Shown: piece by piece, positions 1-64,000 of the stretch
Position numbering within the stretch: position 1 is the first letter of the stretch
Layout of the letters: each line of letters opens with the position of its first letter
Assembly: GCF_003323745.1 (NCBI RefSeq)
Contig: NZ_QOIL01000015.1
Coordinates: forward strand, 1 to 64,000
Source: Sphaerisporangium album
GTDB taxonomy: Bacteria; Actinomycetota; Actinomycetes; Streptosporangiales; Streptosporangiaceae
Direction of reading: 5' to 3'
DNA: 64,000 nucleotides
Notes under the pieces: model-generated
What the model was told of the DNA's origin: nothing
Databases searched by the model: none
What the model saw: the letters and a program-made list of their open reading frames with translations, nothing else
Program-made: the position numbers and the translations under genes

Positions 1-701
1 CTGACCATCCACCGGGAGATCGACCTGGCCACTCACCGGGATTTCCGGTGACCACACCAGGAATTTTGATGGCCACCAGCCGGGAGAAATCTGGCCGCTC
101 AACTGGAGAACGGCGTGTCCGCTAGCAGCGAAGCCGCGCGTCGCGGCGGCTCACGTGTCATGGCCGTCGTTTTCGGTCACCGTGCACAGGCGCGACGTCC
201 GGGGTGAAAGGCCTCGCGGTACGGCCGGGCATGTGGAAGAAGACGCGGCGGGGCGTCGATGCAAGATTTTCCTGATGCTGTTTCCCCGGGGTCTGTTCGG
301 CGTGCAGTCAGGGAGCCCGCTCGGGGCCGTCACGTGACTCGGAAAAATCGATGCTGAATCGACGACGTGGAGATCGTCTCCTGACCGGAACTGTCAATTC
401 CTCGGATGTGTGAGGTCGTCATCGCTCTCCGAGACGGGGGCCGATCCGGGGTTTCGGAGATCTGAGGCGGTCGCGGCCGTCGGAGCGTCAGCGCGGCGCC
501 GCGCTGTGAACTGCGACGGGGCCGCGACCGTCCGTGTTCTGGGGGCTCGGACGTGACCGAGCATGCCGGAAATTTCGGGAAAGTACTTGCCAGTCCGGTC
601 ATAGGAGGTCTTTCCTATTCTCTGATCCCCCCGGAGAGTCTTCGGCGGCCTGTCGGGGAGAGCGCACAGGCTGTCACGTTGCCAGGGGAGACGGGGAAGA
701 C
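1..701. other. Intergenic region, no convincing gene
   Basis: No reading frame here looks like a real protein: the short open frames overlap on both strands and are arginine/proline-rich shadows. A small hairpin (7-bp arms tcaccgg / ccggtga, loop gattt) lies at 33-51. Two loosely similar stretches (ccgggagat...tggcc at 12-30 and ccgggagaaat.tggcc at 80-95) form an imperfect direct repeat. The last 150 bases should hold the promoter of the multicopper oxidase gene. Confidence 0.6.
601..618. promoter_or_regulatory. Inverted repeat upstream of the multicopper oxidase
   Basis: ATAGGA and TCCTAT are perfect 6-bp arms separated by 6 bases, about 85 bp before the oxidase start, in a locally AT-richer stretch. 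The placement suits an operator or promoter-overlapping site. It does not resemble the CsoR operators I know, so the regulator is unknown. Confidence 0.3.
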
Positions 702-2162
702 ATGTTCAATCGACGACGCTTGCTTGCCTTGGGGGCGATCACGGGCGGGGCCATGGTGCTTCCGTTCACCAAGCTCCCGGCGCTCGCCGACGATCCGGCG
801 ATACCGCGGGGCAGGCAGGACCTGATCCCCCGCCGGGCGCGGGCGGGGACGCGGGCGGCGGTGACACCCTTCTCGGTACGGATGCCGATCCCGCCGGTCG
901 CGCAGCCGATGATGTCGGCCGGCGGCCTCGACCTGTACACGATCCCGATCAAGCCGGCGAACGCGGACATCCTGCCCGGGGTGAGGACCCCGGTGCTGAC
1001 CTTCGGCGGCTCCTTCATCGGCCCGACGATCCGCGCCAGGACCGGGCGGGCGGCCAAGGTCGTGTTCGTGAACCAGCTCGACATGGCGGCGAACGTCCAC
1101 CTGCACGGCGGGCACGTCGCGGCGGCCGACGACGGCCACCCGATGGACGTGATCGACCCCGGGCGGATGCGGGCGTACAACTACCCGAACAGCCAGCAGG
1201 GCGCCACGCTGTGGTACCACGACCACAGTCACCACATGGAGGCCGAGCACGTCTACCGCGGCCTGCACGGCATGTACGTCATCGACGACCCGGCCGAGCG
1301 GCACCTGCGCCTGCCCGAGGGTGACTATGACGTGCCGATCCTCCTGCGCAACGCCCAGTTCGACGACGCCGGCGCGCTGGTGTTCGGCAGCCCGTTCGAC
1401 CGGGCGACGATCCTCGCCAACGGCAGGCCGCAGCCGTACTTCCCGGTCGCGGCGCGCAAGTACCGGTTCCGGCTGCTCAGCGTCGCCAGCGAGTACACCT
1501 TCCGCCTCGGCCTCGGCGGCGTGGAGATGAAGCAGATCGGCTCCGACGGCGGCCTGCTGCCCGCGCCGCTGCCGCTGACCGAGCTGGTGCTGGGCACGGC
1601 GCAACGGGCGGACATCGTGATCGACTTCTCCCGTTTCGCGATCGGCACACAAATCGTCATGACCGACGCCACCAGCGGGACCCCGGTGCTGCGGTTCGAC
1701 GTGACCTCACGGGCTTCGGACAACAGCCGCGTGCCGAACACGCTGCGGCCGCTGCCGCCCATGCCGGCCGCCACGGTGGAGCGGGACGTGCGGCTGAGCT
1801 TCGACTTCTTCAGCGGCGCGCCCGTGGGACTGGTCAACGGCCTGGCCTACGACCCGAACCGGTCGGACTTCACGGTCAAGCGCGGCAGCACCGAGATCTG
1901 GAACGTCTCCAACGGCGACAGCGCGTTCGGCATCCCCCACACCTTCCACATGCACCTGGTGCAGTTCCGGGTGCTGGCCCGCAACGGCGGAGCTCCCTTG
2001 CCCCAGGACGCCGGTCTCAAGGACACGATCGAGCTACCCCCGAACAGCACCGCCCGCGTCCAGGCGACCTTCACCGACTACCTCGGCCGCTACGCCTACC
2101 ACTGCCACTATCTGGAACACTCCACCCTCGGCATGATGGCCCAGATGGAGATCGTCCCCTGA
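702..2162 (+). CDS. Tat-exported multicopper oxidase
   Basis: Likely oxidises phenolic or metal substrates outside the membrane with O2 reduced to water. All four copper-binding blocks are visible: HLHGGH (about residue 133), WYHDHSHH (171), HTFHMHL (413) and HCHYLEHSTLGM (467), the last supplying type 1 copper ligands His-Cys-His with an axial Met. The N-terminus carries NRRRLLALG followed by a hydrophobic stretch and ALA, a twin-arginine signal, as expected for a cofactor-loaded exported enzyme. The ATG at 702 is chosen because the RR motif starts there and GGGGAAG precedes it; the frame is open further upstream to 534 but that part is not protein-like. 486 residues fits the CotA/phenoxazinone synthase/bilirubin oxidase-like group. 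Substrate cannot be deduced. Confidence 0.93.
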   Translation: MFNRRRLLALGAITGGAMVLPFTKLPALADDPAIPRGRQDLIPRRARAGTRAAVTPFSVRMPIPPVAQPMMSAGGLDLYTIPIKPANADILPGVRTPVLTFGGSFIGPTIRARTGRAAKVVFVNQLDMAANVHLHGGHVAAADDGHPMDVIDPGRMRAYNYPNSQQGATLWYHDHSHHMEAEHVYRGLHGMYVIDDPAERHLRLPEGDYDVPILLRNAQFDDAGALVFGSPFDRATILANGRPQPYFPVAARKYRFRLLSVASEYTFRLGLGGVEMKQIGSDGGLLPAPLPLTELVLGTAQRADIVIDFSRFAIGTQIVMTDATSGTPVLRFDVTSRASDNSRVPNTLRPLPPMPAATVERDVRLSFDFFSGAPVGLVNGLAYDPNRSDFTVKRGSTEIWNVSNGDSAFGIPHTFHMHLVQFRVLARNGGAPLPQDAGLKDTIELPPNSTARVQATFTDYLGRYAYHCHYLEHSTLGMMAQMEIVP

Positions 2163-2176
2163 CCCACGCGGCCGAC

Positions 2177-2217
2177 ACGGCCGGCTCGGTGCGTCCAACG
2201 GCCACCGAGCCGGCCGT
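2177..2217. terminator. Bidirectional terminator
   Basis: A perfect 14-bp stem (acggccggctcggt / accgagccggccgt) with a 13-base loop lies between the convergent multicopper oxidase and Uma2 genes. No T-run follows, as is common in high-GC actinomycetes. Confidence 0.7.
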
Positions 2218-2243
2218 TCACACCCTCGCCGTCGGCGCCTCGT

Positions 2244-2849
2244 TCAGAGTCTTTCGATCTCGGTCAGGTCGATGTCGATCTCGAACGGGTCGGAGAGTTG
2301 CAGCTTGTCCTGGTAGACGCCCGGCTCTCCGTAGGCGCCCGTGGCCCGGTCCAGTTCGTAGGTGTAGACGATCGCCGAACCCGCGTCCTCTTCGACTCGC
2401 CAGAAGTGAGGGATCCCGGCCTCGGCGTACAGGGTGGGCTTGCGCTGGCGGTCACGTACTTCCGACTCCGGGCTGACGACCTCGACGGCGAGCAGGACAT
2501 CGGACGCCCGGTAGGCCGTGACGCGGAGCCCTAGATCGGCGCTGGCGCGGATTATGGTGATGTCCGGTTCTGGACGTTGCCTTGGTCCGAGGATGACACT
2601 CATCTCGCGGCGGACGCGGAACTCGGACGGTACGTACCTGCGCAGTCCTACTTCGAGAATCGTGGTGATCAGCGCATGGAAGGAAGCTTGCGGGCTCACA
2701 AGGACCAAGCTTCCATCGATCAACTCTGTGTGTGCAGGCAAATCCGGAAAGTGATCGAGGTCTTCCGCCTTGAACCCCTCTGGCGGCGGAATCAGCCAGT
2801 CGGGAAGCTGGGGGTCTGTCATGATTTCGCTCCGGACCTGGACTGTCAT
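2244..2849 (-). CDS. Uma2 family (DUF820) putative restriction-type nuclease
   Basis: 201 residues matching the Uma2/DUF820 family, which has a PD-(D/E)XK nuclease fold. Visible family signatures are PEGFKAEDLDHFPDL and the ELIDGSLVL strand near the N-terminus, RPEPDITII (acidic residue of the core), and VEVVSPESEVRDRQRKPTLY followed by AGIPHFW. Members are very abundant in cyanobacteria and actinomycetes, usually as stand-alone genes; their biological role is not established. Convergent with the oxidase. An alternative start is the internal Met ten codons in (2822), which gives a more typical N-terminus. Confidence 0.88.
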   Translation of the reverse strand: MTVQVRSEIMTDPQLPDWLIPPPEGFKAEDLDHFPDLPAHTELIDGSLVLVSPQASFHALITTILEVGLRRYVPSEFRVRREMSVILGPRQRPEPDITIIRASADLGLRVTAYRASDVLLAVEVVSPESEVRDRQRKPTLYAEAGIPHFWRVEEDAGSAIVYTYELDRATGAYGEPGVYQDKLQLSDPFEIDIDLTEIERL

Positions 2850-3003
2850 GGCTTCACGGTAGCAATCGCACCCGCTTCTCCAGGTGACTTTCCCCGTACC
2901 GGGGCGACGGAACGCGATCGGCCGATCACGGTACGGCCCCTCCGTCGCGCTCGGGTCCCGGGCGTCGCCGTGAAGATCACCACGAGGCCCGGAACGCCCG
3001 GAG

Positions 3004-3651
3004 CTACGAGGCGCGGCGGCCCGCCGTCTGCGGGGGGGACTCGCCGGGGCCCGCGGTGCGTTGCGGGGGGACCACCGGGGTCGGGCGGACCAGGCCGAGG
3101 GCGACGACCTCGTTGGCCAGCCGGGTGCGGCGGTTGATGCCCTCCGGGATGCGGAACTTCTGGTACAGGCGCAGCAGGTGCTGCTTGACTGCGGCCTCGG
3201 TCACCACGAGGTCGTCGGCGATCTCGCGCGCGGTCGCCGGCGCCACGAAGGCCTCGTCCGACAGCGCGGGGCGGCACAGGGACGTCAGCACGTCGACCTC
3301 GCGCCGGGTGAGCTCGGGCGCGGCGGCCCGGCGCAGCTCGACCTCGGGCGCGAAGTCCTCCCTGGGCACGCCGCCCACCCTGCACCGGGCGGCGCCGAAG
3401 GACACGACGTCGCCGTCGTCAAGGACCCTCCGGGCGATCGGCCTGCCGTTCACCCGTGTGCCGTTGCGGGACAGGCCCAGGTCAACGACATAAAGGTAAG
3501 GTCCACGGCGGACGAACTCGGCGTGCAACCGTGACACGCTCGGATCGGCCAGCCTGACGTCGACGCCTCGGCCTCGGCCGATCGTCGTCACTTCGGGGCG
3601 CAACGGGACGACCTCACCGGTGTCCTCGACGCGTATGAACGGCCCCTCCAC
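3004..3651 (-). CDS. FHA domain protein with C-terminal helix-turn-helix
   Basis: 215 residues. Residues about 20-95 form a forkhead-associated domain (TTIGRGRGVDVRL, SVSRLHAEF, LSRNGTRVNG), which binds phosphothreonine peptides. Residues about 112-180 (LTRREVDVLTSLC, TAREIADDL, TEAAVKQHLLRLYQKF) look like a LuxR-type helix-turn-helix, so this is likely a transcription regulator whose activity depends on Ser/Thr phosphorylation. It is transcribed away from the citrate synthase gene and shares its upstream region. A receptor-like Ser/Thr kinase lies 3 kb away, but a link is only a guess. The last 30 residues are a proline-rich disordered tail. Confidence 0.85.
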   Translation of the reverse strand: MEGPFIRVEDTGEVVPLRPEVTTIGRGRGVDVRLADPSVSRLHAEFVRRGPYLYVVDLGLSRNGTRVNGRPIARRVLDDGDVVSFGAARCRVGGVPREDFAPEVELRRAAAPELTRREVDVLTSLCRPALSDEAFVAPATAREIADDLVVTEAAVKQHLLRLYQKFRIPEGINRRTRLANEVVALGLVRPTPVVPPQRTAGPGESPPQTAGRRAS

Positions 3652-3783
3652 GGCAGTTCCTCCCCAGGTAGCCCGCCGTTACTTCCGCTACAGCTCCGGC
3701 TTACCCAAACGAGGGGTTGGGGAATCGCCTTTGCCATAACGAGAATCAATGCAGAAATTGGTCTGGACCTCCTCGGCCGGTTT

Positions 3784-3799
3784 TACCTGCTCACAGGTA
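3784..3799. promoter_or_regulatory. Inverted repeat in the citrate synthase leader
   Basis: tacctg-ctca-caggta: perfect 6-bp arms with a 4-base loop, 35 bp before the citrate synthase start, in the intergenic space shared with the FHA-HTH gene. It could be an operator or an mRNA leader hairpin. Confidence 0.35.
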
Positions 3800-3833
3800 G
3801 ACTTCGGACGAAGATAAGCGGAGGAAACAACAC

Positions 3834-4955
3834 ATGGCGGACAACCCCACCAAAGGTCTCGCCGATGTCGTCGCCGCGTCCACAGCGCTGAGCGACATCG
3901 ACGGCAAAGCCGGTCGCCTCTTCTACCGCGGCTACGACATCCACGACCTAGCCGGGCGTACGAGCTTCGAAGAGACCGCGCACCTGCTCCAGCACGGCAC
4001 GCTCCCCACGCGTAAGCAGCTCGCCGACTACGGGGCGGAACTCGTCCGGGGTCGGGCGCTGGGAGATCTCGTCCAGGCCAACATCGCCGAGATCGCCGAG
4101 AAGCAGGCGCCCATGGAGGCGCTGCGCACCCTGGTGTCCCTGGCCGGAGCCGAGGACGCCGACAAGGACTCCAACGCGGCCGACGCCAACCTGCGCAAGG
4201 CGGCGCGCCTGACGGCACAGCAGCCCCTGCTCGTCGCGCGGTACCACGGCGCGCGCACCGGTGTCACCCCCCGGGAAGCGGACCCGTCGATGAGCATCGC
4301 GGCGAACTTCCTGATGCAGATCACCGGCCAGGACCCGGACCCGCGCGCGGTCGAGATCTTCGACGCGTGCCTCGTCCTGCACGCCGACCACACCATGAAC
4401 GCGTCCACCTTCGCCGCCCGCGTCTGCGCGGCGACGCTGTCGGACATGCACTCGGCGATCGTGGCGGCGATCGGCACGCTGAAGGGCCCGCTGCACGGCG
4501 GCGCCAACGAGCAGGTGATGCGCACGCTGGAGAGCATCCCCGCAGGCGGCGTGGCCGCGGCCGTGCGCGAGAAGCTGTCGCGCGGCGAGAAGATCATGGG
4601 ATTCGGCCACCGGGTCTACAAGACCGAGGACCCGCGGGCGACTCACCTGCGCAAGATGTCGCGCGAGTTGTCCGAGGCGAGCGGGGACGACACCTACTAT
4701 CGGATGTCGAAGGAGATGGAAGAGGTCGTCTTCGCGGAGAAGGGGCTGTACCCGAACGTCGATTTCTACGCGGCGACGGTCTACCACTACCTCGGCATAC
4801 CGACGGACCTGTTCACTCCGGTGTTCTCGGTCAGCAGGATGTCCGGCTGGACGGCTCACGTGATCGAGCAGCACGCCGACAACCGGCTGATCCGCCCGGA
4901 CAGCGAGTACATCGGAGAGCGTGACCAGAAGTGGACACCGATTGACGAACGGTAA
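3834..4955 (+). CDS. Citrate synthase / 2-methylcitrate synthase-like
   Basis: Condenses acetyl-CoA (or propionyl-CoA) with oxaloacetate at the entry of the TCA or methylcitrate cycle. 373 residues is the size of the short bacterial type. The catalytic His and Asp are present in LHGGANEQVM, GFGHRVYK and VDFYAATVYHYLG, with HADHTMNASTFAARV before them and a C-terminal arginine segment NRLIRPDSEYIG. The ATG follows a clear GGAGG at 3821-3825. Sequence reading cannot separate citrate from methylcitrate synthase; no prpB or prpD is adjacent, while icd is 370 bp downstream, favouring a TCA role. Confidence 0.9.
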   Translation: MADNPTKGLADVVAASTALSDIDGKAGRLFYRGYDIHDLAGRTSFEETAHLLQHGTLPTRKQLADYGAELVRGRALGDLVQANIAEIAEKQAPMEALRTLVSLAGAEDADKDSNAADANLRKAARLTAQQPLLVARYHGARTGVTPREADPSMSIAANFLMQITGQDPDPRAVEIFDACLVLHADHTMNASTFAARVCAATLSDMHSAIVAAIGTLKGPLHGGANEQVMRTLESIPAGGVAAAVREKLSRGEKIMGFGHRVYKTEDPRATHLRKMSRELSEASGDDTYYRMSKEMEEVVFAEKGLYPNVDFYAATVYHYLGIPTDLFTPVFSVSRMSGWTAHVIEQHADNRLIRPDSEYIGERDQKWTPIDER

Positions 4956-5226
4956 GGCATGGGGGCCGTACCTGCTCACAGTGCTGGGTGCGGCCTTCGG
5001 CCTCGGCGCGATCGCGATGGGCCTGCCCGCGTGGGCGGGCTCGTTGATCGTGGCCTGTTCGGTGCTCGCGGGCGCCGTCCTGCGGTTGATCGTCCCCGGT
5101 GAGGGCGACAACCTGCTCGCCGTGCGCAGCAGGCGCACCGACGCCGTGATCTCCGGCGTCCTCGGCCTCGCGCTTGGCGTGGTCGCCGTCAGTGTCGCCG
5201 TGCAGTGGATCATGGGTAGGCAGTAA
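4921..5226 (+). CDS. DUF3017 membrane protein
   Basis: 101 residues with three hydrophobic segments (YLLTVLGAAFGLGAIAMGL, GSLIVACSVLAGAVLRLIV, and a C-terminal one ending in WIMGRQ) linked by a basic loop (VRSRRTD). This is the pattern of DUF3017, a small actinobacterial membrane family of unknown function often found beside central-metabolism genes. The GTG start overlaps the 3' end of the citrate synthase gene by 35 bases, implying translational coupling; a TTG at 4942 is an alternative. Confidence 0.8.
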   Translation: MTRSGHRLTNGKAWGPYLLTVLGAAFGLGAIAMGLPAWAGSLIVACSVLAGAVLRLIVPGEGDNLLAVRSRRTDAVISGVLGLALGVVAVSVAVQWIMGRQ

Positions 5227-5326
5227 GCCGGATTTGCCCGGTCCGGTAGCCTCAACCGGCGTGTCTCCACGAAAGACCGGTTGGCCGGCCTAGTCGTAAG
5301 AAGTTGTGAGAAGGGGAACCCCAAGC

Positions 5327-6544
5327 ATGCCCAAGATCAAGGTAGCGGGTCCCGTCGTCGAACTCGACGGCGACGAGATGACCCGGATCATCTGGAAGTT
5401 CATCAAGGACCAGTTGATCCTGCCCTACCTCGACGTCGACCTCAAGTACTACGACCTGGGGATCGAGCACCGCGACGCGACCGACGACCAGGTGACGATC
5501 GACGCCGCGAACGCCATCAAGCAGTACGGCGTGGGGGTGAAGTGCGCCACCATCACCCCGGACGAGGCGCGGGTCGAGGAGTTCGGCCTCAAGAAGATGT
5601 GGCGGTCGCCGAACGGCACCATCCGCAACATCCTCGGCGGCGTCATCTTCCGCGAGCCGATCATCATGTCGAACGTGCCGAGGCTCGTGCCCGGCTGGAC
5701 CAAGCCGATCGTCGTCGGCCGTCACGCCTTCGGCGACCAGTACCGCGCCACCGACCTCAAGATCCCGGGCGAGGGCACGCTGACCCTGACGTTCACCCCC
5801 AAGGACGGCTCCGAGCCCATCGAGCTGGACGTCTACGACTTCCCCGGCTCCGGCGTCGCGCTGGCGATGTACAACCTGGACGAGTCGATCCGCGACTTCG
5901 CCCGCGCCTCCATGCGGTACGGCCTGGCCCGCAACTACCCGGTCTACCTCTCGACGAAGAACACGATCCTCAAGGCCTACGACGGCCGGTTCAAGGACAT
6001 CTTCGCCGAGGTCTTCGAGACCGAGTTCAAGGCCGAGTTCGAGGCCGCCGGCATCACCTACGAGCACCGGCTGATCGACGACATGGTCGCCGCCTCGCTC
6101 AAGTGGGAGGGCGGCTACGTCTGGGCCTGCAAGAACTACGACGGTGACGTGCAGTCCGACACCGTCGCCCAGGGCTTCGGGTCGCTCGGCCTGATGACCT
6201 CGGTCCTCATGTCCCCCGACGGCCGCACGGTCGAGGCCGAGGCCGCGCACGGCACGGTCACGCGCCACTACCGCGAGCACCAGAAGGGCAACCCGACCTC
6301 CACCAACCCGATCGCCTCGATCTTCGCCTGGACCCGCGGCCTCGCCCACCGGGGCAAGCTGGACGACCAGCCCGAGGTGACCGCGTTCGCCGAGGCGCTG
6401 GAGCAGGTCTGCGTCGAGACCGTCGAGGGCGGTCAGATGACCAAGGACCTCGCCCTGCTCGTGGGCGGCGACGCCAAGTGGCTCACCACCCAGGACTTCC
6501 TGGCCGCGCTGGACGAGAACCTCAAGAAGAAGATGGCCGGCTGA
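5327..6544 (+). CDS. icd: NADP-dependent isocitrate dehydrogenase (homodimeric type)
   Basis: Oxidative decarboxylation of isocitrate to 2-oxoglutarate with NADPH formation. The 405-residue protein is of the eukaryote-like class II dimeric type: [13 protein letters not shown] at the N-terminus, [15 protein letters not shown] and FREPI (substrate loop), [12 protein letters not shown], and [16 protein letters not shown] near the cofactor site. The ATG at 5327 is preferred over the GTG at 5306 because the family begins MxKIKV and GAGAAGGGGA lies upstream. A strong terminator follows. Confidence 0.95.
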
Positions 6545-6563
6545 CCTTCCGGGCCACCGCGTG

Positions 6564-6599
6564 AAGGGCCGCCCGCCGGCGTACCGGCGGGCGGCCCTT
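6564..6599 (+). terminator. Terminator after icd
   Basis: A perfect 16-bp GC-rich stem (6564-6579 pairing with 6584-6599) with a 4-base loop cgta begins 19 bp after the icd stop. Confidence 0.85.
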
Positions 6600-6754
6600 G
6601 GCGTCTCCGGACCGCCCTGGTGACCCCCATATCTCGGCCGGTATCTCGGCGGGACGACACGCGAGGTCACGGCGTGGTCTCGGCCCCCTGTAAAGCCACC
6701 AAGGGGTCGTAAAGTTCTCATGGTCGACACTTGACGAAAACAACGGGACGGGGA

Positions 6755-8668
<1,914 letters not shown>

Positions 8669-8873
8669 TCACCCGCCGGCGGGGCCGGAGGCCTCGGTCC
8701 CGCCGGCCTCGGCGGCCCTGGCGGCGGGGACGATCTCCCTCGCCCGGACGGAGGCGGTGCGCGAACTTTGCCCTCCTGTGGGGTTGACCTGGACGGGGAG
8801 ACGCGTGTCGGGCGGGCGGGGCGCGAGCCCCACGGCGTTGAATTGACCACGAACGCTTGGGGGTCGCACAGCA

Positions 8874-9746
8874 ATGGGTCTGTTCTCGACGGGAGTCGCC
8901 GCCGGTCTCGTCCTCTTCCTCGTCACCGGGGTCACCGCGGCCCCGGTGGTGGTGAACACCTCGTCCCGGCACGTGTCCCGCATCTGGGGAGGAGCCGACC
9001 TTTCGGTGCGCATGACCGCCTCCCCGCGCGTCGCCCAGCCGGGGCAGTGGCTGTCGTACGAGGTGCGGGTGCGCAACGCCGGGCCGGGGGACGCCGTCCT
9101 GCCCCTGCTCACGATCAGGATGCCGGCCGAGGTCGAGATCGCCGCGGTGAACGTCGCGAGCTGCCGGCCGGGGACGTCCAGGCACGTCAGGAACGAGGTG
9201 GTGTGCCCCTCACCCGTGGACGTCCGGGCGGGCGGCACCGGCGCGGTGACCGTACTCGGGCTGGTCCGGCCGGGCGCCCGGGGGCCGCTGCGCGCGTCCG
9301 CCGTCCTGTCCTCCGAGGTGGTCGACGAGAACGAGGCCGACAACCGCGCCGAGGCCGTCACGCAGGTCGACGAGGGCGCCGACCTGGCCGTGCGCCTCTC
9401 GCCCGCCCACGGCAAGGCCCGGCCGGGGCAGCGCTTCACGGTCAGGGCCGCCGTGAGCAACAAGGGCCCGCGTCAGGTGCGCGACGCGCGGGTGTACTTC
9501 ACCGAGCGCGGGGCGCGGTTCCTGTCGGCCCGGGGCGGACGTTGCTCCGCGCGGCACGGGAAGGTCGGCTGCGCGCTGCGCCCGATCAGGTCGGGGGCGG
9601 GCGGGACGCTCAGCCTGGTGTTCCGGGTGCCGCGCCGCGGGACGGGCGAGGTGGCCACGGAGGCGACGGTCTACTCGGCGCGGCTCGGGGACCGGCGGCC
9701 GGACAACAACCAGGCCCGCATGCGGGTCTCCCTGGGCCGCGGCTGA
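8874..9746 (+). CDS. Secreted DUF11-like repeat protein
   Basis: 290 residues with an N-terminal signal segment (GVAAGLVLFLVTGVTAA). Two Ig-like beta repeats follow, each starting ADLxVRxxxxP and ending DNRAEA or DNNQARM, the signature of DUF11/CARDB-type domains: about 40-165 and 166-285. One pair of cysteines sits in each repeat. Likely a surface or extracellular protein; no catalytic site is visible and no partner is evident. Preceded by 205 bp without a gene. Confidence 0.75.
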   Translation: MGLFSTGVAAGLVLFLVTGVTAAPVVVNTSSRHVSRIWGGADLSVRMTASPRVAQPGQWLSYEVRVRNAGPGDAVLPLLTIRMPAEVEIAAVNVASCRPGTSRHVRNEVVCPSPVDVRAGGTGAVTVLGLVRPGARGPLRASAVLSSEVVDENEADNRAEAVTQVDEGADLAVRLSPAHGKARPGQRFTVRAAVSNKGPRQVRDARVYFTERGARFLSARGGRCSARHGKVGCALRPIRSGAGGTLSLVFRVPRRGTGEVATEATVYSARLGDRRPDNNQARMRVSLGRG

Positions 9747-9791
9747 CCCGTCCGCGCGCTACGCGGGTTCGCCCTTGTCGAGCCGTCCGCC

Positions 9792-10235
9792 CTATGCCGG
9801 GGACGGGGAGGACACCGGGGCGACCGGCGACACCGGCGCCTTGGACGGCGGCGGGTACCCGGGGTAGGTGGGAGGCGGGTACGTGTACCACGGAGGCGGC
9901 GGCGGATAGCCGGGCGGCGGCCACGGTGGGGGATACCCCGGCGGCGGGTAGCCCGGGGGTGGCGGGTAGCCCGGGGGCGGAGGCGGCGGATACCCGGGAG
10001 GCGGGTAGCCGGGCGGGTACCCCGATGGGTAGCTCGATGGGTAGCTCGACGGGTGGTCCGACGGAGCCCTGTACGGTACGGGGGAGTACGAGCAGGACTG
10101 GCCGCCCGTCTGGACGGGCGGCCGAGCCGTGGCGAACACCGCGCCCGCGGCGGCCAGCCCCGCGCCGAGGAGGATGAGGGCCACGAGCCCGGCCTTCGTC
10201 GCGACGGGTGGGAAGCGTCGTCCTGCGGGGATCAC
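9792..10235 (-). CDS. Small membrane protein with a Pro/Tyr/Gly repeat tail
   Basis: 147 residues. One membrane helix near the N-terminus (AGLVALILLGAGLAAAGAVF), then a low-complexity tail built on GYPPP and PPGYPPPP units (about residues 60-130), ending in a Pro/Ser/Val stretch. Such tails occur in actinomycete cell-envelope proteins of unknown function. The only start in frame is GTG with a weak ribosome site. The repeated DNA and the biased composition make this call less certain, but the helix-plus-repeat layout supports this strand and frame. Confidence 0.55.
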   Translation of the reverse strand: MIPAGRRFPPVATKAGLVALILLGAGLAAAGAVFATARPPVQTGGQSCSYSPVPYRAPSDHPSSYPSSYPSGYPPGYPPPGYPPPPPPGYPPPPGYPPPGYPPPWPPPGYPPPPPWYTYPPPTYPGYPPPSKAPVSPVAPVSSPSPA

Positions 10236-10309
10236 GGGGGAACCCCATCACAGTTCGCGCACCGGAATGCCGGGTTCGCGCGGAGTGATTTGCTTTCGCA
10301 ACCACCTGG

Positions 10310-11272
10310 TCAGCGGGTGAGGGCGGACCAGGCGTCGGTGACGATGGTGCGCAGGCCGGTGTGCTCGGCCTCCCAGCCCAGCTCGCGCCGGATGCGCTCG
10401 GAGGACGCCACGAGCACGGCGGGGTCGCCGGGACGGCGCTCGGCCAACTCGGCGGGGATCGCGTGCCCGGTCACCTCGCGGCAGACCTCCAGCACCTCCC
10501 GCACCGAGAAGCCCGTGCCGCTGCCGAGGTTGTAGACGGTGTGCGTGCCGGGACGGCAGGCGTCCAGGGCCAGCAGGTGGGCCCGCGCCAGGTCGGTGAT
10601 GTGGATGTAGTCCCGCACGCAGGTGCCGTCAGGGGTGGGGTAGTCGGTGCCGAAGACGCTCACCGAGGGACGCCGGCCGAGCGCGACGGCGAGCACGTTC
10701 GGGATGAGGTGCGTCTCGACGGCGTGCCGCTCGGCGTACACGCGCCCGTCGGCGGCGGTGTGGGCGCCGGCCACGTTGAAGTAGCGCAGGCTGACGGCCC
10801 CGAGGTCGTGCAGGCCCGCGTACGCCGTCAGCGTCGTGTCGACCGCGAGCTTGGAGGCGCCGTAGGGGTTGGTCGGGCGGGTGGGCGCGGTCTCGACGAT
10901 GGGCGTGCTCTCGGGCTCGCCGTAGGTGGCCGCGGTGGAGGAGAAGACCATGCGCCGCACGCCGTTCTCGCGCATGGCGTCCAGCAGGGCCAGCGCGCCG
11001 CCGAGGTTGCCCTCCCAGTAGAGGCCGGGCTTCTGCACCGACTCGCCGACCAGCGACCGCGCGGCGAAGTGCAGCACGCCGTCGAAGGCGGGGGAGAGCA
11101 CCTTGCCCGCCTCGGTGATCGAGCCCTCGACGAAGGACGCGCCGGGCGGGACCGCGTCGGCGTGACCGGTGGAGAGGTCGTCCAGGACGGTAACCTCGTG
11201 ACCTGCCTCGACGAGCTGGGCGGCCACGGCGCTTCCGATGTAGCCCGCGCCCCCGGTGACGAGCAACTTCAC
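10310..11272 (-). CDS. galE: UDP-glucose 4-epimerase
   Basis: Interconverts UDP-glucose and UDP-galactose for the Leloir pathway and envelope glycans. 320 residues of the extended short-chain dehydrogenase type: [16 protein letters not shown] (NAD-binding GxxGxxG), [23 protein letters not shown], and the catalytic YxxxK in [19 protein letters not shown] and [18 protein letters not shown] are typical of GalE. The GTG start at 11272 is chosen because GGAAGGA precedes it by 8 bases and the Rossmann strand begins at once; the frame continues far upstream without protein-like sequence. A triple 10-bp repeat lies just upstream. Confidence 0.93.
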
Positions 11273-11288
11273 GTGTCTGGTCCTTCCC

Positions 11289-11318
11289 GTTTGATTATGT
11301 TTGATGATGTTTGAAAGT
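11289..11318. promoter_or_regulatory. Three tandem 10-bp repeats upstream of galE
   Basis: GTTTGATTAT, GTTTGATGAT and GTTTGAAAGT follow each other without gaps, 17 bp before the galE start. The exact 10-bp period would place each copy on the same face of the helix. AT-rich in a GC-rich genome. Tandem TTTGA-like sites are used by some DeoR-family sugar regulators, so an operator for galE is a reasonable inference. Confidence 0.55.
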
Positions 11319-11426
11319 GTATGGCCATTGGTCAGCTTACGCACCTCCGGACACGGGCGGCAGGGGCTCCAGCGGGTACGCTGACAGATCATCATGTGAG
11401 TCTCGTGTGAACGGACATCGATCGAC

Positions 11427-12740
11427 GTGCACAACGTCGCGGCTAATATCGTTCTCGTCCTGGTCTTCGTGCTGATCGGCGGGTTCTTCGCGGCGGCCGA
11501 GATGGCCATGGTCTCGCTGCGTGAGAGCCAGGTCCGCAGGCTGGCGGAAGAGGGGCGGCGCGGCGCGCGCGTCGCCAAGCTGGCCCGCGACCCCAACCGC
11601 TTCCTGTCCGCCGTGCAGATCGGCATGACCGTCGCCACCGTCCTGTCCGCCGCCGTCGGCGCGGACACCCTCGCGGGGCAGCTCGAACCGCTCCTGACCG
11701 GGTCCTGGCTGCCCGCGCCCACCGCGCGCCCGCTGTCGCTGGTCGTGGTCACCCTCGCCATCTCCTACGTCACGCTCGTGCTCGGCGAGCTCGCCCCCAA
11801 GCGCTTCGCCCGCCAGCGCGCCGAAGGGCTGTCCCTGCTGGTGGCGCCCTTCCTGGACCGCATGGCCGCGCTATCCCGGCCGGTGATCTGGGTGTTGTCC
11901 AAGTCGACCGACGGCATCGTGCGGCTGCTCGGCGGCAACCCCCACGCCGACCGCGCCGCGATGACGACCGAGGAACTGCGCGACATGGTCGTCGGCCACC
12001 AGGAGCTCACCAAGGACGAGCGGGACCTCATCGACGAGGTCTTCACCGCGGGCAAGCGCCACCTGCGCGAGGTGATGCTGCCGCGCACCGAGGTGGAGTT
12101 CATGGCCGCCGACACGCCCCTCGCCGAGGCCGCGATCCTGGCCGCGGCCATGCCGCACTCCCGCTTCCCCGTCTACCGCGACTCCTACGATGACATCGTC
12201 GGGTTCGTCCACGTCCGCGACCTGCTGGACCCGGTGCTCACCGGGCGCATCGAGCCGATCAGCGAGCTGGTGCCGATCAGGCCGGTCAAGCTGCTGCCCG
12301 CCAGCAAGCGGGTGCTGGCCACGCTCACCGAGATGCGCGACGACGGGCAGCACCTGGCCATCGTCGTGGACGAGTACGGCGGCACCGCCGGCATCGTCAC
12401 CATGGAGGACCTGGTCGAGCAGCTCACCGGCGACATCCGCGACGAGTACGACGCCGACGGGCAGTCCGTGCGCCTCGTGGCGGGCGAGATCGAGATCGAG
12501 GGCCTGACCAACCTGGAGGACTTCGCGGGCGAGACCGGCATCCGGCTCCAGGAAGGGCCGTACGAGACGCTCGGCGGCTACATCATGGCCGCGCTCGGCC
12601 GCCTGCCCGAGACGGGGGAGCGGGTGGAGGGGCCCGGGTACACGCTGGTGGTCACCGAGATGGACGGCCGCCGGGTGGCCCGGGTGCGGGTGATCAGACG
12701 GATGGTGCCCGCCGACTCACCGGAGCCCGCCGACGGCTGA
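11427..12740 (+). CDS. CNNM/CBS membrane protein (hemolysin C / CorC family)
   Basis: 437 residues. An N-terminal DUF21/CNNM membrane domain (about 1-190, with [17 protein letters not shown] and [15 protein letters not shown]), then a CBS pair (about 205-330, [34 protein letters not shown]), then a CorC_HlyC domain (about 345-430). The family is linked to magnesium or other cation homeostasis, though many members are uncharacterised. GTG start; divergent from galE. Confidence 0.9.
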
Positions 12741-12788
12741 GGAACCGCGACCCCGGCGTGCGCCGACCGTGCGGACGGTGCCCACCGC

Positions 12789-12815
12789 GACCGTGCCGAC
12801 CGTGCCGACCGTGCC
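12789..12815. repeat. Tandem 9-bp repeat
   Basis: Three exact copies of gaccgtgcc in a row between the CBS protein gene and trpS. Further degenerate copies flank it. The 156-bp gap otherwise holds only the trpS promoter region. Confidence 0.7.
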
Positions 12816-12881
12816 GGCCGCATCGGCCGCACAGACCGTGTCGGGGGTGCCGTCCGCGTCACACGGCGCCCCCGGATCCTG

Positions 12882-12893
12882 ACACAATTGTGT
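12882..12893. promoter_or_regulatory. Palindrome just before trpS
   Basis: acacaattgtgt is a perfect 12-bp palindrome ending 3 bases before the trpS ATG. No Shine-Dalgarno sequence is visible there, so it could overlap a promoter of a nearly leaderless transcript or be a repressor site. Confidence 0.35.
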
Positions 12894-12896
12894 GCT

Positions 12897-13901
12897 ATGG
12901 CCAGACCTCGTGTTCTCTCCGGCATCCAGCCCACCGCCGACTCCTTCCACCTCGGCAACTTCCTCGGTGCCGTGCGTCAGTGGGTCGAGATGCAGGAGAC
13001 CCACGAAAACTTCATCTTCATCGCCGACCTGCACGCGATCACGGTGCACCCCGCGCCCGCCGAGCTGCGGCGCCGCACCCGCGTCTCGGCCGCCCAGCTC
13101 TTCGCCGCCGGCATCGACCCCGAGCGCAGCACGCTGTTCGTGCAGAGCCACATCCGTGAGCACAGCGAGCTGGCCTGGATCCTCATCTGCCAGACCGGAA
13201 TGGGCGAGGCCGCCCGCATGACGCAGTTCAAGGACAAGTCGGCCAAGTACGGCGAGAGCTCCGCCGGGGTGGGCCTGTTCACCTATCCGATCCTCCAGGC
13301 GGCCGACATCCTGATCTACCAGGCCGACCAGGTGCCGGTGGGCGCGGACCAGAAGCAGCACATCGAGCTCACCCGCGACCTCGCCCAGCGGTTCAACAGC
13401 CGGTACGGCGAGACGTTCACCGTCCCGGCGCCCTACATCCTGAAGGAGGTCGAGCGCATCGCCGACCTCCAGGACCCGCTGGCCAAGATGTCCAAGTCGT
13501 CCTCCAGCCCGCAGGGCATCCTGGACGTGCTGGAGGAGCCGGGCCCGCTGCGCAAGAAGATCATGCGCGCGGTGACCGACACCGGGTCCGAGGTGGTCGC
13601 CGACGAGGAGAACAAGCCGGGCGTCACCAACCTGCTGCGCATCCAGTCGGTGCTGACCGGCACCTCGATCGCCGATCTCGAGAAGCGGTACGCGGGCCAG
13701 GGCTACGGCACGTTCAAGAAGGACGTCGCCGAGGTCGTCGTCGACGCCTTCGCGCCGATCCGCGAGCGCACCGAGAAGCTCCTGGCGGACGAGGCCGAGC
13801 TCGACCGGCTGCTCGCCGTCGGCGCCCGCCGCGCCTCGGCGATCGCGCGCCAGACCATGGAGGCGGTACGCGAGCGCGTCGGGTTCCTTCCCCAGCTCTG
13901 A
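12897..13901 (+). CDS. trpS: Tryptophanyl-tRNA synthetase
   Basis: Charges tRNA-Trp. 334 residues, the usual bacterial class Ic length. The HIGH-like motif is FHLGN (near residue 20) following VLSGIQPT, and the KMSKS motif is intact in [10 protein letters not shown] (about 200). [22 protein letters not shown] is the tryptophan-pocket region. ATG 12897 is preferred to an upstream TTG at 12888 because the conserved N-terminus begins there. Confidence 0.96.
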
Positions 13902-13917
13902 GCCGATCTTCTCGCGG

Positions 13918-13953
13918 CCTTCATGACGTTCTTGGGCAGGAACGTCTTGAAGG
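13918..13953 (+). terminator. Terminator after trpS
   Basis: Arms ccttcatgacgttc (13918-13931) and gaacgtcttgaagg (13940-13953) pair at 13 of 14 positions around an 8-base loop, extended by an outer gcggcc/ggccgc pair. It starts 17 bp after the trpS stop and is followed by a T/C-rich stretch. Confidence 0.65.
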
Positions 13954-14029
13954 TCCGGGGCCGCATTTCTTCCTCGTTCCATGACGATGCCTGTCCGCAT
14001 ACCGTACGCCTGCTGGGTAGGTGGCCAGG

Positions 14030-14971
14030 ATGGGAAGCGTGTGGGCCCGGCTCATGCGGCGCGTCGACGCCGTCAAAGAGTGGGGCAGGATCCGGACGGA
14101 GCTGTTGCGCGTCCGCTGGCCCTGGCTCGACCATCTGATCCGCACGTTCCACCGCTACCAGAGCCTGCGGGGCGACCGGCTGGCGGGCGCGGTGACGTAC
14201 TTCGCGTTCCTGTCGTTCTTCCCGCTCATGGCGCTGGCCTTCGCCGTGTTCGGGTACTTCCTCGCGGTGAACCCGCACGCGCTGAGCACCCTGGAGGCCG
14301 CCGTCAACCGGCAGCTTCCCGGGCTGGCCGGCCAGCTCCAGATCAAGCGGCTCGCCGAGGCCCGCGCAGGCGCCGGGCTCATCGGCCTGCTGGGCCTGGC
14401 CTACGCGGGCATCGGGGCCGTGGACGCGCTGCGCGACGCCCTGCACGAGATCTGCGTGAGCTGCGAGCCCCCGATGAACTGGTTCGTGGCCCGGCTGCGC
14501 GATCTCGCGGCGCTGCTGATGATCGGCCTCACGCTCGTGCTGTCGGTGCTGGTGGGCGGCTTCGCCGTGCAGGCCACGGGGACGGTCCTCGGCTGGTTCG
14601 GCGCGCAGGGCTCGCTGCTCGCGACCGTGCTGGTGCGGACGGCCGGTGTGCTGCTCGGCGTCGGCGCGGACATGCTGGTGTTCCTGATCATCCTGGCCTG
14701 GCTGGCCAGGATCCGTAAGCCGTGGCGGTACCTGCTCAAGGGCGCCCTGCTGGGCGCGATCGGCTTCGGCGTGCTCAAGCAGGTCGCGTCGCTCCTGCTC
14801 GCGCACACGCTGTCCAACCCGATCTACGGGGCCTTCGCGGTGGTCGTCGGCCTGCTCATCTGGATCAACCTGTCCGTGCGCTGGGCGCTGTACGTCGCGG
14901 CGTGGACGTCCACCGCCGATGGCGCCCCGCCGCCCGAGCCCACGCCGGCCCCGGCCAGCGGGTACGTGTGA
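14030..14971 (+). CDS. YihY/BrkB family membrane protein
   Basis: 313 residues with about six hydrophobic helices. Family signatures are RSLRGDRLAGAVTYFAFLSFFPLMA-type N-terminal region (here QSLRGDRLAGAVTYFAFL), and LLIWINLSVRWALYVAAW in the last helix. YihY was once called ribonuclease BN but the family is an uncharacterised inner-membrane protein, possibly a transporter. ATG 14030 or the GTG at 14021 are both possible. Confidence 0.88.
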   Translation: MGSVWARLMRRVDAVKEWGRIRTELLRVRWPWLDHLIRTFHRYQSLRGDRLAGAVTYFAFLSFFPLMALAFAVFGYFLAVNPHALSTLEAAVNRQLPGLAGQLQIKRLAEARAGAGLIGLLGLAYAGIGAVDALRDALHEICVSCEPPMNWFVARLRDLAALLMIGLTLVLSVLVGGFAVQATGTVLGWFGAQGSLLATVLVRTAGVLLGVGADMLVFLIILAWLARIRKPWRYLLKGALLGAIGFGVLKQVASLLLAHTLSNPIYGAFAVVVGLLIWINLSVRWALYVAAWTSTADGAPPPEPTPAPASGYV

Positions 14972-14975
14972 CGCG

Positions 14976-16115
14976 TCAGGGGGCCACGCCCTCGTCGCCG
15001 GGACGGGGGCCCGCTCCCGGCCGGGAGCGCCGGCGCACGCCGTACACGACCCAGGCGACGCCGCCGAGCAGCCCGACCGCGACTACCAGCGCCCCGATGC
15101 CCACGACCGGGGAGTCGTGCGCGGCCTCGACGGGCCTGGCGGGCGCCGGAGCCACCCTGGCGGGGCCGCCCACGGGCTTGGTGGGCTTGACCTTCGGGAC
15201 GGGGGCGACCAGCGTGCCGACGGGCTGTACGTTGCCGCGCGCGGCGAAGCCCCAGTCGAGCAGTTCCTGGACCTCACCCCAGAACGACCCCTCGTGGCGC
15301 ATGACCGAGACGATGATCGTGTGGCCGTCGCGGCGGGCGGCGCCGACGAAGCTGCCCAGCGCCTTGGTCGTGTAGCCGTTCTTGACGCCGATCATGCCGG
15401 GGTACTTGCCGAGCAGCCTGTTGTGGTTGGCGATCTCGTAGTGCTTGCCCTCGGGCGCGGGGAACTTGGCGATCTTGGTGCCGACGTACTCGCGGAAGTC
15501 GGCGCTGGCGAGCCCCGCGCGGGCGATCAGCGCGAGGTCGTAGGCCGAACTGCTCTGGCCGGGCTGGTCCAGGCCGTTCGGCGTCTTGGCGACGGTGTCG
15601 AGGGCCTGGAGCCGCTTGGCCTCGGCGTTCATGTCGGCGAGGGTGCGCGCGAGGCCGCCGTTGGCCTCGGCGAGCGCCACGGCGGCGTCGTTGCCCGAGA
15701 CCATCATGAGCGCGCGGAGCAGGTCGTGGACCTTGTAGATCTTGTTCGGGGTGAGGCCGACGGCGCTGCCCTCGACGTTGCACGCGTCCTGGCTCGGCTT
15801 GATGATCTTGTTTTTGTCCAGGCGGGGGATGAGGGTGACGGCCGTGAGGATCTTCAGGGTACTGGCGGGCGCGTGACGCCCGTGCGGGTCCTTGGCGGCG
15901 AGGATCTGGCCGGTGTCGGCGTCGGCGACCAGGAAGGAGGACGCCTCGCTCTTGGGCAGCGGCTTGGCGCCCGTGCCGACCACGACGCCCCGCTGTCCCA
16001 GCATGACGCCCCCGATGGGCGCGCCGTCGTCGGACGCCGCGCGCGCCTGGACCGGGGTGACGAACGCGAGTCCCCCGATGAGCGTGGTCGCTACTGCTAC
16101 GTGCTTCATCCCCAT
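14976..16115 (-). CDS. dacA: D-alanyl-D-alanine carboxypeptidase (PBP5/DacA type)
   Basis: Trims the terminal D-Ala from peptidoglycan stem peptides outside the membrane. A Sec signal (MKHVAVATTLIGG...VQARA) is followed by the S11 serine peptidase motifs: SxxK in PASTLKILTA, SxN in MVSGNDAAVAL, and KNG in GVKNGYTT where most enzymes have KTG. Near the C-terminus a proline-rich linker, a membrane helix (GIGALVVAVGLLGGVAWVVYG) and basic residues anchor it. Starts at ATG 16115 or 16109. Divergent from the SCO4848-type gene, the same neighbourhood as in Streptomyces. Confidence 0.92.
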   Translation of the reverse strand: MGMKHVAVATTLIGGLAFVTPVQARAASDDGAPIGGVMLGQRGVVVGTGAKPLPKSEASSFLVADADTGQILAAKDPHGRHAPASTLKILTAVTLIPRLDKNKIIKPSQDACNVEGSAVGLTPNKIYKVHDLLRALMMVSGNDAAVALAEANGGLARTLADMNAEAKRLQALDTVAKTPNGLDQPGQSSSAYDLALIARAGLASADFREYVGTKIAKFPAPEGKHYEIANHNRLLGKYPGMIGVKNGYTTKALGSFVGAARRDGHTIIVSVMRHEGSFWGEVQELLDWGFAARGNVQPVGTLVAPVPKVKPTKPVGGPARVAPAPARPVEAAHDSPVVGIGALVVAVGLLGGVAWVVYGVRRRSRPGAGPRPGDEGVAP

Positions 16116-16204
16116 AGGGCAATCACTGTAGCTTTGTCGCTTTTCGCGTGGGGCAAGACACGACAAAGATCGCGAAGGTGCTGGTCAGGAACCGTGGCGG
16201 TATC

Positions 16205-16432
16205 ATGAAGGTGGTGAAGATGACCCGACGCGTCGCCGCGTTTCTCCTGGCCCTGGCCGCTTTCATGGTCTTCGAGTGGATCAACCTCGGCTTCAACCTG
16301 GCCGACGGCCACCCCACGGCCTTCTACGTGGTGCACGGCATTCTGATCGCGGTGAACCTGATCCTGGCCCTGGTGGTCGCGGCCCTCGGCTGGCGTGCCT
16401 GGCGTGCGGCCGGACGTCAGCGCGGCATATAA
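16205..16432 (+). CDS. SCO4848 family membrane protein
   Basis: 75 residues, two hydrophobic helices (VAAFLLALAAFMVFEWINL and VVHGILIAVNLILALVVAALGW) separated by a short loop NLADGHPTAFY, and a basic C-terminus. This matches the small SCO4848-type family, whose gene lies next to a D-Ala-D-Ala carboxypeptidase in Streptomyces as it does here. Function unknown; a role beside cell-wall trimming is suggested only by the conserved context. The start may also be ATG 16220 or a GTG further upstream (16148). Confidence 0.75.
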   Translation: MKVVKMTRRVAAFLLALAAFMVFEWINLGFNLADGHPTAFYVVHGILIAVNLILALVVAALGWRAWRAAGRQRGI

Positions 16433-16570
16433 CCCCCCCTGCGCGGGCAGAGAAGGTAACGACCGTTTTGCGGTTGACCGTGCATGCATGGGTGCCGTCT
16501 CCGCTTTGGTGACCGACGCCTGGAAAGCCGCAAGTGACGGAGTACTGGGGTAACCCTACGGGTTGGCCGA

Positions 16571-16588
16571 TTCCGCTGCGTAGCGGAA
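16571..16588 (+). promoter_or_regulatory. Leader hairpin before the glutamate-cysteine ligase gene
   Basis: ttccgct-gcgt-agcggaa, a perfect 7-bp stem with 4-base loop, 36 bp upstream of the GTG start. The 190-bp gap between the SCO4848-type gene and this start otherwise holds no gene. Confidence 0.3.
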
Positions 16589-16623
16589 ACTCGGCTTGAG
16601 ACCATTGCCTTTGGAGGCGTGCC

Positions 16624-17805
16624 GTGACAATCGAGTTCAATCCATCGCGCGGCCCGACGCTGGGCGTCGAATGGGAACTCCAGCTTGTCGACACGCGTAC
16701 GAGACGCCTCCGCCAGGACGCCCGCCAGGTACTCGAGGCGATCCCCGAGCTGAGCGAGAGCCCCCGGCCCAAGGTCATGCACGAGCTGATGCAGTCCCAG
16801 CTCGAAGTGATCACGGACGTCTGCCACACCGCGTCGGAGGCCGTCGAGGACCTCCGGCGGACGATCGAGCGCGTGCGCGAGGTCGTCGAGCCGCGAGGAA
16901 TGTCCCTGGCCTGCACCGGCACCCATGCCATCAGCGACTGGCGCGAGGCGGTCTACGCACCGGTCCAGAGGTACGCGGAACTGGTCGAAGAGATGCAGTG
17001 GCTGGCATGGAGGATCCAAACTTTTGGCGTACACGTCCACGTGGGGGTGCGGGAAAGGGATAAAGTCATCCCCATCGTCAACGCACTTGCGGCCTACCTG
17101 CCGCATTTCCTCGCGCTGACGGCCTCCAGCCCGTACTGGGGCGGCCAAGACACCGGGCTCGCCTCCAGCAGGGCCATAGTCTTCGGCGCGCTGCCCACCG
17201 CCGGGCCGCCGCAGATGCTGGCCGACTGGGCCGAGTTCGAAGAGTACATGGACACCCTGAAGCGCGCGGGGACCATCAAAAGCATCAAAGAGGTGTGGTG
17301 GGATATCCGCCCGCACCCTGACTTCGGCACGATTGAGATTCGAATGTTCGACGGTATACCGACGCTCAGAGAGGTCGGGATGGTCACGGCGTTGTCGCAG
17401 TGCCTGATCCAGCAGTTCGATCAGCAGCTCGACCGGGGCTACCGCCTGCCGCATCCCGCCCCGTGGGTCGTGCGCGACAACAAGTGGCGCGCCACCCGCT
17501 ACGGCCTGGACGCCACGGTCATCACCGACGACAACGGCACCACCGCGCCCGTCCGCGACATGCTGTACGAGCTGGCCCGCGAGCTGGCGCCGATGTCCGA
17601 GCGGCTGGGCTGCGCCGACGAACTCGCCGTCGTGTCGGACGTGCTGGAGCGGGGCAACTCCTGCGAGCGCCAGCGCGCGATTCTTTCCGGAGGCGGCACC
17701 CTTGACGACATCGTGGACGCCACGCTCGTCGAGCTCGCGGAGGACCGCTTCGTCACCACCAATCTGAGGACGTCGAACGGGGCGATCGGCCATGCTGGCA
17801 CGTGA
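16624..17805 (+). CDS. YbdK-type glutamate-cysteine ligase family protein
   Basis: 393 residues of the GCS2 carboxylate-amine ligase family: TLGVEWELQLVD at the N-terminus (metal-binding Glu), HELMQSQLEVIT, GTHAISDWREA, TFGVHVHVGV, and DIRPHPDFGTIEIRMFDG. Members ligate glutamate to cysteine or to a related amine with weak or unknown physiological role. GTG start with GGAGG upstream. The stop overlaps the start of the next gene by 14 bases, so the two are cotranslated. Confidence 0.9.
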   Translation: MTIEFNPSRGPTLGVEWELQLVDTRTRRLRQDARQVLEAIPELSESPRPKVMHELMQSQLEVITDVCHTASEAVEDLRRTIERVREVVEPRGMSLACTGTHAISDWREAVYAPVQRYAELVEEMQWLAWRIQTFGVHVHVGVRERDKVIPIVNALAAYLPHFLALTASSPYWGGQDTGLASSRAIVFGALPTAGPPQMLADWAEFEEYMDTLKRAGTIKSIKEVWWDIRPHPDFGTIEIRMFDGIPTLREVGMVTALSQCLIQQFDQQLDRGYRLPHPAPWVVRDNKWRATRYGLDATVITDDNGTTAPVRDMLYELARELAPMSERLGCADELAVVSDVLERGNSCERQRAILSGGGTLDDIVDATLVELAEDRFVTTNLRTSNGAIGHAGT

Positions 17806-19030
17806 TCTACGGGGGGAGCTCGACGCTTTCCTGAGGGTGCACGAGCGCCCTCTCATAGATTTCCGGCGCGACCTCCACGCTCACCCCGAGCTCGGTTTCG
17901 TGGAGTACCGCACCACCGAGCGCATCGCGGAGCGCCTCACCGAGGCCGGCCTGACGCCGGTGCCGCTGCCCCGGGGCACCGGCCTGATCTGCGACATCGG
18001 CAGCGGCGACGGCCCCACCGTCGCGCTGCGCGCCGACATCGACGCGCTCCCCCTGCCGGACGAGAAGGACGTCCCCTACCGCTCGACCGTCCCCGGCGTC
18101 TGCCACGCCTGTGGCCACGACGTCCACACCGCCATCGTCCTCGGCACCGGCCTGTTCCTCGCCGAGCAGGCGGCGGCGGGGCTGCTGCCCGGTCGCGTCC
18201 GCCTGATCTTCCAGCCCGCCGAGGAGGTCATGCCCGGCGGCGCGCTGCGGGTGCTGGAGGCCGGGGGCATCAGCGGCGTCGACCGCATCTTCGGCCTGCA
18301 CTGCGACCCCCGGCTGGAGGTCGGGCAGCTCGGCCTTCGCGTCGGCCCGATCACCGGCGCCTGCGACAAGGTCAGCGTCCGGGTCGCCGGTCCCGGCGGC
18401 CACACCGCCCGCCCCCACCTCACCGCCGACCTGGTCTTCGCCCTCGCCAAGATCGTCACCGAGCTCCCCGCCGCGCTGAGCAGGCGCGTCGACCCCCGCG
18501 TGTCGCTCTCGCTGGTCTGGGGACGGGTGCAGGCCGGCTCGGTCGCCAACGCCATCCCCGACGACGGCGTGGCCGAGGGCACGATCCGCTGCCTGGACGA
18601 GCAGGCGTGGCACGAGGCCCCCGACCTGTTCAAGTCCCTGCTCGACTCGGTGGCCATCGCCTACGGCGTCGAGGCCGAGATGAACTACGTCCGCGGCGTC
18701 CCCCCCACCATCAACGAGTCGACCAGCGTCCACATGCTGCGCGACGCCGCGGGCCACGTGCTCGGCCCCGACGCCGCAGTCCCCACCCCCCAGTCGCTCG
18801 GCGGCGAGGACTTCGGGTGGTACCTGGAGTCGGTCCCCGGCGCGTACGCCCGGCTCGGGGTGCGCACGCCCGGCGACACCCGGCGGATCGACATCCACCA
18901 GGGCACCTTCGACGTCGACGAGAAGTGCGTCGGCGTCGGGGTCGGCGTGCTGGCCGCCACCGCGCTCACCGCGCTGTGGGACGGCTGCCGCGCCCCGGCC
19001 GACGAGGCCGCCGAGCCCGTCACCGCCTGA
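17792..19030 (+). CDS. M20 family metallo-amidohydrolase
   Basis: 412 residues of the M20D amidohydrolase/carboxypeptidase group. Metal-binding motifs are visible: RADIDALPLPDE, CHACGHDVHTAIVLG, and FQPAEEVMPGG (catalytic Glu pair); GGEDFGWYLE near the C-terminus supplies the last ligand. Substrates are N-acylated amino acids or peptides. Overlap with the glutamate-cysteine ligase-like gene suggests a shared substrate route, for example release of an acylated amino acid; this is inference. A terminator follows directly. Confidence 0.9.
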   Translation: MLARDLRGELDAFLRVHERPLIDFRRDLHAHPELGFVEYRTTERIAERLTEAGLTPVPLPRGTGLICDIGSGDGPTVALRADIDALPLPDEKDVPYRSTVPGVCHACGHDVHTAIVLGTGLFLAEQAAAGLLPGRVRLIFQPAEEVMPGGALRVLEAGGISGVDRIFGLHCDPRLEVGQLGLRVGPITGACDKVSVRVAGPGGHTARPHLTADLVFALAKIVTELPAALSRRVDPRVSLSLVWGRVQAGSVANAIPDDGVAEGTIRCLDEQAWHEAPDLFKSLLDSVAIAYGVEAEMNYVRGVPPTINESTSVHMLRDAAGHVLGPDAAVPTPQSLGGEDFGWYLESVPGAYARLGVRTPGDTRRIDIHQGTFDVDEKCVGVGVGVLAATALTALWDGCRAPADEAAEPVTA

Positions 19031-19035
19031 GCCGG

Positions 19036-19080
19036 GTCGGGTACACCGGGGGCCCTCGTATGGCGTCCCCGGTGTCCGAC
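19036..19080 (+). terminator. Terminator after the M20 gene
   Basis: gtcgg-gt-acaccgggg pairs with ccccggtgtccgac (14 bp with a 2-base bulge, 15-base loop), beginning 5 bp after the stop. Confidence 0.7.
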
Positions 19081-19250
19081 CGCGTGGTTTCGCAGGTCAC
19101 AGGGCGGCCTGAGCTGCATAACGGACCTATTTCGGACCTGGGCTGCGGTTTGGCCAACTCCGGGCGAACAACTATCTTCCGTGCAGGGTTGCCGTGCGTT
19201 CCTTCGCGCGTGCACACGAGTTGGACGGCGAAGACACGGAAGGAGTCATC

Positions 19251-20327
19251 TTGCTCCGCGATCACGCAAGCAAGTTGGCCGCCACGGCGGCGGCGGGGGC
19301 CATGCTCATGGCCGTCGCGGCCTGCGGTGGCAGCAGCGACACCGGCACGGACACCGCGACGCAGGGCGCGACGACGGGCGCGAGCTCGGCGCCGGCGGCG
19401 AGCGGGCCCAAGGTCGGCCTGGCGTACGACATCGGAGGCCGGGGCGACCAGTCGTTCAACGACGCCGCCGCGGCGGGCCTGGAGAAGGCCGAGGCCGAGC
19501 TCAAGATCCCCAAGCCCAAGGAGCTGGAGGCCAGCCCCGGCGAGACCGGCGCGCAGAAGGAGGAGCGCCTGCGCCTGCTCGCCGAGGGCAAGTACAACCC
19601 GATCATCGCGGTCGGCTTCGCCTACTCGGAGGCCATCAAGAAGGTCGCCACCGAGTTCCCCGACACCAAGTTCGCGATCATCGACGACCAGGTGGCCGGG
19701 CCGAACATCTCCAACCTGGTCTTCGCCGAGAACGAGGGCTCGTTCCTGGTGGGCGCCGCGGCGGCCCTGAAGTCCAAGAAGGACCACATCGGCTTCGTCG
19801 GCGGCGTCCAGGTGCCGCTGATCAAGAAGTTCGAGGTCGGCTACACCAAGGGTGCCCAGGCCGTGAAGCCGGACATCAAGGTCGACGTCAAGTACCTCAC
19901 CCAGCCCCCGGACTTCGCCGGCTTCAACGACCCGGCCAAGGGCAAGACCGCGGCGCAGGGCATGTACGACGCGGGCGCCGACGTCGTCTACCAGGCGGCC
20001 GGCGGCTCGGGCGGCGGCGTCTTCGAGGCCGCCAAGGCGGCCAAGGGCATGGCGATCGGCGTCGACTCCGACCAGGCGCTCACGGCCGACCCGGGCGTGC
20101 GCGACGTCATCATGACCTCCATGCTCAAGAAGGTCGACGTCGCGGTGTTCGACTTCCTCAAGAGCTTCGTGGACGGCACGGTCAAGGCCGGCCCGACCAC
20201 CTACGACCTCAAGGCGGGCGGCGTCGACTACTCGACCACCGGCGGCCAGGTCGACGACATCAAGGCCAAGCTCGACGAGTACAAGCAGAAGATCGTCAAC
20301 GGCGAGATCACGGTTCCGGCCGAGTGA
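19251..20327 (+). CDS. BMP family nucleoside-binding lipoprotein
   Basis: Substrate-binding subunit of the ABC importer encoded downstream. 358 residues. Lipoprotein signal with lipobox VAAC, Cys at about residue 25. Family blocks: VGLAYDIGGRGDQSFNDAA, AVGFAYSEAIKKVATEFPD, FLVGAAAALKSKK, GFVGG and VYQAAGGSGGGVFEA. The TTG start at 19251 is chosen because AAGGAG lies 5 bases upstream and the signal peptide begins there. BMP proteins such as PnrA/NupN bind purine or other nucleosides, and the neighbouring cdd, deoA, add and punA support that. Confidence 0.93.
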   Translation: MLRDHASKLAATAAAGAMLMAVAACGGSSDTGTDTATQGATTGASSAPAASGPKVGLAYDIGGRGDQSFNDAAAAGLEKAEAELKIPKPKELEASPGETGAQKEERLRLLAEGKYNPIIAVGFAYSEAIKKVATEFPDTKFAIIDDQVAGPNISNLVFAENEGSFLVGAAAALKSKKDHIGFVGGVQVPLIKKFEVGYTKGAQAVKPDIKVDVKYLTQPPDFAGFNDPAKGKTAAQGMYDAGADVVYQAAGGSGGGVFEAAKAAKGMAIGVDSDQALTADPGVRDVIMTSMLKKVDVAVFDFLKSFVDGTVKAGPTTYDLKAGGVDYSTTGGQVDDIKAKLDEYKQKIVNGEITVPAE

Positions 20328-20340
20328 CGCGCTGAAAGAC

Positions 20341-20375
20341 GCAGGGGCCCGGCGGCCGTACCACCGGGCCCCTGC
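20341..20375 (+). terminator. Stem-loop between the binding protein and its ABC ATPase
   Basis: gcaggggcccgg / ccgggcccctgc, a perfect 12-bp stem with 11-base loop, 13 bp after the lipoprotein stop. Partial termination or 3' end protection here would give more binding protein than membrane components. Confidence 0.7.
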
Positions 20376-20564
20376 GGCTACCGTCGGTACGCCCACGGGG
20401 CCGCGTCCGCCCACAAGGCGAGCCGGTGCTCCAGGAGGTTCCCCCGTACGCCCGCGTGCCCGGCCGCAGCCCTGAGACCCTCACCTGGTTCCCACCCGGT
20501 TCCGCCGACCAGGCCCGGCCGGCACGCCCACGAGGCCCATCCGTCCGCCAACGAGGCCATCCGC

Positions 20565-22193
20565 ATGGAGGAGGCCGCCATCAGCACCTCGACTTCTTCT
20601 GCCGGCACCGCCGAGCCCGGCACCGAGCCCGCCGTCCAGCTGGAGGGGATCACCAAGAGGTTCCCCGGAGTCGTCGCCAACCGCGACATCCGCCTCAGCG
20701 TCCGGCGCGGGCACGTTCACGCCATCGTCGGCGAGAACGGCGCCGGCAAGTCCACGCTCATGAAGATCCTGTACGGCATGCAGCGGCCGGACGAGGGGGA
20801 GATCCGCGTCAACGGGGCGCCGGTCCACTTCCGCACGCCGGCCGACGCCATCGCCGCGGGGATCGGCATGGTGCACCAGCACTTCATGCTGGCGGACAAC
20901 CTCACCGTCCTGGAGAACATCATCCTCGGCAGCGAGCCGCGCAGGTTCGGCGCCGGCATCGACTTCGCCGAGGCGCGCCGCAGGATCAAGGAGATCTCCG
21001 ACGCCTACGGCCTCGGCGTCACCCCCGACGCGCTGGTCGAGGACCTCGGCGTCGGCGCGCGGCAGCGGGTGGAGATCCTCAAGGTGCTCTACCGGGGCGC
21101 CCGCATCCTCATCCTGGACGAGCCCACCGCCGTGCTGGTGCCCCAGGAGGTCGACGAGCTGTTCGACAACCTGCGCGGCCTGGTCCGCGAGGGCCTCACC
21201 ATCATCTTCATCTCCCACAAGCTGGACGAGGTGCTCTCGGTCGCCGACGCCATCACGGTGATCAGGCGCGGCACCACCGTCGCCAGCGTCCTGCCCAAGG
21301 ACGTCACCGCCCGGCGGCTCGCCGAGCTCATGGTGGGCAGCGAGCTGCCGAGCCCCGAGACCCGCGAGTCCACCGTCACCTCCGACGTCGCGCTGTCCGT
21401 GCACGGCCTGACCGTGCGCGGCGACGCGGGGCGGCCGATCGTGGACGGCGTCTCCTTCGACATCCACAAGGGCGAGGTGCTCGGCATCGCCGGGGTCGAG
21501 GGCAACGGCCAGGCCGAGCTCGTCGAGGCCATCATGGGCATGCGCCCGGCCGAGGGCGTCATCACGCTCGGCGGGCGGGACATCTCCGCCTGGTCCACCC
21601 TGCGTAGGCGCGAGGGCGGCATCGGCTACATCCCCGAGGACCGCCACCGGCACGGTCTGCTGCTGGACGCCCCGCTGTGGGAGAACCGCATCCTCGGCCA
21701 CCAGACCCGCAAGCCCAACGTCAAGGGGCCCTGGATCGACCGGGCGGGCGCCCGGGCCGACACCCAGCGGATCGTCGAGGCGTACGACGTCCGCACCCCG
21801 GGCATCGACGTGATCGCCGCGGCCCTGTCCGGCGGCAACCAGCAGAAGCTGATCGTCGGGCGGGAGATGAGCGGAGACCCCGTCGTCCTGATCGCCAGCC
21901 ACCCCACGCGCGGCGTGGACGTCGGCGCCCAGGCCGCCATCTGGGACCACCTGCGGTCCGCGCGCGCCGCCGGGCTCGCCGTCCTGCTGATCTCCGCCGA
22001 CCTGGACGAGCTGATCGGCCTGTCGGACTCCCTGAAGGTCATCCTGCGCGGGCGCATGGTGGCCGATGTCGACCCCGCCGACGTGACCCCCGAACGGCTC
22101 GGCTCGGCCATGACCGGCGCGGGCGGCGACCGCGACACACCCGCCCCCGAGCAGCTCGGCCCGGCCGTGACCGGCGCCGGGGAGGAAGCATGA
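20565..22193 (+). CDS. Nucleoside ABC importer ATPase (two fused ATPase domains)
   Basis: 542 residues with two nucleotide-binding domains, as in sugar/nucleoside importers (NupO/YufO, RbsA-like). Domain 1: Walker A GENGAGKST, signature-like LGVGARQRVEILK, Walker B ILILDEPTAVL. Domain 2: degenerate Walker A (GVEGNGQAELVEA), good signature LSGGNQQKLIVGREM and VVLIASHPTRGVDVGA, as usual in this family. An acidic/threonine-rich N-terminal tail precedes the fold. The stop overlaps the permease start (ATGA). Confidence 0.94.
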   Translation: MEEAAISTSTSSAGTAEPGTEPAVQLEGITKRFPGVVANRDIRLSVRRGHVHAIVGENGAGKSTLMKILYGMQRPDEGEIRVNGAPVHFRTPADAIAAGIGMVHQHFMLADNLTVLENIILGSEPRRFGAGIDFAEARRRIKEISDAYGLGVTPDALVEDLGVGARQRVEILKVLYRGARILILDEPTAVLVPQEVDELFDNLRGLVREGLTIIFISHKLDEVLSVADAITVIRRGTTVASVLPKDVTARRLAELMVGSELPSPETRESTVTSDVALSVHGLTVRGDAGRPIVDGVSFDIHKGEVLGIAGVEGNGQAELVEAIMGMRPAEGVITLGGRDISAWSTLRRREGGIGYIPEDRHRHGLLLDAPLWENRILGHQTRKPNVKGPWIDRAGARADTQRIVEAYDVRTPGIDVIAAALSGGNQQKLIVGREMSGDPVVLIASHPTRGVDVGAQAAIWDHLRSARAAGLAVLLISADLDELIGLSDSLKVILRGRMVADVDPADVTPERLGSAMTGAGGDRDTPAPEQLGPAVTGAGEEA

Positions 22194-23395
22194 GTTCGTC
22201 CTTCACCGACCGCCTGCTCGGCAAGGTCAGGCTCGGCGGCCTGCTGGCGCTCGCCGCCCCGCTGCTCGCCGTCGTGTTCGCGGGCGTCGTCACCTCGATC
22301 ATCCTGGCGCTCACCGGCAACCCGCCACTGGAGACGCTGCGGCTGCTGCTCGACTACGGCGCGCAGTCCCGCACGATGGTCAACATCATCAACCTGGCCA
22401 CGACGTACTACATCTCCGCGCTCGCCGTCGCCATCGGGTTCCGGATGAACCTGTTCAACATCGGCGTCGACGGCCAGTACCGGCTGGCGGCCCTGGTCGC
22501 GGCCGCCGTCGGCGGCGCGCTGGTGCTGCCGGCCCCGCTGCACGTCGGCGTCACCATCCTGGTCGCCGTGGCCGTCGGCGGCCTGTGGGCGTCCATCGCC
22601 GGGCTCCTGAAGGTGACGCGCGGCGTCAGCGAGGTCATCTCCACGATCATGCTGAACGCCATCGCGACCGGCCTCGGCGCCTGGCTGCTGACCACCGACC
22701 GGCTCGCCGTGGCCGTGTCCGGCAGCAACAACATCGGCACCAAGCCGATCCCGCCGTCGGGCCAGTTCCCCGGGTTCGCCCTCATCCCCGGCACCCAGGC
22801 CAAGGTCTTCGGGTTCGTCGTCGTCGCGGCCCTGCTCGGCGTCGCCTACTACGTGCTGTTCAACCGGACCCGCTTCGGCTTCGACATGCGCGCCACCGGC
22901 CGCTCGGAGTCGGCCGCGGTCGCGAGCGGCGTCAGCGTCAAGAAGATGGTGCTCATCACGATGATCCTGTCGGGCGCGGCGGCCGGGCTCGTCGGCATGC
23001 CGCAGCTGCTCGGCGCGTCCTACTCCTACAGCCTGGACTTCCCGACCGGGCTCGGGTTCACCGGCATCGCCATCGCCCTGCTCGGCCGCAACACCCCGGT
23101 CGGCATCGCGATCGGCGCGCTGCTGTGGAGCTACCTCGACAACTCCTCGGACATCCTCGACCTCGAGGGGATTCCCAAGGAGATCGTGATCATCATGCAG
23201 GGCACGATCGTGCTCTCGGTCATCATCGCCTACGAGCTGGTCCACCGGTACCGCATGGCCGCCGAGCAGCGCCGGGTGAGCCGCCAGCTGTCCGCGGAGT
23301 CCCCCTCCCCGCCCGGCTCCGGGCCCAACTCCGGGCCCAACTTCGGGCCCGACCCCGCGTCCGACTCCGCGTCCGAGGAAGGAGCGAAGGCGTGA
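22190..23395 (+). CDS. Nucleoside ABC importer permease 1
   Basis: 401 residues, eight to ten membrane helices, of the BPD_transp_2 family (NupP/YufP-like). Typical stretch: FRMNLFNIGVDGQYRLAALV and GVSEVISTIMLNAIA, then ATGRSESAAVASGVSVKKM near the coupling helix. ATG at 22190 overlaps the ATPase stop and has GGAGGA upstream. The C-terminal tail (PNSGPNFGPDP repeats) is disordered. GTGA overlap couples it to the second permease. Confidence 0.93.
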   Translation: MSSSFTDRLLGKVRLGGLLALAAPLLAVVFAGVVTSIILALTGNPPLETLRLLLDYGAQSRTMVNIINLATTYYISALAVAIGFRMNLFNIGVDGQYRLAALVAAAVGGALVLPAPLHVGVTILVAVAVGGLWASIAGLLKVTRGVSEVISTIMLNAIATGLGAWLLTTDRLAVAVSGSNNIGTKPIPPSGQFPGFALIPGTQAKVFGFVVVAALLGVAYYVLFNRTRFGFDMRATGRSESAAVASGVSVKKMVLITMILSGAAAGLVGMPQLLGASYSYSLDFPTGLGFTGIAIALLGRNTPVGIAIGALLWSYLDNSSDILDLEGIPKEIVIIMQGTIVLSVIIAYELVHRYRMAAEQRRVSRQLSAESPSPPGSGPNSGPNFGPDPASDSASEEGAKA

Positions 23396-24660
23396 CCACC
23401 GTCTCCGACGCCCCCGCGACGGCCCCGGCGTCCCCCGGCGCCCGCCGCTTCCGCCTGAACTGGCAGATCCTCCTGCTCGGCCTGCTCGCCCTGCTGGTCA
23501 TGATGTCCATCGCCCGCGTGGTGACCGGGGCGAACGACATCACCTCCGGCGGTACCATCGGCGCGGCGGTCGGCCTCGCCGTGCCGATCGGCCTGGCCGC
23601 GCTCGGCGGCCTGTGGTCCGAGCGGTCCGGCGTCGTCAACATCGGCCTCGAAGGCATGATGATCCTCGGCACGTGGTGCGGCGCCTGGGGAGCCCTCACG
23701 TTCGGCACGTGGGGCGGCGTGCTCGCCGGGGCCATCGGTGGGGCGCTCGGCGGCCTGCTGCACGCCCTGGTGACCGTCACCTTCGGCGTCGACCACATCA
23801 TCTCCGGCGTCGCCATCAACATCCTCGGCCTCGGCGCCACCCAGTACCTGTCCAAGCTGGTCTTCACCGGCATGAAGGGCGGCGGCGAGACCCAGTCGCC
23901 GCGCATCCCGGCGCCCGCGGACGTCAGCGTCCCCGGCATCGGCGCGCCCCTGCTGGACCTGGAGAACCGCCACCTGTTCCTGGTCTCGGACCTGGCAGGC
24001 GTGCTGCGCGGCGTGACGCAGGACGTCTCGCTGTTCACCATCGTGGCCGTGCTGCTGGTGCCGATCAGTTTCTACGTGCTCTGGCGCACGGCCTTCGGGC
24101 TGCGCCTGCGCTCGTGCGGCGAGCGGCCGGTGGCGGCCGAGTCGCTGGGCGTGAACGTCTACTTCTACAAGTACGTCGCGGTCGTGATCTCCGGCGCGCT
24201 GGCCGGGCTCGGCGGCGCGTTCCTGTCGATGGTGGCCTCCGGCATCTACCGCGAGGGCCAGACCGGTGGCCGCGGCTTCATCGGCCTGGCGGCCATGATC
24301 TTCGGCAACTGGCGGCCCGGCGGGCTGGCCGGCGGCGCGCTGCTGTTCGGGTACACCGACGCGCTGCAGCTGCGCCAGGGCGGCACCTCCGTCCACGCGC
24401 TGCTGCTGGTCGTGGCCATGCTGCTCGCGGCCTTCGCCGTTTACCAGCTCGTCCGGCAGCACCGCAACCGTGCCGCGCTGCTCAGCGGCGTCTTCGCGCT
24501 CGCGGTGTTCGCCGTGTTCGCGATGACCGACACGGTGCCCGAGCAGTTCACCTCGTTCACCCCCCACCTGACCACGCTGCTGGTGCTGTCGCTGGCCTCC
24601 CAGCGGCTGCGCATGCCCGCGGCGGACGGCGTTCCGTACCGCAAGGGCCAGGCCAAGTGA
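23392..24660 (+). CDS. Nucleoside ABC importer permease 2
   Basis: 422 residues of the same permease family (NupQ/YufQ-like): LGGLWSERSGVVNIGLEGMM is the hallmark, then GVDHIISGVAINILGLG and GERPVAAESLGVNVYFYKY. It carries two extra hydrophobic helices at the C-terminus (ALLSGVFALAVFAVFAM and TTLLVLSLASQRL). GTG 23392 overlaps the stop of permease 1. Cytidine deaminase follows 52 bp later, probably in the same transcript. Confidence 0.93.
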   Translation: MTTVSDAPATAPASPGARRFRLNWQILLLGLLALLVMMSIARVVTGANDITSGGTIGAAVGLAVPIGLAALGGLWSERSGVVNIGLEGMMILGTWCGAWGALTFGTWGGVLAGAIGGALGGLLHALVTVTFGVDHIISGVAINILGLGATQYLSKLVFTGMKGGGETQSPRIPAPADVSVPGIGAPLLDLENRHLFLVSDLAGVLRGVTQDVSLFTIVAVLLVPISFYVLWRTAFGLRLRSCGERPVAAESLGVNVYFYKYVAVVISGALAGLGGAFLSMVASGIYREGQTGGRGFIGLAAMIFGNWRPGGLAGGALLFGYTDALQLRQGGTSVHALLLVVAMLLAAFAVYQLVRQHRNRAALLSGVFALAVFAVFAMTDTVPEQFTSFTPHLTTLLVLSLASQRLRMPAADGVPYRKGQAK

Positions 24661-24712
24661 GGACGGGCCCGGCCCTGACCTGCCGCCTGACCACGAACCC
24701 GGGAGGGATAAC

Positions 24713-25126
24713 GTGAGCGTCGTGAAACGGGACGAAATCGACTGGGACGCGCTGCGCGAGCAGGCCACCGAGGCCATGGCCCACGCCTACGCGCCGTACT
24801 CCAAGTTCCCGGTCGGCGCCGCCGCCCTGGTGGACGACGGGCGCGTGGTGACCGGCTGCAACGTCGAGAACGCCTCCTACGGAATCGGCCTGTGCGCCGA
24901 GTGCGGGCTGGTCTCCGCGCTGCACGCCTCGGGCGGCGGGCGTCTGGTGGCGTTCACCTGCGTGGACGGCCACGGCGAGCTGCTCATGCCCTGCGGGCGC
25001 TGCCGTCAGCTCCTGTTCGAGCACGGCGGCCCCGACCTGCTCGTCGAGACCCCCGAGGGGCCGTGGACGATGGCCGAGCTGCTGCCGTTCGCCTTCGGCC
25101 CCGACGACCTCTCACGCGGCGCCTGA
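24713..25126 (+). CDS. cdd: Cytidine deaminase
   Basis: Deaminates (deoxy)cytidine to (deoxy)uridine in pyrimidine salvage. 137 residues, the tetrameric small type. Zinc site: CAECGL (Cys and catalytic Glu) and PCGRCRQ. Substrate region GCNVENASYGIGLCAE is standard. GTG start after GGGAGGGATAAC. Placed between the importer and deoA, so imported pyrimidine nucleosides go to uridine and then to base plus sugar phosphate. Confidence 0.96.
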   Translation: MSVVKRDEIDWDALREQATEAMAHAYAPYSKFPVGAAALVDDGRVVTGCNVENASYGIGLCAECGLVSALHASGGGRLVAFTCVDGHGELLMPCGRCRQLLFEHGGPDLLVETPEGPWTMAELLPFAFGPDDLSRGA

Positions 25127-25225
25127 CCCGTCTCGGGGTCTCGCCGCAGGGCGTACCGCGCCCGGGGTCTCGCCCGATATCCGCCTTTCCACCACCGTTC
25201 ACCGTTCCGGGGGAGTAAGTAGTCC

Positions 25226-26503
25226 ATGGACGCGATCGAGGTCATCGTCACCAAGCGGGACGGCCGCGCGCTGTCGGCCGAGCAGATCGCCTGGGTGGTC
25301 GACGCCTACACGCGCGGCGAGGTCGCCGACGAGCAGATGTCCTCCCTCGCCATGGCGATCCTGCTCAACGGCATGGAGCGCGAGGAGATCGGCCGGTGGA
25401 CCGAGGCGATGATCCGCTCCGGCTCCTGCATGGACTGGTCCGGGCTCGACCGGCCGACCACCGACAAGCACTCGACCGGGGGAGTCGGCGACAAGATCAC
25501 GCTGCCGCTGGCCCCGCTGGTCGCCGCGTGCGGCGCGTACGTCCCCCAGCTCTCCGGGCGCGGCCTCGGCCACACCGGGGGCACCCTGGACAAGCTCGAG
25601 TCGATCCGCGGCTGGCGGGCGTCCCTGTCCAACGACGAGATGCTCGGCGTGCTGCGCTCGGCGGGCGCGGTGGTGTGCGCGGCCGGGGACGGGCTCGCCC
25701 CCGCGGACAAGAAGCTGTACGCGCTGCGCGACGTCACGGGCACCGTCGAGTCGATCCCGTTGATCGCCTCGTCCATCATGTCCAAGAAGATCGCCGAGGG
25801 CACGGGCGCGCTCGTGCTCGACGTCAAGGTCGGCTCGGGGGCGTTCATGAAGAGCGTCCAGACGGCCCGCGAGCTGGCCCGCACGATGGTGGACCTCGGC
25901 ACCGACCACGGCGTGGCGACGATCGCCCTGCTCACCGCCATGGACCGCCCGCTCGGCCTCGCCGTGGGCAACGCCCTGGAGGTCGCGGAGTCCGTCGAGG
26001 TGCTGGCGGGCGGCGGCCCGTCCGACGTGGTCGAGCTGACCGTACGGCTGGCGCGCGAGATGCTGGCCGCCGCCGGAGTGTCCGGCAAGGACCCGGAGAC
26101 CGCGCTGAAGGACGGCTCCGCCATGGACTCCTGGCGCCGCATGATCACCGCCCAGGGCGGCGACCCGGACGCCGCGCTGCCGAAGGCCCCCGAGACCCAT
26201 GAGGTCACGGCCCCCGCCTCCGGGGTTCTCGCCAGGCTCGACGCCTACGGGGTCGGGCTGGCGGCCTGGCGCCTCGGCGCGGGCCGCGCCCGCAAGGAGG
26301 ACGCGGTGTCCTTCGGCGCCGGCATCACCCTGCACGCCAAGCCCGGTGACACCGTGCGCGAGGGACAGCCCCTGATGACCCTCCACGCCGACGACCCGTC
26401 CCGCTTCGACCGCGCCCTCGCGGCCCTGGCCGGCGCCTACGAGCTGGGCGAGACCGCCGACCCGTCCCTGCTCCCCCTGGTGATCGACCGCATCACCGCC
26501 TGA
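25226..26503 (+). CDS. deoA: Thymidine/pyrimidine-nucleoside phosphorylase
   Basis: Phosphorolysis of thymidine or uridine to base and (deoxy)ribose 1-phosphate. 425 residues. Signatures: TDKHSTGGVGDKITL (phosphate binding), SGRGLGHTGGTLDKLESI (family signature), ASSIMSKKIAEGTGALVLDVKVGSGAFMK. GGGGGAG lies upstream of the ATG. Last gene of the importer-cdd-deoA group; convergent with the MarR gene. Confidence 0.95.
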   Translation: MDAIEVIVTKRDGRALSAEQIAWVVDAYTRGEVADEQMSSLAMAILLNGMEREEIGRWTEAMIRSGSCMDWSGLDRPTTDKHSTGGVGDKITLPLAPLVAACGAYVPQLSGRGLGHTGGTLDKLESIRGWRASLSNDEMLGVLRSAGAVVCAAGDGLAPADKKLYALRDVTGTVESIPLIASSIMSKKIAEGTGALVLDVKVGSGAFMKSVQTARELARTMVDLGTDHGVATIALLTAMDRPLGLAVGNALEVAESVEVLAGGGPSDVVELTVRLAREMLAAAGVSGKDPETALKDGSAMDSWRRMITAQGGDPDAALPKAPETHEVTAPASGVLARLDAYGVGLAAWRLGAGRARKEDAVSFGAGITLHAKPGDTVREGQPLMTLHADDPSRFDRALAALAGAYELGETADPSLLPLVIDRITA

Positions 26504-26549
26504 CCCCTCGGCCGCGCCGCTGACGCCTCTGGCGTGACAAGCGACCCGC

Positions 26550-26942
26550 CTATGGGGCCAGGGAGGGCTTGGTGGGGGCCAGGCTGTGGTTGAGGACGGC
26601 GCGGTGGGTGGGGAGGGCCTCGGCGTGGCGGTGGCGGCCGTCCTCGGTGATCTGGACGAACACCCCGCGCCGGTCCTCGGCGCACATGTTGCGGCACACG
26701 AGCCCGGCCTTCTCCAGCCGGGAGATCAGGCGCGACAGCGCGCTCTGGCTGAGGTGGACGGCGTCGGCCAGCTCCTGGACGCGGTACTTGCCGTGGTCGG
26801 ACTCGGCCATGTGGTCGAGGACCTCGAAATCGCTCACGCCGAGCCCGTGCTTGTCGCCCAGCTCGCGCTCCAGCGCGCACCACGTCGTCGCGTGGCGGGC
26901 GAGCAGCTCACGCCACGAGTCAACGACATCCGTGTCGTCCAT
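26550..26942 (-). CDS. MarR family transcriptional regulator
   Basis: 130 residues with the winged-helix core: LGVSDFEVLDHMAESDHGKYRV, QELADAVHLSQSALSRLISRLEKAGLVCR (recognition helix) and the wing AEDRRGVFVQITEDGR. Likely represses the divergent MFS pump gene and itself through the ATGCAC-type sites in between, with a ligand as inducer. ATG 26942 is chosen from the usual N-terminal helix; upstream Met codons extend into the operator region and are not protein-like. Confidence 0.9.
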   Translation of the reverse strand: MDDTDVVDSWRELLARHATTWCALERELGDKHGLGVSDFEVLDHMAESDHGKYRVQELADAVHLSQSALSRLISRLEKAGLVCRNMCAEDRRGVFVQITEDGRHRHAEALPTHRAVLNHSLAPTKPSLAP

Positions 26943-26956
26943 GCCCGGACTATACC

Positions 26957-27028
26957 ATGCACGTTCATTAGATGCACCGGAATTAAATGCTTGTGCATTG
27001 AATGCAGGCGCATGTAATGTCGGTGCAC
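26957..27028. promoter_or_regulatory. Operator cluster between marR and the MFS gene
   Basis: An AT-rich 70-bp stretch holds ATGCAC at 26957 and 26972, the palindrome ATGCttgtGCAT at 26987-26998, ATGCA at 27002, and GTGCAC at 27023. ATGCAC (26972) and GTGCAT (26993) also form a wide inverted pair. The position between divergent regulator and pump is where MarR operators are found; the promoters of both genes must lie here, and the MFS mRNA may be leaderless. Confidence 0.6.
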
Positions 27029-28474
27029 ATGATCCCCTCCTCACATGACCAGCGATGGGATGCGCGCCTCTGGGGAGCGCTCACCGTGCTCTGCGCCGTC
27101 GTCTTCCTCGACGCGCTCGACGTCTCGATGGTCGGAGTGGCCCTTCCGTCAATCCAGGCCGACCTCGGCCTCACGACCTCTTCCCTCCAGTGGATCGTCA
27201 GCGGGTACGTCCTCGGGTACGGCGGCCTGCTGCTGCTCGGCGGACGCACCGCCGACCTGCTCGGCCGGCGCCGCGTCTTCCTGACCGCGCTCGTCCTGTT
27301 CGCCGTGGCCTCGCTGCTCGGCGGCATCGTCGACAACGGCGGCCTCCTCATCGCCGCCCGTTTCGTCAAGGGCATCAGCGCCGCGTTCACCGCGCCCGCC
27401 GCGCTGTCCATCATCACCACCACGTTCCACGAGGGCCCGGCCCGCAACCGCGCGCTCAGCATCTTCACCGCCTGCGGTGCCAGCGGCTTCTCGCTCGGCC
27501 TCGTCCTGTCCGGCTTCCTCACCGAGCTCGGGTGGCGCTGGACGTTCCTCATGCCGGTGCCGGTCGCGATCATCGCGCTCGTCGCGGGCTTCAGGCTGCT
27601 TCCCCGCCACTCCGGCGAGGAACGCGCCACCGGCGGCTACGACCTCATCGGTGCGGCCACCATCACCGGCTCGATGCTCCTGTTCGTCTACACCGTTGTC
27701 CAGGCGCCCGAAGCCGGCTGGTTCTCGGCCCGCACCCTCGGCGGCGTCGCCGGCGCCGTGGTCCTGCTCGCGGTGTTCATCGTCGCCGAGCTGCGCGTCA
27801 AGCACCCGCTCGTCCGGTTCGGCATCCTGCGCTCCGGCCCGCTCGTCCGCGCCAACCTCGGGCTCGTGATCCTCTTCGGGTCCTACGTCGGCTTCCAGTT
27901 CGTCGCCATGCAGTACTTCCAGAACCTCCTCGGATGGTCCGCCCTGCACACCGCGCTGGCGTTCCTGCCCGCGGGGCTCCTCGTCGCCGTCACGTCCACC
28001 AAGATGGGCGACCTCGCCGACCGGTTCGGCACCCCACGGCTGATCGCCCTCGGCTCCGCCGCCCTCGCCGGCGGCTACGCCATCTTCCTCGGCGCGGGGG
28101 ACCACCCGAGCCTGGCCACGATGGTCATCCCCGGCATGGTGCTGCTGGGCGTCGCCTTCGCGCTCACCTTCCCCTCGCTCAACATCCAGGCCACCGCCGG
28201 GGTGCCGGACGACGAGCAGGGGCTCGCCTCCGGGCTGCTCAACACCTCCGGCCAGGTCGGCGGCGCGCTCGTGCTGGCCATCGTGACCGCCGTGGCGACC
28301 GCCGACGGGGGCGCGGTCACCATGTCGGCCGTCCGGTCGTCGTTCGTCTTCTGCGCAGCGATCGCCCTGGTCGGGCTGGGCATCGCCCTCACCGGGCTGG
28401 TTCGTGCCCGCACGGCGGGTGCGGACGCGAAGGACGTCTCCGAGGACGACGTGAAGATCCTGGAGACCATCTGA
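27029..28474 (+). CDS. MFS drug:proton antiporter (DHA2, 14-helix type)
   Basis: 481 residues, about 14 hydrophobic helices of the EmrB/QacA subfamily. Motif C-like and antiporter elements: LDALDVSMVGVALPSIQADLG, LQWIVSGYVLGYGGLLLLGGRTADLLGRRR (motif A), GKGISAAFTAPAAL and GASGFSLGLVLSGFLTE. Controlled most likely by the divergent MarR protein, so probably an inducible efflux pump; substrate unknown. Starts at 27002, 27017 and 27029 are in frame and none has a ribosome site; the last lies just outside the operator cluster. Confidence 0.9.
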   Translation: MIPSSHDQRWDARLWGALTVLCAVVFLDALDVSMVGVALPSIQADLGLTTSSLQWIVSGYVLGYGGLLLLGGRTADLLGRRRVFLTALVLFAVASLLGGIVDNGGLLIAARFVKGISAAFTAPAALSIITTTFHEGPARNRALSIFTACGASGFSLGLVLSGFLTELGWRWTFLMPVPVAIIALVAGFRLLPRHSGEERATGGYDLIGAATITGSMLLFVYTVVQAPEAGWFSARTLGGVAGAVVLLAVFIVAELRVKHPLVRFGILRSGPLVRANLGLVILFGSYVGFQFVAMQYFQNLLGWSALHTALAFLPAGLLVAVTSTKMGDLADRFGTPRLIALGSAALAGGYAIFLGAGDHPSLATMVIPGMVLLGVAFALTFPSLNIQATAGVPDDEQGLASGLLNTSGQVGGALVLAIVTAVATADGGAVTMSAVRSSFVFCAAIALVGLGIALTGLVRARTAGADAKDVSEDDVKILETI

Positions 28475-28498
28475 TCCCCTGATCCGCACCTGTCCGTC

Positions 28499-28529
28499 AG
28501 CCCCCGGCGCCGCCCGCGCGCCGGGGGCT
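28499..28529 (+). terminator. Terminator after the MFS gene
   Basis: agcccccggcgc / gcgccgggggct, a perfect 12-bp stem with 7-base loop, 24 bp after the stop; followed by gcttgtt. The rest of the 276-bp gap up to 28750 shows no gene. Confidence 0.8.
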
Positions 28530-28750
28530 CCATGCTTGTTACGGGCAGATCGGACACATTTCCGAGACCTGTGGCCGGCGGCCGAACGGGTGCGGCATTC
28601 TCGGCGTCATAAGAAAGTAGCGGGAACCGGCCGCGCACCCGGGGACCACCGCACGGGACCGTCCAGGTCACGGCGCCGGCACGACCCCCGGGCCGGGCCG
28701 GAGGGACGGGCACCGCGCCAAGGACCGACCATCCCAGGAAGCCGAGGCCC

Positions 28751-29410
28751 ATGAGAAGCACCGCCGTCGCCGCAGCCCTCCTCCCGCTCGCCCTGCTCAC
28801 GGCCTGCGGTGGAGGGACTGGCGGGTCCCCCGAGGCGACGGTCACCACGACCGTCTCCGTCACCCCCTCCGCCGGCTCCACCGTCCCCCCTTCGGGGTCT
28901 CCGGTGACGCCGGACGCCACCGCGCCCGGCACGCCGTCCCCGATCCCGTCCCGCGAGCACACCGCCGCGACGCCCGACCTGCCGCCGCCCTCCGGCACCG
29001 GCCCGGTCGAGGTCAAGCGGTCGCCGCAGAGGCCGCCCCTGGTCACGGGCGTCCGCTTCGCCGCCCACCCAGGGTTCGACCGGGTGGTCGTCGACCTGCG
29101 GGGGGCCCCGACCGGGTACCACGTCCGCTGGGTCACCCAGCTCCTCCAGGACGGCTCCGGCGACCCCGTCGAGGTCAAGGGCGGCGCGTACCTCCAGGTC
29201 GCGCTGAACCCCGCGAGCGCGCACACCGAGGACGGGAAGCCCACCTGGCAGAGGATCCAGAAGGCCGGGCTGCCCAACGTGCGCAGCGTCGTGCGCACCG
29301 GGGACTTCGAGGGCACCGTCACCCTCGGGCTGGTACTCGGCCACCGCGCCGGCTTCCGCGTCGACGAGCAGTCGGCGCCGTACCGGCTGGTCATCGACAT
29401 CGCCCACTAG
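28751..29410 (+). CDS. AMIN-like domain lipoprotein
   Basis: 219 residues. Lipoprotein signal with lipobox LLTAC (Cys at about 19), then a Thr/Pro/Ser linker (about 25-85), then one beta domain: GFDRVVVDLRGAPTGYHVRW, AYLQVALNPASAH and YRLVIDIAH. This is the AMIN-like domain common in actinomycete lipoproteins; AMIN domains elsewhere bind peptidoglycan. Role probably in the envelope. GTG or ATG: ATG at 28751 after a short GC-rich leader. Confidence 0.82.
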   Translation: MRSTAVAAALLPLALLTACGGGTGGSPEATVTTTVSVTPSAGSTVPPSGSPVTPDATAPGTPSPIPSREHTAATPDLPPPSGTGPVEVKRSPQRPPLVTGVRFAAHPGFDRVVVDLRGAPTGYHVRWVTQLLQDGSGDPVEVKGGAYLQVALNPASAHTEDGKPTWQRIQKAGLPNVRSVVRTGDFEGTVTLGLVLGHRAGFRVDEQSAPYRLVIDIAH

Positions 29411-29460
29411 AGCCGCCGCCGTGACGGGCGGGTGAGGCGCGGAGCTCTAGACTGGGCCGC

Positions 29461-29814
29461 GTGGTGCGCAAAATAGCGGGGGCGACCCGCATCCCCGTGC
29501 CCGGGGGCAAGGTCATCGACGAGTACGTCGGACGCGTCAACAGTGGCGACGAGCAGGTGTCGATCGCCCGCATGATCGCCCCTGCGGGCTGGGAGGAACC
29601 CGCCCAGACGCCCGAGTTCACCGAGTACACGCTCGTGCTGCGCGGCGTGGTCGTCGTCGAGCACGAGGAGGGCGTGACCGAGGTGGGCGCGGGCGAGGCG
29701 TTCGTCAGCCTTCCCGGTGAGAAGATCCGCTACAGCGTCGGCCCCGACGGCGCCGAGTACATCGCGGTGTGCGCCCCGGCCTTCTCGCCCGACACGGTGA
29801 ACCGCGAAGAGTGA
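29461..29814 (+). CDS. Cupin domain protein
   Basis: 117 residues, single cupin_2 barrel: SIARMIAPAGWEEPAQTPEFTEYTLVLRG, VVVEHEEGVTEVGAGEAFVSLPG, and KIRYSVGPDGAEYIAVCAPAFSPD. The usual metal histidines of motif 1 are replaced by Gln/Glu residues, so it may bind a ligand rather than catalyse. GTG start. No obvious operon partner. Confidence 0.8.
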   Translation: MVRKIAGATRIPVPGGKVIDEYVGRVNSGDEQVSIARMIAPAGWEEPAQTPEFTEYTLVLRGVVVVEHEEGVTEVGAGEAFVSLPGEKIRYSVGPDGAEYIAVCAPAFSPDTVNREE

Positions 29815-29910
29815 CCGTCCCGCCGGACGTCAGCGAAAGTCATACGACGGCCCGGCGGACGTCACCCATCTGACGGCCGCCGGCCCGGAGCCACTGCTTA
29901 GGATGTTCCG

Positions 29911-30990
29911 ATGACCCACCAGCCGACTCTCGACGAGATCCGCAAGGCGCCCAAGGTCCTGCTGCACGACCACCTCGACGGGGGCGTCCGGCCGCAGACC
30001 ATCATCGACCTGGCGCGTGAGACGGGCTACGACGCGCTCCCCACCACCGACGTGGAGGAGCTGCGCACCTGGTTCCGCGAGGCGTCCGACTCCGGGTCGC
30101 TGGAACGTTACCTGGAGACGTTCGACCACACCGTCGGCGTCATGCAGACCAGGGACGCGCTGGTGCGGGTCGCCGCCGAGTGCGCCGAGGACCTGGCGAA
30201 CGACGGCGTCGTGTACGCCGAGGTGCGCTACGCGCCCGAGCTGCACACCTCCGAAGGCCTCAGCCTGGACGAGGTCGTCGAGGCCGTCCTCGAAGGCTTC
30301 AAGATCGGCTCGGAGGGGCGCGGCATCCGCGTCGGCGCGCTGCTCACCGCCATGCGCCACCAGGCCCGCTCCATGGAGATCGCCGAGCTGGCCGTGCGCT
30401 ACCGCGACGTCGGCGTGGCCGGGTTCGACATCGCCGGCGCCGAGGCCGGGTTCCCTCCGACCCGCCACCTGGACGCGTTCGAGTACCTCCAGCGCGAGAA
30501 CTCCCACTTCACGATCCACGCGGGGGAGGGCTTCGGGCTGCCCTCGATCTGGCAGGCGCTCCAGTGGTGCGGCGCGGACCGCCTCGGCCACGGCGTGCGC
30601 ATCATCGACGACATCCAGGTCGCCACGGACGGCACCCCCAAGCTGGGGCGGCTCGCCGCGTACGTCCGGGACAAGCGGATCCCGCTGGAGATGTGCCCCA
30701 CGTCCAACCTGCAGACCGGCGCGGCGACGTCCCTGGCGGAGCACCCGATCGGCCTGCTGCGCCGCCTGTACTTCCGCGTCACCGTCCACACCGACAACCG
30801 GCTGATGAGCGACACCAGCGTGTCCAAGGAGTTCGCCAACCTCGTCGAGACCTTCGGATACGGGTGGGACGACCTTCAGTGGTTCACGGTCAACGCGATG
30901 AAGTCGGCGTTCATCCCGTTCGACGAACGCCTCGCGCTCATCAACGGCGTCATCAAGCCCGGCTTCGCCCAGCTCAAGTGGCAGGCCTGA
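29911..30990 (+). CDS. add: Adenosine deaminase
   Basis: Converts (deoxy)adenosine to (deoxy)inosine, which feeds PunA. 359 residues. Metal and catalytic motifs: [11 protein letters not shown] (two zinc His), [13 protein letters not shown] (His and catalytic Glu region), [17 protein letters not shown] and [17 protein letters not shown]. This belongs to the same salvage set as the importer, cdd, deoA and punA although it lies 3.4 kb from deoA. Confidence 0.95.
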
Positions 30991-30996
30991 ACACCT

Positions 30997-31079
30997 CGCC
31001 GGAGGCGGCACGAGCACCGCGCGGGCGCCGTGCCGCGGGGGGCGGGAACGCCGCGCCGGAGGCGTTACGAGCACTGCGC
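30997..31079. repeat. Imperfect 26-bp direct repeat after add
   Basis: cgccggaggcggcacgagca... at 30997-31022 and cgccggaggcgttacgagca... at 31054-31079 agree at 23 of 26 positions. They lie in the 146-bp gap between add and the next gene. No function visible. Confidence 0.6.
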
Positions 31080-31136
31080 CGCAGACGTTAGCGTGGTGAC
31101 CGCACGGCGAAGTGGAAGGGTGACGGTGAGCGAGCG

Positions 31137-31760
31137 GTGAAACCCGAGGTTTTCCGATCCAAGACGGCCTGGGTTCTCGGCTGGGTATGGATGGCGTTCG
31201 CCGCGTTCAACGGCGTCGACCTGATCCTCCACGGGAGCATTCCGTCGGCCATGGTGGCCGGCGCGGTGCTCGCCGTGCTCACCGCGGCGGTCTTCGTCGG
31301 CTGCCTGCGCCCGGGCATCCTCCCCCGGGAGGACGGCATCCTCGTGCGCAACCCGCTGCGCAACGTCTTCGTGCCGTGGAAGGCCGTCGACAACATCCAC
31401 GTCTCGCACGCGATCGTCATCGAGTCCGGCGACGGCGTCGTGCGCTGCTGGACTCCGCAGGCGTCGGCCCGCGAGCGCGCAAAGGCCGTGCGGCGCGGCG
31501 CGGTGGCCACGCCCGCCAAGTCGTCGGGGCGCTACCCCACGAGCACGCCGCAGATCTCGCGCGCCGAGCAGGCCGCCCTCAAGGCCATGGCGGGCCGCAC
31601 CCACGCCGACTGGGTGGCCCAGCAGCTCACCGACGAGGCCGAGCGAAGGTCCCGCGGCCCCGAGCCCACCCGGCCCCTCACCATGACCTGGTCCCCCTCG
31701 GCCCTCACCGCCCTGGCCGCCGCCCTGACCCTCGTCATCGCCGCCCTCATCGTCGCCTGA
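31137..31760 (+). CDS. Bacterial PH-domain membrane protein
   Basis: 207 residues. Two N-terminal helices (AWVLGWVWMAFAAFNGVDLI, AMVAGAVLAVLTAAVFVGCL), a PH-like strand region GILPREDGILVRNPLRNVFVPWKAV and HVSHAIVIESGDGVVRCW, an alpha-helical cytoplasmic part, and a C-terminal helix (ALTALAAALTLVIAALIVA). Such bPH/YdbS-like proteins are of unknown function in actinomycetes. GTG start. Convergent with the mutase gene. Confidence 0.75.
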   Translation: MKPEVFRSKTAWVLGWVWMAFAAFNGVDLILHGSIPSAMVAGAVLAVLTAAVFVGCLRPGILPREDGILVRNPLRNVFVPWKAVDNIHVSHAIVIESGDGVVRCWTPQASARERAKAVRRGAVATPAKSSGRYPTSTPQISRAEQAALKAMAGRTHADWVAQQLTDEAERRSRGPEPTRPLTMTWSPSALTALAAALTLVIAALIVA

Positions 31761-31767
31761 CCATACG

Positions 31768-31799
31768 GACGGCCCGCCGCGCGAAGTGGGCGAGCCGTC
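31768..31799. terminator. Putative bidirectional terminator
   Basis: gacggcccgcc and ggcgagccgtc pair at 10 of 11 positions between the convergent PH-domain and mutase genes; the right arm touches the mutase stop codon. Confidence 0.45.
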
Positions 31800-33429
31800 A
31801 GAGCGCCAGGGCCGCGGAGAGCGCCGCCTTGAGGGAGGACAGTTCCTCGGTGGCCCGCACCCGGGCGGACGGGACGTCGCGCTCGACCGGGGTGACGATT
31901 TCCAGGTAGCACTTGAGCTTGGGTTCGGTGCCCGAAGGGCGGATCACCACGCGGGCGTCCCCCGCGAGGCGGTAGCGCAGGCCGTCCGTGGGAGGCAGGC
32001 CGTCGACGCCCGCGCTCAGGTCCTCCGCCGACAGCACCGTACGGCCGGCGAGTTCCTTCGGCGGGCCGGACCTCAGCCGGTCCATCGCGCCGGCGATGAG
32101 CGACAGGTCCTGCACGCGCACCGACAACTGTGCGGTCGCGTGAAGCCCGTACCTCTGCGCCTGCCGGTCGAGCAGGTCCAGCAGCGTGTGACCGTCCCGC
32201 GCCGCCTCGGCCGCCATCGCCGCGACCGTCAGCGCCGCCCCGATTCCGTCCTTGTCCCGCACCGGCAGCCCCTGGTCCGAGCCGACGGTGTACCCGAGCG
32301 CCTCTTCGTACCCGTAGACCAGCCCGTCCCCGGCCTTGACGATCCACTTGAACCCGGTGAGCGTCTCGGCGTGCCGCACCCCGTGCGCCTCGGCGATCCT
32401 GCCGAGCAGCGAGGACGACACGATCGACGCGGCCACCGACCGGCCCGGCCCCGACGTGCGCGCGATGACGTACTCGCCCAGCAGCCCGCCCACCTCGTCG
32501 CCGGTGAGCATGCGAAAGCCCCCCTCGGGGAGCGGCACGCCCACGGCGCAGCGGTCGGCGTCCGGGTCGTTGGCGATGATCAGATCGGCCCCGGCCTTCT
32601 CGGCCAGCTCCAGGGACAGATCCATCGCGCCGGGTTCCTCCGGGTTGGGGAATGCGACGGTGGGAAAGTCCGGGTCCGGCGTGAACTGCGCCTCGACGGC
32701 GGCGGGAGCCGCGAACCCGGCCGAGGCGAACGCCCGCAGCAGGATCGCGCCGCCCACGCCGTGCATCGGCGTGTAGACGATCCGCAGGTCGCGCGCCTCG
32801 CCCAGCGGCAGCTCGGCGAGCGCGGCGAGGTACGGCTCGACGATGGCCGCGTCACCCAGCGTCTCCCACTCGCTCCCGAGCGGCAGCTCGTCCACCCGGC
32901 CGACGGCGTCGATGGCGGCCGAGATCTCCTCGTCCAGCGGCGGCACGATCTGCGACCCGTCGCCCCAGTACACCTTGTACCCGTTGTCCCGGGGCGGGTT
33001 GTGGGAGGCGGTCACCATGACCCCGGCGTCGGCGTCGAGGTGGCGTACCGCGAAGGCGAGGACCGGGGTCGGCCAGTGGTCCTCCATCAGCGAGACGCGC
33101 AGCCCCGCGCCGGTGAGCACGGCCGCCGAGTCACGGGCGAAGACGTCGGAGTTGTGCCGCGCGTCGTACCCGATGACGACGTGCCCGCCCGGCCCGAGCC
33201 GCCTGGCCAGGCCGGCGGCGGCGCGCATGACGGTCACCCGGTTCATGCGGTTCGGCCCGGCGCCGAGCTCGCCGCGCAGCCCGGCCGTGCCGAACTCCAG
33301 CTTGGCCCCGAAGCGGTCCAGGAGCGCCGCCTCGTCGCCGTCCCGGAGGACGCGGCTGAGCTCCTCGCGCGTCTCCGGGTCCGGGTCCTGCGCCAGCCAC
33401 TCCTCCGCGCGCCGCACGAGATCAGTCAT
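31798..33429 (-). CDS. Phosphohexomutase / phosphopentomutase-like (PgcA family)
   Basis: 543 residues of the alpha-D-phosphohexomutase superfamily. Serine loop VMVTASHNPPRDNGYKVYWG (phosphoserine), metal loop ANDPDADRCAVG, sugar loop region GYEEALGYTVGSDQGL, and phosphate loop VIRPSGTEPKLKCYLE. This length and the SHNP loop fit the PgcA/PGM2-type enzymes acting on glucose 1-phosphate or ribose/deoxyribose 1-phosphate. Directly downstream of punA on the same strand (87 bp), so a phosphopentomutase role, converting pentose 1-phosphate from PunA and DeoA to the 5-phosphate, is likely. Confidence 0.9.
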   Translation of the reverse strand: MTDLVRRAEEWLAQDPDPETREELSRVLRDGDEAALLDRFGAKLEFGTAGLRGELGAGPNRMNRVTVMRAAAGLARRLGPGGHVVIGYDARHNSDVFARDSAAVLTGAGLRVSLMEDHWPTPVLAFAVRHLDADAGVMVTASHNPPRDNGYKVYWGDGSQIVPPLDEEISAAIDAVGRVDELPLGSEWETLGDAAIVEPYLAALAELPLGEARDLRIVYTPMHGVGGAILLRAFASAGFAAPAAVEAQFTPDPDFPTVAFPNPEEPGAMDLSLELAEKAGADLIIANDPDADRCAVGVPLPEGGFRMLTGDEVGGLLGEYVIARTSGPGRSVAASIVSSSLLGRIAEAHGVRHAETLTGFKWIVKAGDGLVYGYEEALGYTVGSDQGLPVRDKDGIGAALTVAAMAAEAARDGHTLLDLLDRQAQRYGLHATAQLSVRVQDLSLIAGAMDRLRSGPPKELAGRTVLSAEDLSAGVDGLPPTDGLRYRLAGDARVVIRPSGTEPKLKCYLEIVTPVERDVPSARVRATEELSSLKAALSAALAL

Positions 33430-33516
33430 CGCTCGCCCTTGCTACCTGAATCGAGATCTACCGACAATTCACGAAATACAGCCAGGAATCGCATGAAGCT
33501 CGGCCCGATCGCCAGG

Positions 33517-34320
33517 TCAGAGCTTGTTGACGACCTTGGCCAGCAGCACGCCCATGCGGCTCGCGGTCGCGCGGCCCACCGCGAGGACCTCCTCGTGGTT
33601 CAGCGGCACGCCGACCAGCCCCGCGCCGGGGTTCGTCACCAGCGAGATGCCCAGCACCTCGGCCCCGCCCTCCCGCGCCGTGATCGCCTCCAGCACGGTC
33701 GACATGCCGACGATGTCCGCGCCCAGCGTGCGCACCATGCGGATCTCGGCGGGCGTCTCGTACGTCGGCCCGCGGAACGCGACGTACACGCCCTCCGCCA
33801 GCGACGGGTCGGCCTCGCGGGCAAGGTCGCGCAGCCGCCGGGAGTAGACCTCGGTCAGGTCGACGAAGGTCGCGCCGGTGATCGGGTTGGCCCCGGTGAG
33901 GTTGATGTGGTCGCTGATCAGAACGGGGTCGCCGACGTTCTGAACCTCCGGCCGCAGCCCCCCGGCGGCGTTGGTGAGCACGACCGTGTGCGCTCCGGCG
34001 GCCAGTGCCGTGCGCACGCCGTGCACCACCGGCTCGACGCCCCTGCCCTCGTACAGGTGGGTGCGGCCCATCAGGACGAGGGCCTTGCGCCCGGACTCGG
34101 TCTCCACCGCCCGAATCGTCCCGGTATGACCGGCCACGGCGGGTGCGGCGAAACCGGGCAGGTCGGTCACACGGTGCTCGGAGATCGTCCTGCCGAGGGC
34201 GTCGGCGGCCGGGCCCCAGCCGGACCCCAGGACGAGGGCCACATCGAACGAGTCGACCCCGGTGAGGTCCTTCAGCGCGGCCGCGGCCTCCGCGGCGAGG
34301 GAGTAGGCGTCTTTGCTCAC
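33517..34320 (-). CDS. punA: Purine-nucleoside phosphorylase
   Basis: Trimeric type PNP: phosphorolysis of inosine/guanosine. 267 residues. Motifs: VALVLGSGWGPAADAL, GRTHLYEGRGVEPVVHGVR, VVLTNAAGGLRPEVQNVGDPV, HINLTGANP, FRGPTYETPAEIRM and GMSTVLEAITARE. The GTG start at 34320 (or the adjacent GTG 34326) is chosen from the family N-terminus; the frame continues upstream into the LysR gene only as a shadow. Probably transcribed with the mutase. Confidence 0.93.
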   Translation of the reverse strand: MSKDAYSLAAEAAAALKDLTGVDSFDVALVLGSGWGPAADALGRTISEHRVTDLPGFAAPAVAGHTGTIRAVETESGRKALVLMGRTHLYEGRGVEPVVHGVRTALAAGAHTVVLTNAAGGLRPEVQNVGDPVLISDHINLTGANPITGATFVDLTEVYSRRLRDLAREADPSLAEGVYVAFRGPTYETPAEIRMVRTLGADIVGMSTVLEAITAREGGAEVLGISLVTNPGAGLVGVPLNHEEVLAVGRATASRMGVLLAKVVNKL

Positions 34321-34331
34321 GTTCACCGAGG

Positions 34332-35246
34332 CTACAGTGCCGCTCCGCTCGCGTGTGACCTGGCCGCCCGCACGAAGATCTGGTGGAGGTCGCGGGCCGC
34401 GGCGGGCACCGATCCGGCGAGCGGGCGCTGGAGCACGAGCAGCACCTCGGTGTCGTCGCCCTCGATCGGACGCCAGGTGATCGCCCCGCACCTTTCCAGC
34501 GGGTCGCCGATGACGCTGAAGTCCGGCAGCACGGTCGCGCCGAGCCCCTCGGCGACCATCAGCTTGCCCATCTCGGCCCCGTCGGTGGAGTAGGAGAACG
34601 CCGGGCTCCGTCCGTTCAGCAGGCGGTGCACGAACCGGTGCATGACGTACCCGGACCGCATGACGACGAGGGGCTCGGCCAGCAGATCGTCCGCTGTGAT
34701 CGTCTGAAGTCGCGCCAGGGGGCTGCCGGACGGGACGCACGCCACCGGACGGCCGCGCAGGAGCTCGGTCGTGTGGAAGCCGGGCGGCAGGTCGTCCCCG
34801 GCGAGGTAGTTGACGAGCCCGAGGTCGAGGCCGCCCTCCAGCAGCCCCCGGTGGATCTCGGCCTGCCGCGCCTGGATCACCTCGACCTGCGTCCCCGGGT
34901 GCGACCCGCGGAACTCGCGGATCACCGGGACGAGCAGCGGGACGGTCGCCGCGTTCACCGTCCCGAGGCGGATCATGCGGCTGCTGCGGTGCTGCTCGTC
35001 GGCCGCGCGGCGCAGCTTGTCGACCGCGTCCAGCACGCCGATGATGTGCGGCAGCAGCTCGCGCCCCTCGTCGCTGATCTTCGCGCCCGAGCGCCTGCGG
35101 TCCAGCAGGTCCACGCCGAGCTCGCGCTCCAGGTTGCGGACGGTCTCGCTCAGCGCCGGCTGTGACAGGTGGAGCGCTTCGGCGGCGCGCCGCAGGGAGC
35201 CGAGCCGGGTCACGGCGGCGATGTACTCCAGTTGCTCGATACGCAT
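34332..35246 (-). CDS. LysR family transcriptional regulator
   Basis: 304 residues. Winged helix at 1-60 (MRIEQLEYIAAVTRLGSLRRAAEALHLSQPALSETVRNLERELG) and a substrate-binding domain from about 90 (RLGTVNAATVPLLVPVIREF, GGLDLGLVNYL, GYVMHRFVHRLL). Divergent from the SsuE-like gene, so the usual expectation is that it controls the organosulfur cluster through a site in the 200-bp gap. It stops 11 bp before punA on the same strand; cotranscription with punA is possible but probably accidental. Confidence 0.9.
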   Translation of the reverse strand: MRIEQLEYIAAVTRLGSLRRAAEALHLSQPALSETVRNLERELGVDLLDRRRSGAKISDEGRELLPHIIGVLDAVDKLRRAADEQHRSSRMIRLGTVNAATVPLLVPVIREFRGSHPGTQVEVIQARQAEIHRGLLEGGLDLGLVNYLAGDDLPPGFHTTELLRGRPVACVPSGSPLARLQTITADDLLAEPLVVMRSGYVMHRFVHRLLNGRSPAFSYSTDGAEMGKLMVAEGLGATVLPDFSVIGDPLERCGAITWRPIEGDDTEVLLVLQRPLAGSVPAAARDLHQIFVRAARSHASGAAL

Positions 35247-35343
35247 GGAGCCGTCCCCTTTGGCCGAGTCGATCCCGCTGGTGGCCCGCCGAGGTGGAAG
35301 GGGCGCCCTATCACCGCTTCGCGGATGCCTAATCGACCACCAA

Positions 35344-35372
35344 GCTACCCTACCTTTAAAGTAGGAAATAGC
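35344..35372. promoter_or_regulatory. Quasi-palindromic site between lysR and the ssuE-like gene
   Basis: CCTAC-C-TTTAAA-GTAGG (35349-35365) is symmetric around CTTTAAAG with one extra C; outer gcta/tagc arms extend it. This is an isolated AT-rich block in a divergent LysR intergenic region and the best candidate for the LysR site or for overlapping promoters. Confidence 0.5.
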
Positions 35373-35446
35373 CCGGTGGCGCGGCGTCCCGGAGGACGTC
35401 CCGTACCCGACCTCACTCGTCCTCAGCGGATCCCGAGGTGATCTCC

Positions 35447-36025
35447 ATGGCCACCGTCCTCTCCATCTCCGGAAGCCCGTCCCCGATCTCGCGCACCGCC
35501 CGCCTGCTGCGCCACCTCGACGTCCGGCTCGCCGCCCAGGGCCATCACGTGATCCCGCTGGACGTGCGCCTGCTGCCTTCCGAGGCCCTGATCGGCGCGG
35601 ACTTCGACCACCCGGCCGTCATCGAGGCCAGGACGCTGCTCGAGCGGGCCGACGGCATCGTCATCGGCACCCCCGTCTACAAGGCGGCCTACTCGGGCCT
35701 GCTCAAGTGCCTGCTCGACCTGCTGCCGCAGTACGCGATGGCGGGCAAGACGGTGCTGCCGCTCGCCACCGGAGGGACGACCGCCCACGTCCTGGCCATC
35801 GACTACGCGCTGCGGCCGGTGCTGTCGTCCATGGGCGCCGCGCACATCGTCCAGGGGTGGTTCGTCCTTGACCGGCACATCACCCTGCTGGACGACGGCG
35901 GGGTCGCGGTCGAGCCGGACACCCAGGTCGCGCTGGACAACGTCCTCGGCCAGTTCTCCACCGCCCTCGGCCGGAACCCGCTCACCACCCGGCCCGGCCC
36001 CTATCCACTCCCCGCCGCTGTCTGA
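35447..36025 (+). CDS. ssuE: NADPH-dependent FMN reductase (SsuE-like)
   Basis: Supplies reduced FMN to the monooxygenases downstream. 192 residues of the flavodoxin-like SsuE family: SISGSPSPISRTARLLRHL (FMN phosphate loop), GIVIGTPVYKAAYSGLLKCLLD, LLPQYAMAGKTVLPLATGG. ATG 35447 is preferred to GTG 35438 because GAGGTGA lies 5 bases before it. First gene of the organosulfur group. Confidence 0.9.
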   Translation: MATVLSISGSPSPISRTARLLRHLDVRLAAQGHHVIPLDVRLLPSEALIGADFDHPAVIEARTLLERADGIVIGTPVYKAAYSGLLKCLLDLLPQYAMAGKTVLPLATGGTTAHVLAIDYALRPVLSSMGAAHIVQGWFVLDRHITLLDDGGVAVEPDTQVALDNVLGQFSTALGRNPLTTRPGPYPLPAAV

Positions 36026-36146
36026 GCCACTATCTGAGCCGCCGTCCCCGCGCCCCGGGTGAAATCGGTCCAGCGCTGAACCCGTCCAGCGAGAAGCGCC
36101 CGATTATCCTCGTTTTCGCTGATCCGTACTCTCAGGAGGCCATATC

Positions 36147-37364
36147 GTGCCCGCGCCGACCCCCAGGGCCACCGACCCCGTACCCGCCCATGTGATCGCC
36201 GACGAGACCGAGGCCCTGGCCGTCGCCCAGGAACTGGCCGCCGCCTTCCACGCCGGCGCCGCCGAACGCGACGCGCAGCGCAAGCTCCCGCACGCCGAAC
36301 TCGACCGGCTCTCGGCCACGGGCCTGCTCGGCATCACCGTCCCGCGCGAGCACGGGGGAGCGGACGTCCCGGCGCGCGTCCTCGCCGAGGTCATGCGCCT
36401 GCTGGCCTCCGGCGACGCCAGCCTGGCGCAGATCCCGCAGAGCCACTTCGTCTACATCAACGTCCTGCGCCGCCAGGGCAGCCCTGACCAGCAGCGGTTC
36501 TTCTTCCGCGAGGTGCTGGACGGACGCCGCTTCGGCAACGCGCAGTCGGAGGCCGGCACCAAGCACGTCCAGGACATCCGCACCCGGCTGACCCCCGCCT
36601 CGGACGGCTGGTACCTGCTCGACGGCCTCAAGCACTACTCCACAGGCGCGCTGTTCGCCGACTGGATCCCCGTCCTCGCCCGCACCGAGGACGACGCCCT
36701 GCACGTCGCCTACATCCCGCGCGACGCCGCCGGGGTGACGGTCGTCGACGACTGGGAGGGCATGGGCCAGCGCACGACCGCCAGCGGCACCGTCCGCCTG
36801 GAGAACGTCAGCGTGCCCGCCGACCGCGTCGTCCCGCACCACCTGACCTTCCAGGGGCCCCAGTTGCACGGCGCGGTCGCCCAGCTTCTGCACGCCGCCA
36901 TCGACGCGGGCATCGCCGCGTCCGCGCTGGACGAGGCGGTGCGGTTCGTCCGCACCAAGAGCCGGCCCTGGTTCGAGAGCGGGTACGACACCGCCGCCGA
37001 GGAGCCTCTGCTCATCCAGCGGTTCGGCGAGCTGTCGCTGAAGGTCCGCGCCGCCGACGCGCTGCTCGACGCGGCGGGCCGCGCGGTCGACGCCGCCACC
37101 GCCGACCTCACCGACGCCACCGCGGGCGAGGCGTCCATCGCCGTGGCCGCCGCGAAGGTCCAGGCCGCGACGGCGGCGGTCGAGGTCGCCGACGCGTTGT
37201 TCGAGGTGAGCGGCACCCGCTCGGCCCTGGACAGCCTCAACCTGCACCGCTACTGGCGCGACGCGCGCACCCACACGCTGCACGACCCCGTCCGCTGGAA
37301 GGTGCAGCACATCGGCCGCTACGTCCTCAACGGCACCCTCCCACCCCGCCACGGCCTCCTCTGA
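36147..37364 (+). CDS. SfnB-like acyl-CoA dehydrogenase family monooxygenase
   Basis: 405 residues of the acyl-CoA dehydrogenase fold, closest in pattern to SfnB/DszC-type FMNH2-using sulfur acquisition oxidoreductases: GLLGITVPREHGGADVP, SLAQIPQSHFVYINVLRRQG, FGNAQSEAGTKHVQDI, GLKHYSTGALFADWIPV, HRYWRDARTHTLHDPVRWK. The Glu base of true acyl-CoA dehydrogenases is not evident, consistent with a monooxygenase. GTG start with AGGAGG. Works with the adjacent FMN reductase on sulfones or sulfonates, by inference. Confidence 0.88.
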   Translation: MPAPTPRATDPVPAHVIADETEALAVAQELAAAFHAGAAERDAQRKLPHAELDRLSATGLLGITVPREHGGADVPARVLAEVMRLLASGDASLAQIPQSHFVYINVLRRQGSPDQQRFFFREVLDGRRFGNAQSEAGTKHVQDIRTRLTPASDGWYLLDGLKHYSTGALFADWIPVLARTEDDALHVAYIPRDAAGVTVVDDWEGMGQRTTASGTVRLENVSVPADRVVPHHLTFQGPQLHGAVAQLLHAAIDAGIAASALDEAVRFVRTKSRPWFESGYDTAAEEPLLIQRFGELSLKVRAADALLDAAGRAVDAATADLTDATAGEASIAVAAAKVQAATAAVEVADALFEVSGTRSALDSLNLHRYWRDARTHTLHDPVRWKVQHIGRYVLNGTLPPRHGLL

Positions 37365-37510
37365 CCTCACCCCGCCGCCCGCGCCTGGGCTCACCCCCGA
37401 GCTCGTCACCCGCCTGACCACACCGTGCCGCCCTGAGCTCGTCACCCGCCTGAGCTCGTCGTGTGGCCGGACCCACGCCACATTCCCCTCATTGCCTACC
37501 GGAGATGCCG

Positions 37511-38665
37511 ATGAGCCTCACATTCCACTGGTTCCTTCCCACCTACGGTGACAGCCGGCACGTCGTCGGAGGCGGCCACGGGTTGCCCGCCGGGGCCGCC
37601 GGAGGCCAGCGCCCCGCCACCCTCGGCTACCTCAGCCAGATCGCCCGCGCCGCCGAGCAGCTCGGCTTCGTGGGCGCGCTCACCCCCACCGGGGCATGGT
37701 GTGAGGACGCCTGGCTCAGCACGGCCATGCTCGCCCGCGAGACCGAGCGGCTGAAGTTCCTGGTCGCGTTCCGCCCCGGCGTCGTGTCCCCGACCCTGGC
37801 CGCCCAGATGGCCTCCACCTACCAGCGGTACGCCCCCGGACGCCTGCTGCTCAACGTGGTCACCGGCGGCGAGAGCCACGAACAGCGCGCGTACGGCGAC
37901 TTCCTGGACAAGGACGCCCGTTACGCGCGGACGGGCGAATTCCTGTCCATCGTCCGGTCACTGTGGCAGGGGGAGACGGTGACGGCGAAGGGCGAGCACC
38001 TCCAGGTCGAGGAGGCGCGGCTGGCCCGCGTGCCCGACCCGGTGCCCCCGATCTACTTCGGCGGCTCCTCCCCGGCCGCGGGCGAGGTCGCGGCCCGCTA
38101 CAGCGACGTCTACCTCACCTGGGGCGAGCCGCCCGCGCAGGTCGAGCAGAAGCTCGACTGGATGCGCGAGCTCGCGGCCAAGGCCGGGCGCACCCTGCGC
38201 TTCGGCATCCGGCTGCACGTCATCACCCGCGACACCGCCGAGGCGGCCTGGGCGGAGGCGCGGCGCCTGCTGGACGGCTTCTCAGAGGAGGCGATCCGCG
38301 CCGTCCAGGCCGGCCTGGCCCGCAGCGAGTCCGAGGGACAGCGCCGCATGCTGGCCCTGCACGGCGGCAGCACCGCCGACCTGGAGGTCTCCCCGAACCT
38401 GTGGGCGGGCATCGGCCTGGTCCGCGGCGGCGCGGGCACCGCCCTGGTGGGCAGCCACGCCGAGGTCGCCGAGCGCATCGTCGAATACCACCGCCTCGGC
38501 ATCGACGAGTTCATCATGTCCGGCCACCCCCACGTCGAGGAGGCCTACTGGTTCGGCGAGGGCGTCCTGCCGATCCTGTCCGCCGCCGGCCTCTGGACCC
38601 ACCCCACCGCGACGACCGGCGACACCCCGGCCGAGATCCCTTTCGCCGGGGGTGTCGGTCGCTGA
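37511..38665 (+). CDS. ssuD: FMNH2-dependent alkanesulfonate monooxygenase (SsuD-like)
   Basis: Desulfonates alkanesulfonates to aldehyde and sulfite using reduced FMN. 384 residues, the normal length. LLM-class motifs: FHWFLPTYGDSRHV, GFVGALTPTGAWCEDAWL, KFLVAFRPGVVSPTLAAQMAST, GRLLLNVVTGGESHEQRAYGDFL, and IDEFIMSGHPHVEEAYWFGEGVLP. ATG 37511 follows CGGAG; ATG 37505 is a close alternative. The cluster lacks the SsuABC transporter in this window. Confidence 0.93.
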   Translation: MSLTFHWFLPTYGDSRHVVGGGHGLPAGAAGGQRPATLGYLSQIARAAEQLGFVGALTPTGAWCEDAWLSTAMLARETERLKFLVAFRPGVVSPTLAAQMASTYQRYAPGRLLLNVVTGGESHEQRAYGDFLDKDARYARTGEFLSIVRSLWQGETVTAKGEHLQVEEARLARVPDPVPPIYFGGSSPAAGEVAARYSDVYLTWGEPPAQVEQKLDWMRELAAKAGRTLRFGIRLHVITRDTAEAAWAEARRLLDGFSEEAIRAVQAGLARSESEGQRRMLALHGGSTADLEVSPNLWAGIGLVRGGAGTALVGSHAEVAERIVEYHRLGIDEFIMSGHPHVEEAYWFGEGVLPILSAAGLWTHPTATTGDTPAEIPFAGGVGR

Positions 38666-38780
38666 GGAAACAGAGAGGCGGACGAGCCTCACGCGCTGAG
38701 GAAACCTGACCGGCGGCGGGCGTCGTCGGGCCGAGAGCATGACCGGCGGCGGGCGTCGGTCGTTTGAGGAAGCAGAGCGG
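38652..38780. repeat. Direct repeats after ssuD
   Basis: tgaccggcggcgggcgtcg occurs exactly at 38707-38725 and 38740-38758 (33-bp period). A second, imperfect pair (tcggtcgctgaggaaacagag at 38655 and tcggtcgtttgaggaagcagag at 38756) shows that about 100 bp including the very end of ssuD has been partly duplicated. The 213-bp gap to the RDD gene holds no other gene. Confidence 0.65.
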
Positions 38781-38878
38781 AAGGCCGGGGTCAGCCGCCG
38801 TGGAACACGACGGTACGGCTCGATAACAGGGCTGTATTGCGGCCTATTCACGCTGATCATTTCTGGCAGACTGGCAGG

Positions 38879-39400
38879 GTGACATTGCCCTACGATGTGA
38901 TGACGGATCCGGCGGTCGCCGCCAGGCGGTACCGCTTACTCGCGATGCTGATCGACTGCGTCCCGCTTTTCTTTGTCAACCTGGCTCTGGGAAGCCTGCT
39001 GAATCCGCAATGGTTCAACACGACGGTCGGCGACGCCTCTCTGTCGTCCTCGGGGGGTCTGCTGGGCGTGTTGTTCGTCAACCCTTTCCAGGACCCGTAC
39101 TGGTTCTCCGACCAGGTGTTCGCCGCCGTGGCCGGCCTCTACTTCTGGACCTGCCACTTCCGCTGGGGCCAGACCCTCGGCAAGAAACTGTGCCGCATAA
39201 AGGTCGTCACCACGGACGGCAACCCCCTGACCTCCCGCCAGTCCGCCCTCCGCGCCGTCTTCTACTGTGGCGTCATCATGATCCCCTACGTAGGCGTCCC
39301 CCTGGCCCTGGCAGACCAACTGATGATCGCCGGCTCCGAAAGAAGATGCCTCCACGACATTCTCGCGGGAACCGTCGTCATCAAGGCTCCACGGTGGTGA
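38879..39400 (+). CDS. RDD family membrane protein
   Basis: 173 residues. RDD signature RRYRLLAMLIDCVPLFFVNLALG in the first helix, FAAVAGLYFWTCHFRWGQTLGKKLCRIKVVTTDG in the middle and ADQLMIAGSERRCLHDILAGTVVI at the end. Three membrane helices; members have been linked to Na+/H+ exchange in a few bacteria but are mostly unknown. The GTG at 38879 is chosen; an ATG at 38900 is possible. Confidence 0.83.
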   Translation: MTLPYDVMTDPAVAARRYRLLAMLIDCVPLFFVNLALGSLLNPQWFNTTVGDASLSSSGGLLGVLFVNPFQDPYWFSDQVFAAVAGLYFWTCHFRWGQTLGKKLCRIKVVTTDGNPLTSRQSALRAVFYCGVIMIPYVGVPLALADQLMIAGSERRCLHDILAGTVVIKAPRW

Positions 39401-39728
39401 GTCCCGCCCGCGCATGATCCCTGGGTGTCACTTTCCGTTCGTCTTCACCGGGCGAAGCGTGACTCAGGTCCTCTGAATGACATGAACGATTACCGAGAGA
39501 TTTCTCCGTTCTGTTTTTGCGGAGCCCGGCTTCCGTGGATCCGCTACGCCATGTGTACCGTTCCATCCGGTCTGTGATGTGATCCACATCACCATTGTTG
39601 CATGCGGCTGCTTCGCATACGTTCCGACTGTTCTCCTATGTGATCTGTTCGGAGCCGAGTAAGCATCGCGACGTTCGTCCGCCTGGCGAGCCGTGCGGCG
39701 TTTTCGGCATGCCCACGGGGATGTGCTC
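39401..39728. other. Promoter region of the Rhs gene
   Basis: 328 bp with clearly lower GC than the flanks and no protein-like frame. It contains a 19-bp inverted repeat at 39574-39592 and presumably the promoter. The change in composition marks the left edge of the accessory region. Confidence 0.55.
39574..39592. promoter_or_regulatory. Perfect inverted repeat upstream of the Rhs gene
   Basis: gtgatgtg-atc-cacatcac: perfect 8-bp arms with a 3-base spacer, 136 bp before the ATG. It resembles dimeric operator sites; the TGTGA...TCAC pattern recalls CRP/GlxR boxes but the spacing is not standard. Confidence 0.55.
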
Positions 39729-42700
39729 ATGCGGCGTTCGTGGTTTCCTCGGCGATTGTCAATTGCGACGATGTTCACCGCCGCGTTAGCGGTGTTCATT
39801 TCAGGAGTGGGAGTTCCGGATGGCCTGACTCCCCAGGCCACCGCCAAAACGGTTCTCCCGTCCGGCGTGCGAGTGGACACATCTCATGTGGACACGCCTG
39901 TGCAGCGGACGGGGTCGGCGGCCGGGTTGCCGCATCTGGTCTCGGCGCAGGCGACAAGGGCTCAGGTCAAGGCTGCCGAGGGCGACGAACCTGGGAAGCC
40001 GCCGAAGGGAGCTTTGCCGCTGGAGTCCCGGGACCGGGTTGCCAGGGAGCCGGCCACGGGCGGACTGAAGCCTCCGGTGTCGCCTCGGAAGGCGGATGCG
40101 GTTCTCGCTGCGCGAGACTGCTATCACCAGGCATGGCGGCCGGGCAGCCAGTACTCGGTTGGGCAGATCGTCTCCTACTTCAACTCCACTCAGGGGATGA
40201 CCGAGCCGCATGATTTCGAGGCGCAGTGGAATCCGGGCGGCTTGCCGCCCCTCACCACCAACGCGTGGAAGGATCTCGGGCTGTGCTACGTGGCTCCGCA
40301 GCCGCAGCCCCCTACCTTCTTCACATTCTGGCCGTGGAACAACACGACGGTCGGATCGCTGACTCCCACGCTCGGATCGATCGCGAACTCCGCGACCGGG
40401 CGGGTCGTGTCGTACTGGTTCCAGATCTGTTCCGGGCCATCAGGCCCATCCGGCAGCTGGGACTGGTGCACGAGCAGTTCGTGGAACTACGCGGGCACCT
40501 GGGACGTGACCGCGGGTTACCTGAAGTGGGGCAAGCAGTACTGGTGGTCGGTCGTCGCCGAGGACAGCTCCAATGGGTTGCGCACCACCTCGCCGTGGAT
40601 GACGCTCACCGCCCAGCCCGAGCAGCCGTCCATCAACGCGCTGCTGGGCAGCGGGGTCGACGGCCGTGAGTTCAACCCGGTGGTCGGCAACTACACCCAG
40701 ACGGTGACCGACGCCACGGTGGCCACGGTCGGCCCGCCGCTGACCACCACCCGCACCTACAACAGCCTGGACCCGCGTACCGACGGGATGTTCGGAGCCG
40801 GGTGGAGCACCCGCTGGGACATGCGCCTGGTGAACGAACCGCAGACCTCGACCGTTCTGGTGACCTACCCGGACGGCCGGCAGGCACGGTTCGGCGCGAT
40901 GGGGGACGGCAGTTTCGTCCCGCCACTCGGCACCTATGCCACCTTGGCGACGGTCAGCGGCGGCGGGTGGCGCTTGATGGACAAGTCCGCCACCTCCTAT
41001 CTGTTCGATGCCCAGGGCCGGGTCACCAAGGTCACCGACAACCGCGGCCGGGCCCAAAACCTGGTGTACGGCTCCGACGGGAAGCTCGCCCAGGTCACCG
41101 CGACCGGCGGCAGGTCGCTCACCCTCACCTGGACCGGCGGGCACGTCACCGGGATCTCGACCGACCCGGTGAACGGGGCCCCGCTGACGTGGTCCTACAC
41201 CTACGATGGTCACAAACTGACCAAGGTCTGCGCCCCGGGCTCCGCGACAGCGTGCACCACCTACGAGTACCAGGACGCCTCCCGCTACAGCACTACGGTC
41301 GTCAACTCGGTGCCCTCCTACTACTGGCGGCTGAACGAGGCCACCGGCGCGGCCGGCTCGACGGTCGCCGGCGCGCTCGGCCGGCAGCTCGGCGGAGGCA
41401 ACGCCTTGTTCAGTAGCGGCGGCTATGACGCCACGGTGGGGGTCGCAGGCGCGCTCGGCGGGTCCTCGGATACGGCGGTCCGGTTCGCCGGCACATCCTC
41501 CTCTAGTACCTACGTCAGCGTTCCTTCCTATGCCCTGGGGGGCCTGGGGACGCATCTGACCGTGGAGGGCTGGTTCAAGACCTCCGGTTCGGGTGTGCTG
41601 GTCGGTCACAGCAGCGCCACTTCCGCTCCGGAGAAGTACGCCCCGGTGTTGTACGTGGGCACCGATGGCAGGCTCCGCGGCCAGTTCTGGACGGGGCAGA
41701 CCAGCCCGATCACCACCTCGGGCGCGGTGAACAACGGCCAGTGGCACCACGTGGCGCTGACCGGTGACGGCAACAGCCAGGTCCTGTACCTCGACGGCCG
41801 GGCCGTCGGGACGTTGAACGGCTCCATCAACCACGGCGACCTCTACTACACCCGCGTCGGCTCCGGCTTCGCCTCCTCGGCGTGGCCGGCCTCCACCAGC
41901 TCGGTGCAGGTGTTCCCGTTCCGGGGGGACATCGACGAGGTCGCCACCTACAACCGGTCGCTGCCCGCCGCCGAGATCCTCGCCCACTACCAGGCCGGCG
42001 CCGCCGCAGCGCAGATGACCAAGGGGACGCTCCCCTCGGGACGGGTGTGGGCGCAGAACGCCTACCTGGTCGACGGCGGGCGGCTCCAGACCCACACCGA
42101 CCTCAACGGCGGCCTGTGGAAGCTGAGCGCCCTGCAGTACAGCGAGGACGACGAGGGTGATCCGCAGGCGACCGTCACCGTTACCGACCCCCACAACAAG
42201 ACGCTGGTCTCGACACACGACGCGCTCCGCGTCATGCGCACCACCAGCCAGACCGACCAGCTCGGCAAGACGACCACCTACGACTACGACACAGGAGGCT
42301 ACGTCGGCAAGATCACCGACCGGAACGGCAACACCACCCAACTGACACACGACGAGCGCGGCAACGAGCTGAGCATGACCAAGTGCCGCGCGCCGGGGGA
42401 CTGCCAGACCACCTACGCGTCGTACTACCTCAACACCACCGACAAGTTCGACCCGCGCAACGACCAGGTGACGGCATACCGGGACGCGCGATCGCAGGGC
42501 AGCGGCAGCAACACCTACGCCACCAAGTGGGAGTACACGACCTTCGGCGACAAGGCCAAGGAGACGACACCCGCCACTCCCGACTTCCCCAACGGCCGGT
42601 CGACCACCTACGCCTATACCGATGGCACCGAGGCCGCTGTCGGCGGCGGGACGACCCCGGCCGGTCTGCTGAAAGCCGTGACCGACCCCAAGGGCAACCA

Positions 42701-45700
42701 GCGTAAGTACGCCTACACCGCCGCGGGCGACGTGGCCCAGGTGACCGAGCCCACCGGCCTCGTCAGCGCATACACCTACGACGCGATCGGGCGCAAGACC
42801 TCCACCAGCCAGATCTCCGGCGGCGGGCAGGCCCCGGCTCCGCTCACCGCGCAGGAGGGTCCCGTCGCAGCCTACGGATTCAACGCCGGGTCCGGGACCG
42901 CCGTCGCGGACGACTCGGGACACTCTCAGGCGGGCACCGCCACGGACACCACGTGGGCGACGTCCGGCAAGTTCGGGAAGGCGCTGTCATTCAACGGGAC
43001 CTCTTCGTGGGTCACGATCCCCGACTCGCCCTCCCTGAGGTTGACCGACGGGATGACGTTGATGGCCTGGGTCAATCCGACGATCCTGGACAACTGGCGT
43101 CAGGCCATTCTCAAAGAGTTCAGCGGCGGCTTGTCCTACGGGCTCTACGCTTCCAACGGCTCACAACCCAACGGGTGGGCGGTCAACACCGACGGCACCG
43201 AGGGCTACGTCAACTCCACCGAGGACATCCCGCTCGACACCTGGTCACACCTGGCGCTCACCTACGACGGCTCGAAGCTGGCCTTCTACCTCAACGGCAC
43301 CAAGACCGCCGAAAGCGACTTCCAAGGAACGCTCCGTGGCGACGACGGCCCGTTGCGCATCGGTGGGAACGGCGTATGGGGCGAGCACTTCGCGGGCCTG
43401 ATCGACGAGGTCCGCGTCTATGACAGAGCGCTGTCGGAGGCGGAGATCCAGTCCGACAAGGACACCCCCGTCACCCCGTCGGACCCGGAGACTCCCGACC
43501 CCCCGACCGGTGGCGGGACGAGCACCACCACGTTCACCTACGACGCCTATGGACGCCTGGCCAAGCAGACCGCGTCCGGGGTCAAGAACGAGATCAGCGG
43601 CGTCACCCACACGGCCGAGACCGCCTACACCTATGACGCCGACGGCAACAAGCTCACCGAGACGCTGGCCGACCTCACCGGAGGCGACCCGGCCCGCACG
43701 ACAACCTACGAGCACGACGCCTACGGGCGCGTGCAGAAGGTCACCGGGCCTGAAGGGGGTGTCCAGCGGACGGCCTACGACCACCGCGGCCGGGTCGTCA
43801 ACACGGTCGACGCGGCGGGCGCCACCTATGACTACGGGTACACCGTTCGTGGCGAGTCGGCCACCGTCACCTTGAAGGGCTGGACGGGCAGCCCGACCAA
43901 CCCCCAGCCCGCCCAGGACGTCGTCGTGCATTCCTATGCCTACGACCCGGGCGGGCGGCTGGCCTCGGAGACCGACGCGCTCGGCCGGACCACCCGCTAC
44001 ACCTACTTCGGCGACGACACGCTAGCTGAGAAGATCGCCTCCCAGGCCAAGCTGAACTCCTCGACCACTCCGGTAGACGTGGTGCTCTCCACCTCGACGT
44101 ACGACGCGGCGGGGAACCTGACCCGCGAGGTGGCCGGTGGCGGGAAGACGCGCGTGGACTACGTCTGGGACGCCTCTGGGCGGATGACCTCCTCCACCCT
44201 GGACCCGGGCGGGCTCGCCAGGAAGACGGCCTACGTCTACGACGCCAACACCAACGTCACCCAGAAGACCCTGACGGCCACAGGCACCACGCGCATCGAG
44301 ACCGAGTCCTACGGCTACGACGCGGGGGACCGGATGATCGAGCAGACGGTGGAGAACGGCTCCGCCGATCTGACGACCACTTGGAAGCTGGACGACCGCG
44401 GCCTGGTCACCGAGGTCACCGACCCGCGCGGCAACGCCTCCGGCGCCAACCGGATGGACTACACCTCGCTGATCGACTACGACGCCTTCGGCAGGGTCGT
44501 CAAGGTGCAGGAGCCGCCGGTCGCGGTGGAACGCGGCGGCGCGGCCCCGGTCACCGAGCGTCCGACCTCGAAGGCGGGCTACAACACCGCGGGCGAGCAG
44601 ACCCACGAGACCGGGCCGGAGGGCCGGGCCGGTGTGATGGTCCACGACAAGGCCGGAAGGATCACCTCGATCACCGGCACCCCGTACACCCCGCCCGGGG
44701 GGACGGCCGTCACGCCGCGCACGTCCTACGAGTACGACGCGGCTGGTCGCCCCATCGCGATCACCGATGCTCGCGGGAATGTCGCCAACATCACCTACGA
44801 CATCCTCGGCCGCACGGTGCGCATCACCGATCCGCCCGCCACCCAGGGCGCGGCTCGCGGCAACTGGGACTACACCTACACCCTCACCGGCGAGCGTCTC
44901 TCGTCCACCGATCCGACCGGGGCGCGTATCGAGGGCACCTACGACGGGCTCGGCCGCCAGGTCACCACGACGCAGCTCGAGCGCAAGCCCACCGCGGTCG
45001 CGTTGACGACCAGCGCCGAGTACGACACGGCGGGCAACCCGATCGCCGTCGTCCAGCCCGCAGGGAACCGTACCCAGGCCACCGTCAACGCCGCCGGAGA
45101 GATCGTCACGCAGACCGACGGCCTGAACCACTCCTCCACCTTCGAGTACGACCTGGCGGGACGGACCACCAAGGTCACCGACGCGCTCGGCAACGCGACC
45201 GTCGCCGAGTACGACCTGGCCGGGCGCAAGACCACGGCCAAGGACCTGAACTCCTCCGGCACTGTGCTGCGGACTTACGGGTTCGAAAGCGACGCCGCGG
45301 GCAACCTGGTGGGGCAGACCAGCCCCGAGGGGCACCTCACGCGGCGGACCTACGACGCCGCCGACCGGCTCACCCAGTTGGTGGAGCCGGTCTCGGCCAC
45401 CACGTCCATCACCACGTCCTTCGGCTACAACGCCGCCGGCGAACGTACCCGGACCACCGACGGACGCGGCAACGCGACCCTCGTCACCTACAACTCGCTC
45501 GGCTTGGTGGAGACGCGGGTCGAGCCCGCGACCCAGGCCCACCCCAACCTGCCCGACCGGACCTGGACCTACGTCTACGACGCCTCCGGCAACCAGGTGA
45601 GCGTGCTGCAACCGGGCAACGTCCGCGTCACCAACACCTACGACAACCTCGACCGCCTGACCAACGAGGCCGGAACCGGCGCCGAAGCGGCGACCCAGGC

Positions 45701-48473
45701 CAACACGTTCGGCTACGACCTGGCCGGCAGGCGTACCAGCGCGGGCGATTTGGCCTTCGACTTCAACGATCGCGGCCTGCTGCTGACAACAGCCAAGACC
45801 GGCACCCCGGGTTCGCTGTCGAGCTTCGGCTACGACGCCAACGACCGGCTCACCCAGCGCACCGACGCCGCGGGCACCGCGACGTTCACCTGGGACGCCG
45901 CCGACCGGCTCAAGACCTACAGCGACCCGGTCACCTCCACGACCCTCACCTACGGGTACGACAACGCCGACCGGCTCACCGGCATCGACTACGGCACCAG
46001 CGGCCCCAAGCGGACCTACTCCTACGACCCGATGGACCGCCTGACCGGCGACACCCTGAAGACGTCCACGGGTGCCGCCATCGCCTCCATCACCTACGGC
46101 TACGACCGCGACGACAACCTCACCACCAAGACCACCGCCGGGACCGCCGGCGCGGGCACCAACGCCTACACCTACGACTGGAGCAACCGGCTCACCTCCT
46201 GGACCGCCCCCGGCGGCGCCGTCACCGACTACGCCTGGGACGACAGCGGCAACCGCACCAAGGCCGGCGCCAAGACCTTCACCTACGACGAGCGCAACCG
46301 CGTGCTGTCCGGCGACGGAACCACCTACACCTACACCCCGCGCGGCACCACGGCCAGCGAGACCAAGGGCAACGTCACCAAGATCCTCCAGTTCGACGCC
46401 CTGGACCGCATGACCAGCGACGGCGAGGCCGTCTACACCTACGACGCCCTGGACCGCGTCACCAGCCGAACCCAGGGCGCGGCGACCAGCCGGTATGTGT
46501 ACGGCGATCTGGCCAACGACATCGTCGCCATGACCGACGCGGCCGGCACCAAGCAGGCGAGCTACAGCCGAGGCATCGGCGGCGAGCCAATCGGCATCTC
46601 CGACGGCACCGGCCCGCGCCTCGCCTTCACCGACCAGCACGGCGACGTCGTCGGCACCTTCACCACCAACGCGACCTCCCTGGCCGACTCTGTCGCCTAC
46701 AACCCCTTCGGCGAAGAAAGCGCCAGAACGGGCGCCAGGCACGACCTCGGCTACCAAGGCGAACTCACCGACCCGACCACCGGCAAGATCAACATGCAAG
46801 CCCGCTGGTACCAACCCGGCACCGCCACTTTCACCAGCCGCGACACCTGGACCCTGAACGCCGATCCCTCCGTCCGGGCCAACCGCTATACCTATGGAAA
46901 TGCCAACCCGCTCGTATACACCGATCCCAGCGGTCACGACGGCAGGCGTTATCCGCCGTGTAAGGGGCTAAGGGGGATACCCTATGCGGGCCCGCCGCTG
47001 TGGGTGTTCTGTGAAGTGGTGATGTATTCGACGCCAACAGAGAAGGACTGTACGTCGAAACATGACACGCGATGCAATCCTCCGGTGGACGACACATGCT
47101 CGGCGCACAAACCTCAATGCCGAACAGCTCCGAAGGGCACAGATCGCGAAAATCTCGCTCCGCTGGGTCGTGTAAATAGACCTGTAAGTGGACCAAAGGT
47201 CGGCCCGACGGCGCCGTATAATGGCCCGCGACAACCGCGCGAACCGACCATCGACTGTCGCAAAGGTCTGCAGCAGGGGTATTGCGACAAACTCCCGCCT
47301 GAAGCCAAGACTGGATGCAAGACGTGCTACATCTACGGGTACAACCCGGACCTGGACGTCCTGGACTGTAACTTCACCTCTCCTGACGCCGAGTGCCCTC
47401 CTCCGAACCCGGACCTGATCTCCTGCACGGGAAGATGTGCTCCTTCCGGTGAATGCGGGAACACGGGCGGCATGCTGCTCTGGGGTCCTTCGGGGGGCTG
47501 TCCTCCGTCCGGCGGCGGATCTCCTTCTCCCATCGAGCAGTTCGCGCAGGACTGTAGCAACAACATCATCTGCGACTTCACGATCGGCGACGCGGTCAAC
47601 TGCGTGGCCAATCCGAACCTGATCGACTGCGCCGTAGCGGCGGCCGGACTGATCCCCGTCGGCAAACTCGCCGGCGGCGCCATCAAACTCGGCCGCAGAC
47701 TCCCCAAGATCCTCAAGCCGGCCGAACGCTGCCTCGGCCGCAACAGCTTCGTCGCAGGCACCCTCGTCCTCATGGCCGATGGCACCCGAAAGCCCATAGA
47801 AGACGTCCAGGTCGGCGACTGGGTTTTGGCAACCGACCCCCAGACCGGCCAGACAGGCCCACGCCTCGTCCTGGACCGCATCACCGGTGATGGCGATAAG
47901 AGTCTTGTAGAGATCACCGCAGACACCGACAGCGCCAAGGGCAAGGCCACAGGCGTGGTGATCGCTACCGACGGCCACCCCTTCTGGGTGCCCACGCTCC
48001 ACGCCTGGCTCACCGCAGCCGAACTCCGCGTCGGCATGCTCCTTCAAACCGGCGCGGGCACCCATGTCCAGATCACCGCCATCAGGAAGTGGACCGGCGT
48101 ACGACAAGTCCACAACATGACGGTGGCTGGGCTCCCCACGTACTATGTGCAAGCAGGAGATCGGGACCTTCTTGTCCACAACGCCAGATGTCCAGCTCCG
48201 GGTAGTCGTCCCTTCCTGCCATTCACTCGAGCTGAAAAAAAGAAGGTGTGGGAAGAGAACGAGCGGTTCTATGGTGCCCCCGTGTGTGATATTCGCAATG
48301 GGGAGGGCTGTGGACGAGACCTGATCAAACCCAAGCAATCCACGAGGGGGAACAGGCCGCCGGACGACGAGGGCCATGTCGATCATGTCGATCGCAGGGA
48401 GGATGGTGGGTCCGGAACGGCCGACAATGGTCAGCTCCTATGTAGGGCGTGCAATGTGTATGAGAAGAACTGA
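39729..48473 (+). CDS. Secreted Rhs/YD-repeat polymorphic toxin with LamG, pretoxin-Hint and C-terminal HNH nuclease
   Basis: 2,914 residues. Order: Sec signal (1-40); CBM5/12-like region near 130 (HQAWRPGSQYSVGQIVSY); Fn3-like region; Rhs N-terminal region from about 310; LamG-like domain about 527-760; Rhs repeats; second LamG-like domain about 1043-1241; more than 30 YD repeats; Rhs core ending NPLVYTDPSGHDG (near 2399). A cysteine-rich stretch follows (2402-2667), then a pretoxin Hint domain starting CLGRNSFVAGTLVLMADGT (Cys2668) and ending LLVHN (Asn2818). The last 96 residues hold an HNH pattern: VCDIRNGEGCG, DHVDRREDGG and NGQLLCRACN. The Rhs shell should encage the nuclease and Hint may release it. 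ATG 39729 is used because the signal peptide starts there. GC falls at the 3' end. Confidence 0.93.
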   Translation: MRRSWFPRRLSIATMFTAALAVFISGVGVPDGLTPQATAKTVLPSGVRVDTSHVDTPVQRTGSAAGLPHLVSAQATRAQVKAAEGDEPGKPPKGALPLESRDRVAREPATGGLKPPVSPRKADAVLAARDCYHQAWRPGSQYSVGQIVSYFNSTQGMTEPHDFEAQWNPGGLPPLTTNAWKDLGLCYVAPQPQPPTFFTFWPWNNTTVGSLTPTLGSIANSATGRVVSYWFQICSGPSGPSGSWDWCTSSSWNYAGTWDVTAGYLKWGKQYWWSVVAEDSSNGLRTTSPWMTLTAQPEQPSINALLGSGVDGREFNPVVGNYTQTVTDATVATVGPPLTTTRTYNSLDPRTDGMFGAGWSTRWDMRLVNEPQTSTVLVTYPDGRQARFGAMGDGSFVPPLGTYATLATVSGGGWRLMDKSATSYLFDAQGRVTKVTDNRGRAQNLVYGSDGKLAQVTATGGRSLTLTWTGGHVTGISTDPVNGAPLTWSYTYDGHKLTKVCAPGSATACTTYEYQDASRYSTTVVNSVPSYYWRLNEATGAAGSTVAGALGRQLGGGNALFSSGGYDATVGVAGALGGSSDTAVRFAGTSSSSTYVSVPSYALGGLGTHLTVEGWFKTSGSGVLVGHSSATSAPEKYAPVLYVGTDGRLRGQFWTGQTSPITTSGAVNNGQWHHVALTGDGNSQVLYLDGRAVGTLNGSINHGDLYYTRVGSGFASSAWPASTSSVQVFPFRGDIDEVATYNRSLPAAEILAHYQAGAAAAQMTKGTLPSGRVWAQNAYLVDGGRLQTHTDLNGGLWKLSALQYSEDDEGDPQATVTVTDPHNKTLVSTHDALRVMRTTSQTDQLGKTTTYDYDTGGYVGKITDRNGNTTQLTHDERGNELSMTKCRAPGDCQTTYASYYLNTTDKFDPRNDQVTAYRDARSQGSGSNTYATKWEYTTFGDKAKETTPATPDFPNGRSTTYAYTDGTEAAVGGGTTPAGLLKAVTDPKGNQRKYAYTAAGDVAQVTEPTGLVSAYTYDAIGRKTSTSQISGGGQAPAPLTAQEGPVAAYGFNAGSGTAVADDSGHSQAGTATDTTWATSGKFGKALSFNGTSSWVTIPDSPSLRLTDGMTLMAWVNPTILDNWRQAILKEFSGGLSYGLYASNGSQPNGWAVNTDGTEGYVNSTEDIPLDTWSHLALTYDGSKLAFYLNGTKTAESDFQGTLRGDDGPLRIGGNGVWGEHFAGLIDEVRVYDRALSEAEIQSDKDTPVTPSDPETPDPPTGGGTSTTTFTYDAYGRLAKQTASGVKNEISGVTHTAETAYTYDADGNKLTETLADLTGGDPARTTTYEHDAYGRVQKVTGPEGGVQRTAYDHRGRVVNTVDAAGATYDYGYTVRGESATVTLKGWTGSPTNPQPAQDVVVHSYAYDPGGRLASETDALGRTTRYTYFGDDTLAEKIASQAKLNSSTTPVDVVLSTSTYDAAGNLTREVAGGGKTRVDYVWDASGRMTSSTLDPGGLARKTAYVYDANTNVTQKTLTATGTTRIETESYGYDAGDRMIEQTVENGSADLTTTWKLDDRGLVTEVTDPRGNASGANRMDYTSLIDYDAFGRVVKVQEPPVAVERGGAAPVTERPTSKAGYNTAGEQTHETGPEGRAGVMVHDKAGRITSITGTPYTPPGGTAVTPRTSYEYDAAGRPIAITDARGNVANITYDILGRTVRITDPPATQGAARGNWDYTYTLTGERLSSTDPTGARIEGTYDGLGRQVTTTQLERKPTAVALTTSAEYDTAGNPIAVVQPAGNRTQATVNAAGEIVTQTDGLNHSSTFEYDLAGRTTKVTDALGNATVAEYDLAGRKTTAKDLNSSGTVLRTYGFESDAAGNLVGQTSPEGHLTRRTYDAADRLTQLVEPVSATTSITTSFGYNAAGERTRTTDGRGNATLVTYNSLGLVETRVEPATQAHPNLPDRTWTYVYDASGNQVSVLQPGNVRVTNTYDNLDRLTNEAGTGAEAATQANTFGYDLAGRRTSAGDLAFDFNDRGLLLTTAKTGTPGSLSSFGYDANDRLTQRTDAAGTATFTWDAADRLKTYSDPVTSTTLTYGYDNADRLTGIDYGTSGPKRTYSYDPMDRLTGDTLKTSTGAAIASITYGYDRDDNLTTKTTAGTAGAGTNAYTYDWSNRLTSWTAPGGAVTDYAWDDSGNRTKAGAKTFTYDERNRVLSGDGTTYTYTPRGTTASETKGNVTKILQFDALDRMTSDGEAVYTYDALDRVTSRTQGAATSRYVYGDLANDIVAMTDAAGTKQASYSRGIGGEPIGISDGTGPRLAFTDQHGDVVGTFTTNATSLADSVAYNPFGEESARTGARHDLGYQGELTDPTTGKINMQARWYQPGTATFTSRDTWTLNADPSVRANRYTYGNANPLVYTDPSGHDGRRYPPCKGLRGIPYAGPPLWVFCEVVMYSTPTEKDCTSKHDTRCNPPVDDTCSAHKPQCRTAPKGTDRENLAPLGRVNRPVSGPKVGPTAPYNGPRQPREPTIDCRKGLQQGYCDKLPPEAKTGCKTCYIYGYNPDLDVLDCNFTSPDAECPPPNPDLISCTGRCAPSGECGNTGGMLLWGPSGGCPPSGGGSPSPIEQFAQDCSNNIICDFTIGDAVNCVANPNLIDCAVAAAGLIPVGKLAGGAIKLGRRLPKILKPAERCLGRNSFVAGTLVLMADGTRKPIEDVQVGDWVLATDPQTGQTGPRLVLDRITGDGDKSLVEITADTDSAKGKATGVVIATDGHPFWVPTLHAWLTAAELRVGMLLQTGAGTHVQITAIRKWTGVRQVHNMTVAGLPTYYVQAGDRDLLVHNARCPAPGSRPFLPFTRAEKKKVWEENERFYGAPVCDIRNGEGCGRDLIKPKQSTRGNRPPDDEGHVDHVDRREDGGSGTADNGQLLCRACNVYEKN

Positions 48474-48498
48474 TTGTAAGGATGAGATTCCAAAGAGC

Positions 48499-48819
48499 AT
48501 GAATGACATTAAACGTAATAAGCCGTTTCCCTTCGCGTTCAATCGTTTCCCGGATGACCTCGGTGCGGTTGTGCAGAACACGGTCGCTAGTGGGGAGCTG
48601 CCAGCCCTGGTAGTGATTCACGATGATGAGAACGACTGGGTTGTAGGGGATGGCGTGAACGACCCTGCCGGCAACTCTGTCGTATTCCATATCAAGCATC
48701 TGGTGCAAAGAGATCCGTCTCTGTCTCAAGTTGCTACCCTGCCCCTCGGGCACGTGGCATGGAGGTCTGCACAAAATGCGCCGTGGGCGATTGAAGAATG
48801 GACTTATCCGGACGATTAG
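48499..48819 (+). CDS. Putative immunity protein to the HNH toxin
   Basis: 106 residues, starting 25 bp after the Rhs stop, lower in GC than its surroundings. Soluble and acidic: VVIHDDENDWVVGDGVND, then a C-terminal part VQRDPSLSQVATLPLGHVAW and WAIEEWTYPDD. The DPSL..LATLP.G..AWR...W pattern recalls DUF2185-like (Imm33-type) small proteins, but I cannot confirm that. The ATG at 48499 is preferred over upstream starts, which lie within the toxin frame. By position it should bind and neutralise the C-terminal nuclease in the producing cell. Confidence 0.72.
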   Translation: MNDIKRNKPFPFAFNRFPDDLGAVVQNTVASGELPALVVIHDDENDWVVGDGVNDPAGNSVVFHIKHLVQRDPSLSQVATLPLGHVAWRSAQNAPWAIEEWTYPDD

Positions 48820-48831
48820 CTGCTTTGGTGG

Positions 48832-49311
48832 GTCGAGATGGGTCCGTCGGCGGAGGCTTGTGGATTCTTCCAGGTGGGTGCGGGCGGTTTTGAGGTCGCC
48901 GGCCTTGTGGGCGGCTATGCCGAGGTGGCGGAGGGCGTAGGACGTCGTCAGGTCGGCGTTGGCGGCCTTCGCGAGTTCCAGGGAGCGTTCTTGGGCGGGC
49001 GCGGCGGTGGTGTCGTCGTTTCGGACGACCTGGTGGTAGATGCCTATCCAGAAGAGGGCCTCGGCTTCGCCCTCGACGTCGCCGACGGATTTGTACAGGT
49101 TGGCGGCGCGCTCGAAGAGGCGTAATTCGTCCGGGTCGTCTTGCTGGGTTTCGAAGAAGCGGCCGTGGAGGATGCGGCCTCGGGCCAGGGACAGGTCGGC
49201 CTCGACGGCGTTCAGTTCGCGGTCGGCGGTGTCCAGGGCGCTCGTGTCGCCGTTGAAGGTGGCCCGCTCGTAGAGCAGCCTGGCGATTTGAAGACGTTCG
49301 TCACCGCTCAT
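48832..49311 (-). pseudogene. TPR protein gene truncated at its 3' end
   Basis: About 160 recognisable residues of an alpha-helical TPR-like protein: DERLQIARLLYERATFNGDTS, LARGRILHGRFFETQQDDP, LFERAANLYKSVGDVEGEAEALFWIGIYHQVV, and YALRHLGIAAHKAGDLKTARTHLEESTSLRR. After SLRR the repeat pattern stops; the frame stays open to 48325 but only as antisense of the immunity and toxin genes. Full family members continue with at least two more TPRs, so the 3' part has probably been lost where the toxin-immunity cassette joins. It starts 7 bp after the DUF6114 gene, so it was the third gene of that operon. Confidence 0.65.
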
Positions 49312-49318
49312 CCGGGCC

Positions 49319-49888
49319 TCACGTTTCCCCTGGGGTGGTGGACCGTGATGAGTGTGGCACGCCGTGTCGGTGGTGATCGGCAATGGCGGAGGCCGAGCGC
49401 TCCGAGGACGGCTCTGGAGACGGGTCTGTGGAAGGCTTCAGGGACCGGTCCGGGCGGTGGGTCGGGGCCCAGGCGGCGGAGAGGGCGCCGCCGAGGAGGC
49501 CGAGGAGCATGCCGAGCAGGAAGCCGCCCATGTTGGCGTAGACGATCGACGCGATCGACAGCAGGATCGCCACGACGCCGAGGAAGACGCGCTGGGCGGG
49601 TTGGAGCCAGAGCAGCACCCCCAGGATGATCATCGTGATGGCTATCACGGAGGTCAGCCCGGCCTGGGGCGACTGGATGACCAGGGGGAGCCCCCGCAGC
49701 GTGAACGGGGCGGTGATCTGCTCCACGCCCGCGAGCAGCGTGAAGAGCCCACCCCAGAAGGGACGCGACCGCAACCAGGACCTGACCGCCCGCCCGGCGT
49801 TTCGCGGTCTCGTCGTCCGGTCCGATCTCGTGCCCGGTTCTGTGGCGGGTGGTCGGTTCGCCGGGGAGGCGGGGTCAGAAGCATTCAT
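49319..49888 (-). CDS. DUF6114 membrane protein
   Basis: 189 residues. Core SWLRSRPFWGGLFTLLAGVEQI, then several hydrophobic segments (VIAITMIILGVLLWLQPAQRVFLGVVAILLS, MGGFLLGMLLGLLGGALSAAW) and a Ser/Pro/His-rich tail. This is DUF6114, found paired with DUF6230 in many actinomycetes. The ATG overlaps the DUF6230 stop by 14 bases. Function unknown. Confidence 0.85.
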   Translation of the reverse strand: MNASDPASPANRPPATEPGTRSDRTTRPRNAGRAVRSWLRSRPFWGGLFTLLAGVEQITAPFTLRGLPLVIQSPQAGLTSVIAITMIILGVLLWLQPAQRVFLGVVAILLSIASIVYANMGGFLLGMLLGLLGGALSAAWAPTHRPDRSLKPSTDPSPEPSSERSASAIADHHRHGVPHSSRSTTPGET

Positions 49889-50474
49889 GGACGCCTGGGA
49901 TCACGCGGAGGACGCTGTCGGGGGTGATGAGCTTGTTCGAGGTCGTGGCGACCAGGGTCTGCTGGGAGTTGAAGGCCACGATCACGTCGGTGTGCTGACC
50001 GACGAACCCTGGGGGGCCGCTGACGCCGGGGACGCTTTCCAGGGTGCTGGCGTCCAGGCCCAGCTTGACGTTCGTGGAGATGGTCTTGTCGTTCGTGATG
50101 CGGAGCGCGTAAAGGACGGTGCCTTCGCTCACCTGCGGTTCGCCGTTCGTCCCGCCCGTGAGCTTGAAGGTCGCGGGGCCGAGCGGGGTGTCGAAGAGGT
50201 AGCTCTGGCAGAAGCCGAAGGCTTCCGTCCGTCTGTTCGAGGCGACGTGCACCGGAATCTTCCTGCCGTCCTTGGCCTCCAGCGTCGTGTCGAACTCGAC
50301 GACGTCGAACGCGCGAAGCTTGTCGATCCGTATCTTGATCTTCCTGCCCGACACGACGAAGGAGACGCCGACGGCGCCCTGCACGGCGGCGGCGACGAGC
50401 AAGGACGCCGCGACCGTGGCGGTTATGAAGATCGCGGCGAAGCGTCTCCACCGCACGCGTCCCTGCTCACGCAT
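49875..50474 (-). CDS. DUF6230 family exported protein
   Basis: 199 residues. N-terminal membrane/signal segment (RRFAAIFITATVAASLLVAAAVQGAVG) then an all-beta domain: FVVSGRKIKIRIDKLRAFDVVEF, GFCQSYLFDTPLGPATFKLTGG and GLDASTLESV. Matches DUF6230, formerly mis-annotated as cholesterol esterase; no lipase motif is visible. ATG 50474 has GAGGAG five bases upstream and is preferred to GTG 50480. Forms an operon with DUF6114 and the TPR remnant. Confidence 0.85.
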   Translation of the reverse strand: MREQGRVRWRRFAAIFITATVAASLLVAAAVQGAVGVSFVVSGRKIKIRIDKLRAFDVVEFDTTLEAKDGRKIPVHVASNRRTEAFGFCQSYLFDTPLGPATFKLTGGTNGEPQVSEGTVLYALRITNDKTISTNVKLGLDASTLESVPGVSGPPGFVGQHTDVIVAFNSQQTLVATTSNKLITPDSVLRVIPGVHECF

Positions 50475-50738
50475 GGGCACTCCTCAGATCCCCGGCAACT
50501 CGGCCACCATGCGGCGACCGACCGCAGGCTCGATGCCGAGCATGCGGATCTTGTCCGGTCCCATCAAGGGGCCACGCGGAGCATCGCGTGATGTTTGCGC
50601 AGGTCTACGCCAGGAGCGGGAGAAGGCCCCGGAGTCGGCAAATCTCTTGGGACGTTCTCACATGGAAGACGAACGACCGTTTCGACGCGACGGGGTATGG
50701 CGAACCGCCCGGCGGACATGGTCCGGCCCGATGGGGTG

Positions 50739-51257
50739 TCACTCCGAATGGACGACTCCGATGACGTTCTCGACGGGGACGGTGCCGTCGCCGAGCATCC
50801 GTCGGTACGAGCGGGAGTCAAGGGCCAGTTCCCTGTTGTCGCCCATGACCCAGACGCGACCGGAGGGCACGGTCACGGCGTCGAAGTAGCGGTCCGCGTT
50901 CCCGTTGAGGCCGGTGTACGGCTCCAGGAGGGGCTTGTCGTCGAGCAGTACTTTGCCGTTGGCGTCGCAGCACTTCAGGGTGCTGCCCGGAATCCCGATC
51001 ACCCGGGTCAGGACGGGCCCGTTGGCGCCCCACTTCTCGGGCGGCTGTATCACGACGATGTCCCCGGTTCTCGGGGTGTAGTGGTCGACCAGGTCGGCCA
51101 CGACCCTGGTCCCGGGCTGGATGGTCGGGGCCATCGACTCGCTGCGGACGTCGAAGGCGCGCTGGCCCCTGATGCTGTACGCGAGCCCGCAGCCCGCGGT
51201 CAGCGCGGCCGTCAGCAGGACGAGGGCGAGCGTTCTGGCGCGGGTCACGGCGGACAT
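50739..51257 (-). CDS. Signal peptidase I-like S26 protein, catalytic lysine not evident
   Basis: 172 residues with one N-terminal membrane segment (ARTLALVLLTAALTAGCGLAY). S26 boxes: RSESMAPTIQPG (nucleophile Ser), TRVVADLVDHYTPRTGDIVVI, LTRVIGIPGSTLKCC, and VWVMGDNRELALDSRSY. In signal peptidase I the residue before RVIG is the catalytic Lys; here it is Thr. Either another residue serves or the protein is not a classical signal peptidase. ATG 51257 is chosen; upstream residues look non-coding. The 264 bp between this gene and DUF6230 contain no gene. Confidence 0.78.
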   Translation of the reverse strand: MSAVTRARTLALVLLTAALTAGCGLAYSIRGQRAFDVRSESMAPTIQPGTRVVADLVDHYTPRTGDIVVIQPPEKWGANGPVLTRVIGIPGSTLKCCDANGKVLLDDKPLLEPYTGLNGNADRYFDAVTVPSGRVWVMGDNRELALDSRSYRRMLGDGTVPVENVIGVVHSE

Positions 51258-51330
51258 TATCGCCTGGCGATCACGGAAGACGATATTTACCGGTATTCGT
51301 AAACTGTCCGACATTCCGCTGACATGGCGT

Positions 51331-51362
51331 GGTCACACACCTCACCGTGACACTGTGTGACC
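51331..51362. promoter_or_regulatory. Inverted repeat before the esterase gene
   Basis: ggtcacaca (51331-51339) and tgtgtgacc (51354-51362) are perfect 9-bp arms, 14 bases apart, about 95 bp before the esterase start and in the space shared with the divergent S26 gene. Operator or hairpin. Confidence 0.45.
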
Positions 51363-51457
51363 TCGCCCCATTATTCGGCGCGGAAGCGCGACCTACGCTG
51401 GCGGGAACTCTGTGGCCGTTCGTGCCGCAAAGGCCTCACCTGCGGAGGTAACCCCCC

Positions 51458-52924
51458 ATGATCCGTCCGCGATCCCTGGCCGCCCCTCGCTCCCGGCTCC
51501 TCCTGCTCGCCCTCCTGGCCGCCCTGGTCGCCGCCCTCGGCGTCGCGCAGGTCCCCGGTCCCGCCCGCGCCGCCTCGCTGACCGCGGTCAGCGGGTTCGG
51601 GTCCAATCCCGGCAACCTGTCGATGTACAGCTACCGCCCGGACGGGCTGCCGTCGAACGCGCCCCTGGTCGTCGCCATGCACGGCTGCACGCAGAACGCC
51701 ACCGACTACTTCGGCCACTCCGGCTGGCAGAAGTACGCGGACCTGTGGAGGTTCGCGCTGGTGCTGCCCGAGCAGAAGTCCGGCAACAACGGGCAGTCCT
51801 GTTTCAACTGGTTCCTGCCCGGCGACACGAGCCGGGGCCAGGGCGAGGCGCTGTCGGTCAAGCAGATGGTCGACTACGCCGTCGCCAACTACGGCGCCGA
51901 CCGCTCCCGCGTCTACGTGACCGGCCTGTCGGCGGGCGGCGCGATGACCAGCGTCATGCTGGCGACCTATCCCGACGTGTTCGCCGGCGGCGCGGTCATG
52001 AGCGGCATCGCGTACGGCTGCGGCACCGACACCACGAGCGGCGTGCTCTGCCTGTCGCAGAACAAGGGGTACACCCCGCAGAAGTGGGGCGACCTCGTCC
52101 GCGCGGCGTACCCGGGCTACTCCGGCCCCCGTCCGCGCGTGGCCGTCTGGCAGGGGACGAGCGACACCACGGTGTACCCCTTCAACGCCGACCAGCTGCG
52201 CGACCAGTGGACCAACGTGTTCGGCCTGTCCCAGACGCCGACGAGCACGTCCGGCCTGCCCGGCGGGACCACGCTCAAGGAGTACGCCGACGGGACCGGC
52301 AAGGCCGCCGTCAAGGTGTACACCATCAGCGGCATGGCGCACGGACTGCCGGTCAGCCCGGGGTCGGCCGCCGACCAGTGCGGCAGCACCGGCCAGTACT
52401 ACCTGAGCACGATCTGCTCGTCGTACTACGTCGCCACCACGTGGGGTCTGAACGGCGGCGGGACGCAGCCCCCGCCGGCGCTGCCCGCGCCGACCGGCCT
52501 CACCGTGACCGGTACGACGACGACCTCCGTCTCGCTGTCGTGGAACGCGGTCTCGGGGGCGAGCGGGTACAACGTGTACCGCAACGGCGCGAAGGTGACG
52601 GCCTCTCCGGCGAGCGGGACGACGTACACCGACTCCGGCCTGACGTCCGGCACGAGCTACACCTACGCGGTCAGCGCCGTGACCTCCTCGGGCGCCGAGG
52701 GCGCGCGGTCGGGCACGGTCACGGCCACCACCACCGGCAGCGGGGGCGCCTGCGTGACCGCGAGCAACTACGCGCACACCGTGGCGGGCAGGGCGTACGC
52801 GTCCTTCGGCTACACCTACGCGCTCGGGTCGAACCAGGCGATGGGCCTGTGGAACGTCATGGTCACCCACACGCTCCGCCAGACCGGGACGAACTACTGG
52901 GTCATCGCCGACGGCCAGTGCTGA
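51458..52924 (+). CDS. Secreted PHB-depolymerase-like esterase with FN3 domain
   Basis: 488 residues. Sec signal to about residue 38 (LLLLALLAALVAALGVAQ...ARA). Catalytic domain of the PHB depolymerase/feruloyl esterase family: VVAMHGCTQNATDYF (oxyanion), VTGLSAGGAMTSVMLATYP (nucleophile Ser in the lipase box), WQGTSDTTVYPFN (Asp), SGMAHGLPV (His). A fibronectin III domain follows (about 347-430), then a 55-residue C-terminal domain with two cysteines (ACVTASNYAH...DGQC). Likely degrades polyesters or plant cell wall esters outside the cell. ATG after GGAGGT. Confidence 0.93.
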   Translation: MIRPRSLAAPRSRLLLLALLAALVAALGVAQVPGPARAASLTAVSGFGSNPGNLSMYSYRPDGLPSNAPLVVAMHGCTQNATDYFGHSGWQKYADLWRFALVLPEQKSGNNGQSCFNWFLPGDTSRGQGEALSVKQMVDYAVANYGADRSRVYVTGLSAGGAMTSVMLATYPDVFAGGAVMSGIAYGCGTDTTSGVLCLSQNKGYTPQKWGDLVRAAYPGYSGPRPRVAVWQGTSDTTVYPFNADQLRDQWTNVFGLSQTPTSTSGLPGGTTLKEYADGTGKAAVKVYTISGMAHGLPVSPGSAADQCGSTGQYYLSTICSSYYVATTWGLNGGGTQPPPALPAPTGLTVTGTTTTSVSLSWNAVSGASGYNVYRNGAKVTASPASGTTYTDSGLTSGTSYTYAVSAVTSSGAEGARSGTVTATTTGSGGACVTASNYAHTVAGRAYASFGYTYALGSNQAMGLWNVMVTHTLRQTGTNYWVIADGQC

Positions 52925-53005
52925 GCGCCGAGGGCGAGGCGCGCCCGCTGGACGTCCAGGCGAGCCGGGCGTGTCGAGCGTCGAAGCGGCCCTCCTGGAC
53001 AGCGC

Positions 53006-53527
53006 TCAGGTGAGTTGTTTGTAGAAGAACGTCGTCGAACGGAGCTCGCCGGCGGGGTCGGCGGCGTACGCGGGGACCTTGCCCACCTCGGTCCAGCCGC
53101 CGGTGCGGTAGAACCCCTCGGCCGGGCTCCCGGTCTCGGTGTCCAGGATGAGCAGGGTACGTCCCGCCTCGGACGCGCACCGTTCGGCGGCGGCGAGCAG
53201 GCGGCGTCCGAGGCCACGGCCCCGGGCGCCGCTGTGCACCATGAGCTTGGCGATCTCGGCCCGGTGGGCGCTGTTGGGCATGCCCACGGGCTTGAGCTGC
53301 ACGGTGCCGAGGATCTCGTCGCCGTCGCGGGCGACCCAGATCAGGATGTCGCCCGCGTCCACCGCGGGGGCGAGACCCTCCCACCAGGTCGTGGCGGCGT
53401 CCGCGTCGAGGGAGGAGAGGAACCCGACGGAGTCGCCGGTGTGGACGACGTCCACGAGCAGCGTGGCGAGGGCCTTGGCGGAGGCGGTCAGCTCGGTGGC
53501 GGACAGGCGGACGATCGTGGGCTGCAT
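53006..53527 (-). CDS. GNAT family N-acetyltransferase
   Basis: 173 residues with an acetyl-CoA-binding core: AEIAKLMVHSGARGRGLGRRLLAAAERCA (motif A, R/Q-x-x-G-x-G/A), then TLLILDTETGSPAEGFYRTGGW. Substrate unknown. ATG 53527 begins MQPTIVRLS; the longer upstream frame crosses the divergent kynureninase start and is not used. Convergent with the esterase. Confidence 0.88.
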   Translation of the reverse strand: MQPTIVRLSATELTASAKALATLLVDVVHTGDSVGFLSSLDADAATTWWEGLAPAVDAGDILIWVARDGDEILGTVQLKPVGMPNSAHRAEIAKLMVHSGARGRGLGRRLLAAAERCASEAGRTLLILDTETGSPAEGFYRTGGWTEVGKVPAYAADPAGELRSTTFFYKQLT

Positions 53528-53627
53528 GGGTGTGCGGGCTCCGTTCCTCCGAATCTCGTTTCCGGAGCCGAGGGTACATATCACCCGGTGGTGACGATCG
53601 GGTGGGTGCCTGAGAAGGTGGTGCCAG

Positions 53628-54842
53628 ATGACGGCGGGCGCGGGCGAAGGACACGAGGACATGACGGATCTGAACGAGCGGGCGGCGAAGGCGGACGCCG
53701 AGGACCCTCTGGCCTACCTGCGCGCCGAGTTCGACCTCGATCCCCGCGTCGTCTACCTGGACGGCAACTCACTCGGAGCGCCGCCGAGGCGGGTGGCCGG
53801 GCGGGTCGAGGAGGTCGTGCGCGAGCAGTGGGGCCGGCGGCTGATCAGGTCGTGGCCGGAGCTCTGGTGGGACGCGCCCGAGCGGGTCGGCGAGAAGATC
53901 GCCCCGCTGGTCGGCGCCGCGCCCGGTCAGGTCGTCGTCGCCGACTCGACCAGCGTCGACATCTTCAAGGTCCTCGTCGCCGCCGTGCGGATGGCGCCCG
54001 GGCGGCGGGAGATCGTCGTGGACGCGGCCACGTTCCCCACCGACGGCTACATCGCGGAGTCGGTGGCCGAGCTGACCGGCACGGAACTGGTCCCCGCGGT
54101 CGTGGACGACCTGGACGACGTGCTCGGCGAGCGGACGGCCGTGGCGCTGCTCAACCAGGTCGACTACCGGACCGGCCGGCTGTACGACATGGCGGCGGCG
54201 ACCGCGAAGGTGCACGCGGCGGGCGCGCGCGTGGTCTGGGACCTGTGCCACAGCGCCGGCGTGCTGCCGATCGAGCTGGACGCCCTGGAGGTCGACCTCG
54301 CGGTCGGGTGCACGTACAAGTTCCTCAACGGCGGCCCCGGCTCGCCCGCGTTCGTCTACGTGCCCCACCGCCTCCAGGCGTCGTTCCGCAACCCGCTGCC
54401 GGGCTGGGGTGGGCACCGGGAGCCGTTCGCGATGGCGCCGTCGTACGAGCCCGCGCCGGGCATCGCCCGCGCCCGCGCCGGCACCCCCGACATCCTGTCG
54501 CTGACGGCCCTGGACGTGGCGCTGGAGGTCTGGGACGGTCTCGACCTCGCCGCCGTGCGGGCCAAGGGGCTCGCGCTGACGGGGTTCTTCATGGACTGCG
54601 TGGACGAGCTGCTGGGCAAGGCGATCGAGGTCGTGACGCCGCGCGACGAGTGGCGCGGCCACCAGGTCTCGCTGCGCCACCACCAGGCGCGGGAGCTGAT
54701 CGGCGAGCTGACCGCGCGCGAGGTGATCGGCGACTTCCGTCCGCCGGACGTGCTGCGCTTCGGCTTCGCCCCGCTCTACAACACCTACGGGGACGCGCTG
54801 CGGGCCGCCCGGACGCTCGCGGAGGTCGTGTCCGCCGGGTGA
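53628..54842 (+). CDS. kynU: Kynureninase
   Basis: PLP enzyme cleaving kynurenine to anthranilate and alanine. 404 residues. VYLDGNSLGAPPRRV, ADSTSVDIFKVLVAA, NQVDYRTGRLYDM, WDLCHSAGVLP and the PLP lysine in GCTYKFLNGGPGSPAF, then GWGGHREPFAM. ATG 53628 with AAGGTGG; ATG 53661 is a close alternative. No other tryptophan catabolism gene (kynA, kynB) is visible nearby, so anthranilate supply could serve something encoded elsewhere. Confidence 0.93.
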   Translation: MTAGAGEGHEDMTDLNERAAKADAEDPLAYLRAEFDLDPRVVYLDGNSLGAPPRRVAGRVEEVVREQWGRRLIRSWPELWWDAPERVGEKIAPLVGAAPGQVVVADSTSVDIFKVLVAAVRMAPGRREIVVDAATFPTDGYIAESVAELTGTELVPAVVDDLDDVLGERTAVALLNQVDYRTGRLYDMAAATAKVHAAGARVVWDLCHSAGVLPIELDALEVDLAVGCTYKFLNGGPGSPAFVYVPHRLQASFRNPLPGWGGHREPFAMAPSYEPAPGIARARAGTPDILSLTALDVALEVWDGLDLAAVRAKGLALTGFFMDCVDELLGKAIEVVTPRDEWRGHQVSLRHHQARELIGELTAREVIGDFRPPDVLRFGFAPLYNTYGDALRAARTLAEVVSAG

Positions 54843-54922
54843 CCCCGCGCGGACGGGCAGCGGGGACCGGCCGCCCGCCCCCCGGCCGCCGAGCCGCGAG
54901 CCGGGGTGCTTGTCGGCGCGGG

Positions 54923-55375
54923 TCAGCCGCCGATCGAGGTGCAGGGGCGGCTGCGCAGGTCGGTGACGTAGTCGTCGGGGGCGCCGGCCTTCTCGGCGGC
55001 GTCGGAGAGGATGCCCAGATAGCGGGCCGAGGGCAGGCCGCCCTCGTAGTCGTCGAGCACGTAGAACCAGGCGACGATCTCGCCGTCCAGGGTGGCCACG
55101 CGCAGCCTGACCTTGTGGTAGAGCCCGAGGGCGGCGCCCTCCCACTGGTCGAGCGACTCCTCGTCCCACTCGGGGACGTCGTAGAGGACGACGAAGACCT
55201 GCTCGTCGGGGTCTTCGACCACGGTGGCGAGCGCGCCCTCCCAGCCGACGTCCTCACCGCCGAAGGTCAGGCGCCAGCCTTGCAGCCAGCCGGTCCCGCG
55301 CATAGGTGAGTGCGGAGCCCTCTGAGCCATCTGCTTGGGATCCATGTTGCTGCCATAGGCGGCGTAAACAGGCAC
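54923..55375 (-). CDS. Gamma-glutamylcyclotransferase-like protein
   Basis: 150 residues with the GGCT fold: VYAAYGSNMDPKQM at the N-terminus (substrate YGSN motif), GWRLTFGGEDVGWEGALATVVED, DEQVFVVLYDVPEWDEESLDQWEG, and VRLRVATLDGEIVAWFYVLDDYEGG. Family members release 5-oxoproline from gamma-glutamyl amines or act on related groups. The GTG at 55375 immediately precedes the YGSN block and is chosen; the open frame to 55615 is not protein-like. Convergent with kynU. Confidence 0.85.
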   Translation of the reverse strand: MPVYAAYGSNMDPKQMAQRAPHSPMRGTGWLQGWRLTFGGEDVGWEGALATVVEDPDEQVFVVLYDVPEWDEESLDQWEGAALGLYHKVRLRVATLDGEIVAWFYVLDDYEGGLPSARYLGILSDAAEKAGAPDDYVTDLRSRPCTSIGG

Positions 55376-55586
55376 GGCATCCAAGGGTAATCCAAGATCC
55401 GCCCGTTGATCCGGCCCGGCGCCCGCAACACGCGACCGGGTGTGGGCGGGGCGCCGCGTTCTTCCGGTGAGCGCGTCCGGGACCCGTGGATTGATGGGGG
55501 TTTTCGCGGATAAATCACCGTTTTTAACGGCCTTCGTGTCTTCTGGTTGGGTATTGCACCACGGGCACCCCGCGGCATGCGGGACA

Positions 55587-56990
55587 ATGGGGTATGTGAC
55601 GACGATTGTGATCATAGGTGGTGGGCCCGGCGGTTACGAGGCGGCTTTGGTCGCCGCGCAGCTCGGCGCCGAGGTCACCGTGGTCGAGCAAGACGGTCCG
55701 GGTGGCGCCTGTGTGCTCACCGACTGCGTGCCGTCCAAGACCATGATCGCCACATCTGTCCGCAAACAGGCTCTGCTGGATGGAACGTCCCTCGGGGTCA
55801 ACTTCACCGGCGGGCCCGACGGCGACCTCGGCGGCATCCACGTCGACCTCCCGTTGGTCAACACCCGCGTCAAGGAGCTGGCCCAGGCCCAGTCCAACGA
55901 CATCGCCGCGCGCCTGATCGCCGAGGGCGTCAAGATCGTCAAGGGGACGGGCCGCCTCGTCGACCCGCAGGTCGTGCGCGTGGGCGACCAGACCATCCAC
56001 GCCGACGTGGTCATCGTGGCCACCGGCGCCACGCCGCGCGTGCTGCCCGGCGCCGAGCCCGACGGGGAGCGCGTGCTCACCTGGCGGCAGCTCTACGACC
56101 TGGACGAACTGCCCGAGCACCTGATCGTCGTCGGGTCGGGCGTCACCGGCGCCGAGTTCGCCGGCGCGTACCGCTCGCTGGGCGCGGAGGTCACGCTCGT
56201 CTCCTCCCGCGACCGCATGATGCCCAACGAGGACGCCGACGCCGCCGAGGTCCTCGAAGAGGTCTACCGGCGCCGCGGCATGAACGTCATGGGCAGGTCC
56301 CGCGCGTCCTCGGTCAAGCGCACCGAGGACGGGGTCGTGGTCACGCTGGAGGACGGGCGCACCGCCGAGGGCACCCACTGCCTGATGACCGTCGGCATGA
56401 TCCCCAACACCTCCGGCATCGGCCTGGAGGAGTGCGGGGTCACCCTGGACCGCTACGGCTTCGTCCAGGTCGACAAGGTCTCGCGCACCTCCGCCCCCGG
56501 GGTGTACGCGGCGGGCGACTGCACCGGCGTGCTGATGCTCGCCTCCGTGGCCGCCATGCAGGGCCGCATCGCCGTCTGGCACGCGCTCGGCGAGGCCGTC
56601 CAGCCGCTCCGCCTCGCGACCGTCGCCTCCACGATCTTCACCGACCCGGAGATCGCCGCCGTGGGCGTGTCCCAGCGGCAGATCGAGCAGGGCGAGGTCG
56701 AGGCCAACGTCGTCAAGCTTCCCCTCGCCACCAACGCGCGGGCCAAGATGCAGGGCTTCAACGACGGCTTCGTGAAGCTGTTCTGCCGCCCGCACACCGG
56801 CATCATCCTCGGCGGCGTCGTGGTCGCCCCCCGCGCCTCCGAGCTGATCCTGGCCCTGTCGATCGCCGTCCAGCACCGGCTCACCGTCGACCAGCTCGCG
56901 CACTCGTTCGCCGTCTACCCGTCGCTGGCGGGGTCCATCACCGAGGCGGCCCGGCGGCTGATGCTGCCGGTCACCTCGGCCGTCATCTGA
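55587..56990 (+). CDS. lpdA: NAD(P)H quinone reductase, LpdA-type flavoprotein
   Basis: 467 residues of the pyridine nucleotide-disulfide reductase family: IIGGGPGGYEAALVAAQLG, GPGGACVLTDCVPSKTM, VATGATPR, VVGSGVTGAEFAGAYRSLG, YAAGDCTGV. It resembles LpdA of mycobacteria, which acts on quinones rather than lipoamide. Both active-site cysteines (C-x4-C) are present here, but the C-terminal His-Glu pair expected in lipoamide dehydrogenase is replaced (AVYPSLAGSITEA), so true disulfide reduction is doubtful. ATG 55587 or GTG 55596. Confidence 0.88.
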   Translation: MGYVTTIVIIGGGPGGYEAALVAAQLGAEVTVVEQDGPGGACVLTDCVPSKTMIATSVRKQALLDGTSLGVNFTGGPDGDLGGIHVDLPLVNTRVKELAQAQSNDIAARLIAEGVKIVKGTGRLVDPQVVRVGDQTIHADVVIVATGATPRVLPGAEPDGERVLTWRQLYDLDELPEHLIVVGSGVTGAEFAGAYRSLGAEVTLVSSRDRMMPNEDADAAEVLEEVYRRRGMNVMGRSRASSVKRTEDGVVVTLEDGRTAEGTHCLMTVGMIPNTSGIGLEECGVTLDRYGFVQVDKVSRTSAPGVYAAGDCTGVLMLASVAAMQGRIAVWHALGEAVQPLRLATVASTIFTDPEIAAVGVSQRQIEQGEVEANVVKLPLATNARAKMQGFNDGFVKLFCRPHTGIILGGVVVAPRASELILALSIAVQHRLTVDQLAHSFAVYPSLAGSITEAARRLMLPVTSAVI

Positions 56991-57005
56991 GGCACGCCCG
57001 CCCGG

Positions 57006-58268
57006 TCACCCCATGCGGGACCGGACGCGGCCCAGGGCGTCGCGTCCGTGGTAGACCGCCGACGCCACCCCGCCGAGCTGCGGGACGTCCTGCGCCGTGT
57101 TGAGCGCCTGCTTGGCCGCCTCGTAGGCGTCCAGCGCGCGGCGCCAGTCCTGGTCGACGCTGCCCGTGGTCATGTGGTTGACCTTGTAGTCGAAGTCCAG
57201 CGCGTCGATCTCCTCGCCGAGCCTGATCACGTCCTCCTCGGCCGTGCGGCGCGCGGCGGCGAACCGGGCGGCCCGCTCGACCCGGCGCCGGTACGACAGC
57301 CCCCAGAGGATCAGCGTGACGCTCAGCCCGAGCCCGCTGAGGAGCACCAGGACGAGCCCGAGCCCGCCACGCCCGCCGGTCGTGCCCGGGAGCACCCCGC
57401 CGCCGACGTCCGTGCCGGTGTCCGTGCCAGTGTCCGTGCCGGTGCCGGTGCCCGGCAGGTCCGAGGTGCTGCCGACCGCGTCGTCCGGGACGTCCTTCGG
57501 CTCGCCGAGCGCGCCGGTGAGGTTGACTTCGTCGGCCTGGACGAAGGAGGCGCCCTGCACCGTCGCGCCGTGCAGGTCGGCGCCGCGCAGCTCGGCCTGG
57601 GTGAACTCGGCCTCGGTGAGGTTGGCGCCCTTGAACACCGCGAACTGCAGCTTCGCCTGCCCGAGCTTCACCTCGCGCATCTTGGCGCGGGTGAAGTCCG
57701 CGTTCCTGCCCTCGACCTGGCCGAGCGTCGCCTCGTTGAGGTCGGCGTCGACCAGCGTCGCGTCCGTCAGGTCGGCCTGGGTGAGCTCGGCCCGCGCCAT
57801 GATCGCGCCGGTGAGGTCCGCGTGCGGGAACTCGGCCTGACCTCCCTGGGCGTCGGTGAGGACGGCATCGCGCAGGACGGCGTGCTTGGCGTGCATCTGC
57901 CCGAGATCGGCCTTGGACAGGTCCGCGCCGGTCAGGTCGGCGTACTCCAGCTTCGCCTGGGTGAAGTCCGCCTCCTTCATCGACGCGTTGTGCAGCAGCG
58001 CGCCGCTGAGGTCCTTCTGGGTGAAGTCGACCTCGTCGAGCTTGGCATTGGTGAGGTCGGCGCAGCGCAGATCGTCCGGGAGCGCGGCGCCGCCGGTGAA
58101 GTCCTCGCCGCGGAGCTTCGGTCCGGAGCCGGGCTTGCAGGGCGCGGAGGCCGTGAGGGCCACCGAGGCGGACGACGGCCCTGCCGCCGACGCGGGCCCG
58201 GCGGGCCCGGTGAGCACCAGGAGCCCGGCAAGGCCGGATACCAGGGCAAGGGGGATTGAACGACGCAA
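57006..58268 (-). CDS. Exported pentapeptide-repeat membrane protein
   Basis: 420 residues. Signal peptide (RRSIPLALVSGLAGLLVLTGPAGPASA), then A(D/N)LxxA-type pentapeptide repeats over about residues 50-250, forming a right-handed quadrilateral helix; a Thr/Gly/Asp linker (GTGTDTGTDTGTDV); one membrane helix (GLGLVLVLLSGLGLSVTLILWGL); and a cytoplasmic tail of about 100 residues (RTAEEDVIRLGEEIDALDFD, DWRRALDAYEAAKQALNTAQ). That tail is paralogous to the one in the next gene upstream. Start is TTG 58268: GAGGAGG is 6 bases before it. Role unknown; topology suggests signalling across the membrane or scaffolding. Confidence 0.82.
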   Translation of the reverse strand: MRRSIPLALVSGLAGLLVLTGPAGPASAAGPSSASVALTASAPCKPGSGPKLRGEDFTGGAALPDDLRCADLTNAKLDEVDFTQKDLSGALLHNASMKEADFTQAKLEYADLTGADLSKADLGQMHAKHAVLRDAVLTDAQGGQAEFPHADLTGAIMARAELTQADLTDATLVDADLNEATLGQVEGRNADFTRAKMREVKLGQAKLQFAVFKGANLTEAEFTQAELRGADLHGATVQGASFVQADEVNLTGALGEPKDVPDDAVGSTSDLPGTGTGTDTGTDTGTDVGGGVLPGTTGGRGGLGLVLVLLSGLGLSVTLILWGLSYRRRVERAARFAAARRTAEEDVIRLGEEIDALDFDYKVNHMTTGSVDQDWRRALDAYEAAKQALNTAQDVPQLGGVASAVYHGRDALGRVRSRMG

Positions 58269-58426
58269 CGCAGGCCTCCTCGACAACTGCGCCGAGTCTC
58301 GCAGGTGATCATATACGCGGGGTTGCACGATCCTTGCAGATCGCTTTCGCCCCCCGCCGCTCCCGCCGGGCCACCGTGGCGCGCCCGCCCGTCCAGGGAA
58401 CCGCTGAGCGGCCCTGTGAGCGCGAA

Positions 58427-58459
58427 GGAGCCCCGGCGGGACGATGCCGCCGGGGCTCC
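58427..58459 (-). terminator. Terminator after the TPM-like gene
   Basis: ggagccccggcgg / ccgccggggctcc, a perfect 13-bp stem with 7-base loop, between the TPM-like gene (58541 end) and the start of the pentapeptide gene, so the two are transcribed separately. Confidence 0.8.
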
Positions 58460-58540
58460 GTGAACGTGCGTGCTGAGAGCGCTCAGCGCCGTCGGGTCAT
58501 GCGCCGGCCGGTCCGGGCCGGGACGGTGACCCGGGGACCG

Positions 58541-59941
58541 TTACCAGTCGCCACCGCCGCCGCCGAAGTCGCCGCCACCGAAGTCGCCGCCACCCCAGTC
58601 TCCTCCGCCGCCGCCCCAGTCGCCGCCGCCGCCGAAGTCGCCGCCTCCGGCGTCGGCGCCCTGGGCGTAGCCCGCGTCGTACCCGGCCCCGTAACCGCCG
58701 CCGCCCCAGCCGAAGCCGCCGAACGAGCTGCCGAGGACGGTGCCGATGAGCATGCCGGTCATCAGGTCGCCGCCGAAGCCGCCGTAGTAGCCGGAGGCGT
58801 AGGGCGCGTAGGCCGGGCCGGCGTCATAGTACGGACGGCGCTGGCCGTCGATCATGACCTCGCGGGTCATCGGGTCGAAGCCCTGCTCGACGCGCCGCGC
58901 GTCGTCGGCGCAGGCGGGCACGTCGCGCGGCGCGCCACCGGGCGGGGCCCAGCGGACGTCGCGGACGGACGGGCCGTGCTGCGGGTTGAAGAAGCACGGC
59001 GCGCGCCGCTCGGGGAGCGGCTGGCCGGCCACCCGCGCCTTGACGCAGGCCAGGGCGTAACGCCCCTCTTCGAGGATGCCGGTCACGCCGCGCAGGTCGT
59101 CCGCGCGCTTGACGGCGGCGAGCTCCGTCTTCGCCCGCTCGTAGGAGTCGAGGGCCTGACGCCAGTCGTCCTGGTCGGAGGCACCGGCACCCGCCACCTT
59201 GACGTCCAGGTCCAGCTCGGTGATCTCCTCGCCGAACTTGGTGACGTCCTCCTCGACGGTCTGCTTGACGGCGGCCAGCTCGCGCGCCTCGCGGGCCTCG
59301 CGGTCGCGCCGCTTCTTGCGGGAGATCAGGAAGATGCCCAGGCCGCCGACGGCGGCGATCACCAGGATGCCGATCAGGATTCCCGCGCCACCGCCGCCGC
59401 CCGCGGAGGTGCCCGACTTCAGGGCGCCGCGGGTGTCACCGCTGACGGCCTTGTCGACGCGGGCCACGAAGTCCTTCATGCCCGACACGACGTCCTTGTT
59501 GTTGGCGACGGCGGCCTCGGCGAGGTCGCCGGCCAGACCGGTCCTGCGGATCGCGGTGGAGCCGGCGAACAGGGAGTTGCCGTCCAGAAGCGCCACCGTG
59601 GCGCGGTTGCGGCCCTCCTGCGCGAGCGACTGGCCCAGGGCGGTGATCAACTGACCGGCGGCGGAACCGCTGGTCACCGTGCCGTCCGCGAGGGCGGCCA
59701 CGTAGATCTTGCTATCGGCGCCCTCCAGCGCGTCACGGATCTCTGAGAGCTGGTCCTTGCTCAGGGTGACGCCCGGGCCTACATATAGCGGGTCGCTGGA
59801 CTTCCAGACCGCCACGACCGCGTTCGGATCGGGCGGTGGGGCCGCGGCCTGCGCCGAGGGCGCCAGCGCGAGCAGCGTGAAAAGGCCGACCAGGGCGGCC
59901 ACGACTGTGGCCGCCGCGCGGCGCACCGAATGAGTGGTCAC
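58541..59941 (-). CDS. TPM-like exported membrane protein with Gly-rich tail
   Basis: 466 residues. Signal peptide; an ectodomain (about 35-185) with DPLYVGPGVTLSKDQLSEIRDAL, KIYVAALADGTV and GRNRATVALLDGNSLFAGS, TPM-like; membrane helix (AGILIGILVIAAVGGLGIFLI); cytoplasmic domain VEEDVTKFGEEITELDLDVKV, DDWRQALDSYERAKTEL; then a Cys-containing segment and a Gly/Tyr/Trp/Asp/Phe-rich tail (GGGDWGGG, GGGDFGGG). GTG 59941 has GAAGGAGG nine bases upstream. The cytoplasmic domain is paralogous to that of the neighbouring pentapeptide protein. Related TPM proteins act in envelope quality control in other bacteria; function here is unknown. Confidence 0.8.
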   Translation of the reverse strand: MTTHSVRRAAATVVAALVGLFTLLALAPSAQAAAPPPDPNAVVAVWKSSDPLYVGPGVTLSKDQLSEIRDALEGADSKIYVAALADGTVTSGSAAGQLITALGQSLAQEGRNRATVALLDGNSLFAGSTAIRRTGLAGDLAEAAVANNKDVVSGMKDFVARVDKAVSGDTRGALKSGTSAGGGGGAGILIGILVIAAVGGLGIFLISRKKRRDREAREARELAAVKQTVEEDVTKFGEEITELDLDVKVAGAGASDQDDWRQALDSYERAKTELAAVKRADDLRGVTGILEEGRYALACVKARVAGQPLPERRAPCFFNPQHGPSVRDVRWAPPGGAPRDVPACADDARRVEQGFDPMTREVMIDGQRRPYYDAGPAYAPYASGYYGGFGGDLMTGMLIGTVLGSSFGGFGWGGGGYGAGYDAGYAQGADAGGGDFGGGGDWGGGGGDWGGGDFGGGDFGGGGGDW

Positions 59942-59995
59942 GGCAATATGCCTCCTTCGCCCTACAGGACGAACGGCGGGTCGACAAGGTTCCAC

Positions 59996-61741
59996 TCAGG
60001 CGTCCTTGATTTCGCAGATGGCCGCGCCCGCCGTCACCGTCTGGCCGACCGTGGCCGCCAGCCCGGTGACGGTGCCGGCCTTGTGGGCGGTGAGCGGCTG
60101 CTCCATCTTCATGGCCTCCAGCACCACGATGACGTCGCCGGCCTGGACGACGTCGCCGTCGGAGGCCGCCACCTTGACGATGGTGCCCTGCATCGGGCTG
60201 ACCAGCGCGTTCCCGCCCCCTGCCGCCGCGCCGCCCCTGCTCGCCGCGCGCCGGGCGGGCTTCTTGGGGTTGGCCTGGCGCGCCGTGGCGGGGGCGGCGG
60301 GCAGCACGACCTCCAGGCGCTTGCCGCCGACCTCGACGATCACGCGCTCGCGCTCGGCCGACTCCTCGGCGGTGACGACGTCCCCGGCGTAGGGCTCGAT
60401 CTTGCCGGTGAACTCGGTCTCGATCCAGCGGGTGTGCACGCCGAACGGCTCGCCGGTGAAGGCGGGGTCGGCCACGACGGCCCGGTGGAACGGCAGGACG
60501 GTCGGCATGCCCTCAATGGCGAACTCGGCGAGCGCCCGCCGCGAGCGGGCCAGGGCCTCGGCGCGGGTGCGGCCGGTGATGACGAGCTTGGCGATCAGCG
60601 AGTCGAACGACTGCGGGACGGTCATGCCCGGCTCGTACCCGGCGTCCAGGCGCACGCCGGGCCCCGAGGGCACGTGCATTGTGGTCAGCGTGCCGGGGCT
60701 GGGCAGGAAGTTGCGGCCGGCGTCCTCGGCGTTGATCCGGAACTCGATCGAGTGCCCGCGCACCTCGGGGTCGTCGTAGCCGATCGGCTCGCCGTCGGCG
60801 ACGCGGAACATCTCGCGCACGAGGTCGATGCCGGTGACCTCCTCGCTGACCGGGTGCTCGACCTGGAGGCGGGTGTTGACCTCCAGGAACGAGATCGTGC
60901 CGTCCTGGCCGACCAGGAACTCGCACGTGCCCGCGCCGACGTACCCGGCCTCCCTGAGGATGGCCTTGGAGGAGGAGTACAGCAGGTCGAGCTGCTCGGG
61001 GGAGAGGTAGGGGGCCGGGGCCTCCTCGACGAGCTTCTGGTGGCGTCGCTGGAGCGAGCAGTCCCGCGTGGAGATCACGACGACGCCGCCGTGCCTGTCG
61101 GCCAGGCACTGCGTCTCGACATGCCGCGGCCGGTCGAGGTAGCGCTCGACGAAGCACTCGCCGCGCCCGAACGCGGTCACCGCCTCGCGCACCGCCGACT
61201 CGTACAGCTCGGGGATCTCCTCCAGGGTGCGGGCCACCTTCAGGCCGCGCCCGCCGCCGCCGAAGGCCGCCTTGATCGCGATGGGCAGGCCGTGCTGGGA
61301 GGCGAACTCCACCACCTCGTCCACCCCGGACACCGGGTCGGGGGTGCCGGCGACGAGCGGGGCGCCCACCCGCTGGGCGATGTGGCGCGCGGCCACCTTG
61401 TCGCCGAGCGCGGTGATCGCCGCGGGCGGCGGGCCGATCCACGTCAGGCCGGCGTCGATCACGGCCTGGGCGAACTCGGCGTTCTCGGCCAGGAAACCGT
61501 AGCCGGGGTGCACGGCGTCCGCGCCGGACTCGGCCGCGATCCGCAGGATCTTGCCGATGTCGAGATAGGTCTCGGCCGGGGTCTGCCCGCCGAGGGCGTA
61601 CGCCTCGTCCGTCATGCGGACGTGTAGAGCGTCGAGGTCTTGCTCGGCGTAAACCGCCACACTGAGAAGCCCGGCGTCTTTGCACGCCCGGGCGATCCGC
61701 ACCGCTATCTCGCCACGATTGGCGATCAGGACCTTCTCCAC
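59996..61741 (-). CDS. accA3: Acetyl/propionyl-CoA carboxylase biotin carboxylase-BCCP subunit
   Basis: Fused biotin carboxylase and biotin carboxyl carrier of an acyl-CoA carboxylase; carboxylates biotin with ATP and bicarbonate for malonyl- or methylmalonyl-CoA synthesis. 581 residues. [35 protein letters not shown] (ATP-grasp Gly loop), [20 protein letters not shown], and the biotin site [11 protein letters not shown] near the C-terminus. GTG 61741 is used: AAAGGGA lies 9 bases upstream and the family begins [13 protein letters not shown]. No beta subunit is adjacent. Confidence 0.94.
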
Positions 61742-61997
61742 CGAGGTCGTCCCTTTCCGTTTCCTCCCAAGGGGTCTGATCCTCCCAAGGGCCTTGCGCG
61801 CCTTCCACGGAGTGTAAGCGGCCTCTGATCTCACGAGAGCCCCCCTACCCCCGCCCCTGGATATGAGGCCTCAGGGGCCTATGCGGGGGTCAAACCCGAT
61901 AACCAGTCGATATAAGCAGTGCATCATAGGGGTTGGACGTCTAAGGTAGGGGCGTTTGGCTACCCCCTGTGTGCATACGATCCCCAAGGAGACCGGC
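61742..61997. other. Divergent promoter region, accA3 / WXG100
   Basis: 256 bp without a gene, AT-richer near 61890-61930. tgaggcctca at 61865-61874 is a small palindrome. Promoters for both divergent units should lie here; I cannot assign -10 or -35 elements with confidence. Confidence 0.4.
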
Positions 61998-62270
61998 ATG
62001 AGCCAGAGCTTGCTCGGCGGCGACCCCGCGGAAATGCAGAACATGGCCGCTCAGTTCACGCAGCAGGCCGAGCAGGTGCGTCAGACGATGGCGGCGCTCG
62101 ACCGCGAGGCGGCGAAGGTCGGCACGGCGTGGACGGGCCCGGGAGCGGTGCGGTTCGGCGGCGCCTGGCAGAACTACCGCCAGGCGTTCCAGCGGATGTC
62201 GGAGGAGCTCGCCGAGGCGTCCCGCCTGATCAACACCTACCGCGGCAACATCGAGTCCGCGACGCGATAG
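61998..62270 (+). CDS. WXG100 family type VII secretion substrate
   Basis: 90 residues, two helices with the central turn AWTGPGAVRF (W-x-G) at about residue 43: AEMQNMAAQFTQQAEQVRQTMAALDREAAKVGTAW then FQRMSEELAEASRLINTYRGNIE. ESAT-6/CFP-10-like proteins are exported as helical hairpin dimers by the Esx/T7SS machinery. Only one WXG100 gene is seen here. ATG with AAGGAG upstream. An FtsK/SpoIIIE-type gene is on the opposite strand 560 bp away. Confidence 0.9.
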   Translation: MSQSLLGGDPAEMQNMAAQFTQQAEQVRQTMAALDREAAKVGTAWTGPGAVRFGGAWQNYRQAFQRMSEELAEASRLINTYRGNIESATR

Positions 62271-62273
62271 CGC

Positions 62274-62798
62274 GTGAGACGCGGGGGCTCAGGGGCGGCG
62301 GCGGGCTCGCCGTCCCGTACGGACCGCGTTACGGCCCGGCGAGTGGCTTTCCACCGCCGGGCCTCGCCGTTCCGGGCGCGGGCGGCGTCGCGCGACCGCG
62401 GGGCGTCGGTGATCGAGCTGGCGCTGATCATGCCGGTCGTGCTGGTGGTCATCCTGCTGATCGTGCAGTTCGCCCTGGTCTTCCACGGCCGTCAGGTGGC
62501 GGACGCCGCGGCGCGCGAGGGCGCCAGGATCGCCAGGTCCGCCGGAACGGGGTCCGGGGGCTGGCAGGGGGCCGCCGAGGCGAAGGCGCGCGGCATCGTG
62601 CGCGCCGTGGGGCCGAAGATGCTCCAGTCGGTGACCGTCCGGGCCTGGCAGAGGGGCGACCAGCGCGGGGTGACGGTCGAGGGGGACGCGGTCGCGGCCG
62701 TCCCCCTGCTCCCGGGCATGTCCTTCAGGATCACCTCGACGTTCGGCGGGCCCATCGAGTGCTTCCGCCCCGACGACGGCACCGGCGACTGCCAGTAG
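62274..62798 (+). CDS. TadE-like pilin-related protein
   Basis: 174 residues with the TadE pattern: a basic N-terminus, the processing site RGASVIELALIMPVVLVVILLIVQFALVFHGRQ with the Glu five residues into the hydrophobic segment, then a beta-rich part. Such minor pilins are cleaved by a TadV prepilin peptidase. It begins 3 bp after the WXG100 stop, an unusual pairing of type VII substrate and Tad-type pilin gene. Starts at GTG 62274; the first ~40 residues could be non-coding. Confidence 0.8.
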   Translation: MRRGGSGAAAGSPSRTDRVTARRVAFHRRASPFRARAASRDRGASVIELALIMPVVLVVILLIVQFALVFHGRQVADAAAREGARIARSAGTGSGGWQGAAEAKARGIVRAVGPKMLQSVTVRAWQRGDQRGVTVEGDAVAAVPLLPGMSFRITSTFGGPIECFRPDDGTGDCQ

Positions 62799-62831
62799 GG
62801 TCCGGGGGCTCAGGCCGGGCTCGGCCCCGGC

Positions 62832-64000
62832 TTACGTGGCCAGAGCGGCCTGCATGGGCGTGGCCGCGCCCGAGACGACCAGCAGGCCGCGTCCCGGAGG
62901 CCCGCCCACCGCGCCGCGCGGCAGCCGCACGTTGAACAGGTCGCCGTCCGCCGGGCTCTGCACCGACAGCAGCAGCCCGGTGCGCGACTTGCGCGCCTCG
63001 GCCACGAACCCCCGGTACGCCGTCGCCAGGTCGCCGGTCGTGCCCGCGATCAGCAGCCCGTGCTCGCCGTCCCGCCCGCTGCGCAGCGTGGCCTCCAGCG
63101 CCATCCCGAGCGGCGAGTCGGGGGAGACGAGCTCGGCGTCGTCCACCAGCACGACGTACCGGTCATGCCCCGCCAGCGCGCCGGGCAGGTCGTCCCCCTC
63201 GCCGGTCAGAACGCCGAGCACGCCGTCCTGGCCGGACAGCTCGCGCAGCGGGCTGCGGCGCGGGGCCACCACGGCGACCGGCGTGTCCTGGCCGAGCAGC
63301 CAGCGCGCGGCCGTCAGCAGCGCCGACGACCGTCCGGACCTGGACGGGCCCGCGACCACCGCCGCAGGGCCCTGCGCGCCCAGGTCGACGCCGAGCGGGG
63401 CCAGCGAGTCCCCGCCCGCCCCGAGCAGCGCCCACAGCGGCGAGGGCGGCTTGAAGCCCGGGACCAGGTCCAGGGCCTGGGCGGAGGTGATGCGCATCGG
63501 CAGCGCGTCCACGCGCAACAGCGACGCGGGCGCGGGGTGCCGCTCGGCGGACGCGCGGGCGAGCGCCTGCAGGACCGCGACCTGAGCCGGGCCCGCCGGG
63601 TCCTCGTCCAGCAGCGCGATCTGGTTCTCGACGAGCCCCTGTTCCCCCATGGACAGCGCGCGGCCGGGCGGCATGACGGACGGCAGGCTGCGCGGAGGCA
63701 GTCCCGCCAGCCCGTAGTCGGCGGGATCGGCCAGCCGCATGATCAGCCGGTCGTCGAACAGCGTGGAGATCTGGCCGAGCAGCCCGGACCTGTCCGCGGT
63801 GACCACGGCCCGCAGCCCCACGGCGGGGCCCTCGCGCAGCAACTGCATCAGCGCGTCCAGCAGCCGGCCGTAGTCGTAGCCCTCGAAGGCGGCGGCGAAG
63901 CCCTCCCAGCGGTCCAGCATGAGCACGAGCCACGGCATCCGCAGCGCCTCGTCGCCGTGCCCTCCGGTCTGCCCGGCCGCCTGCCTGGCCTCGGCCAGGG
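62832..64000 (-). CDS. FtsK/SpoIIIE-type ATPase, C-terminal part (gene continues beyond the window)
   Basis: About 390 residues, 5' end cut off by the window. The visible part includes RAVVTADRSGLLGQISTLFDDRLIMRLADPADYGLAGLP, typical of EccC-type third domains, then an ATPase core with degenerate Walker A AGPSRSGRSSALL (Arg for Lys) and Walker B RYVVLVDDAELVSPDSP. The open frame continues without a stop to the end of the window. This is the architecture of type VII or conjugation-like FtsK/SpoIIIE ATPases, and it lies beside a WXG100 gene. Confidence 0.85.
   Translation of the reverse strand, partial: LAEARQAAGQTGGHGDEALRMPWLVLMLDRWEGFAAAFEGYDYGRLLDALMQLLREGPAVGLRAVVTADRSGLLGQISTLFDDRLIMRLADPADYGLAGLPPRSLPSVMPPGRALSMGEQGLVENQIALLDEDPAGPAQVAVLQALARASAERHPAPASLLRVDALPMRITSAQALDLVPGFKPPSPLWALLGAGGDSLAPLGVDLGAQGPAAVVAGPSRSGRSSALLTAARWLLGQDTPVAVVAPRRSPLRELSGQDGVLGVLTGEGDDLPGALAGHDRYVVLVDDAELVSPDSPLGMALEATLRSGRDGEHGLLIAGTTGDLATAYRGFVAEARKSRTGLLLSVQSPADGDLFNVRLPRGAVGGPPGRGLLVVSGAATPMQAALAT

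Follow-up and report, generated by a model that had tools for sequence, protein, structure and literature searches.

Two adjacent membrane proteins of Sphaerisporangium album carry a common cytoplasmic module on unrelated ectodomains

The stretch of DNA analysed here (the window) comprises 64,000 nucleotides of the S. album genome. Two neighbouring genes on its minus strand, termed B and A, encode membrane proteins with the following parts:

58541-59941 (-): gene B, 466 amino acids, GTG start; ectodomain of predicted TPM fold, membrane helix, module, Cys/His domain and Gly-rich tail
59852-59941 (-): predicted signal peptide of B, residues 1-30; AxA site and hydrophobic segment, helix 6-25 in the model
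59417-59845 (-): ectodomain of B, residues 33-175, TPM fold by structure comparison; pLDDT mostly >90
59312-59374 (-): predicted membrane helix of B, approximately residues 190-210, running into the first module helix; hydropathy peak, helix 188-250 in the model
59003-59281 (-): module copy in B, residues 221-313, from the alignment with A and a shuffle test
58826-59002 (-): Cys/His domain of B, C-x3-P-x-H-x21-C-x2-D, zinc-ribbon-like by pattern; C316, H322 and C344 invariant
58544-58825 (-): tail of B, a hydrophobic GxxxGxxxG stretch followed by low-complexity Gly/Asp/Phe/Trp sequence; predicted to be disordered, pLDDT <50 from residue 384
57006-58328 (-): gene A, 440-codon frame; pentapeptide-repeat ectodomain, membrane helix and module
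57462-58139 (-): pentapeptide-repeat solenoid of A; PF00805 E 3.5e-39, pLDDT >93
57294-57362 (-): predicted membrane helix of A; hydropathy, helix 319-380 in the model
57012-57266 (-): module copy in A, forming its C-terminal end

The start codon of A is uncertain and may be GTG 58328 or TTG 58286. In a consensus scan, no promoter or terminator turned up in the gap separating B from A, but the sigma-70 consensus is a poor test here. The best-matching proteins of B are from Sphaerisporangium, with approximately 75% identity. From the signal peptides, the cysteines C60 and C85 of A, and the basic residues past the membrane helix, we infer that both proteins have their ectodomain outside and the module in the cytoplasm. 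The two cysteines cap the A solenoid and are invariant in an alignment of 21 orthologs.

A and B carry one homologous cytoplasmic module on unrelated ectodomains. BLASTP aligns 39 identical residues out of 85 (46%, E 2e-15), and this is the only significant segment between the two proteins. The module score of 161 lies 26 standard deviations above that of shuffled sequences (n=2000; mean 27.2, s.d. 5.1, maximum 60), and the best score of any other open reading frame in the window is 50, about one third of the module score; the shuffles and the other reading frames thus rule out chance composition as the source of the similarity. The ectodomains are no more similar to each other than to shuffles (z -0.8), and the membrane and juxtamembrane stretch shows weak similarity (z 4.3 against shuffles). 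No other significant copy of the module was found in the 9.3 Mb genome. The original prediction of adjacent genes with a shared cytoplasmic segment and differing ectodomains agrees with the coordinates, the BLASTP alignment and the shuffles, and the similarity survives a proper alignment.

In the predicted models (mean pLDDT of 83 for A and 77.7 for B), the module consists of a helix of approximately 60 residues that includes the membrane span, followed by two shorter helices (approximately 20 and 25 residues). The identical layout originally proposed for the two proteins holds up to the module but not beyond it, where B has approximately 150 more residues, the Cys/His domain and the Gly-rich tail, that A lacks. 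The conserved module motifs are EEDVxxxGEEIxxLD, WxxALDAYExAK and GRxAL. Both genes are under purifying selection within the genus, with a dN/dS for the module of approximately 0.3 in A and 0.4 in B.

No known domain was matched by the module in Pfam, NCBIfam, PHROGs or PADLOC, and a PDB sequence search returned nothing below E 0.05; the lack of a model for it in both Pfam and NCBIfam bears out its description as an unnamed domain. The module resembles solved helical bundles with Z values up to 9.5, which is unspecific and within the chance range for such bundles. The module occurs in 41 of 60 relatives, 64 of 80 genomes of the family and 118 of 297 genomes of the class sample. It extends to other classes of the phylum, with 32 positive genomes among the 396 of a phylum sample mostly drawn from outside the class. 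These sequence comparisons support the view that the module is a real, widespread and still unnamed actinobacterial domain.

The usual setting of the module is that seen in B: signal peptide, TPM-fold ectodomain, membrane helix, module, Cys/His domain and Gly/Asp/aromatic tail. The original suggestion that the module gathers extracellular scaffolds is so far unsupported. The pattern C-x3-P-x-H-x21-C-x2-(D/C) lies just past the module in 153 of 204 distinct module proteins, with the spacing of 21 kept in 144 of the 153, and Gly/Asp/aromatic repeats are found at the end of 130 of them. Judging from this pattern, the Cys/His domain of B probably binds zinc. The remaining 51 module proteins are mostly of the A type, and the others are truncated, shortened or more divergent. 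Some module proteins have no ectodomain (L066, L073, L084 and Kribbella loci), and others are soluble, Cys-domain-bearing forms without a membrane helix (L065 and L067). Pentapeptide ectodomains on the module were seen in one family only. A second A-type subfamily, with pentapeptides and a terminal module, is located away from B (L069, L070, L225 and L227); its members at L225 and L227 have about 40 repeat matches ahead of the module, more than A. At L178 (3058-4173), a membrane helix and module are joined to another C-terminal region, with no Cys/His domain directly after the module. Elsewhere in the class, overlapping neighbours in another family encode two differing module proteins of approximately 370-400 and 490 amino acids (L058, L059, L060, L061, L062 and L076), and similar neighbouring pairs are present at L065, L082 and L180.

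The B ectodomain was compared with known structures. The top five Foldseek matches are all TPM structures (best E 0.014), and VIA-align gave Z values of 12.7 to BA41 (5anp), 12.0 to both AtTLP18.3 (3ptj) and Psb32, 11.4 to a Rhodothermus TPM domain (7tbr), 10.1 to cg2496 (2kpt) and 8.3 to BA42. The alignments to 5anp, 3ptj, 7tbr and 2kpt span 110-137 residues with r.m.s. deviations of 2.7-3.5. The B ectodomain also aligned with a subunit of the cytochrome bcc-aa3 supercomplex of mycobacteria (6adq_J, 8hcr_J, 6hwh_O), at Z values of 8.1-8.6 that are suggestive only. The Pfam model PF04536 does not match B at E values up to 10, nor any other protein of the genome, and hhalign of B against a TPM sequence profile gave a weak match (probability 50%, 47 columns, single-comparison E 1.7e-4). 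Given this weak sequence evidence, we assign a fold: the model supports a TPM fold for the B ectodomain, and common descent with TPM domains is likely, not proven. The TPM-like label of the original prediction is thus upheld by structure comparison and not by Pfam.

B resembles the TPM proteins (PF04536: AtTLP18.3, Psb32, cg2496 and BA41/BA42) in the predicted fold of its ectodomain, in having an exported domain and one membrane helix, and in its Gly-rich C-terminal tail. It differs from them in lacking a PF04536 match and in its cytoplasmic part, composed of a 93-residue module and a Cys/His domain. Actinobacterial TPM proteins have a long cytoplasmic helical region, but the B module is not similar to it, and neither HMM searches nor hhalign indicated homology. 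Like B, the Rv1476 family (PF20381) comprises membrane proteins with one predicted membrane helix (PMC10888442). Three of 28 B relatives match this family weakly (best E 4.6e-4), whereas B itself does not, and the best match elsewhere in its own genome has an E value of 0.6.

A is a pentapeptide repeat protein. It has a run of A(D/N)LXX repeats and a predicted four-sided beta solenoid, as expected of the pentapeptide repeat family (PF00805; HetL, MfpA/Qnr), and Foldseek matches the solenoid to known pentapeptide solenoids with E values of approximately 1e-9. Unlike HetL and MfpA/Qnr, A is predicted to be exported, anchored in the membrane and extended into the cytoplasm by the module. Its scores are far below the NCBIfam cut-offs for MfpA (55.6 bits vs 360), Qnr (51.3 vs 240) and HetL. 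In the literature, for which our coverage of subscription journals is thin, we found no report of the module or of a pairing with exchanged ectodomain, and nothing on pentapeptide proteins in Streptosporangiaceae.

The module tree, gene order and co-occurrence give good support for A being an old duplicate of B that arose next to B and had its ectodomain replaced by another fold, in line with the tandem duplication and ectodomain exchange suggested at the outset. In trees built from approximately 93 columns, which give moderate support for the placement of A, the A-type proteins are all united in a single clade (SH-aLRT 96-97). This clade lies beside the B proteins of Streptosporangiaceae (85-92), and together they form one group (85). 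The gene order biotin carboxylase (acc)-B-A-lpd-like is found in Sphaerisporangium, Planotetraspora, Acrocarpospora, Herbidospora, Sinosporangium and others. The order biotin carboxylase (acc)-B-lpd-like is that of outgroups, among them Actinoallomurus (L142) and L149. In Microbispora oryzae, some Streptosporangium and others, 1-2 kb separate B and A. The distance is 22-33 kb in three genomes (G025, G095 and G190; loci L038, L071 and L091), in which A still adjoins lpd. The suggested check of co-occurrence showed that A is never present without B in the 80 family genomes. Several relatives have B without A within the flank (e.g. Nonomuraea loci), and in many genomes B is alone; B therefore has no need of an adjoining A. 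In relatives lacking A (L222, L228-L232), a second module paralog often adjoins B, which from its sequence resemblance to B is TPM-fold-like. Bailinhaonella (L133) has a short form without pentapeptides at the position of A.

We propose the following account. B is the conserved member, an actinobacterial single-pass membrane protein with a TPM fold outside and the three-helix module, Cys/His domain and disordered tail inside. A originated early in the history of Streptosporangiaceae as a duplicate adjoining B; it kept the membrane segment and the module, lost the Cys/His domain and tail, and has a pentapeptide solenoid where B has its TPM domain. The sequences, the tree, the gene order and the predicted structures support these steps. 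Chaperone-like roles in the assembly of membrane-linked complexes have been proposed for TPM proteins (PMC11237479). By analogy with Psb32/TLP18.3, B may help to assemble or maintain a membrane protein complex, with the module, Cys/His domain and disordered tail serving as its anchoring platform in the cytoplasm. The module would be a membrane-coupled association unit through which A joins the assembly of B, and the A solenoid would offer a further binding surface outside the cell, alongside the TPM domain. Taken as a whole, this account has in our view an even chance of being correct. A bolder version is possible, if doubtful: the module could be a dedicated pairing domain of an actinobacterial membrane assembly, such that the outer half of the partner is exchangeable and the inner module keeps the partner in the complex. 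This idea is based on the neighbouring pairs of B with the pentapeptide protein A, of B with the second TPM-fold paralog, and of unrelated module proteins in other families.

It seems rather unlikely that the module is a mere membrane-proximal stalk or stop-transfer support, passively kept with the duplicated membrane helix, and that A and B have unconnected jobs. Such a role would fit the continuity of the module helix with the membrane helix in both models, the many genomes in which B is alone, and the unspecific nature of the helical-bundle matches; against it, the module of A is conserved within the genus like the folded ectodomain (identity 0.76 vs 0.73), specific motifs are kept, and the module also occurs without any membrane helix. 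This last feature, together with the elaborate cytoplasmic side of B and the biotin carboxylase gene kept next to B in several families, could instead mean that the module docks a soluble protein of the cytoplasm common to A and B, which would then not contact each other. We consider this unlikely, as there is no universal co-occurring candidate and the flanks of Streptomyces loci have no biotin carboxylase-like gene. Highly improbable is an enzymatic role of B with A as its structural accessory: PF04536 is named TPM_phosphatase and the B ectodomain appears to have the TPM fold, but B has no PF04536 match, and authors working on TPM proteins hold phosphatase activity to be unlikely or prefer a role in assembly (PMC12419801, PMC11237479).

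The module is defined here as an unnamed domain found in much of Actinomycetota. Structure prediction places the ectodomain of B in the TPM fold although no Pfam model detects it, and the gene pair is a clear example of an ectodomain replaced next to a partner that was retained. If the module does pair proteins, exchanging or removing it offers a direct way to learn what TPM-type proteins assemble in these bacteria. Elsewhere in the window, a small WXG100-like protein (61956-62270, +) and an FtsK/EccC-like ATPase fragment (62832-63938, -), both judged by eye, suggest a type VII secretion locus near A and B.
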